DNA of 33,277 nucleotides from an uncultured Eubacteriales bacterium (GTDB taxonomy: Bacteria > Bacillota > Clostridia > Christensenellales > UBA1242), in assembly GCA_900321185.1 (NCBI GenBank), contig ONVD01000011.1, positions 1 through 33,277 of the forward strand, read 5' to 3'. Both the position numbers and the translations under genes were made by a program. The notes under the pieces were generated by a model, which did no database searches, was not told the DNA's origin, and worked only from the letters and a program-made list of their open reading frames with translations. Shown here in pieces: positions 1 through 33,277 of this stretch. Within the stretch, counting starts at the first letter, position 1; each line of letters starts with the position of its first letter.

Positions 1-73
1 TACCTCGTACGACTTGCATGTATTAAGCACGCCGCCAGCGTTCGTCCTGAGCCAGGATCAAACTCTAATGTTT
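1..73 (-). rRNA. rrs: 16S ribosomal RNA, 5' end only
   Basis: The complement of the first bases reads as the universal start of 16S rRNA, including AGAGTTTGATCCTGGCTCAG (47-66) followed by the conserved GACGAACGCTGGCGGCGTGC. The mature 5' end is set at about 73 because that universal primer site starts at E. coli position 8. The gene runs off the left edge, so only about 73 nt are present. It is transcribed leftward, divergent from ung. Confidence 0.97.
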
Positions 74-243
74 TAATCATAACTCAAAACTAATTACTAA
101 CGTATAAATTACGTAAAGTTAGTTCTGTAAAATTTCTTAATTACTGACACAAAATGTGTCGGAATTGACAAAACCTATTAAACCTTATCTTGTATATTAT
201 TTAATTGTCAATTTACTCTGTTGTCACCACTTCAAGTGACAAC
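74..243 (-). other. rRNA operon leader with three hairpins
   Basis: This stretch lies between the predicted rRNA transcription start and mature 16S. It holds three inverted repeats: GTTGTCAC/GTGACAAC (220-227 and 236-243), GACACA/TGTGTC (146-151 and 155-160) and ACTAAC/GTTAGT (96-101 and 118-123). The first begins at the predicted +1. The others may be processing or antitermination structures. No boxA was recognised. Confidence 0.6.
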
Positions 244-249
244 GTTGAT

Positions 250-310
250 AGTATATCAGTAATCAACTCTAAAGTCAACAACTTTTTTTAATTTTTTTTA
301 AAAAAATTTA
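250..310 (-). promoter_or_regulatory. rRNA operon promoter with A/T-rich UP-like element
   Basis: On the minus strand a -35 TTGACT (273-278) and a -10 TATACT (250-255) are separated by exactly 17 bp, a good vegetative sigma-A promoter. Directly upstream (281-310) are long A and T tracts resembling an UP element, as expected of a strong rRNA promoter. The predicted start is about 243. A TTGACA at 206-211 could belong to a second, weaker promoter, but no good -10 goes with it. Confidence 0.75.
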
Positions 311-530
311 CTCTTTGTGGGGTTTTTTGCCCTTTTTTTGGGTATTCTGCTAAAACCTACCCGTGTGTTCGTGCCTTTTTGTAGCTAGATACATCAAAAC
401 TTACCTACCAACTTATACAAAAACATCAATCTCATCCTTATCCAAAACAGAGATTTGCTTTTTTTATTAAGTTTTAAACATTTAAACAAAATTCGTTTTT
501 TAAAAACAAAACTTAAATTTAATATGCTTA
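311..530. other. Intergenic spacer between rRNA and ung promoters
   Basis: About 220 bp of AT-rich sequence with short homopolymer runs. I see no reading frame with a ribosome binding site, no tRNA and no convincing stem-loop. It separates two divergent promoters. Confidence 0.5.
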
Positions 531-532
531 AC

Positions 533-561
533 TTTACTTTTAACTTATTTAACTATATAAT
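533..561 (+). promoter_or_regulatory. ung promoter
   Basis: TTTACT (533-538), a 17-bp spacer and a perfect TATAAT (556-561) precede ung. The predicted start is about 568, giving a leader of about 50 nt that contains the Shine-Dalgarno AGAAGG (607-612). Confidence 0.65.
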
Positions 562-619
562 ATAAGTAGTAATCAAAAAGCAAAACGAGAGTATCTATAT
601 TATATAAGAAGGTAAGAAT

Positions 620-1300
620 ATGATTATCGCAAAAAGTTGGTACAACTTATTATCAGATGAATTTAATAAACCATATTTTAAAGAACTAGAAAAATTTTTG
701 TCCGATGAATATTCACATTACACCATCTACCCTGAGGAGAAAAACATCTTTAATGCGCTTAACTTGGTAAAATATGATGACGTACGTGTGGTCATCATTG
801 GTCAAGACCCTTATCATGAGCCAAACCAGGCGCATGGTTTGTGCTTTAGTGTTCAAGACAATGTCGAACTACCGCCTAGCCTACAAAACATTTACAAAGA
901 GTTGCACTCTGACCTAGGTGTACCTATTGCCAAAACAGGAGATTTGACCAAGTGGGCACGTCAAGGTGTATTACTACTCAACTCTGTCCTTACAGTTAGA
1001 CGCGGACAAGCCAACAGCCACAAAGGCCACGGCTGGGAACAATTTACGAGTGCAATTATCAACAAACTCAATGAAAGACAAAAGCCTATCATATTCTTAC
1101 TTTGGGGAAATAACGCAAAGGCAATTGCTCAAAACGTTGACACCAAACACCACTTCGTACTTACCGCTGCCCATCCTAGTCCTTTGTCTGCGTATAATGG
1201 CTTTTTTGGATGCAAGCACTTTAGCAAGGCCAACGAAATCTTGCGCGCGCTTGGTTCCGCGCCCATTGATTGGGACCTAACAACACCACTCAAAAAATAA
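620..1300 (+). CDS. ung: Uracil-DNA glycosylase, family 1
   Basis: This cytoplasmic base-excision repair enzyme removes uracil from DNA. The 226-residue protein has the family length and all core motifs: the water-activating GQDPYH (61-66, catalytic Asp63), the LLLNSVLTVR and SHKGHGWE stretch (118-139), the uracil-specificity LLWGNNA segment (about 160-166) and the minor-groove loop HPSPLSAYNGFFGCKHF starting at His185. The start is supported by AGAAGG eight bases upstream. It is a single-gene unit with its own promoter and a strong terminator at 1306-1344. It diverges from the rRNA operon. Nothing essential appears missing. Confidence 0.97.
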   Translation: MIIAKSWYNLLSDEFNKPYFKELEKFLSDEYSHYTIYPEEKNIFNALNLVKYDDVRVVIIGQDPYHEPNQAHGLCFSVQDNVELPPSLQNIYKELHSDLGVPIAKTGDLTKWARQGVLLLNSVLTVRRGQANSHKGHGWEQFTSAIINKLNERQKPIIFLLWGNNAKAIAQNVDTKHHFVLTAAHPSPLSAYNGFFGCKHFSKANEILRALGSAPIDWDLTTPLKK

Positions 1301-1305
1301 CTAGC

Positions 1306-1344
1306 AAAAAAAGATAGCACTATTTGTAGTGCTATCTTTTTTTT
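1306..1344. terminator. Bidirectional intrinsic terminator (ung / transglutaminase gene)
   Basis: GATAGCACTA (1313-1322) and TAGTGCTATC (1327-1336) form a perfect 10-bp stem with a TTTG loop, extended by flanking A and T tracts. It has a T-run in both directions and so serves the convergent ung and transglutaminase genes. Confidence 0.92.
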
Positions 1345-1353
1345 ATTAACTTA

Positions 1354-3495
1354 TTAACGTGGTATAACTATATAGATATATCTTGTGCCGCCACTAGTTG
1401 TATATATTGTATCCAATTTAATATTGTAATTAAGTTGATACATCATAGACCAACTAATTGATGTAGCAGACGCAAACTCAATACCTGTTAATTTGTTATT
1501 GTCCACAATTGTAAATAGTTTTGTTAATTCAGCCGAAGATGTTATATACAAGCTTTGAGTGTTCGTTCCATCAGTAATTGTTGTATTAGCATAGTAGTTG
1601 TATTCGGTCGTCGATTCATAAGTATTTGGAGATGTCTCTCTGTGCGAGTTTTTCTCTATCATAGTATCTGTAACTAAGAAGTAAGAGTGAGATAAATATT
1701 CTGTGTAGGTAGTACCTGATTTTTCTGTACAGTCACCCCAAGTTGCATCTACTGTGTACCACTCTTTTGTATTGTCGTTATCAAGATCCAAACTAACTTT
1801 ATTCCACGCATGATTACCACCATTGGCTACACCACTTACCTTGTAGGTGTCTATATTCTCTAGACTGCAAAGTAATACAAATGTCTTGGAGATTCCATCA
1901 CACACTGCTTGACCATTGTCTAGTAAAACTCCCTCTATATAAAAGCCTTTGTACTTAGACAACTCGGACGTTGAGCCCGTAGAACTTTTGCTTTCTAGTT
2001 CTTCTGTAATCTCTAACAAATTGTAATCATATTTTACAGTATAACTTAACCAATCATATATAGCCGTTACTTTTTGTAAATCTGTCATACTATCATCAAC
2101 CGTCTCTCTCAGAACTTGTTTTGCCAAGTTGTAAACAGTCTGCGCTGGACTATTGACAGATGTAAACACTGGTTTAAAGCCGTTTTGTAGTGCAACATAA
2201 AGTTGGTCACTATTAAATACAACCATCGTCTTTGTGCGCTCATCTATAGCAAAATCATCATAATCACTACTTCTTGGTGTGGTTGTATATGACGTTGGTT
2301 GAATTGTATCACTTTGTACAACAGTATAACTACCACTTGCTGTCAATGTTGGGGTATTTGGATGCCTAAATGTTATGTCAAGCGTCAAAACTTTTTCATT
2401 AAGCATTTCTTGTGTGACATTATATGATATGGACATAATTTCGTTATATTTATTTAATTCTGTAGATATTAACGTGCTGTAGTTAGTAGAATAACCAATA
2501 ATAAATTTCATGTCTGTAATGCGGTAATACATTGCATAAAAGACTATATCATGTAACTCTGCCTCATCGTTTGCGTACAAATCAAACTCCGAACCAAGAT
2601 ATGAGAGCGTTGTTGCTTTTAGTGCTGATTCGGTCCTACTGCTATAATAGGTCACACCGTCAGAATACGCCGAATCATAACCAGCATGATTTTCGGCTAC
2701 TGCTTGAACAAACAGTGCCGTCATGTTATTTGTTCCAGTACCCAAAAGTGTAGTTGTACTTAGGTTGCAAGAGTTGGTACTTACCGTGACAGTATCCCCC
2801 CTTTGGTTGGATACAACATATTCTTTTGCGCCTTCTATTACATTCCACCTAAGCGTAGTACCAGAGAGCGTAACTGTAGGCGTTTCGAGATATGTCAACC
2901 ACTCAAACTCATCTGACTCCGCCCATTCGCTTGGCGCATAAGTACTTAGGTCATCCGCCACAGCTCGTACAGACACAACAAAAGCACCACTAGTAGTCAT
3001 GTATTTTGTGAGATTTAAACTTGTAGTTGTAGACGACAGCAAAGTTGTTTTGTTGGTTGTTTTGTTAATCAATTTGAGGACGTAACGTGTTGCACCAGAT
3101 ACACTATTCCATTCAGCCATGTATTGATTGTTCTCAATATTCACAGCAACATTTTGTGGCGTAGACATTTTTGTAGTTGGTACAATAATTTGGATGGTGG
3201 CAGAATACTCTGAGTCATTATAAAGAAAATTTTTTGAGTTTGTCTTTACTTTTGCGCTCTGAACGCCACTAGAGTTAAGATACCACGCCATATCTAAAGA
3301 GTTATCAGCTACAATCATACTTTCATCGTTTAACACAACTTCGTAATTTTTTGCGTATGTATTACTGTCCCAACTGAGGATATAACCATCTACCGCAACT
3401 GTTGGCGTAGGAATAGTAAACAAACAACCACTAAAAACGCTTACAACAACAATAAGTAAAGCATATAATGGTGAATATTTTAAAAACTTATTCAT
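1354..3495 (-). CDS. Lipoprotein with fibronectin-III-like repeats and a C-terminal transglutaminase-like domain
   Basis: A 713-residue exported protein. The N-terminus is a lipoprotein signal ending in FSGC (Cys24). Residues about 30-290 hold three Fn3-like repeats, each opening with a tryptophan motif (ILSWD, MAEWN, LRWNV). A transglutaminase-like core lies around residues 440-610 with the Cys-His-Asp triad visible: Cys532 in QAVCDGISKTF, His562 in GNHAWNKV and Asp583 in YTVDATWGD. Such bacterial domains can act as cysteine proteases or cross-linkers; the reaction here is unknown. It starts 22 bp after the TasA-like gene with its own AAGAGG site, so the two are probably cotranscribed and both face the outside of the membrane. 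Confidence 0.85.
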   Translation of the reverse strand: MNKFLKYSPLYALLIVVVSVFSGCLFTIPTPTVAVDGYILSWDSNTYAKNYEVVLNDESMIVADNSLDMAWYLNSSGVQSAKVKTNSKNFLYNDSEYSATIQIIVPTTKMSTPQNVAVNIENNQYMAEWNSVSGATRYVLKLINKTTNKTTLLSSTTTSLNLTKYMTTSGAFVVSVRAVADDLSTYAPSEWAESDEFEWLTYLETPTVTLSGTTLRWNVIEGAKEYVVSNQRGDTVTVSTNSCNLSTTTLLGTGTNNMTALFVQAVAENHAGYDSAYSDGVTYYSSRTESALKATTLSYLGSEFDLYANDEAELHDIVFYAMYYRITDMKFIIGYSTNYSTLISTELNKYNEIMSISYNVTQEMLNEKVLTLDITFRHPNTPTLTASGSYTVVQSDTIQPTSYTTTPRSSDYDDFAIDERTKTMVVFNSDQLYVALQNGFKPVFTSVNSPAQTVYNLAKQVLRETVDDSMTDLQKVTAIYDWLSYTVKYDYNLLEITEELESKSSTGSTSELSKYKGFYIEGVLLDNGQAVCDGISKTFVLLCSLENIDTYKVSGVANGGNHAWNKVSLDLDNDNTKEWYTVDATWGDCTEKSGTTYTEYLSHSYFLVTDTMIEKNSHRETSPNTYESTTEYNYYANTTITDGTNTQSLYITSSAELTKLFTIVDNNKLTGIEFASATSISWSMMYQLNYNIKLDTIYTTSGGTRYIYIVIPR

Positions 3496-3517
3496 AAAAA
3501 CCTCTTAACTAAAAATA

Positions 3518-4642
3518 TTAAACTGTAATCAAATTAACCCAATACGTAGACCAGCCAGGAGGAAATGTTTGGTCCTCTGCTAAAACTTGGCAAACCTCTG
3601 CATGCACTGTTACATCAAGGCTCTTGCCTTGCCAGTCGTTTTCGAGTGCACTTGCTCCATTTATTTGAAAAGAATCAAACAAAACGACTTTGTCATTGGG
3701 CTTTAACTTAAATAGATAATATGTTACGTAATCCGAATCTTCTGCATCTGCCCACCACTTTTCTTCATCCAATGGATAACTTACAGATAAGTCATCTTTA
3801 TCAACATTGAGATAATCTTTGCCATAGATATAATCTAGAGTAACATAAAAACGTAAATACAACTCAATATTGGTATTATTTGTAATGGTTGGATGTATGG
3901 TCAAATCTTCGTTTAATCTTGCACCAGCAATGTTTAGTGTAGTAGTACTTGAGCCACCTTGCTCGACATCTTCTAGGTTAAAAGTTATATCTCCCGAAAC
4001 ATCGGTATCTTGTGGATTTAGATGGCGCGTAAGTACATATGCAATATAAATCCCCGAACCTATTATTGCCATAATTAACACAATGATTATAATCATAGTT
4101 GTAATACGTTTGCCTATAGGTTTACGTGGAACGGTTAATTCTAATCTATTTATTATAGCATTAACTCTTGAACGGGGAAAAAACCACAAAGTTTCAGGAA
4201 TAGCATCCATAAAAATATTTTGAACTGGACTTAGTGGCATAATAGTTAATGCCATAGGTTTTTTAATATGTTTGATAGCACGATGATAGTTTGTGACGCT
4301 ATGTGTATACAATTTGTAAAAATCTTTGTCATCTAAATGTGAAGGATATGTCCCTTGAGACTGTTGCTCCGTAATATCCAATCTTTTGTCTAGCATGTCG
4401 CTTAGATTGGTAGGCGTATTGCGGTCAGATGCACTATTAATGTTTGTGAGTTTTTGCGTAGTGCTAAGAGTAGCGTTTACATTTGCAACTTTGGATACAT
4501 GGCTTTGTTGAGTATTTGATTGAATATTTTTTTTTGCTTGAAGATTACGCAAAAGCTCGGGTGGTAATTTCTTAGGAAGGTTTTTAGGAATAGAACTTGC
4601 TGGTGTAGATAAATTGCCTTTTTTTTGTGCAAAATCTTCCAC
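3518..4642 (-). CDS. Single-pass membrane protein with TasA/camelysin-like extracellular domain
   Basis: Residues 1-178 are polar, rich in Asn, Gln and Lys, and probably cytoplasmic. Residues 180-203 form one transmembrane helix preceded by KR, and about 170 residues follow outside. The outer part carries an ITNNTNIELYLRFYVTLDY segment after a run ending in LTIHPT, a pattern I associate with SipW-dependent TasA/camelysin proteins; this is recognition by eye, not a search result. The start is GTG, chosen because GGGGAGGTGAGG lies just upstream. It heads an operon with the transglutaminase-like lipoprotein. The long cytoplasmic tail is unlike normal TasA. The function is unknown; a surface anchor for a matrix fibre is one inference. 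Confidence 0.7.
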   Translation of the reverse strand: MEDFAQKKGNLSTPASSIPKNLPKKLPPELLRNLQAKKNIQSNTQQSHVSKVANVNATLSTTQKLTNINSASDRNTPTNLSDMLDKRLDITEQQSQGTYPSHLDDKDFYKLYTHSVTNYHRAIKHIKKPMALTIMPLSPVQNIFMDAIPETLWFFPRSRVNAIINRLELTVPRKPIGKRITTMIIIIVLIMAIIGSGIYIAYVLTRHLNPQDTDVSGDITFNLEDVEQGGSSTTTLNIAGARLNEDLTIHPTITNNTNIELYLRFYVTLDYIYGKDYLNVDKDDLSVSYPLDEEKWWADAEDSDYVTYYLFKLKPNDKVVLFDSFQINGASALENDWQGKSLDVTVHAEVCQVLAEDQTFPPGWSTYWVNLITV

Positions 4643-4683
4643 AACCTCACCTCCCCAATCTAATTAAACTACTCTGTATAAAC

Positions 4684-4712
4684 ATTATATAAATAAATCC
4701 AAAAAAACACAA
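4684..4712 (-). promoter_or_regulatory. Promoter of the TasA-like / transglutaminase operon
   Basis: TTGTGT (4707-4712), a 17-bp spacer and a perfect TATAAT (4684-4689), read on the minus strand. The predicted start is about 4677, 35 nt before the GTG start codon. Confidence 0.6.
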
Positions 4713-4779
4713 CTAAAATGTTAACTTTTATATTATTTTACAGAAATTTGGCTGATTTATACTATGGATAATACACTCA

Positions 4780-4815
4780 AAAACAAAAAACAAAAAACAG
4801 CACTTACGTACTGCT
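4780..4815 (-). terminator. Intrinsic terminator of the str operon
   Basis: On the minus strand AGCAGTAC pairs with GTGCTGTT (4808-4815 with 4796-4803, loop GTAA), followed by T-rich sequence. It lies about 20 bp past the tuf stop codon. Confidence 0.75.
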
Positions 4816-4835
4816 CTTTGTTGTCTGTTTAAAGA

Positions 4836-6041
4836 TTATTTTTCAATCTTTGTAACTACACCACTACCTACGGTACGACCACCCTCACGGATAGCAAAGC
4901 GGAGTTGTTCTTCAATTGCAACTGGTTTGTCAAGTTCAACTGTCATATCAACAGTGTCACCTGGCATAACGATTTCAACGCCTTCAGGAAGAGTGATGCC
5001 ACCAGTTACGTCTGTTGTACGGAAGTAGAATTGTGGACGGTAACCAGTAACGAATGGAGTACTACGACCACCTTCTTCTTTTTTCAATACATATACGTGA
5101 CAAGTAAACTTTGTGTGAGGTGTAACTGTACCAGGAGCACAAAGTACTTGACCACGCTCAACGTCTTTACGGTCAATACCACGGAGCAAAGCACCAATGT
5201 TGTAACCAGCAACTGCCTCACCACGAGACTCGTGGAATGTTTCGATACTTGTTACAACTGTTGACTTTGTAGGACGAAGACCAACAATCTCGACTGTGTC
5301 ACCAGCTTTAACTTTACCACGCTCAATACGACCAGTAACTACTGTACCACGACCAGAAATTGTGTTTACACCCTCGATTGACATCAAGAATGGCTTGTCA
5401 AGGTCACGAACAGGGTCCTTAAAGTAAGTGTCCAAAGCATTCAACAATTCGTCAATGCATTTTACATCTGGACTGTCAACCTTACCAGCTTTTGCAGCCT
5501 CCAAAGCTTTTAGAGCACTACCACAAATCATAGGAGTGTTGTCACCGTCAAAACCATACTTGTTAAGTAGGTCTCTAAGTTCCATCTCTACAAGCTCTAG
5601 CATGTCAGCACGGTCAGCCTCTGGAAGTTGGTCAACTTTGTTAATGAATACAACAATGCTTGGCACACCAACTTGACGAGCTAGCAAAATGTGCTCTTTA
5701 GTTTGTGTCATAACACCATCTGTTGCAGCAACAACTAGGATAGCACCATCCATTTGCGCTGCACCAGAAATCATGTTTTTAATAAAGTCTGCGTGTCCTG
5801 GGCAGTCTACGTGTGCGTAACTACGCTTTTCGGTCTCATAAACTACGTGAGAAGTATTAATTGTAATACCACGTGCTTTCTCTTCTGGAGCGTTATCGAT
5901 TTGGTCGTAGTCTTTTGCCTCTGCCAAACCTTTCAATGCTTGCAATTCACAGATTGCAGCTGTCAATGTTGTTTTACCATGGTCTACGTGACCGATAGTA
6001 CCAACGTTAAATTTTACTTTGTTTTCGTCTATTTTAAACAT
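4836..6041 (-). CDS. tuf: Elongation factor Tu
   Basis: A GTPase that delivers aminoacyl-tRNA to the ribosome. The G-domain motifs are all present: GHVDHGKT (17-24), DCPGH, NKVD, and GSALKAL in the SA loop. Domains 2 and 3 follow, with the conserved RTTDVTG and a C-terminal [10 protein letters not shown] start at the ATG giving MFKIDENK (401 residues), because AGGAG at 6052-6056 sits 10 nt upstream; a TTG two codons earlier is too close to that site. It is the last gene of the str operon, 36 nt after fusA. Sequence is typical. Confidence 0.97.
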
Positions 6042-6077
6042 AATCAATTATCTCCTTATATTCTTTTTTTTTAATTT

Positions 6078-8159
6078 TTATGCTGCTTTGTTTCGCTCAC
6101 CTATGATTTTGTCCGCTACGAATTTAGGAACTTCGTCATAGCGCTCCAAATCCATAGTAAATATACCACGACCTTGCGTCAAACTACGTAGGTCTGTCGC
6201 ATAACCGAACATTTCGGCTAACGGAACAAACGCATTGATTGTTTGCTGACCATTCTTTAATTCCATATCAGCAACTTGTCCACGACGACGGTTGATGTCG
6301 CCCATAACGTCACCAAGATATTCATCTGGTGTAATAACTTGGACTCTCATAATTGGCTCAAGAATTACAGGGTCAGCGTTTTTAGCTCCCTCTTTGAATG
6401 CCATACTACCTGCAATCTTAAATGCCATTTCACTAGAGTCAACCTCATGGAAACTACCATCAACCAAAGTTACCTTAAAGTCAACGGTCTCATATCCAGC
6501 AAGTACACCATTGTGGCGAGCCTCTTCGATACCATCATTAACTGGTTGGATAAACTCTTTTGGAATTGCACCACCAACAATTTTGTTCTCGAATACATAG
6601 CCCGAACCAGGAGCAAGTGGCTCCATCTCTATGATACAGTGACCATATTGACCTTTACCACCACTCTGGCGAATAAACTTGCCTTCTTGACGAACTTTAC
6701 GACGAATTGTCTCACGGTAAGATACTTGAGGTTTACCAATGTTTGCCTCAACATTAAACTCACGACGCAAACGGTCGCAATAGATGTCGAGTTGCAACTC
6801 ACCAATACCAGCCATAATTGTCTGACCAGTCTCTTGGTCTGTATAGGTCCTAAATGAAGGGTCTTCCTCAGCAAATTTTAACAATGCTTGGATTAACTTT
6901 TCTTGGTCGGACTTGGTCTTTGGCTCAATTGCTATTTTGATAACTGGCTCTGGGAACTCAATACCTTTTAGCAATACTGGGTGCGAATCATCACACAACG
7001 TATCACCAGTTGTGGTCTCTTTTAGACCGACAACAGCAGCAATATCACCTGTACGAACCTCTGGAATCTCGATACGTTGGTTAGAGTGCATACGCACTAG
7101 CCTTGCTACACGCTCTTTTTTGTCCTTGGTAGAGTTGTAAACGTAACTACCACTTTCTAGCTTACCACTGTAAACACGAATGAATGTCAAACGACCAAAT
7201 TGGTCCGTTGCCACCTTGAATGCCAAAGCACTGAATGGCTCATCATCACTTGGCTTGCGCTCAATCTCTTCACCCGTCTTAAGTGACACACCCTCAACTG
7301 GTGGAATGTCGGCTGGACTAGGTAGATAATCTACAATTGCATCCAAAAGCTTTTGAACACCTTTGTTGCGATAACTACTACCACATACCACTGGGTTAAG
7401 TTTTAACTCAAGTGTACCTTTACGAAGGCCTGCCTTAATCTCTTCTTTGGTCAAGGTCTCGCCATTTAGATATTTTTCAAGCAAAACATCGTCGACTTCG
7501 GCAACCTTTTCCACCATTTTGTCGTGGTATTCTTGAGCCATTGCTTTCATGTCCTCAGGAATATCAATGACTTCCATCTCCTTACCTTCGTCATCTTTGT
7601 AGATAACAGCGTCCATGTCGACAAGGTCTACAATGCCCTTAAAATCATCTGCTCTACCAATAGGCAATTGGATTGCTACTGGGTGGGCATCTGATAACTT
7701 GGTTGCCATCATGTCAACTGCTCTCAAAAAGTCTGCGCCTTGTGAGTCCATCTTGTTAATGTACGCAATACGTGGAACTTTGTACTCGTTGGCCTGACGC
7801 CATACGTTCTCAGTTTGAGGTTGCACGCCGTTTCGTGCACAAAATACGGTAACCGCACCATCTAGCACCTTAAGGCTACGCTTAACCTCTATAGTAAAGT
7901 CTACGTGACCTGGAGTGTCAATGATATTGATTTGACAATCTCTCCAGTGGGTAGTGGTAGCAGCACTCGTGATAGTGATACCACGCTCTTGCTCCTGCAC
8001 CATCCAGTCCATCGTAGCTTGACCATCCTGAACCTCACCTATCTTGTGGGTTTTACCAGTATAGAATAATATACGCTCAGTAGTCGTTGTCTTACCAGCA
8101 TCCACATGCGCCATAATACCAATGTTGCGGACTTTGTCTAGCGGAATTGTTCTTGCCAT
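6078..8159 (-). CDS. fusA: Elongation factor G
   Basis: A translocase GTPase of 693 residues, the normal length. The G domain carries AHVDAGKT (17-24), DTPGH and NKMD. The later domains are intact, with [11 protein letters not shown] in domain IV and the C-terminal [25 protein letters not shown] precedes the ATG. It lies 23 nt after rpsG in the str operon. Large open frames on the opposite strand are codon-bias shadows. Confidence 0.97.
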
Positions 8160-8182
8160 TTTTATCTCCCTTATTTTTTAGA

Positions 8183-8653
8183 TTACCATTTGAAATGAGC
8201 AAATGCTTTGTTTGCTTCTGCCATACGGTGAACTTCTTCTTTCTTTTTCACTGCTCCACCTGTATTGTTGTATGCGTCCACAAGTTCTGCACCAAGTCTT
8301 TGCGCCATTGTACGCTCGCTCCTCTTCTTTGCGAAAAGTACAAGCCAACGAATTGCCAATGTTTGTTTGCGCGCTGGACTAACTTCGGTTGGAACTTGAT
8401 ATGTTGCACCGCCAAGTTTACGAGACTTGGTCTCAACCTCTGGCATACAGTTTGCCAATGCTTTTTCAAAAGCATCCATAACTGGCTCAGACGTCTTTTC
8501 GGCCAAAGTGTCCAAAGCAGTGTACACAATGTTTTGTGCAATACCTTTTTTACCATCCAACATTACTTGATTGATTAACTTTGTAATCACTGTGCTACCG
8601 TACTTTTGGTCTGGCAACACTTCACGTACTGTTGCGGAATTACGTCTTGACAT
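8183..8653 (-). CDS. rpsG: Ribosomal protein S7
   Basis: A primary 16S rRNA-binding protein of the 30S head. At 156 residues it matches the bacterial family, with MSRRNSATVREVLPD at the N-terminus, INQVMLDGKKGIAQ, and a C-terminal HRMAEANKAFAHFKW. A perfect AAGGAGG precedes the ATG. In E. coli, S7 represses its own operon by binding the rpsL-rpsG spacer; the 95-nt spacer here also contains an inverted repeat. Confidence 0.97.
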   Translation of the reverse strand: MSRRNSATVREVLPDQKYGSTVITKLINQVMLDGKKGIAQNIVYTALDTLAEKTSEPVMDAFEKALANCMPEVETKSRKLGGATYQVPTEVSPARKQTLAIRWLVLFAKKRSERTMAQRLGAELVDAYNNTGGAVKKKEEVHRMAEANKAFAHFKW

Positions 8654-8704
8654 AATTTTCCTCCTTAAATTAAATTTTGCTTAGTTTGCCTATATATCGG
8701 GGTT

Positions 8705-8724
8705 TTCCTTATATTATATAGGAA
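8705..8724 (-). promoter_or_regulatory. Inverted repeat in the rpsL-rpsG spacer
   Basis: TTCCT (8705-8709) and AGGAA (8720-8724) flank an AT-rich centre that can extend the stem by three pairs past a one-base bulge. It lies where the S7 translational operator lies in E. coli, but I see no sequence match to that operator. It could also be a weak processing site. Confidence 0.3.
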
Positions 8725-8748
8725 GTATTATTAGATTAATTTGGGTGA

Positions 8749-9120
8749 TTATTTACCCTTTTTGGCACCGTATTTACTACGTCCTTGTTGACGCTTTGCA
8801 GTACCAGCAGTGTCTAGTACACCACGAACAATGTGGTAACGAACACCGACAAGGTCCTTTACACGACCACCACGAACCAAAACTACGCTGTGCTCTTGCA
8901 AGTTGTGCCCTTCGCCTGGAATGTAAACAGTGCTCTCACTACCATTACTCAAACGAACCTTTGCAACTTTACGAAGTGCTGAGTTAGGTTTTTTTGGCGT
9001 TGTAGTTGTAACACTTAAGCACACACCACGTTTTTCGGGACAAGAGTCAAGCAAAGGAGATTTTGACTTTCTGTTTTGCTTTTGTCTTCCCTTACGCACC
9101 AATTGGTTAATTGTAGGCAT
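8749..9120 (-). CDS. rpsL: Ribosomal protein S12
   Basis: A decoding-centre protein of the 30S subunit, 123 residues. It shows the hallmark [18 protein letters not shown] and the [20 protein letters not shown] block. The lysine equivalent to the streptomycin-contact Lys43 is present in PKKPNS, so no classical resistance change is seen there. The usual VKDLPGVRYH reads [10 protein letters not shown] here, with the conserved proline replaced by valine. A perfect AAGGAGG precedes the ATG. First gene of the str operon, behind a long leader. Confidence 0.97.
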
Positions 9121-9345
9121 TATTATCCTCCTTGTAAAATACTTGTGATTTTATCAACCCTGTAAAATCCATCCGATATATTTTAAACTAACTAATAGCA
9201 AATTATTGAAGTGAAGTCCTCTGCTGTAGATTAATCAAAAACGTATCCTATTATATAGTGCTTGTACACCACTAAAAGCACCACATAACGACTGGAAACT
9301 CCAGTTTAGTAAAAAACCGCTACAAAACATCTAGTTTGTAACGGA
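9121..9345 (-). promoter_or_regulatory. Long structured leader of the str operon
   Basis: About 220 nt separate the predicted start from rpsL. On the transcript the leader holds ACTGGA/TCCAGT (9291-9305), GTGCTT/AAGCAC (9259-9282) and GATTTTA/TAAAATC (about 9148-9170), in addition to the first, terminator-like hairpin described separately. No coding frame with a ribosome binding site was seen. It does not match a riboswitch or T-box that I recognise. It may carry ribosomal-protein feedback control. Confidence 0.5.
9311..9344 (-). terminator. Terminator-like hairpin at the start of the str operon transcript
   Basis: On the minus strand CCGTTACAAA (9335-9344) pairs with TTTGTAGCGG (9317-9326) and is followed at once by six U (9311-9316). 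The hairpin begins at the predicted +1, so it would end transcription after about 33 nt unless bypassed. It is probably an attenuator or a 5' stabilising stem; no upstream gene reads into it from nearby. Confidence 0.6.
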
Positions 9346-9348
9346 GAT

Positions 9349-9377
9349 ATTTTAACAAATTATTGAGACTATGTCAA
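9349..9377 (-). promoter_or_regulatory. str operon promoter
   Basis: A perfect TTGACA (9372-9377), a 17-bp spacer and TAAAAT (9349-9354) on the minus strand. The predicted start is about 9342. Confidence 0.8.
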
Positions 9378-9379
9378 CA

Positions 9380-9624
9380 GCATTTTATCATTTTTTTATT
9401 TTTTTGAATATTTACTCTATTTGGTTTGACCTTAACAGTTGTATTTTTATTCATATTATTCATTTTATACATTTAGAACATACAAACAGTGGTGCGATTT
9501 TTACTGAGTTTTCCACAAAAGTTATGCACTTATCCACAGTGAATAAATATAAAATTTAGTGAATTTTTATGTTTTTTATGCATTTTTAAACGTTTTTTTG
9601 CATGTTTTTGCAAGTTATCCACAA
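9380..9624. other. Gene-free AT-rich region with DnaA boxes
   Basis: A very AT-rich stretch carries two perfect DnaA boxes TTATCCACA (9530-9538 and 9615-9623) and two near matches, TTTTCCACA (9509-9517) and TTATGCACT (9522-9530), all on the plus strand. Three are clustered within 30 bp. It sits between the str promoter and the terminator of the exchanger gene. A role in DnaA titration, in control of the str promoter, or as part of an origin is possible. There is no dnaA nearby and no reversal of gene strand here. Confidence 0.6.
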
Positions 9625-9660
9625 TAAAAAAGGGTAAATTGCCTAAATTTACCTCTTTTT
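9625..9660. terminator. Intrinsic terminator after the cation exchanger gene
   Basis: GGTAAATT (9633-9640) and AATTTACC (9646-9653) form an 8-bp stem, with a T-run after the stem on the minus strand. It lies about 30 bp past the exchanger stop codon. Confidence 0.8.
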
Positions 9661-9687
9661 ATTACAATTTTTGATAATATAAAATAT

Positions 9688-10719
9688 CTATGCCAAAATT
9701 ATTAAGAATACAACATAACAAATTACTGTCACAATGCCACAAAGTGCAAGTGTACCTCTGTTGCAATACTTTGTGCGCGTCTGCAACAAATAGGATAGAT
9801 ACAAAGCGCAAAGACTAACTAAGATACACAATACAGCATACACTGACGAAAGACTAGCTAGGAATACACTTCCCCCAAAATAAAACACATCTGCAATACT
9901 TAGCACCAAAAAATTGAACAAACATGAGCCAATGATGTTACCAAATGCAGAATTATAATTGCCAAGCCTTACCAAAGTGAAACTACTGATAATCTCTGGC
10001 AAACTAGTAGCAACGCCCAAAAATAGCGCTCCCACAAGTCCTTTACCCAAGCCGTATTCGTTGGATATAAAGTTAGATATAAATGTAATACCTATTGATA
10101 CACCTATCAAAAAAACAGCACTAATAACAAATTTGATGATTACAGATTTGAGTTCTTTTTTGTCCGTTACGACGTCTACGCTTTGATTGTTTGTATTTGT
10201 ATTGGTTGTGTTGACTGTATTTTGTGCTTTGTTTTCATCAACTTTTTTCATTGTCAAAAGAGCAACAATATACAAGATGATACATACAAACGTCAATACA
10301 TTAATATTTACATATGGTATTACAAGAGATACTCCACACAATACTTCAATCAATGTGACTGCTATGATACACAGACAAATTAGACCTGTCCACAATACAA
10401 ACCTTGCGTTATCTTTGGATATTGTTGAATTCTTAACCACTTTACCAAATACAATCATAATGACACCCAAGATGCAGATATCAAAAATACTTGAACCCAA
10501 GATATCACCTTGTACAAGGTTTGGCTCACCCAACAAAGAACTGGTTATGCTAGTGACAAGTTCTGGCAAACTAGTTATCCCCGCAAGTACTACACCACCT
10601 AGCAACGCTCCAGTTAGTTTTGTGTGTTTTTCGATGTAGTCAGTACATTTCGCCACTATGTTTGACAAAAAAACTACCAATACAAGCAATACTGCATACA
10701 AGATAAACAACCACCACAT
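9688..10719 (-). CDS. Sodium/calcium exchanger family (CaCA) membrane protein
   Basis: A polytopic transporter of 343 residues, expected to exchange Ca2+ or a similar cation for Na+ or H+. The two inverted alpha repeats are clear: LAGITSLPELVTS (about 45-57) followed by GDILGSSIFDI, and LGVATSLPEIISS in the second half followed by GNIIGSCLFNF. The acidic residues in both SLPE motifs are the ion ligands in this family. A polar loop rich in Asn and Thr (about 158-192) links the halves. GGAGGGG precedes the ATG. It follows the VanW gene by 45 bp and may be cotranscribed. YrbG-like; the ion specificity is not certain. Confidence 0.9.
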   Translation of the reverse strand: MWWLFILYAVLLVLVVFLSNIVAKCTDYIEKHTKLTGALLGGVVLAGITSLPELVTSITSSLLGEPNLVQGDILGSSIFDICILGVIMIVFGKVVKNSTISKDNARFVLWTGLICLCIIAVTLIEVLCGVSLVIPYVNINVLTFVCIILYIVALLTMKKVDENKAQNTVNTTNTNTNNQSVDVVTDKKELKSVIIKFVISAVFLIGVSIGITFISNFISNEYGLGKGLVGALFLGVATSLPEIISSFTLVRLGNYNSAFGNIIGSCLFNFLVLSIADVFYFGGSVFLASLSSVYAVLCILVSLCALYLSYLLQTRTKYCNRGTLALCGIVTVICYVVFLIILA

Positions 10720-10764
10720 ACGTATCCCCTCCGCAATGTCTATTTGTTAGTTATAACATATATT

Positions 10765-12150
10765 TTAGTTTTTTCCTAGTATATTTCCTAATGTTTGCAA
10801 AAAATCTGAATCAATGTTTTCTAACTTTGGTCTATTTTTTGCACCATAAATTTTTATGCCTTGTTGTGGTTGATATGTTACTGTGCGAATACTTTTTCGC
10901 TTTAGTAATTTGCCATCTTTGTAATATTCAAGGTACGCCTTGACCTTAAATCCATCTTTAGGTTGCTTTTTGTACAACCACTCATCTTTGTATTGTATTT
11001 TGTCTAGATACTCGCCTTGCGCATCCACTTCTACTTTATCAATCGGAGGAGATATGCGTGAAATGATTTCATTTACTCGTTTGATTTTAATATTTTGCGC
11101 ATAGTTTTGCCCAAAAATTTCAACCTTAACAGTTTTATTGTTACACTCCACACGAATAAAAATAGGCGTGTCATATGGATTGGTAAAACGTAGGTCACTT
11201 GTGCCAAAATTGACCATAGCATCAAAACCTAAATCTACATAACTACTAGGCAAACTGTGTGAATGCACTTCATCTATATCTAATCTAGCTAACAAGAGTG
11301 CATTATACAAAGTCGTACTAGCTTGGCACACACCACCACCCACTGCATCTACGTATTCATGCTCTAATATCATATGCGCCTCTTGATAACCACGCTCTTT
11401 TGTTCGCTCGCCTGTAATATTATTAAAAGATATTGTTTGCTTTGGGGCTACACGCATACCATCAAAATGACTTAATGCGAGAGATACATTGTGTTTTCGT
11501 GCGACACTAGACGATGCATAAGATGTAGAGAATGAAGATAATTTGGATGTAAGCCTTTTTAAATTTGTTGCATACACATTAGGCAACAAGGCTTTTGGTG
11601 TAAGTTCTAAAGTTATGTTATCTGTTTTATAAAGTTCGGTCACAATGTTACGTAACACATCATCTTGATTGAGCTTGTATCCTATACGCTCTTTTGTGAT
11701 TTCAAAATAAGGTGCTTGGTGTGGCAAAAACTTGAGTTCAGCATCCTTGGGCTCAATATTTACTACATCTAGTACTTTATCAAAATACTCCTGCCAATCA
11801 AAGAACATATAGCAAAAAGCATCTCTAATGGGTATACGGTTGTTGACCATACAATCTATCACTGTAGCCCGCTCTACATGTGTACCAGTCCGATTGTGCT
11901 TGTGTAGAGTGCGTTCTTGTAAAAAGTTTGTTACATTGGGGATATGTTCACTAGAATTGTACACAAAGTTATGACCATGATATTTTAGATTAATTGTAAT
12001 ATTTGGAATGTCTGACAAATCTAAGGCACTAGCACACACAGACACAATCTTGCAACTAGAAAGCAAGATAAAAGCAAGTGTCAAACATAATACAAGTGTC
12101 AAAATCACACAAAAAGCAATTGCATACTTTTTGAACGCATCTGTTGACAT
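10765..12150 (-). CDS. VanW family protein with C-terminal G5-like domain
   Basis: A membrane-anchored cell-envelope protein of 461 residues. One N-terminal helix (about 8-32) is followed by an extracytoplasmic region resembling the peptidoglycan-binding domain often found before VanW (about 95-185). The VanW domain (about 220-345) shows SFNNITGERTKERGYQEA, the hallmark GGGVCQASTTLYNALL (271-286) and HSHSLPSSYVDLGFDA. The last 75 residues resemble a G5 domain. YoaR-like proteins have this layout; their biochemical role is not established, and presence of VanW does not mean glycopeptide resistance. AAGGAGG precedes the ATG. A hairpin abuts this site. Confidence 0.88.
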   Translation of the reverse strand: MSTDAFKKYAIAFCVILTLVLCLTLAFILLSSCKIVSVCASALDLSDIPNITINLKYHGHNFVYNSSEHIPNVTNFLQERTLHKHNRTGTHVERATVIDCMVNNRIPIRDAFCYMFFDWQEYFDKVLDVVNIEPKDAELKFLPHQAPYFEITKERIGYKLNQDDVLRNIVTELYKTDNITLELTPKALLPNVYATNLKRLTSKLSSFSTSYASSSVARKHNVSLALSHFDGMRVAPKQTISFNNITGERTKERGYQEAHMILEHEYVDAVGGGVCQASTTLYNALLLARLDIDEVHSHSLPSSYVDLGFDAMVNFGTSDLRFTNPYDTPIFIRVECNNKTVKVEIFGQNYAQNIKIKRVNEIISRISPPIDKVEVDAQGEYLDKIQYKDEWLYKKQPKDGFKVKAYLEYYKDGKLLKRKSIRTVTYQPQQGIKIYGAKNRPKLENIDSDFLQTLGNILGKN

Positions 12151-12164
12151 AACACCTCCTTACC

Positions 12165-12197
12165 AAACAAAAAACTACACTATATTTTGTGTAGTTT
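12165..12197 (-). terminator. Hairpin with T-run between the unknown gene and vanW-like gene
   Basis: AAACTACAC (12172-12180) and GTGTAGTTT (12189-12197) form a 9-bp stem, followed on the minus strand by a T-run. It lies 30 bp past the stop at 12228 and directly before the Shine-Dalgarno of the VanW gene, leaving no room for a promoter between them. Confidence 0.75.
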
Positions 12198-12227
12198 GTG
12201 ATAATTTATGCTAACAGAGTGATATAA

Positions 12228-12872
12228 CTATGCTGTTGCTTTTTGTTTCTTTTTAAAGACCTGTTCCTTCAAAATTTGTTGTTTCGCTGACACCAAACCC
12301 TCAATGGTACATGGCATCTCATTCAAAGCGTATTCGGCAAAATCTTTGCTAATAATCTCTTGCGTAAGTAGAGTCAAGATTTGTTCTTTACGAAATTTGG
12401 CAATACGCAATTGCGTGTCAATAGGCAATAACATAATAAAACTGCCTATCAAGAACTTGTTAAGGATAGCAAAATCTGTAGACTTATTGAGAATTAATTT
12501 TTTACTAACAAGTCTGTACCACTTGTCAGCCGTAATCTCTATGTCCTCGTTAGTCGCAAAATCTGAACTAAATTTTTCCAAAAAATCTTGCATAGATTCT
12601 TTTGATATAAAAAATTGCTCTAGTTTTTGCCTAGTTATCAAAATAGTCTGAGTTAACTCAATTGCCTTAATGCCTTCAATAATATGAAAAGTGCTCCCCT
12701 TGTATCCCGCATTCACATCGTACAGTTGTTCTGCCAACTTTCCACGCATTAGCGAAACTCGGTTACCATACAGACCTTTGCCAAAAATAAACTTTTCAAA
12801 ATAAAATCCACATGTGATAGCATAATCGAGATGTTGCATGGCTTGAACGTTGGTAAATTCTTTTTTTATCAT
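12228..12872 (-). CDS. Unknown protein downstream of hicB-like gene
   Basis: I do not recognise this 214-residue protein. It is predicted to be mostly helical and soluble, with one more hydrophobic stretch (FLIGSFIMLLPI) that could be a buried helix, and a basic C-terminus (KKKQKATA). No signal peptide and no obvious catalytic motif are visible. I start at the ATG giving MIKKEFTN, because GGAGGT lies four bases upstream; a TTG six codons earlier overlaps that site. It follows the HicB-like gene by 21 bp, so the two form an operon. It is far too long for HicA. A toxin or partner role is possible but unsupported beyond position. Confidence 0.75.
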   Translation of the reverse strand: MIKKEFTNVQAMQHLDYAITCGFYFEKFIFGKGLYGNRVSLMRGKLAEQLYDVNAGYKGSTFHIIEGIKAIELTQTILITRQKLEQFFISKESMQDFLEKFSSDFATNEDIEITADKWYRLVSKKLILNKSTDFAILNKFLIGSFIMLLPIDTQLRIAKFRKEQILTLLTQEIISKDFAEYALNEMPCTIEGLVSAKQQILKEQVFKKKQKATA

Positions 12873-12893
12873 AAGCACCTCCGTGGGCAAAAC

Positions 12894-13199
12894 TTAAGCA
12901 TCAAGGTTAAACTTACTTGCTCGTGCAACTTTTTTGCCGTTTGGCAAATCAGCATCCACCAACAACACAATATTACCCTTGCTGTCTGCCTCAACCTCAG
13001 CAAAAGTCGAGGCTGGGTCCACCTCTCCATTGTACTCCAAAGCACAACGGCAATAGACCTCAAGATATTCTTTGGCATTAATAAAGGCCTCTTCGACAGT
13101 TGCACCCTCTGTGCACACGTTGATATCTTGCAAAACTATCGTAAAACCTCTGCCATCTTTATCCTTGTACAAAACGGCTGGGAAAATAAATTGTTGCAT
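12894..13199 (-). CDS. HicB-like protein
   Basis: A 101-residue protein with the HicB-type fold: FPAVLYKDKDGRGFTIVLQD at the N-terminus, INVCTEGATVEEAFINAKEYL in the middle, matching the family pattern of a strand pair, a cysteine and an EEA helix. Classical HicB antitoxins also carry a DNA-binding domain; the C-terminus here (about 70-101) is short and acidic with no clear helix-turn-helix. No HicA-type small toxin lies next to it. AGGAG precedes the ATG, and its own promoter is at 13229-13257. It could be an orphan HicB or the antitoxin of an unusual pair. Confidence 0.75.
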   Translation of the reverse strand: MQQFIFPAVLYKDKDGRGFTIVLQDINVCTEGATVEEAFINAKEYLEVYCRCALEYNGEVDPASTFAEVEADSKGNIVLLVDADLPNGKKVARASKFNLDA

Positions 13200-13228
13200 A
13201 ACATCTTACTCCTTTATTCTTCACTAAC

Positions 13229-13257
13229 ATTCTAACACAATAAAATAATTTTGTAAA
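13229..13257 (-). promoter_or_regulatory. Promoter of the hicB-like operon
   Basis: TTTACA (13252-13257), a 17-bp spacer and TAGAAT (13229-13234) with an extended TG upstream of the -10, on the minus strand. The predicted start is about 13222. Confidence 0.7.
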
Positions 13258-13270
13258 CTAAATCAAATAA

Positions 13271-13630
13271 TTAATAATACAAAAATGCCATATTAAACGC
13301 AATCATCATAACGTGCGACAAAAGCCACAAAATGTTAAGTGCTAGCGCCATGTTAGCAATCGCACTCTTTTGACGTCTGCGCTTAAAGTGGTTGAATGTA
13401 ATGGACACAAACACTATGCCTACAATACTGGTGACAACACCCAAAAAGTTAGGTACATTAAACCACATTGACACACCCATATGCACAGCAAAAGTCAAAA
13501 TAATAGATAGGATAAACAGCCCCAATGCACCCAAGCTCACAAAAAAAGATATCTTTGCCCAGTGTTCATCTAGAGTGACAGTCATCTCATCTTTTTTCTC
13601 TTTGTTGTCAATATAATCAAAATACCCCAT
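13271..13630 (-). CDS. Small membrane protein of unknown function
   Basis: A 119-residue protein with a charged N-terminus (DNKEKKDEM) and about three transmembrane helices (about 27-47, 60-79 and 92-115), with a basic loop HFKRRRQKSA between the last two. The layout resembles small DUF4190-like membrane proteins, but I cannot assign a family firmly. AGAGGTG precedes the ATG. It has its own promoter at 13648-13676 and lies upstream of the hicB-like operon on the same strand. Confidence 0.75.
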   Translation of the reverse strand: MGYFDYIDNKEKKDEMTVTLDEHWAKISFFVSLGALGLFILSIILTFAVHMGVSMWFNVPNFLGVVTSIVGIVFVSITFNHFKRRRQKSAIANMALALNILWLLSHVMMIAFNMAFLYY

Positions 13631-13647
13631 TTTTCACCTCTAAAATA

Positions 13648-13676
13648 AGTATATTAATAATTTATAAATTTTGCAA
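13648..13676 (-). promoter_or_regulatory. Promoter of the small membrane protein gene
   Basis: TTGCAA (13671-13676), a 17-bp spacer and TATACT (13648-13653) on the minus strand. The predicted start is about 13641, which leaves a leader of only about 11 nt that just contains the Shine-Dalgarno. Confidence 0.7.
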
Positions 13677-13806
13677 ATGATTTTAAATAGTTAGTTGTTA
13701 GTTTGCACATTTTTTTTATTGTTATTATATACTGATAACAGCAAGAGTTGTCATACATAATAGGTTGCTTACCTGTTATGAAAACTATTTTTAGGAGGCT
13801 TAGGCA

Positions 13807-14112
13807 ATGTGTGTACAAAGACATCCTTGCAAGTTTAAATGTTTTCAAAATTACAATACGCTTTGCAACGAATTTCCAGTTTTTGATAACAAGCGTCACG
13901 GCGACGACTTTATTTGTGACTGCAATTGCAAGCGCATACGCAACATCCCTTGTGACTTTGATAACAAACAAAATGAACAAAACTGGGGGCAAGACAATGA
14001 TTTTGACTGTGGTCAAAACAACTGGTTAGTCCCTAACAAACAACAAAAAAACTGCTTTGATAAATTTCATTTTGTAATCACTGGGACAGTAAAATTTGAT
14101 GGCTCTTGCTAA
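13807..14112 (+). CDS. Cysteine-rich small protein of unknown function
   Basis: A 101-residue protein with 11 cysteines (2, 8, 12, 20, 37, 39, 41, 49, 68, 83, 101), including a CDCNC cluster at 37-41, and many Asn, Asp and Gln residues. No signal peptide or membrane segment is seen. A strong AGGAGG eight bases before the ATG and a terminator just past the stop support it over two overlapping frames. I do not recognise a family. In a spore-former such composition would fit a spore coat or metal-binding protein, but that is inference. It stands alone on the plus strand among minus-strand genes. Confidence 0.7.
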   Translation: MCVQRHPCKFKCFQNYNTLCNEFPVFDNKRHGDDFICDCNCKRIRNIPCDFDNKQNEQNWGQDNDFDCGQNNWLVPNKQQKNCFDKFHFVITGTVKFDGSC

Positions 14113-14147
14113 AACAAAAATCCACCAATATACTTGGTGGTTTTTTT
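14111..14147. terminator. Bidirectional terminator (cysteine-rich gene / cca)
   Basis: CCACCAA (14122-14128) and TTGGTGG (14134-14140) form a 7-bp stem with a TATAC loop. Seven T follow on the plus strand and a T-rich run follows on the minus strand, so it serves both convergent genes. Confidence 0.9.
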
Positions 14148-14199
14148 ATATAACAAGTAAAGCCTTATTTTACTGCAACACAAAATTGTGTATAAAATG

Positions 14200-15495
14200 T
14201 TATTGTATATATTTTTTGACAATCTGTAATAACGAGGTCTTGTTATTGAGTTCTGGTGCAATACAGCAAACTGTCAATAAATGATTGAGTACTTCACTGT
14301 ATTTAGACCTATTTAGTTGTGGGAATTTTTGCATTAGCACATTACCATCAATCTTTAGGTCTTTTAGTTTCAAGGGTACTTTGTCTATTAGCATTAGATT
14401 CTTTAGCATCTTTAAATCATTAACACTAATGCTAAGTTCACAAACGCCTACAATAGCATCTATATACTCTATATTGTGTTGAATAAATAAACGTTTTTGG
14501 TCAATATTAGCAAACCCACCACACACATCCAAATAACCTAATATAATACGTGCCTGTCTATACACATCTTTTTTGTTTAGTCCCAAACCAAACTCCCCCA
14601 ACACTAGAGTTATACTGTTAAGGTCTATTTTTAATCCGACCGCATTCAAAAAATCGATTACGAAACAAGTGATACGATAAGATGCGGGCGCTTTTGCTAC
14701 GAGAGTGTACCACTCACCTGTAGGTAAATCTGGTGAAATGTTGTATGTAGTAAATAATTTTTTGAATACATAAGGCCATGCATGTAGACTCGTTAGATAT
14801 CCCAGCCCTCTAATGTGTCCATTAACTGCATTGACACTCGGATATTTGTAGTCTGCATACAATGTAGAAATAATTTCTTTGTTAAAACGTTCCCTCGAAA
14901 TAGTGGATAGATTGGATATCATAGACTTTGCAACTGCAAAACTTTCTGGGTCTATATCAAAGCCTAGTTCACTCGCTAAGCGTACCATCCTAAGCATTCT
15001 TAATCCGTCACTACTAAACACAAATTGTGGTGTCTCAACAGTGTTTAGAATACGTTTTTTTATATCTTTTACGCCATCATAAAAATCCAAAATTTGCTCA
15101 TTTTGGATATCATAGTACAAGGCATTTGCACTAAAATCACGGCGCTTTGCATCTTTGCGAATATCTAGTACAAACTGCACCGAATCTGGCGAATGCTCGC
15201 CGTTTTTGGGATAATTTTCTGTACGAAAGGTTGTATATTCAAAAACTTCACTATTAAGTTTAGAATTTAAATGCAACGTGCCAAGCTTTTTGTTAACCAT
15301 GACAATGTTATATAGACTGGCTGGCACAAAACGTGCCACTTCGGCGGGGGTGGCCGTCCCGCACAAATCTATATCCGTCTCACAGAAGCCAAGCAAAGCA
15401 TTACGGACAAAACCCCCTACAATGTATAATGGGTGACCATTTGCACTAAATATATCACTTAATTCTTTTAAATTTTTGCTAATATTCATTTTCAT
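14200..15495 (-). CDS. cca: CCA-adding tRNA nucleotidyltransferase / poly(A) polymerase family
   Basis: An enzyme that builds or repairs the 3' CCA end of tRNAs. The 431-residue protein has the class II nucleotidyltransferase motifs: YIVGGFVRNALLG (about 24-36), the metal-binding DIDLCG, RRDFSANALYYD (about 138-149) and RMLRMVRLASELGFDID. The C-terminal body is divergent. No Shine-Dalgarno precedes either ATG (15493-15495 or two codons later). The promoter places transcription start on the first ATG. A CC-adding or A-adding partner cannot be excluded, but a full CCA enzyme is the simplest call. Confidence 0.9.
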   Translation of the reverse strand: MKMNISKNLKELSDIFSANGHPLYIVGGFVRNALLGFCETDIDLCGTATPAEVARFVPASLYNIVMVNKKLGTLHLNSKLNSEVFEYTTFRTENYPKNGEHSPDSVQFVLDIRKDAKRRDFSANALYYDIQNEQILDFYDGVKDIKKRILNTVETPQFVFSSDGLRMLRMVRLASELGFDIDPESFAVAKSMISNLSTISRERFNKEIISTLYADYKYPSVNAVNGHIRGLGYLTSLHAWPYVFKKLFTTYNISPDLPTGEWYTLVAKAPASYRITCFVIDFLNAVGLKIDLNSITLVLGEFGLGLNKKDVYRQARIILGYLDVCGGFANIDQKRLFIQHNIEYIDAIVGVCELSISVNDLKMLKNLMLIDKVPLKLKDLKIDGNVLMQKFPQLNRSKYSEVLNHLLTVCCIAPELNNKTSLLQIVKKYIQ

Positions 15496-15501
15496 AAGTT
15501 A

Positions 15502-15530
15502 ATTATAACAACTTTAACTATGTTTGGCAA
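15502..15530 (-). promoter_or_regulatory. cca promoter, predicted to give a leaderless mRNA
   Basis: TTGCCA (15525-15530), a 17-bp spacer and a perfect TATAAT (15502-15507) on the minus strand. Seven nucleotides past the -10 is the A of the ATG at 15495, so the mRNA is predicted to begin at the start codon. Confidence 0.75.
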
Positions 15531-15536
15531 TCAAAA

Positions 15537-16040
15537 TTAGTAAAAACTAATCAAATGCATCAGCCTAAAGAGTTCCTCTAGTGCCAACACATGTCGGCTG
15601 AGCATATTACCTAATGTTTTACGCTCCTCTTCCTTGGACATATTCTGCATAGATTGATTTAATTTGTTGATAATTTCCAAGTCTATATTCAAAAAATTCT
15701 TGAAGTTTTGATTAGAGTTTCGTCTGTTATAAAAATACGGATTTTCGCTTAAACTAGTATCAATAGACGGATAATCTTGCACAAGTTTTTGCAATTCAGC
15801 ATCAGATTTTTGCGATAGTTTCAATAGATATTCACGTATATTTACATTTTGCGCATAATTTGACAAAGATTTTAATAAATCTATCTCTTGTGTAAACAAC
15901 GAATATATTCCACTTTCGAGTATGCTTTTGGTCTCTAGAGTATCCACACTTGAGGTATGCACTGGCGAGAATTTTGCATAAGAATCTCGCATTTTGGACA
16001 TACTTTCGTCACTAGCAATTGCGTTGTCATTGTAAAGCAT
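15537..16040 (-). CDS. Helical protein of unknown function, possibly ferritin-like
   Basis: A 167-residue soluble protein. Two long helical regions (about 38-90 and 113-160) flank a linker with PYFYNRRNSNQ. Segments such as IYSLFTQEIDLLKSL and RHVLALEELFRLM recall ferritin-like or CotF-like bundles, but a full set of metal ligands is not evident. It has no signal peptide. AAGGAGGAGG precedes the ATG. It lies upstream of cca, which has its own promoter, so it is probably a single-gene unit. Function is unknown. Confidence 0.75.
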   Translation of the reverse strand: MLYNDNAIASDESMSKMRDSYAKFSPVHTSSVDTLETKSILESGIYSLFTQEIDLLKSLSNYAQNVNIREYLLKLSQKSDAELQKLVQDYPSIDTSLSENPYFYNRRNSNQNFKNFLNIDLEIINKLNQSMQNMSKEEERKTLGNMLSRHVLALEELFRLMHLISFY

Positions 16041-16055
16041 ATCACCCTCCTCCTT

Positions 16056-16083
16056 ATTGTTAATTTATATGAATAGGTGTCAA
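16056..16083 (-). promoter_or_regulatory. Possible promoter of the helical protein gene
   Basis: A perfect TTGACA (16078-16083) is followed after 16 bp by AACAAT (16056-16061) on the minus strand. The -35 is strong and the -10 is weak. Confidence 0.45.
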
Positions 16084-16085
16084 AA

Positions 16086-16247
16086 ATGGTTAAAATAAAA
16101 AACAAAAAAACAGTCCAACTCGACTGTTTACTCAAAGAAGTAGAAACTTGCGAACAAAAACTCCTCAAGCGAAGAGACAAGAACCTCTATCCAATGTTAA
16201 AAAAATATTTATCTCTAAAAATTGAATTACAAAAGTTCGATGATTAA
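16086..16247 (+). CDS. Possible 54-residue basic protein
   Basis: An open frame runs from an ATG preceded by AGGTG to a TAA that overlaps the recR stop codon tail to tail. The product is charged and predicted helical, with segments such as EVETCEQKLLKRRDK and MLKKYLSLKIELQKF. Against it, its first codons coincide with the recR operon terminator, and its ribosome binding site overlaps a -35 on the other strand. It may be chance. No family recognised. Confidence 0.35.
   Translation: MVKIKNKKTVQLDCLLKEVETCEQKLLKRRDKNLYPMLKKYLSLKIELQKFDD
16102..16129 (-). terminator. Terminator of the mrnC-recR operon
   Basis: On the minus strand AAACAGTC (16122-16129) pairs with GACTGTTT (16108-16115), loop GAGTTG, followed by a T-run. 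It lies about 115 nt past the recR stop. Confidence 0.85.
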
Positions 16248-16837
16248 ATCTCTCGACGCTCATCCAGTGCTTTACTAAGGGTCACTTCGTCTACATATTC
16301 CAACTCCGTGCCCATGCTGACGCCTTGCGCAAGCCTAGTGACCTTAACACCTAGTGGTTTAACTAGTTTGGAGATATACATAGCAGTAGCCTCACCCTCC
16401 ACAGTAGGTGGAGTCGCCATAATTACTTCGGTGACATTATCGTTAGAGATACGACTCAACAACTCCTTTATGTGAATATCTTCCGCCGTACGTCCTTCCA
16501 TTGGACTCAAAAGTCCGTGCAAGACATGATAAGTCCCACCATAATCACGGACTTTTTCTAACGCCAAGATATCCTTTGGCTCTGCCACAACACAAACTTG
16601 ACGCCTATCACCTTTCGCACAAGTATCACATATATCGTTTTCAGTAAAATTACCACACACACTACAATACTTAACTAAGCGCTTGGCATCTAACATGGCG
16701 CTCGCAAAGTCTTGCACGCTCTGTGTTTCGCTATTGATAATGTGATAGGCATATCTTGTTGCTGTTTTACGTCCAACCCCAGGCAGATGCGAAAACTCCG
16801 CAATCAGTTTTTCTATCGGTAAAATAAAGTTTTTCAA
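16244..16837 (-). CDS. recR: Recombination protein RecR
   Basis: RecR works with RecF and RecO in loading RecA at gaps. The 197-residue protein has a helix-hairpin-helix HLPGVGRKTA (about 17-26), a four-cysteine zinc site (58, 61, 70 and 73) and a TOPRIM domain starting near VCVVAEPKDI, with ATPPTVEGEATA and RLAQGVSMGTELEYVD. The start is TTG, immediately after the ybaB TAG with no gap. Its Shine-Dalgarno GGAGGA is formed by the last ybaB codons, so translation is probably coupled. Last gene of the operon. Confidence 0.95.
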   Translation of the reverse strand: MKNFILPIEKLIAEFSHLPGVGRKTATRYAYHIINSETQSVQDFASAMLDAKRLVKYCSVCGNFTENDICDTCAKGDRRQVCVVAEPKDILALEKVRDYGGTYHVLHGLLSPMEGRTAEDIHIKELLSRISNDNVTEVIMATPPTVEGEATAMYISKLVKPLGVKVTRLAQGVSMGTELEYVDEVTLSKALDERREI

Positions 16838-17161
16838 CTAAAACATTCCTCCAGGAATTTGTGGCATCATTTTTTTAGCCAACTCATCAATTTGATGATT
16901 TGCATCATTAACACATGCCATAATGAGATCCTCTAGCATCTCTACATCCTCAGGGTCTACAGCCTCAGGTTTGATAGACAATGCTACTATCTCACGCTTG
17001 CCGTTCATCTTGACCTCAACTACTCCGCCCCCGCTTGATGCATTAACTACGCTATTCTCTAGAGCCTCGCGGTCTTTCTCCATTTGTTCTTGCAATTTTT
17101 GTGCTTGGCGAATAAGTTGTTGCATATTATTGCCACCGCCAAATCCGTTATATCCTGCCAT
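16838..17161 (-). CDS. ybaB: YbaB/EbfC family nucleoid-associated protein
   Basis: A small DNA-binding protein of 107 residues. The N-terminus is Gly and Asn rich, followed by a coiled MQQLIRQAQKLQEQMEKD, the family core GGGVVEVKMNGKREIVALSI, and a C-terminal IPGGMF. AAGGAG precedes the ATG. It lies between dnaX and recR, the classic order, and its last codons supply the recR ribosome binding site. Confidence 0.93.
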   Translation of the reverse strand: MAGYNGFGGGNNMQQLIRQAQKLQEQMEKDREALENSVVNASSGGGVVEVKMNGKREIVALSIKPEAVDPEDVEMLEDLIMACVNDANHQIDELAKKMMPQIPGGMF

Positions 17162-17164
17162 AGT

Positions 17165-17515
17165 TCAATCTCCTTGTCTAATTTTTGTGTTATATCCCAG
17201 TATCGCTTGCAAACGTGCCAACTTTTTGTTTTGTTCATCTTGTTCCGATTCACCTAATACAACACTTATGTTATAATTATATCCAAGACTTTCAAAACTT
17301 GCAACCAAATCTTTGTTATTTTGCAATTTATCCAAAGTTTTTTTATCATAAACTACGATTATGAATCGGTTGTCCTTTATTGTCACTTTGTCAAGATTTA
17401 AGCATATAGAATGAAGTTCGTATTCACGCTTTTCTTTTAGGTCATACAAGACACGTCCCCAGATAGTGCGTGGTGACTGTTGAGTTGTGTTGTCATTGTT
17501 TCTAACTAAACTCAT
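17165..17515 (-). CDS. dnaX: C-terminal domain of DnaX in the -1 frame
   Basis: A 116-residue open frame directly after the dnaX stop. Its sequence RTIWGRVLYDLKEKREYELHS, followed by alternating strands and helices, resembles the C-terminal domain of Firmicute DnaX, which binds the polymerase or helicase. It begins with an ATG overlapping the dnaX stop (TGATG), but has no well-spaced ribosome binding site: GAGGAGG is 13 nt upstream, across the A9 run. The most likely product is a long DnaX of about 482 residues made by a -1 shift. Separate translation or a sequencing error at the A9 run are alternatives. Confidence 0.75.
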   Translation of the reverse strand: MSLVRNNDNTTQQSPRTIWGRVLYDLKEKREYELHSICLNLDKVTIKDNRFIIVVYDKKTLDKLQNNKDLVASFESLGYNYNISVVLGESEQDEQNKKLARLQAILGYNTKIRQGD

Positions 17516-17536
17516 CAGTTTTTTTTTACCTCCTCA
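17513..17536 (-). promoter_or_regulatory. Probable programmed frameshift or slippage site in dnaX
   Basis: On the transcript GAGGAGG (17529-17535) is followed by U and nine A (17519-17527), then CUGAUG. The zero frame ends at the UGA at 17515-17517. The -1 frame is open only from just after its own UGA at 17534-17536, so the switch must occur in these 18 nt. The layout matches known dnaX recoding sites, with an A-rich slippery run and a Shine-Dalgarno-like stimulator. Confidence 0.75.
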
Positions 17537-18615
17537 TCAACCAGCCCGAGTGCCGTCGTCTCTATCAACAATTGTGGATTGGTAGCGTATTTGAGATCAG
17601 ACTCAATCTTACTAAATGATTGTAGTGCTTTGTTAATGCGCACTACAGAACAATCGTTTGCTAACGCAGTCATTTTGCTGAGTAGGTCTTTTTGATAATC
17701 AATCAATGTACTATCCTCTCCGCATGACTTAATTACCAACAAATCTCTAAAGCCTTTTGTCAAGTCACTAGCCAGTACTGACAAGTTTTTGCCTTGTTTG
17801 ACCATTTTGTTAAACTCTACAAAAAACGTCTGTATGTCTTGACGTAAAATTGCATTTAGTAATACATAAATTACTTGTTTATTACTAATGCCCAAAACAT
17901 CAATAACCTTGTCATACGTAATGTCATTATTACAAAAACTTGCACACATATCGGCGATAGACAACGCATCTCGCATACTACCTTCGCCTGCTGTTGCTAT
18001 CAAATTGATAGCACTTTCTTCTGCCTTTATATTACTTTCTTTGAATATCTTAGTTATATTTTGCGCAATCTTATCTGGACTAATAAGTTTAAAGTCAAAG
18101 CGCATAACTCTAGACAGTATGGTGGCAGGCAATTTGTGTACCTCAGTCGTAGCCAAAATGAACACCGCATGTACTGGTGGCTCTTCCAGAGTCTTTAGCA
18201 AGGCGTTGAATGCCCCAGGTGACAACATATGCACTTCGTCGATTATGTAGACCTTGTACTTCCCAACGGCTGGAGCGTACTTGATATTTTCTCTAAGGTC
18301 ACGAATCTCGTCTACTCCGTTGTTTGACGCTGCATCAATCTCCAAAATATCCATATTGTTGGACTGTTGTAGTTTGGTGCAAACATCGCACTTGCCACAA
18401 GGTGAGCCATCTAATAGTGGTGACAAGCAGTTGATTGCACGAGCAAAAACTTTGGCGCAACTTGTCTTGCCTGTACCACGACTGCCACAAAACAAATAAG
18501 CGTGCCCAATCTGCTTGTTGATAATTTGGTTTTTTAAGGTTGTGGTAATATGCTCTTGCCCTACAATACCATCAAAAGTGGTTGGTCTAAACTTTCGATA
18601 AAGTGCCAAATACAT
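17515..18615 (-). CDS. dnaX: DNA polymerase III subunit gamma/tau, short form
   Basis: The clamp-loader ATPase of the replisome. The 366-residue zero-frame product covers domains I-III: Walker A GSRGTGKTS (44-52), zinc cysteines 63, 73, 76 and 79, Walker B IIDEVHML (about 124-131), sensor 1 at ATTE (155-158) and sensor 2 in GSMRDALS. The usual SRC motif reads SRV (168-170), losing the cysteine. It is short for the family because the C-terminal domain lies in the next frame, so it corresponds to a gamma-like form. AAAGGAG precedes the ATG. It follows sigH by 15 bp. No SRP RNA gene was seen upstream. Confidence 0.95.
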   Translation of the reverse strand: MYLALYRKFRPTTFDGIVGQEHITTTLKNQIINKQIGHAYLFCGSRGTGKTSCAKVFARAINCLSPLLDGSPCGKCDVCTKLQQSNNMDILEIDAASNNGVDEIRDLRENIKYAPAVGKYKVYIIDEVHMLSPGAFNALLKTLEEPPVHAVFILATTEVHKLPATILSRVMRFDFKLISPDKIAQNITKIFKESNIKAEESAINLIATAGEGSMRDALSIADMCASFCNNDITYDKVIDVLGISNKQVIYVLLNAILRQDIQTFFVEFNKMVKQGKNLSVLASDLTKGFRDLLVIKSCGEDSTLIDYQKDLLSKMTALANDCSVVRINKALQSFSKIESDLKYATNPQLLIETTALGLVDEEVKKN

Positions 18616-18630
18616 CTTTGCTTTCTCCTT

Positions 18631-19242
18631 TTATTTTATCAAAAACTCAAGTTTATCTTTGATTCGTCTTATTGCATTATCCACACTTTTTATATTTTTG
18701 TCAAGTGTTAACGAGATTTGTTTGTACGACAAACCTTGCAAATATAATGTGAGTACTTGGTACTCATACCCTGACAAAGCTGAACGAATATTGTTGCTAA
18801 GTTCATTAAAATTTTCTTTGTTTATCAAGTTATCTTCGGGATTAGGTGTTGTACTTGGTATATATATCTCTCCTTCGGTCTCATCTTCGTCATGCACACC
18901 AACACTAATCGAACCATGGGCATCTATACTCAAATAATTGGTAAGTGGAGCATTTTTGCCCGAAAGACTCGAACGAATTGCTTGTTGAACTTGACGTTTT
19001 ACACATGTATATGCAAAAGTGCCAAACTTAACTTGGCTAGATGCATCATATGTCAAAATTGCCTTGTAAAGTCCAATCATTCCCTCTTGCACCAAGTCTT
19101 CTTCATCACCACCAGTCAAAAAGTAACCATGACAAATAGAGTTTACCATTGGTCTTAGACTATTAATCAAGTCCTCTAGTGCCATATTGTCCCCAGCACG
19201 AGCCTTTAGTAACAACTCCATATCTTCGGTGGATTTGGACAT
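18631..19242 (-). CDS. sigH: RNA polymerase sigma factor, SigH type
   Basis: A sigma-70 family factor of 203 residues. Region 2 contains DEEDLVQEGMIGLYKAILTYD and VKFGTFAYTCVKRQVQQAIR; region 4 contains ALSGYEYQVLTLYLQGLSYKQI and a helix-turn-helix ending SVDNAIRRIKDKLE. This matches sigma-H (Spo0H), which acts at the onset of sporulation. Its ATG abuts the rlmB TAA with no gap, and the AAAGGAGG site lies inside the last rlmB codons, so translation is probably coupled. Placement beside rlmB and mrnC is as in Bacillus. Confidence 0.93.
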   Translation of the reverse strand: MSKSTEDMELLLKARAGDNMALEDLINSLRPMVNSICHGYFLTGGDEEDLVQEGMIGLYKAILTYDASSQVKFGTFAYTCVKRQVQQAIRSSLSGKNAPLTNYLSIDAHGSISVGVHDEDETEGEIYIPSTTPNPEDNLINKENFNELSNNIRSALSGYEYQVLTLYLQGLSYKQISLTLDKNIKSVDNAIRRIKDKLEFLIK

Positions 19243-19968
19243 TTACAACTTCCTCCTTTGTCGTACCGCCTCAAACACTGCTACACCACACGCCACACTA
19301 GCATTCAGCGAATTAACCTTGCCAAACATGGGCATTGTGACCACTGCGTCGCAATTTTTCTTGACTAATGGTGCGATACCATTGCCTTCGCTACCTATCA
19401 CTAAGCACAATTCACCTGTTAGATTTTGGCGATAAAGGCTCTCTCCTCCCAACTCTACAGCATATACCCAAACTCCCTCTTTTTTGAGCTTTGTTATAGT
19501 ATTGTTTAAGTTGGCGACGCGTGCTATCAGCATATGTTCAAGCGCTCCAGCACTAGTCTTTGCTACTGTTTCGTTGATGGGACAGGCACGATATTTTGGG
19601 ATAATCACTCCATGTACTCCTGCGCATTCGCAAACCCTAAGTATACTACCCAAATTGTGCGGGTCCTCTACGCCATCTAGCATAACCAAGAACGGCTGTT
19701 CGCCTTTAGTTCTGGCCAAGTCAAACATATCCTCTACTTCGCTATAACAAAAGTCCTCAATATCAGCGACATATCCTTGATGATGTTCGTTGCCTACGAG
19801 TTTTGTGAGTGTATACCTATCCACAAAATTAACTTTTATGTGTTGTTTGTGTGCAAGTGCCAAAATTTCACTAGGCTTGTCCTCAAAAGAGTCTTGCACA
19901 TAGAGATTAAACACTGCTTTGTTTGCACGCAAACTTTCGGTTATTGCATTTTTGCCATAAATCTTCAT
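19243..19968 (-). CDS. rlmB: 23S rRNA 2'-O-methyltransferase, RlmB/TrmH family
   Basis: A SPOUT-class methyltransferase of 241 residues using S-adenosylmethionine. The N-terminal substrate-binding part begins IYGKNAITESLRAN. The three SpoU motifs follow: LDGVEDPHNLGSILR, LVIGSEGNGI and MFGKVNSLNASVACG, which form the knot and cofactor site. The ATG overlaps the mrnC stop (ATGA). The target is expected to be 23S rRNA, as in E. coli RlmB, but other TrmH substrates are possible. Confidence 0.92.
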   Translation of the reverse strand: MKIYGKNAITESLRANKAVFNLYVQDSFEDKPSEILALAHKQHIKVNFVDRYTLTKLVGNEHHQGYVADIEDFCYSEVEDMFDLARTKGEQPFLVMLDGVEDPHNLGSILRVCECAGVHGVIIPKYRACPINETVAKTSAGALEHMLIARVANLNNTITKLKKEGVWVYAVELGGESLYRQNLTGELCLVIGSEGNGIAPLVKKNCDAVVTMPMFGKVNSLNASVACGVAVFEAVRQRRKL

Positions 19969-20360
19969 AACTCTACCCCCTCAAACACTACATTTAGAAT
20001 AGTCTCTAGACGCTGTTTATCTGTTAGATACAAATATCCAAGCAGTGCCTCAAAACTAGTAGCACGCTTGTATTCAGCCAGACCGTAATGTTTGGATTTG
20101 GTAGTAGTAGGACTGTTGCGGGCACGACGAACAATGTCGGACTCGTCGTCACTAAGATGTGGTGCTAACTTCTCCAAAAAATCACTTTGTGCATGTGCAT
20201 TAACAAGATTTGTGACGGTAGTGTGCAATTTGTGGGGTTTTTCGTTATGTGCCTCCAAAACCCTTAATCTGCAAACCAAAGTAAAATATGCATCCCCTAG
20301 GTATGCAAGTGCGTCAGTAGACAACATATTAACTTGTTGTTTTGTCATTTTATTCTGCAT
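19965..20360 (-). CDS. mrnC: Mini-ribonuclease III
   Basis: A ribonuclease III-like enzyme without a double-stranded RNA-binding domain; in Bacillus it matures 23S rRNA ends. The 131-residue protein has the STDALAYLGDAYF segment carrying the catalytic acidic residues, VRRARNSPTTTK, and YKRATSFEALLGYLYL. I choose the ATG giving MQNKMTKQ. A GTG six codons earlier overlaps the -10 box of the promoter. No Shine-Dalgarno is present, and the predicted transcript starts on this ATG. First gene of the operon running to recR. Confidence 0.92.
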   Translation of the reverse strand: MQNKMTKQQVNMLSTDALAYLGDAYFTLVCRLRVLEAHNEKPHKLHTTVTNLVNAHAQSDFLEKLAPHLSDDESDIVRRARNSPTTTKSKHYGLAEYKRATSFEALLGYLYLTDKQRLETILNVVFEGVEL

Positions 20361-20366
20361 AAAGTC

Positions 20367-20395
20367 ATTATAACACACTTTGTAACTACAATCAA
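20367..20395 (-). promoter_or_regulatory. Promoter of the mrnC-recR operon, predicted leaderless
   Basis: TTGATT (20390-20395), a 17-bp spacer and a perfect TATAAT (20367-20372) on the minus strand. Seven nucleotides past the -10 is the A of the mrnC ATG at 20360. Confidence 0.75.
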
Positions 20396-20429
20396 CAATT
20401 TTTTTAGGTTGTGCAAAATTTTCTATATT

Positions 20430-21131
20430 CTAGAATTTAACTAAATCAAAATATGACAATATACCACATGAGACATTGTAGGATATTTTTTGTAGATATT
20501 CATCAGTATTTAAAAGTCGCTCTTCTTCTGGGTTAGACAAAAAACCACATTCTAACAACACACCAGGTGTGTCCGTGCAATTAAGAATGTAAAAATCTCC
20601 TTTTTGTGGGGTCGTACGTGCATGATACAAATTCTCGACAAAAAGTTGTTGAATATTACAGGCTAATTCTTTACTTTCGTCACTGCCAATCTTGTAAAAC
20701 ACTTGCGCCCCATGTGCCGTACTATCCGAGAACGCATTTAAGTGTATACTCACTAATAGGTCCGCCTTGCAACTCAAAATGATATCACGACGTTTATTCA
20801 AATCTCGTTGCTTAAAACCATTAGCAAATGTGCCATACAACCCATCCATATTTGTGCGAGTCTGCACAACATTCAACCCCAAAGTTGACAAGTGCTTTTC
20901 GATTTTTTGCGCAATCTTTAGGGTAATTTCACTCTCAAATGTACCACTATAACCCACACAACCAGTGTCTACTCCACCATGCCCCGCATCCAACACTACC
21001 GTAAACTTTGGGCTCGGCATTGCGCTCACGACATGGTTGGATAACACAAAGTTGCAACACAGCAAAGTTGTAAAAGCAAACAAACAACACAAGATATAGG
21101 CAAGTCTATTTTTTATTGCTACAATAGTCAT
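20430..21131 (-). CDS. cwlD: N-acetylmuramoyl-L-alanine amidase, CwlD-like
   Basis: A zinc amidase (Amidase_3 family) that cleaves peptide side chains from muramic acid; CwlD acts with PdaA to make muramic lactam in spore cortex. The 233-residue protein has an N-terminal signal or anchor (about 8-37), then VVLDAGHGG with His51, Glu68, and SIHLNAFSD with His130 as zinc ligands, and the catalytic Glu194 in LLECGFLSN. Length and single domain fit CwlD better than large cell-separation amidases. No Shine-Dalgarno is visible; a sigma-E-like promoter lies just upstream. Confidence 0.88.
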   Translation of the reverse strand: MTIVAIKNRLAYILCCLFAFTTLLCCNFVLSNHVVSAMPSPKFTVVLDAGHGGVDTGCVGYSGTFESEITLKIAQKIEKHLSTLGLNVVQTRTNMDGLYGTFANGFKQRDLNKRRDIILSCKADLLVSIHLNAFSDSTAHGAQVFYKIGSDESKELACNIQQLFVENLYHARTTPQKGDFYILNCTDTPGVLLECGFLSNPEEERLLNTDEYLQKISYNVSCGILSYFDLVKF

Positions 21132-21136
21132 AGATT

Positions 21137-21165
21137 AATATATTTGGGCTGTTCTGTGAATATTC
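21137..21165 (-). promoter_or_regulatory. Possible sigma-E-type promoter of cwlD
   Basis: On the minus strand GAATATT (21159-21165) fits the sigma-E -35 KMATATT, and after 14 bp AATATATT (21137-21144) partly fits the -10 CATACANT. No TTGACA-like box is correctly spaced. In Bacillus, cwlD is made under sigma-E and sigma-G. Confidence 0.45.
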
Positions 21166-21173
21166 TTACAAAA

Positions 21174-21198
21174 CAAAAAAAGAGCATATCGCTCTTTT
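21174..21198 (-). terminator. Terminator overlapping the stop of the DUF4097-like gene
   Basis: AAAAGAGC and GCTCTTTT form a stem around an ATATC loop, with a T-run on the minus strand. The first bases of the hairpin overlap the stop codon at 21197-21199. Confidence 0.85.
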
Positions 21199-22804
21199 AT
21201 CCAGCAACAGATTGTCTATAAACCGAAATATGTCCCACTCTTGTTGCGATACTCAACATCTCTTGAGTATCAGTAGTTGCTTCGTTGAGTGCAATACCGT
21301 ATTCTATTGTGTTGTCGCCATCTGTTACTTTTACATCTTCATCTAACGCAGAACTACTTGTTTTGTCACTTTCAAAACCAAACAACTCTATGTTCGCTAC
21401 AGTACGTGTCTCCCATCTTATCCACATTGTAGGCTGTTTGTCATATGGCATAACAATTTCAACGTTACCCGATTGATTAATGTAAGTATTCTTACCTACA
21501 AAGTTAGAGTACTTTACATAAGCACTAGATGTACCTTTCTCGTCGGTACAAGTGTAAGTCACAGTACCATTGACATTCAACAACTTAACTTCTCCGTCTA
21601 AGCTGTCCACCTTGATATTTACAGGCTCAGTGGACACAACATTATTAACAGTCACATTACCGCCTTTTGTCGTAACGTCTACCGAATCACGCAACTCTTT
21701 GATGTCGACATTTGCTCCGTTTGTAGTGATAGAGTGTGTCAACAATTGCGAAGTAGTACCCAGTTGTTCAATATTTACGCTACCCGAACCTTGTTGTAGA
21801 GTCAATGCTGATGTAATTGTCGTCAACTTAAACGTTCCATCGTCTGCCTTATATGACATTGCACCATTTACTTCGTCTATATAGACGTCTGCACTGCCAT
21901 TTTCTATCGAACTTTCGCCAATTAGTTTGGATATCTTAAATAGCCCAGAGTCAATATTCTTTGCCACAAGACCACCATACACAGTCCCAATATTTACACT
22001 ACTATTCCAAATACCGTCTATTGTCAGACTTTTTGGTGTGGTAGCAGTACCAACAGTGTCAATACTGATAGTACCAAAGCCTGATTTTACACTAAGATTA
22101 GTGTCAGGTAAACTTTGGTAAGCGGTAATATCTCCACTTTCTTTTGTTACTGTCAAGTCACCATTAAAATTAACACACCCTAGTGTTACATTGCCTGTCT
22201 GGTTATTGATACTTAGTGCATTCATATTTAAGAATGTATTAGTCACTTCGTTATCTTTGTTGTATTCGGGGGTCGAACCTAGACGTACCGAGCCAGATGT
22301 AGAGATGATCTCTAGGTCTTTGGTTTGGAACAACGAACTAGGAACGTAAATATCTAACATTGTCTCCGTTGGGAACAACCAAGCATTGGTAGGTTGTGTA
22401 ATAACTATATCTAGAATATTTTTATCGCCCTCTTTAGTTAATTCTGATGTCATAACAATCGGCTTGTTGTTGTCAGTGCCAAAAACAAAGCCTGACAACA
22501 TACGCGATAGACGACAAGTCATATGTGTAGCACCATTCACAATATCTACGGTGTTAACTACTTCGATATTGACATCAAATGTGCCACTATCTATTCTAAC
22601 AGTATCAGCTTGCACTAAAGGCGAATCTTCGGTATTGGTAGCAAATTGCGTCTCTACTTGCTTACCGTCATAACTAATATAAGTTATCCCAAAAAGGTTG
22701 CTACCAGGAAACAACACCAAAAAGCCACAAGCAATAATACACAGCGCTAGTATTACCAAAATAACTACTAAACCGTATTTTAGAATATTCAAAAATGCGT
22801 TCAT
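21197..22804 (-). CDS. Membrane-anchored DUF4097-like beta-solenoid protein
   Basis: A 535-residue protein with one N-terminal transmembrane segment (about 10-33) and a long repetitive beta-rich extracytoplasmic part. Repeats of the type LTVTKESGDITAYQS, LSVKSGFGTISIDT and VDVTTKGGNVTVNNV, with Gly-Asn or Gly-Asp turns, resemble the right-handed solenoid of DUF4097 putative adhesins. No catalytic motif is seen. AGGAG precedes the ATG. It follows alaS by 49 bp on the same strand and ends in a terminator, so it may close the glnS-alaS unit. Function is unknown; an envelope role is inferred. Confidence 0.78.
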   Translation of the reverse strand: MNAFLNILKYGLVVILVILALCIIACGFLVLFPGSNLFGITYISYDGKQVETQFATNTEDSPLVQADTVRIDSGTFDVNIEVVNTVDIVNGATHMTCRLSRMLSGFVFGTDNNKPIVMTSELTKEGDKNILDIVITQPTNAWLFPTETMLDIYVPSSLFQTKDLEIISTSGSVRLGSTPEYNKDNEVTNTFLNMNALSINNQTGNVTLGCVNFNGDLTVTKESGDITAYQSLPDTNLSVKSGFGTISIDTVGTATTPKSLTIDGIWNSSVNIGTVYGGLVAKNIDSGLFKISKLIGESSIENGSADVYIDEVNGAMSYKADDGTFKLTTITSALTLQQGSGSVNIEQLGTTSQLLTHSITTNGANVDIKELRDSVDVTTKGGNVTVNNVVSTEPVNIKVDSLDGEVKLLNVNGTVTYTCTDEKGTSSAYVKYSNFVGKNTYINQSGNVEIVMPYDKQPTMWIRWETRTVANIELFGFESDKTSSSALDEDVKVTDGDNTIEYGIALNEATTDTQEMLSIATRVGHISVYRQSVAG

Positions 22805-22853
22805 ATTTTTCTCCTATTTACTATAGTTTGTAGGCAAGACATATTCTTGGCAA

Positions 22854-24656
22854 TCAGTCATCAAAAATAGTTGCTTTTATTCTGCGCACACCACTACTGC
22901 TACTTTCTTCTTTCAAGATTTTAAATTTTTTTAGTTCACCTGTTGTCTTTGCATGTGGTCCGCCACAAATCTCTTTACTAAATTTGCCCATTGTATATAC
23001 AGTGACTTGGTCACCATACTTATTGTCAAATATACCAATTGCCCCTGATGCTCTTGCTTGTTCGACAGTCATTGTTTCGCAAGTTATAGGTACATTTGCC
23101 TCTATTGCTTCGTTGACTTGACGTTCTACTTCTGCAAGTTCTGTAGGTGTCAACTTGTGGTCACACAAAAAGTCGAATCTTAGTCGTTCGGGTGTAATAT
23201 TACTGCCACGTTGCTCTACATAGTCACCTACTACACGGCGCAAAGCACCCAGCATTAGGTGTGTTGCGCTATGTAGCCTTGCAAGCCTAACAGCCTCAGT
23301 ACTATTGTTTGCAACAGCCACACCGCCCTTAAACATTGCACCCGAGTTGTCACGGCTAAGCTGTTGATGTTTTTTCATAGCTTCCTCAAAACCTTGTTTA
23401 TCAACTTTTATGCCATGTTCTTTTGATAAGTCAATAGTCAGTTCCAAAGGAAATCCAAAAGTATCAAACAACCTAAATGCTGACACCCCGTCAATCGTAT
23501 CGCCGTTGTGCATGTTTGCTATTATGTGGTTAAACTCTTTCAGTCCACCACTCAACGCTTTGGCAAACTTTGCTATCTCTTTGTTTAATTCATCAAGGAT
23601 GAACTCACGCTTTTGTACAAATTGTGGGAATTCGTCTGCATAAAAGTTAATGAACGTATCTGCAACTTTTAACAAAGCGTCTGGTTGTATGCCCAGTTGT
23701 CTAGTGCAATTTACTGCACGACGAATCAGTCTACGCAAAACATATCCTTGCCCTACGTTACTTGGTGTGGTAGGCTGTATGTCACCCAACAAAAACACGC
23801 TTGCTCTAATGTGGTCACAAATAATACAAAAATCTCTACCTTCATCGTTTTCAAAATTAAACTTGCGCCCAGACAAATCCTCTAGCACTTTAACAGCATC
23901 TACAAAACAATCGTTTTGATAAGTACTAGCAAATCCATTCAATACAGACACAACACGTTCAAGCCCCATACCTGTATCTACGTTTTGTTTTGGCAATTTG
24001 GTTGGCTTTTCACCTTTATTTTGAACATTAAATTCCATAAACACGTTGTTCCAAATTTCAACCCACTTGCCACAATCACAACTTGGGTTGCAATTTTCAC
24101 TGCATTTTGGCTTGCCTGTATCATAAAAAATTTCGGTGTCTGGACCACAAGGACCTACTCCACCCCCTATCTCCCACCAGTTATCAGATAAGTAATAAAT
24201 TTGGTCTTTGTTCATGCCCTGTTGTTGCCAAAGTGTACTCGCGGTCTCATCACGAGGGGCAATATCATTACCCGCAAACACAGTGACGGCTAGACGCTCT
24301 TTTGGAATGCCTAGATATTTGGGACTTGTCAAAAATTCATAACTCCACTTTATTGCCTCAGGTTTAAAATACGCCCCCAAACTCCAGTTGCCGAGCATAA
24401 AGAACATAGTGTGATGACGGTTGTCACCCACTTCGTCTATGTCATTGGTACGAAGGCAAGGTTGAATGTCAAATAGTTTGTTGCCAAGTGGATGCGTTTT
24501 ACCCATTAGGTAAGGAATTAACGGTTGCATACCAGCCGTTGTAAACAACACCGTGTTGTCCTCAGGGATAAGTGATGCACCTTTTATTTCAATGTGTTGC
24601 TTGCTTATCCAAAATTCACGCCAGAGGCGCATTAGTTTTTTACTAGTTAATTGCAT
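22854..24656 (-). CDS. alaS: Alanine-tRNA ligase, short form without C-terminal domain
   Basis: Charges tRNA-Ala. The 600-residue protein has the class II catalytic core (LLFTTAGM-like segment at 37-43, RHHTMFFMLGNWSLG at 80-94, EIWNNVFMEFN at 200-210, GMGLERV at 229-235) and the editing domain with zinc or active-site residues His462, His466, Cys564 and His568. It ends in TGA right after the editing domain; the usual C-terminal (C-Ala) domain of about 250 residues is absent, and no remnant follows. A Cys cluster at 185, 189, 193 and 195 may bind zinc. AAGGTG precedes the ATG. It follows glnS by 11 bp. The sequence recalls short bacterial AlaRS forms seen in Patescibacteria. Confidence 0.93.
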   Translation of the reverse strand: MQLTSKKLMRLWREFWISKQHIEIKGASLIPEDNTVLFTTAGMQPLIPYLMGKTHPLGNKLFDIQPCLRTNDIDEVGDNRHHTMFFMLGNWSLGAYFKPEAIKWSYEFLTSPKYLGIPKERLAVTVFAGNDIAPRDETASTLWQQQGMNKDQIYYLSDNWWEIGGGVGPCGPDTEIFYDTGKPKCSENCNPSCDCGKWVEIWNNVFMEFNVQNKGEKPTKLPKQNVDTGMGLERVVSVLNGFASTYQNDCFVDAVKVLEDLSGRKFNFENDEGRDFCIICDHIRASVFLLGDIQPTTPSNVGQGYVLRRLIRRAVNCTRQLGIQPDALLKVADTFINFYADEFPQFVQKREFILDELNKEIAKFAKALSGGLKEFNHIIANMHNGDTIDGVSAFRLFDTFGFPLELTIDLSKEHGIKVDKQGFEEAMKKHQQLSRDNSGAMFKGGVAVANNSTEAVRLARLHSATHLMLGALRRVVGDYVEQRGSNITPERLRFDFLCDHKLTPTELAEVERQVNEAIEANVPITCETMTVEQARASGAIGIFDNKYGDQVTVYTMGKFSKEICGGPHAKTTGELKKFKILKEESSSSGVRRIKATIFDD

Positions 24657-24667
24657 TTTTTCACCTT

Positions 24668-26329
24668 TTATTTGTTAAAGCTATCTTTCAAAGATACTGT
24701 TTCGTTAAATATTAATTTGCCACCGTCGGTAGATACAAGATAAAAATATCCTTTGCGCACAAACTGGAAGTGGTCACCTTCTTTACGAGAAGTCAAGTAT
24801 TTTTCTGCCTTGGCGGTTGTTACTTTCCACGAATCTGGATTAAATACTTCTGCAAGGTTATCTTTTTCAAATTTTACACCTGGCTTAAACAAAGTGCCAA
24901 ATTGGTTGATTGTTACGTCTACACAATCATTTGCATTTACCCAATGAATCGTACCCTTTACCTTTATACCACTGTGGTCTTCGCCACTTTTAGATTCTGG
25001 GTAATATGTGCATTCTAGGTGGTCGATATTGCCATCTTTATCTTTGACAACCTTGTCACATTTGATAATGTAGGCACCCTTTAGTCGGACAACCCCTTCT
25101 GGTTTTAATCTAAAATATTTGTTTGGAGCATCTTCCATAAAGTCTTCACGCTCAATAAAGATTTCTTTGCCAAATGTTACGTCGTGAGTACCAGCATGCT
25201 CATCATTAGGGTTATTTTCTATCTTTAATGTCTCAGTGCCATTGTAGTTGGTAATAACAACTTTTAATGGGTCCAAAACAACCATAGCACGTGTAGCAGT
25301 GGTGTTTAGTTCATTGCGAATACAATAATCAAGCAAACTGCTATCTACCACACTACCAGCAGTGCCTAGCCTCTGCACAAAGTCACGCAAACTTGATGGT
25401 GTAAAGCCACGTTTTCTTAGTCCTTTGATAGTTGGAAATCTTGGGTCGTCCCAGCCAGTGGCTTTACCCATTTCGATGAGCTTTCGTAAATATCTCTTAC
25501 TAGTTATTGTGTTGGTAATGTTGGTACGAACAAACTCAATCTGTCTTGGCTTAATCTTGTTAGGAATATCGCAATTGTTAACCACCCATTCATAAAGTGG
25601 GCGGTGATCCTCAAAATCATCTGAACAAAGTGAGTGCGTAACGTTTTCGACAGCATCTTCAAGAGGATGTGCAAAATCATATAGTGGGTAAATACACCAC
25701 TTGTCACCTTGGCGATAGTGCGTTTCGTGCAAAATCCGATAAATGACAGGGTCACGCATATTCATATTAGGACTGGTCATATCTATCTTTGCGCGCAAAC
25801 ACTTTTCGCCATCCTTAAACTCACCTTTGCGCATTCTCTCAAATAGGTCTAGGTTCTCGGCAATTGAACGGTCACGATATGGGCTGTTTTTACCAATAGT
25901 CGTAAATGTACCACGATATTCATTAATTTGTTCGGGTGTTAAGTCATCTACATATGCCAAGCCTTTTTTAATAAGTGTGACGGCGTAGTTGTACATTTGC
26001 TCATAGGCATCACTTGCAAAAGTAAGGTTTGCCCATTGATACCCCATCCATTTGATATCTTCTTGCCAAGCATTAACGTATTCGATATCTTCTTTACTTG
26101 GATTGGTATCATCAAAACGAAGATTAGTGTATCCACCAAATTTTTCTGTCATTCCAAAATTAATGGATATCCCTTTTAGATGCCCAACGTGCATGTATCC
26201 ATTTGGCTCAGGTGGAAACCGCGTGACAATGTGGTCAAGATTGTACTTTAACATATCTTTTTTTATCTCGGCCTCAATAAAATTGTCAGTCTTAATATTT
26301 TCCACTTCACTACTAGTCAGTGTCTTCAT
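24668..26329 (-). CDS. glnS: Glutamine-tRNA ligase
   Basis: Charges tRNA-Gln directly with glutamine. The 553-residue length matches E. coli GlnRS. The class I motifs appear as PPEPNGYMHVGH (39-50, HVGH in place of HIGH) and ITSKR (275-279) in place of VMSKR. The rest, including DDTNPSKED, RDPVIYRI and YDFAHPLEDAVENVTHSLC, separates it from GluRS. The C-terminal beta-barrel anticodon-binding part is complete. AAGGAG precedes the ATG. It is the first gene of an operon with alaS, behind a sigma-A promoter. Confidence 0.95.
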   Translation of the reverse strand: MKTLTSSEVENIKTDNFIEAEIKKDMLKYNLDHIVTRFPPEPNGYMHVGHLKGISINFGMTEKFGGYTNLRFDDTNPSKEDIEYVNAWQEDIKWMGYQWANLTFASDAYEQMYNYAVTLIKKGLAYVDDLTPEQINEYRGTFTTIGKNSPYRDRSIAENLDLFERMRKGEFKDGEKCLRAKIDMTSPNMNMRDPVIYRILHETHYRQGDKWCIYPLYDFAHPLEDAVENVTHSLCSDDFEDHRPLYEWVVNNCDIPNKIKPRQIEFVRTNITNTITSKRYLRKLIEMGKATGWDDPRFPTIKGLRKRGFTPSSLRDFVQRLGTAGSVVDSSLLDYCIRNELNTTATRAMVVLDPLKVVITNYNGTETLKIENNPNDEHAGTHDVTFGKEIFIEREDFMEDAPNKYFRLKPEGVVRLKGAYIIKCDKVVKDKDGNIDHLECTYYPESKSGEDHSGIKVKGTIHWVNANDCVDVTINQFGTLFKPGVKFEKDNLAEVFNPDSWKVTTAKAEKYLTSRKEGDHFQFVRKGYFYLVSTDGGKLIFNETVSLKDSFNK

Positions 26330-26361
26330 TATATACTCCTTAAAATGTCTTTCATAGTTTT

Positions 26362-26390
26362 ATTTTAACTTTGTAACGTTCAAAAGTCAA
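26362..26390 (-). promoter_or_regulatory. glnS promoter
   Basis: TTGACT (26385-26390), a 17-bp spacer and TAAAAT (26362-26367) on the minus strand. It drives glnS-alaS, divergent from the ger operon. Confidence 0.75.
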
Positions 26391-26406
26391 GTGTGCAATA
26401 GACATT

Positions 26407-26436
26407 TAGACAAAAATTAAATAAAAAGCATACAAT
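26407..26436 (+). promoter_or_regulatory. Possible ger operon promoter
   Basis: TAGACA (26407-26412), an 18-bp spacer and TACAAT (26431-26436) would suit sigma-A. The same place reads CATACAAT (26429-26436), a full match to the sporulation sigma-E -10 consensus and one mismatch from sigma-G, but without a matching -35. Which factor acts is unresolved. Confidence 0.45.
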
Positions 26437-26475
26437 TTGTGTTTTTAGGCAAACTAGCACTCAGGAGAAAACTAT

Positions 26476-27912
26476 ATGTCCATTGACCAAAAAACTGAAA
26501 GTCTAAAAACACTACTCAACGACTCACAAGACATAACTACTCGATTGTTTACTTGCAAAAATAACACCAAATGTGGACTTGTGTTTATAGATAACGCCGT
26601 AGACAAACTTTTGTTGTCATCAAGTGTTATCGAACCTTTGCAAAAATTTGACTGGACGAATGACCGTGACAACGATATAACACAGATTCAAGAATCCATC
26701 ATTGCTTACACATCTGTAAAAACAGTAAAGACAATCGAAGATACACTAGACGATATCCTTAACGGTTTTTGTGCGGTTATGTTTGATGACTGCCAAACAA
26801 TACTCATGGTAGAATGTGCCAAATGGGTCACTAGGCTACCATCCGAGCCCCCTACAAGTGCAGTTATTCATGGCCCGCGTGAGGGGTTTGTCGAAGATGT
26901 CACCACCAACCTAGCACTCATTCGCAAACGTCTAAAAACCAAAGAACTAAAAGTTGAAAAATTAGTCATCGGTAGAGAAACTAGTACAGAGATACGTGTT
27001 TGCTACCTAAACAACATTGCCGACCACTCTATCGTCGAAAGAATTATGGCAAAACTCAAATCTATCGACATAGACGGAGTGATAGACAGCAGTTATCTTG
27101 CTACGTTCTTAGGTGACAATCGCGGTTCACTATTCAAGCAAATTGGCACTAACGAAAAGCCCGACATTGTGGTAGCCAAAATGCTAGAAGGACGCATCGC
27201 TATTATCGCGGACGGCTCACCTTTTGTATTGACACTACCGTTTTTGTATATCGAGGACCTACAGAATAGCAACGATTACTATATGTCTCCCGCACATGCG
27301 ACATTTATGCGCATAATTAGATGTTTTGGGTTATTTGGTGCAATTATGATACCAGGGATTTATGTAGCACTGCTTGTTTATCACTATCAAATAATACCTA
27401 TCAAATTGCTTATCACTATCACAAACTCTATCCAAGGCATACCATTGCCACCTTTTGTAGAAATGCTGTTTATTATCATTATGTTTGAGTTCTTGTACGA
27501 AGCAAGTTTGCGAATGCCTCGCTACATAGGATTGGCACTTTCTATTGTGGGGGCAATCATTCTAGGTGACACTGCTGTCAAGGCTGGGCTAATTAGTTCA
27601 CCTGGAGTATTGATTGTTTCGGTTGCTGGAATGCTGAGTTACACCGTGCCTGAACAGTCCGCCCAAATATCAGTGCTTAGAGTAATATTTACAATTATTG
27701 GTGGCATTTTTGGATTGTTTGGTATGATTTTGGGTGGTATGGTGTTGGTAGCATATCTAGCATCAATGACGTCCTATAACACACCATACCTTGCACCAAT
27801 GTCTCCATTTATTCTAGCAGACCAAAAAGACGCAATTTTAAAACTATCTCTCAACAAACAAAAAAGACGTCCAAAGTCTATCCCCAACATCAACCCAAGG
27901 AGGCAAGGTTAA
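26476..27912 (+). CDS. gerA: Spore germination protein, GerA family (A subunit)
   Basis: A subunit of the germinant receptor in the inner spore membrane. The 478-residue protein has a soluble N-terminal half (about 1-275) with GerA signatures such as EPPTSAVIHGPREGFVED, NLALIRKRLKT and SLFKQIGTNEKPDI, then about five membrane segments (about 280-430) including FEFLYEASLRMPRYIG. AGGAG precedes the ATG by eight bases. First gene of gerA-gerB-gerC. It is a canonical GerA protein with a rather short N-terminus. Confidence 0.94.
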   Translation: MSIDQKTESLKTLLNDSQDITTRLFTCKNNTKCGLVFIDNAVDKLLLSSSVIEPLQKFDWTNDRDNDITQIQESIIAYTSVKTVKTIEDTLDDILNGFCAVMFDDCQTILMVECAKWVTRLPSEPPTSAVIHGPREGFVEDVTTNLALIRKRLKTKELKVEKLVIGRETSTEIRVCYLNNIADHSIVERIMAKLKSIDIDGVIDSSYLATFLGDNRGSLFKQIGTNEKPDIVVAKMLEGRIAIIADGSPFVLTLPFLYIEDLQNSNDYYMSPAHATFMRIIRCFGLFGAIMIPGIYVALLVYHYQIIPIKLLITITNSIQGIPLPPFVEMLFIIIMFEFLYEASLRMPRYIGLALSIVGAIILGDTAVKAGLISSPGVLIVSVAGMLSYTVPEQSAQISVLRVIFTIIGGIFGLFGMILGGMVLVAYLASMTSYNTPYLAPMSPFILADQKDAILKLSLNKQKRRPKSIPNINPRRQG

Positions 27913-29046
27913 ATGCAACGAATAACAACCAATCAATATATTGTAACTGCTAGTTTTTGTATACTTACGTCCAAAATTATGACAATGCCTACGGTTGTTT
28001 TTAGTTATGCTGGCAAAGATGCAATCTTTAGCGTTGTTATAAATATACTTGTTGACCTTGTGATTGTCCTACTAGTCACTGGATTGATACAAAAATACCC
28101 AAACATCACATTTTTAGATTTACTTACAAAAAAATTTACACGTATTGGTGCAATTATTATAAGTACGTTACTCGTAGCCTTTTTGTTGTTTAAGGGTGTA
28201 TTTTTGTTGCAAGAAACATTGTCATTTTTTACACTTACACTTTATGAAAAAGTAAATTTTTGGATGCTATTGATACCCGCCTTACTCACAGTATTGTATA
28301 TCTCATATAAAGGACTTAATACTTTGGGCCGAAGTATAGACATCTATTGGGTATTCGTATTTATCACGGTTTTGATAATTTTGGTCATAAGTGTTATGCA
28401 AACAGATTTTGGTGCAAATTTACCCTACTTTGAACAAGGTTTTTTGCCTGTTTTACGGGGTAGTATGCACACATCTATCTACGCAGGCAATGGACTTTTG
28501 CTATTATTTTTTATGGGCAAAGTGGAACACAATCCAAAAATTTTTAAGCATACATGCATACTCAGTATAATTGTTGCATTACTTGTCATCTTTAATGATT
28601 TTGTGTTTTACTGCCTATTCGGTGACTTTGTGCCATATTGCACATTCGCACTGAGCAATCTATCTCAATACAATCCATTTGTAACAGAACTTGGACATAT
28701 AGGTTGGCTGAGTATTATCGAAAGTACAATCAATCTAATCTTTGTATCAAGTTTATGCTGTTATTGTGTACGACAATATTTACAATTTACATTCAAGATT
28801 GGCAAAAAAATTGTATCTACACTGATTTGCGGTGCTATGTACCTAACAATAATCTATATTTTTGACTTCACTCTCTACAATATGTTAGACTTTGTCAAAA
28901 ACTATGGTTTTTACTACAATCTTGGACTCATCCCGCTAATGATAATTTTGTGCATAGTACTGCATAGCACTGCACAAAAGAAGAAAAAAACATCAAAAAA
29001 TAACATATTTTTGGAGGGAAACATAAAATGCAAAAGCCAAGGCTAG
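27913..29046 (+). CDS. gerB: Spore germination permease-like protein (B subunit)
   Basis: A polytopic receptor subunit of the amino acid permease superfamily, expected to bind the germinant. The 377-residue protein begins RITTNQYIVTASFCILTSKI, the family start, and has about ten hydrophobic segments, ending in a lysine-rich tail (QKKKKTSK). Its ATG abuts the gerA TAA, and AAGGAGG lies in the last gerA codons, so translation is probably coupled. It overlaps gerC by 19 nt. Confidence 0.92.
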   Translation: MQRITTNQYIVTASFCILTSKIMTMPTVVFSYAGKDAIFSVVINILVDLVIVLLVTGLIQKYPNITFLDLLTKKFTRIGAIIISTLLVAFLLFKGVFLLQETLSFFTLTLYEKVNFWMLLIPALLTVLYISYKGLNTLGRSIDIYWVFVFITVLIILVISVMQTDFGANLPYFEQGFLPVLRGSMHTSIYAGNGLLLLFFMGKVEHNPKIFKHTCILSIIVALLVIFNDFVFYCLFGDFVPYCTFALSNLSQYNPFVTELGHIGWLSIIESTINLIFVSSLCCYCVRQYLQFTFKIGKKIVSTLICGAMYLTIIYIFDFTLYNMLDFVKNYGFYYNLGLIPLMIILCIVLHSTAQKKKKTSKNNIFLEGNIKCKSQG

Positions 29047-30281
29047 CACATATTCTGTTTGCACTAATGGTCGCCGTTGCATTTTTGTTATTACCACAAT
29101 CTGTCACTACCCCAGCACAATATGGTAATACTGTCTTTGTTGTAGGTCTAGGAATAGACAAGAGTGACAAACAGGATGGTTTGTCCTTAAGTGCACAAAT
29201 AGTTGCCGCCAAGCCCAACGCCGCTGCATCCGAAAGTTATCAAATCATCACATCTGAGGGCACGGATATGATAGATGCAATGGACAACATGCGCAAAGAG
29301 CTAGGTAAACTCTTAGGATTATCACATTGCTACGTAGTAGTTGTAAGTGATGATGTATGCACTGAATACAACTTGCTGACAATCTTTGACCCACTTGTTC
29401 GCACAGAACACTTAGGTACAAACGTAATTTTGGCACACACTAACAACAAAGCAAAAGATTTGTTGCTAGCATGTGAAGAAATTGGCGGAGATGCTCAAAA
29501 TGTGTTGGAGAGTTTAACCAAATATAATGACGAATACGTTATCAACAAGGATGCCAGTATTTACGACTTTTACAAAAACTATTACGCACCAAGTGCAACT
29601 GGATTGATTGTTACGCTAGATTGCGAAGACCAGGACCAAGACCAGGCTAGCGGACAAAAGAGTTCAGGCGGAAGTGAATCTACAAATGGCGGACAAAGCG
29701 AACAATCTGAAACGCAGTCTAACAACACACTTCCACAAAAAAAGATTGTTAACCCTGGTGCTGGCGTGGCATTTTACAAAGGTAAAAAAGTTGCAGACAT
29801 CAATCAAGAACTAATAAAAGGGCTAGGATGGCTAGATACATCATCAAAATATAGTGACGTCAAACTTGAACACATTAACACCAAAAAACTGCAAGACGCA
29901 ACGGTTACACTTAGTCAACTAGGCTGTACATTAAATTACAAATCTAGTATCAATAATAATATACCTACTTTGTATGTAGATTTTGTGATCAGTGCAAAAA
30001 TTATCGGCATAGAAAGTGACAATCTGGTCACCGTGACTGACTTGGCTAGTTATTTTGACGATGCTTTTACACCAGCACTGCAAAACTTGGTAAGCACTCA
30101 ACTAGAACAAGTTTGTGAATTCCAAAGAGAACACAAATTAGATATACTCAATTTTTACAAAATATTTAATACTCAAATGCATTCTGAGTGGCAAAAATAT
30201 CTCGCTTCTCTTGATGACCCAACAGATTATGCTACACAAGTACAAGTTTTTATAAAAGCCACACTCAAACAAGCCAACTAA
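29028..30281 (+). CDS. gerC: Spore germination protein, Ger(x)C family (C subunit), lacking a lipobox
   Basis: The outer-face subunit of the germinant receptor. The 417-residue protein matches GerC in FVVGLGIDKSD (37-47), EGTDMIDAMDNMRKELGKLLGLSHC and the C-terminal ILNFYKIFN. GerC proteins are normally lipoproteins, but here the N-terminal hydrophobic segment (about 7-23) is followed by LPQSVTTPAQYG with no cysteine, so lipid attachment looks impossible and an uncleaved anchor is likely. A low-complexity insert rich in Gln, Ser and Gly spans 199-239. GGAGGG inside gerB precedes the ATG. Confidence 0.9.
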   Translation: MQKPRLAHILFALMVAVAFLLLPQSVTTPAQYGNTVFVVGLGIDKSDKQDGLSLSAQIVAAKPNAAASESYQIITSEGTDMIDAMDNMRKELGKLLGLSHCYVVVVSDDVCTEYNLLTIFDPLVRTEHLGTNVILAHTNNKAKDLLLACEEIGGDAQNVLESLTKYNDEYVINKDASIYDFYKNYYAPSATGLIVTLDCEDQDQDQASGQKSSGGSESTNGGQSEQSETQSNNTLPQKKIVNPGAGVAFYKGKKVADINQELIKGLGWLDTSSKYSDVKLEHINTKKLQDATVTLSQLGCTLNYKSSINNNIPTLYVDFVISAKIIGIESDNLVTVTDLASYFDDAFTPALQNLVSTQLEQVCEFQREHKLDILNFYKIFNTQMHSEWQKYLASLDDPTDYATQVQVFIKATLKQAN

Positions 30282-30284
30282 AAA

Positions 30285-30374
30285 GTGCATAGTACTATGC
30301 TCTTTCTGGTATTTATTAGCAAAAGTATTCGCAAAAATAATAAAACAATGTGCATAGTACCTAGTACTATGCAC
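30285..30374. repeat. Paired GTGCATAGTAC palindromes after gerC
   Basis: The perfect palindrome GCATAGTACTATGC (30287-30300) is followed 50 bp later by GTGCATAGTAC-CTA-GTACTATGCAC (30350-30374), an 11-bp inverted repeat with a 3-nt loop. Both share GTGCATAGTAC, which also occurs inside gerB at 28950-28960. They may be repeat elements, a weak terminator for gerC, or an operator. Confidence 0.6.
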
Positions 30375-30394
30375 ACCATATTTTAATTTGAAAT

Positions 30395-30428
30395 TTAAAA
30401 ATAAAGAGCTGAACAGATTGCTCAACTC
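30395..30428 (-). terminator. Terminator of the rpsF-ssb-rpsR operon
   Basis: On the minus strand GAGTTGAGC (30420-30428) pairs with GTTCAGCTC (30406-30414) around a five-base loop, with two G-T pairs, followed by TTTATTTTT. Confidence 0.75.
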
Positions 30429-30435
30429 TCGTATA

Positions 30436-30786
30436 CTAATCACCTTTGTAATGAATCAAAGCCATGTATCTAGCACGTTTGATTGCATTTGCAATTTGCC
30501 TTTGGTGGTAAGCACAAGTACCAGTTTGACGACGAGAAACAATCTTGCCGTTTTCACTAATATACTTACGCAACTTTGCTACATCTTTGTAGTCAATATC
30601 TTCAACTTTGTCCAAGCAAAATTGACAAACTTTGCGACGTTGCATAGGACGACGTCCCTTGTGACCGTCCATTCCCTCTGCATTGTCTGCAGACTTTGCG
30701 TATTTATTGCGAGTAGGTTTAACTTCGGTTGCATTTTCATTTTGCACAACCTGTTGCTCTTCTACTGCCTTGTTTTCCTCTGCCAT
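30436..30786 (-). CDS. rpsR: Ribosomal protein S18, with N-terminal extension
   Basis: A 30S platform protein that pairs with S6. The S18 core (about 48-116) has [37 protein letters not shown] and [13 protein letters not shown]. The Cys, Cys, Cys and His of the zinc-binding form are present. About 45 residues of acidic, low-complexity sequence precede it, so the protein is longer (116) than the usual 75-90. I start at the ATG giving MAEENKAV, because AAGGAGAG lies just upstream. Last gene of rpsF-ssb-rpsR. Confidence 0.95.
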
Positions 30787-30805
30787 AATGTTATCTCTCC
30801 TTTTA

Positions 30806-31216
30806 TTAGAATGGTAACTCTGAGTCATCTACTGGCTCAAGTTTTACTACTTTTTCTGCGCTTTCAGTGTTTTTGGTCATGGTTTCCCCGCCTTCGGCAC
30901 CGCTCTTTGGTGACAAAAACTCTACGTCATCTGCAATAATGTCGATGGTGTTACGCTTCTCGCCATTTACCTCATAACTGCGCATCTGCAAATTACCTAC
31001 AATACCAACCTTGCTACCCTTGTGCAAATATTTGCCACAACGCTCTGCAAGGTTACGCCATGTGGTAATGTTAAAAAAATCCGTCTCACGATTGCCGTCA
31101 CTGTTGGTATAGTTGCGGTTAACAGCAATGCCAATACGGCACATAGCTACACCACTAGCAGTGCTAGATAGTTCTGGCTCTCGTGTAAGATTGCCTACCA
31201 AAATCACTTTGTTCAT
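30806..31216 (-). CDS. ssb: Single-stranded DNA-binding protein
   Basis: Binds single-stranded DNA in replication and repair. The 136-residue protein has the OB-fold ([54 protein letters not shown]) and the acidic C-terminal tip DDSELPF that recruits partners. The linker between them is short (about 104-129). AGAGG precedes the ATG. It sits between rpsF and rpsR, the standard arrangement. Confidence 0.96.
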
Positions 31217-31234
31217 AAAGTAAAACCTCTTTTG

Positions 31235-31516
31235 TTATTTTTTAATAAACATCTTGCGAATAAAACCGTCAGTGATTGACATCTTTTGCTCTATAAGACG
31301 AGGGACATTAGAGTCAGCAGTAAAGTTCATCAAAACGTAAAAACCTTCTTTTTTGCCACCAATCTCATAAGCAAATTTCTTAAGACCAATTTTGTCAATA
31401 TTATCCACTGTTCCGCCGTTCTTTGTAACAATGCTAGCAAAGTCGTTAATCATTGCCTCACGAGCATCATCTGCAACGTCTTGAGAGATAATATACAAAA
31501 CTTCGTACTTATTCAT
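31235..31516 (-). CDS. rpsF: Ribosomal protein S6
   Basis: A 30S platform protein of 93 residues. It begins MNKYEVLYIIS, contains KNGGTVDNIDKIGLKKFAYEI and KKEGFYVLMNFTAD, and ends in RKMFIKK, all typical. AAGGAGG precedes the ATG. First gene of the operon, behind an extended -10 promoter and a short leader with two hairpins. Confidence 0.95.
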   Translation of the reverse strand: MNKYEVLYIISQDVADDAREAMINDFASIVTKNGGTVDNIDKIGLKKFAYEIGGKKEGFYVLMNFTADSNVPRLIEQKMSITDGFIRKMFIKK

Positions 31517-31534
31517 ATTGTTGACCTCCTTTTG

Positions 31535-31623
31535 GACTAATGGACTAGTTTAACTAGTCAAGGAATGCAAAAAAATCTTGCATACTCGAGGTCTATTATA
31601 ACATACAACCCCTAACATTGCAA
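31535..31623 (-). promoter_or_regulatory. rpsF operon promoter and leader
   Basis: TTGCAA (31618-31623), a 17-bp spacer and TATAAT (31595-31600) with an extended TG before the -10. The leader has the hairpins ATGCAA/TTGCAT (31565-31583) and GACTAGT/ACTAGTC (31544-31560). The conserved CCG of the known S6:S18 binding motif was not found. Confidence 0.7.
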
Positions 31624-31661
31624 GACATTTTGAAGATATTTTTTAACGTTCAACTGTTTTT

Positions 31662-32411
31662 TTAAGAATAACTAAATGAATAGACCACATGCTCCTGTGC
31701 TTGCGCCCAGCCGTCAGCAGAGTTGCTAGTGGTAGATGAAAGCATTATCATAGCACTAATGTGAGCATTTTGCCAATTGCTATCTTGAATGCTAGTTTTG
31801 TTTTTCGCAAAAATAGTGTAATCATCAAAAAGTTTGACATAATCGTCATTATCAGGCATAGTCACAATCGCGCAAGTAGTGTAAAATGTGCTAGTACTGT
31901 CGGTATTTGCTGTTACAAAAACATTCTCTTTTGTAGTGTAATCATCACTGGTGACGAGCTTTAAAGTCGCTCCATTGTCTACATCAAAACTAAGAGTTGG
32001 TATTGTTAAGTCACCGTCATCAGTACTTTCGGACGAGACAGCATCTACCTTAACCGCTACAAACACACGAACAAAAGTTCCTTCATTTTGCTGTGCCTTA
32101 ACCAATAAACCAGATAAAACTAAGCTATCGTTTACAGTAGCACTCGTATCAGTCGTCCAAACGCCACCGTCAGTGCTAGATTGCCACTTGCCCGCCTTTG
32201 TGTCACTGCCTATTGTTAGCCCAACGTTAGTAGAGTCTGTATAATAACTTGTACCTACCACCGTCAACACCGTACCACCATGAAAGTGTAAGGTGGTAAT
32301 GGTCGTACGCGTAGCGCTAAAATATGCAAACGTGATAGTGCAACACATCAACATAATAAAGAATGATAGTATTGCAATAGCACTTGTTAATGATGCACGA
32401 CTATCAAACAT
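31662..32411 (-). CDS. Exported protein with SipW-type signal region, TasA/camelysin-like
   Basis: A 249-residue secreted protein. A hydrophobic segment (about 8-28) is followed by AYFSATRTTITTLHFHGG (29-46), the type of junction seen in SipW-cleaved TasA and camelysin proteins (A-x-F-S-x-T, then F and G). The mature part is beta-rich, with Ser, Thr and Asp dominating and a strand VRVFVAVKVDAV. AGGGGG precedes the ATG. A paralogue lies just upstream on the same strand. No SipW-type peptidase is in the window. Biofilm or surface fibre is the family role; here it is inferred. Confidence 0.75.
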   Translation of the reverse strand: MFDSRASLTSAIAILSFFIMLMCCTITFAYFSATRTTITTLHFHGGTVLTVVGTSYYTDSTNVGLTIGSDTKAGKWQSSTDGGVWTTDTSATVNDSLVLSGLLVKAQQNEGTFVRVFVAVKVDAVSSESTDDGDLTIPTLSFDVDNGATLKLVTSDDYTTKENVFVTANTDSTSTFYTTCAIVTMPDNDDYVKLFDDYTIFAKNKTSIQDSNWQNAHISAMIMLSSTTSNSADGWAQAQEHVVYSFSYS

Positions 32412-32451
32412 ACCCTACACCCCCTTTGTGATAACAACTATGTACATGATT

Positions 32452-32480
32452 AGTATAACCAAAATCTCCACAAAAGGCAA
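32452..32480 (-). promoter_or_regulatory. Promoter of the first SipW-type exported protein gene
   Basis: TTGCCT (32475-32480), a 17-bp spacer and TATACT (32452-32457) on the minus strand. The predicted start is about 32445. Confidence 0.6.
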
Positions 32481-32529
32481 ATATTTTGTCAAGAATAATC
32501 TAAATAAGTTGCTAAAATAAATTTTAGAA

Positions 32530-32564
32530 CAAAAAAATAAAAAAGCCTAATTAAAGGCTTTTTT
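32530..32564 (-). terminator. Terminator of the second SipW-type exported protein gene
   Basis: AAAAAAGCCT (32539-32548) and AGGCTTTTTT (32555-32564) form a 10-bp stem, followed on the minus strand by T-rich sequence. Confidence 0.9.
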
Positions 32565-32590
32565 AATTATGTTCACCAAGACTTATTCTA

Positions 32591-33277
32591 CTAGGCAACC
32601 ATTTCAGCTAAACCAGTCAAATTATCTGATGCCACAATATTAATTGTTATCGTGAGAGTCACGCCAGCATAATCGTTTATCTCAGCCTTATTCTCAAAAG
32701 GTACACCATATCCAGTAGTAAAAATCATTTCATAACCAGTGTCAGCCTTATCACGAAAGTTTTGTGATGTAACATCTTGATTGCTCAATAATTGTGCAGT
32801 TGTTTCACTGCCTGTACCCTTGTACACATACCATCCATCATGACCAGTGTATGCTGTCCATGCCGATGTGTATTCTGGGTCTTGATAGCCAGATTTTTCT
32901 TTAATGTCGATATCGCCTTTTCCAACTTGCTCTGCTGCGATAGTATATTTTACAGCAACAAATGCAGGACTATCTACAACTCTAACCTTCAAATCTTCAA
33001 ATTTTAGTTGAGCGTTTACGTTTGAATATCCACCATAAGTACTCTCGGTAGGATTTACCACGTCACCACCAGTACCTGATTTTGCTACCCAGTATAAGTC
33101 CACATCGGTTCCTTTACTAGGTCGCGTATCTGCACCGTTCTTATCTTTAAATTGTGCACCTTGCATTTGTAGTGTTACACCGTTTGCAAATTGAATGGCG
33201 GTCACTACCTTACGAGTTGCACTAAAGTATGCCAAAGTAACAGTTGTAACCAAACTTAAAACCAATACAATAGACAA
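32591..33277 (-). CDS. Exported protein with SipW-type signal region, TasA/camelysin-like (5' end cut)
   Basis: The 228 visible residues begin inside the signal region (VLSLVTTVTLAYFSATRKVV) and run to a TAG stop. The AYFSATR junction, the following F-x-x-G spacing and a later PAFVAVKYTI strand match the neighbouring paralogue, though the rest has diverged. The gene continues past the right edge; the first visible codon is TTG and is not the real start. It has its own terminator, and the next gene has its own promoter, so the two are separately expressed. Confidence 0.75.
   Translation of the reverse strand: MSIVLVLSLVTTVTLAYFSATRKVVTAIQFANGVTLQMQGAQFKDKNGADTRPSKGTDVDLYWVAKSGTGGDVVNPTESTYGGYSNVNAQLKFEDLKVRVVDSPAFVAVKYTIAAEQVGKGDIDIKEKSGYQDPEYTSAWTAYTGHDGWYVYKGTGSETTAQLLSNQDVTSQNFRDKADTGYEMIFTTGYGVPFENKAEINDYAGVTLTITINIVASDNLTGLAEMVA

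Follow-up and report, generated by a model that had tools for sequence, protein, structure and literature searches.

The dnaX gene described here raises the question of how short (gamma) and long (tau) subunits could be obtained from a reading frame that closes at a run of nine A residues, while a DnaX-like C-terminal domain goes on in another frame. The window, by which we mean the whole stretch of 33,277 nucleotides that was analyzed, comes from a 906-kb draft genome belonging to a family of small-genome Clostridia. The features that bear on the question are the following:

17515..18615, minus strand: zero-frame ORF of dnaX (gamma form, 366 aa), with AAA+ ATPase, lid and domain III (Pfam and NCBIfam)
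17519..17527, minus strand: A9 run, predicted transcriptional slippage site (sequence; 80 of the 139 classified junctions are gamma-first with nine or ten A)
17515..17517, minus strand: zero-frame stop TGA ending gamma, one base past the A9 run (sequence)
17165..17533, minus strand: open stretch in the -1 frame with the tau C-terminal domain (sequence, HMM homology and AlphaFold2 model)
17513..17517, minus strand: TGATG overlap, where reinitiation in the tau frame could start (sequence)
17529..17535, minus strand: GAGGAGG, proposed Shine-Dalgarno (SD) stimulator, not conserved (1 of 80 homologous junctions)
16838..17161, minus strand: ybaB/ebfC, the next downstream gene (Pfam YbaB_DNA_bd, 108 bits)
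16244..16837, minus strand: recR-like ORF after ybaB (ORF and gene order)

The last of these we take to be recR from its sequence and from the usual dnaX-ybaB-recR order. The gamma ORF matched DNA_pol3_delta2, DNAX_ATPase_lid and DNA_pol3_gamma3 in Pfam and dnaX_nterm in NCBIfam (440.7 bits). Its 3' end reads GAT GAG GAG GTA AAA AAA AAC TGA, in agreement with the original prediction that the zero frame ends after 366 residues at AAA AAA AAC TGA, and the last six A of the run together with the C at 17518 form an in-phase A_AAA_AAC heptamer. The -1 frame opens at 17533, 15 nt upstream of the frame-change point, and runs to 17165; counted from the ATG at 17515 the tau-frame ORF has 116 codons. 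The third frame, which belongs to neither product, closes after four codons. GAGGAGG had been placed directly before the A9 run, and the word is indeed there (17535-17529), although one T (17528) intervenes.

That a domain resembling the DnaX C-terminus goes on in the -1 frame is borne out by its homology with the tau C-termini of fused DnaX. An HMM made from the C parts of 80 A-type splits (whose own matches carry no weight) recognized the C-terminus in each of 22 plain fused DnaX from the family. It also matched 45 of 96 other fused DnaX records (E <1e-3, a small set of which a few members, e.g., L070 and L072, belong to the family), among them records of Staphylococcus (L126) and Eisenbergiella (L093). 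With the window's own sequence the C part could be located in 123 family genomes, and the AlphaFold2 model of the domain has a mean pLDDT of 83.1. The C ORF of the window gave three sub-threshold matches in Pfam (the best to PolC NII, 18.2 bits for a cut-off of 26.3), none in NCBIfam and no useful match in a PDB sequence search; for the C domain, for which a DnaA domain I-like or KH-like replication fold was considered, Foldseek returned no match at E <=0.001.

We have surveyed the gamma/tau junction throughout the family. Among 197 genomes sampled, dnaX was found in 186, and the junction DNA was examined in 142, of which 139 could be classified; the other three have the gene cut by the contig end (G102), broken near its start (G146) or situated near the contig end (G008). 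Alignment of relatives had been proposed as a check on the split, and the A run with the split recurs, as gamma-first A9 or A10, in 80 of the 139 junctions, from 12 genera; split genes were fetched preferentially, so that this and the following counts do not represent family frequencies. An A9 run with tau in the zero frame appeared in six genomes of five genera (g2 twice, g5, g16, g20 and g28), and an A6 or A7 heptamer only in three (G126, G022 and G038). The C part lies in +1 after an SD-NNN-CCC-stop arrangement in 11 genomes of six genera, and after TTT-CCC-AGN-stop in six genomes of a single genus. It forms a separate cistron in 11 genomes of two genera, and plain fusions made up the remaining 22 genomes (nine genera). 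G015, at first in the A group, was placed manually among the separate cistrons, and G031 is classed by motif only, as its contig ends and the C part could not be followed. Eleven further genomes were inspected outside these counts; two of them, from g4, have a +1 C part and lack CCC. Outside the family but within the same order, dnaX among the matches listed (the best part of 371) always had an open frame of about 490 aa or more, i.e., it was fused.

Several loci met along the way are worth recording. L287 (G016, genus g15) has an A9 run in another phase, ACT AAA AAA AAA CTG, with a stop 12 nt past the run. Six DnaX relatives of 388 aa (P0076, P0080, P0097, P0100, P0102 and P0112) all end in LKNE and possibly represent another type of split. 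In L139 (MAG record Lapin-016__bin82) DnaX is split (355 aa) and the C part lies downstream in another frame, and the junction lacks a long A run. G001, from the window's genus and listed as 97% complete, yielded no clear dnaX, perhaps owing to an assembly gap. Two fused dnaX genes from outside the family have runs of nine and ten A near the gamma/tau boundary (L106 at codon 378 and L261 at codon 388) and are possible tau-first slippage sites.

The reading that we prefer is that RNA polymerase probably slips on the A9 run, so that a short and a long DnaX would come from one gene. Translation of an unslipped mRNA would yield the short gamma subunit, whereas one A more in the mRNA, or two fewer, would lead to the long tau subunit; that both products are made, and in what ratio, we infer from the sequence. 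The assignment of tau to the shifted and gamma to the unshifted product, already made in the original prediction, is well supported by the conservation of the A-run split. Between the two mechanisms then put forward, an E. coli-like -1 shift and Thermus-like slippage, it is slippage that fits better, the E. coli-type SD not being general. We favor it because the pattern NNA AAA AAA AAY is kept, the third frame is closed, the run is kept even as the frame flips, there is no conserved SD word, the family mean shows no downstream structure, and Thermus offers a precedent.

The pattern NNA AAA AAA AAY stands in frame at 75 of the 80 gamma-first sites. The residue encoded by its first codon varies (V in 26, Q in 17, E in 11, L in 10, A in 6, S in 4 and I in 1), and the codon always ends in A; GTA makes up 18% of the Val codons in these dnaX genes, and the constancy of the final A has log10 P = -5.4 with each of 11 genera counted once. 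In the remaining sites, four of genus g3 and G108, the run is in another phase. The stop follows the run at a distance of 1 nt in 68 of 84 A-run rows, four of the 84 having later been moved to other classes. At the junction the third frame runs for 2.6 codons on average before it closes (median 2, n=79, without G108). At other positions of these ORFs the mean is 7.6 (median 5), and none of 2000 resamples was as low as the junction; in a codon-shuffled control it is 7.7 (0 of 500 as low). In the +1 genes, which serve as a local control, the frame not in use continues for a median of 9.5 codons before a stop (n=16, p 3.8e-8). Both the third-frame closure and the nine A exceed what a -1 heptamer needs (six A and a pyrimidine), and this favors slippage.

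As in slippage-type genes, about nine A are found at the gamma/tau boundary of the window and of the 80 homologous gamma-first sites, the tau C domain is conserved in another frame (by C-part search and HMM), and the frames that do not encode tau are closed near the run. A9 runs are found elsewhere too, at codon 118 of the dnaX of G021 and, within the window, in an unrelated ORF (4527-4535, minus strand, GCA AAA AAA AAT, in frame and with no stop after it). Since such runs are tolerated in other genes, A9 alone proves nothing, and the argument is its recurrence together with the split. Against slippage, the phase of the heptamer (75 of 80) is more constant than the mechanism needs, which common descent may explain.

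Both kinds of recoding are known from dnaX, -1 programmed ribosomal frameshifting (PRF) in some species and slippage in others (PMC3711429). Thermus dnaX slips on A9 (PMC3711429, PMC5009743), and that of Thermus thermophilus, as described in PMC5009743, shares with the window the A9 run at the gamma/tau boundary and nearby stops in the other frames; it has tau in the zero frame, whereas the window has gamma there. The gamma-first order is not new either. The GeneTack dnaX cluster of Antonov 2013 is reported as 17 genes from 12 genera that depend on recoding to make tau. At the DNA level the shift is -1 in every one, and 12 carry a run of 7-10 A, for which slippage was proposed (PMC3711429); the reversed arrangement is repeated in a review (PMC5009743). 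Like the window, the genes of that set have, according to the description, two ORFs, a -1 offset and gamma in the zero frame. Gamma-first poly-A dnaX is therefore already published, and the gene of the window belongs to that known arrangement, in a new lineage. What goes beyond the Antonov 2013 set is that the closed third frame was measured, that tau-first and gamma-first genes occur in near relatives, and that sister genera have other devices.

In the six tau-first A9 genomes both other frames stop within 0-4 codons, and the frame arrangement is the one described for Thermus (PMC5009743). Some near relatives are set apart by a single A, and with it by the product that stands in frame. L072 (Candidatus Caccovivens faecavium; Clostridia) has A10 and is tau-first, its DnaX is 95% identical to that of G141 (A9, gamma-first), and on the DnaX tree it sits inside the family, adjoining G141. 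At the protein level, VKKKL in P0031 stands against VKKN in G121 (98.9% identity), and VKKKL in P0048 against VKKN in P0044 (95.8% identity). G108, in turn, needs the opposite shift direction. All four (L072, P0031, P0048 and G108) could be homopolymer errors of the assemblies, and we have rested less weight on such near-relative pairs. Relatives with an uninterrupted dnaX and ten A at this place had been named in advance as evidence against a programmed split, and they exist: L072 and, by protein sequence, P0031 and P0048. They count against a strictly fixed split. We do not take them as a refutation, since the 9-A split dominates among the relatives of the window and frame flips by run length are expected under slippage.

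A less likely explanation, and the best placed of those that compete with slippage, is -1 PRF on the in-phase A_AAA_AAC, with weak or no stimulators, as the source of tau. The A_AAA_AAY heptamer is in phase at 75 of 80 sites. Moreover, two genomes with only A6 (G126 and G022) keep the heptamer in phase with the C part in the -1 frame, and G038 retains A_AAA_AAA in phase, again with the C part in -1; at least in these three genomes the arrangement points to ribosomal -1 shifting. A proven -1 case with A_AAA_AAC and no established stimulator is described for an IS cluster (PMC4066793), while A_AAA_AAC is reported to be far less prone to shift than A_AAA_AAG in E. coli (PMC5009743). The heptamer has no need of nine A or of a closed third frame, and the tau-first A9 genes and G108 need shifts in other directions.

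The well-known -1 PRF in dnaX of Escherichia coli (A_AAA_AAG) occurs at the same gene boundary, and a slippery A heptamer is present within the run of the window. Here the products are reversed, there is no conserved SD word, the family mean gives no hairpin, and the A site has AAC instead of AAG; the heptamer is A_AAA_AAC in the window, and AAC or AAT stands at this place in 75 of 80 sites. The SD-like stimulator of the original prediction did not prove general: GAGGAGG itself was found in one of the 80 homologous junctions and a strong SD-like word in three. Computed SD pairing before the run was only slightly better than background (-2.2 vs. -1.0 kcal/mol). At 17 of the 80 sites the pairing immediately upstream of the run is -5 kcal/mol or lower, chiefly in g34 and also in g31 and g1 (the latter two with few members; g1 is the genus of the window), and this extra pairing slightly lowers the odds of slippage. 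For downstream structure the family mean (z -0.32) compares with -0.57 in the control (n=83). In the window RNA the 99 nt from the junction fold somewhat better than shuffles (z -1.24, 23 of 200 shuffles equally good), unlike the 75 nt past the stop (z 0.84). An E. coli-like -1 PRF with SD and hairpin was thus rejected, as the SD word is not conserved and the family mean has no structure; it is the weaker SD tendency of some genera that keeps -1 PRF as a rival, and a mixed or lineage-specific ribosomal -1 shift may be in use.

Quite improbable, in our opinion, is that termination and reinitiation at TGATG make the C-terminal domain as a separate small protein. In the window the overlap has GAGGAGG upstream, at an SD-to-ATG distance of 13 nt, which is longer than usual. 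The first Met is invariant in nine aligned proteins (the window and eight relatives, 57-76% identical), a kind of start that ORF callers favor, and related genera appear to have the domain as a separate cistron (six genomes of g14 and five of g42, starting with ATG in nine, with GTG in G073 and with only a TTG near in G058). Throughout the family, an ATG overlaps the stop in only five of 80 homologous junctions, 61 of the 80 lack any tau-frame start codon in the roughly 15 nt that follow the stop, and 27 of 83 C-ORFs have no ATG, GTG or TTG before the conserved motif (the first 15 codons were scored in 11 C-ORFs without a recognized motif). The overlap, not kept family-wide, is kept in the window protein and its eight closest listed relatives. 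Reinitiation, which TGATG had been said to allow, may occur in the closest relatives of the window, and as a general mechanism it was discarded, most relatives having no start codon at the junction. Still less credible is a frameshift mutation, phase-variable allele or assembly error silencing tau: homopolymers are prone to indels and 9-A and 10-A variants occur among near-identical proteins, but the split is kept in 12 genera with a conserved downstream domain and is met in database proteins from other assemblies (50 of the 120 closest DnaX proteins listed end in KKN), and by this recurrence of an identical split the one in the window is not a lone sequencing error.

With slippage as the preferred reading for the A-run genes, sister genera would do the same job with separate cistrons or with a +1 shift of the ribosome on CCC. 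We predict 11 +1 sites in which a single codon separates an SD-like word from CCC, with a stop after it. CCC is present in all 11, the stop comes immediately next in ten, and in G025 an AGT lies between. Pairing with the 16S tail three nt before the stop averages -6.98 kcal/mol, against a background of -0.18 (11 genes). Taking both +1 kinds together, a class recognized partly by this very motif, CCC is at the junction in 17 of 17 genes and accounts for five of the 6174 codons of their gene bodies. All 16 +1-frame C parts tested are recognized by the C-part HMM, and the stops are TAA in 11, TGA in four and TAG in two. The SD-NNN-CCC-stop loci, all dnaX 3' ends, are L067, L069, L033, L066 (which has one codon more), L158, L204, L194, L198, L231, L227 and L184, and those with TTT CCC AGN-stop, without SD and all from genus g32, are L151, L192, L164, L169, L167 and L175. 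In L285 and L286 (genus g4) the C part is in +1 right after AAC GCC TAA or GCG AAG TGA; lacking CCC, these form a third kind of junction.

These predicted sites differ from prfB and from tsh of Listeria phages in that the gene is dnaX, the stop is TAA, TGA or TAG, and the outcome would be a gamma/tau pair instead of RF2 or phage structural proteins. As in prfB, an SD-like word lies a few nt before the slippery codon in the SD-NNN-CCC-stop genes. The sister-genus site may work like that of prfB, but without being RF2 feedback. A tRNA-Pro with anticodon GGG was absent from the tRNAs collected from G060 (42) and G057 (39), which are drafts 94-95% complete, so that CCC would be read there by the UGG tRNA. 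Shifting of the UGG tRNA-Pro on CCC is described in E. coli (PMC4519876). A slippery P-site codon followed by a stop is common to prfB, tsh and the sister-genus sites, and Listeria phages make use of +1 shifting on CCC_UGA, as described in PMC5009743; for prfB, PMC12421855 gives TAG as not used as stop. In the open-licence literature, outside which most subscription journals lie, we found no report of +1 frameshifting in dnaX, nor of its exchange with slippage there.

On the DnaX tree, which was built quickly from DnaX alone and is weakly rooted, parsimony requires at least 15 changes between device classes, and six between +1 and not +1. The +1 site of g29 falls inside the A-run clade, where g16 is its sister (support 98, on long branches), those of g32 in another clade, and the remaining +1 sites in a third. 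The device at the gamma/tau boundary thus appears to have been exchanged repeatedly within the family. We lean, with some reserve, toward seeing this boundary as an exchangeable module in which the production of both subunits is kept and the device is swapped (slippage, at least two kinds of +1 shift, -1 shift or separate cistrons), with gamma-first and tau-first forms interconverting by a single base. The importance of the short gamma subunit is described as controversial (PMC5009743). If our reading is true, slippage and +1 shifting would replace each other at one site, making the turnover of recoding signals traceable on a tree, and a family re-inventing the pair of short and long DnaX, both transcriptionally and translationally, would be a natural experiment on how much gamma matters.
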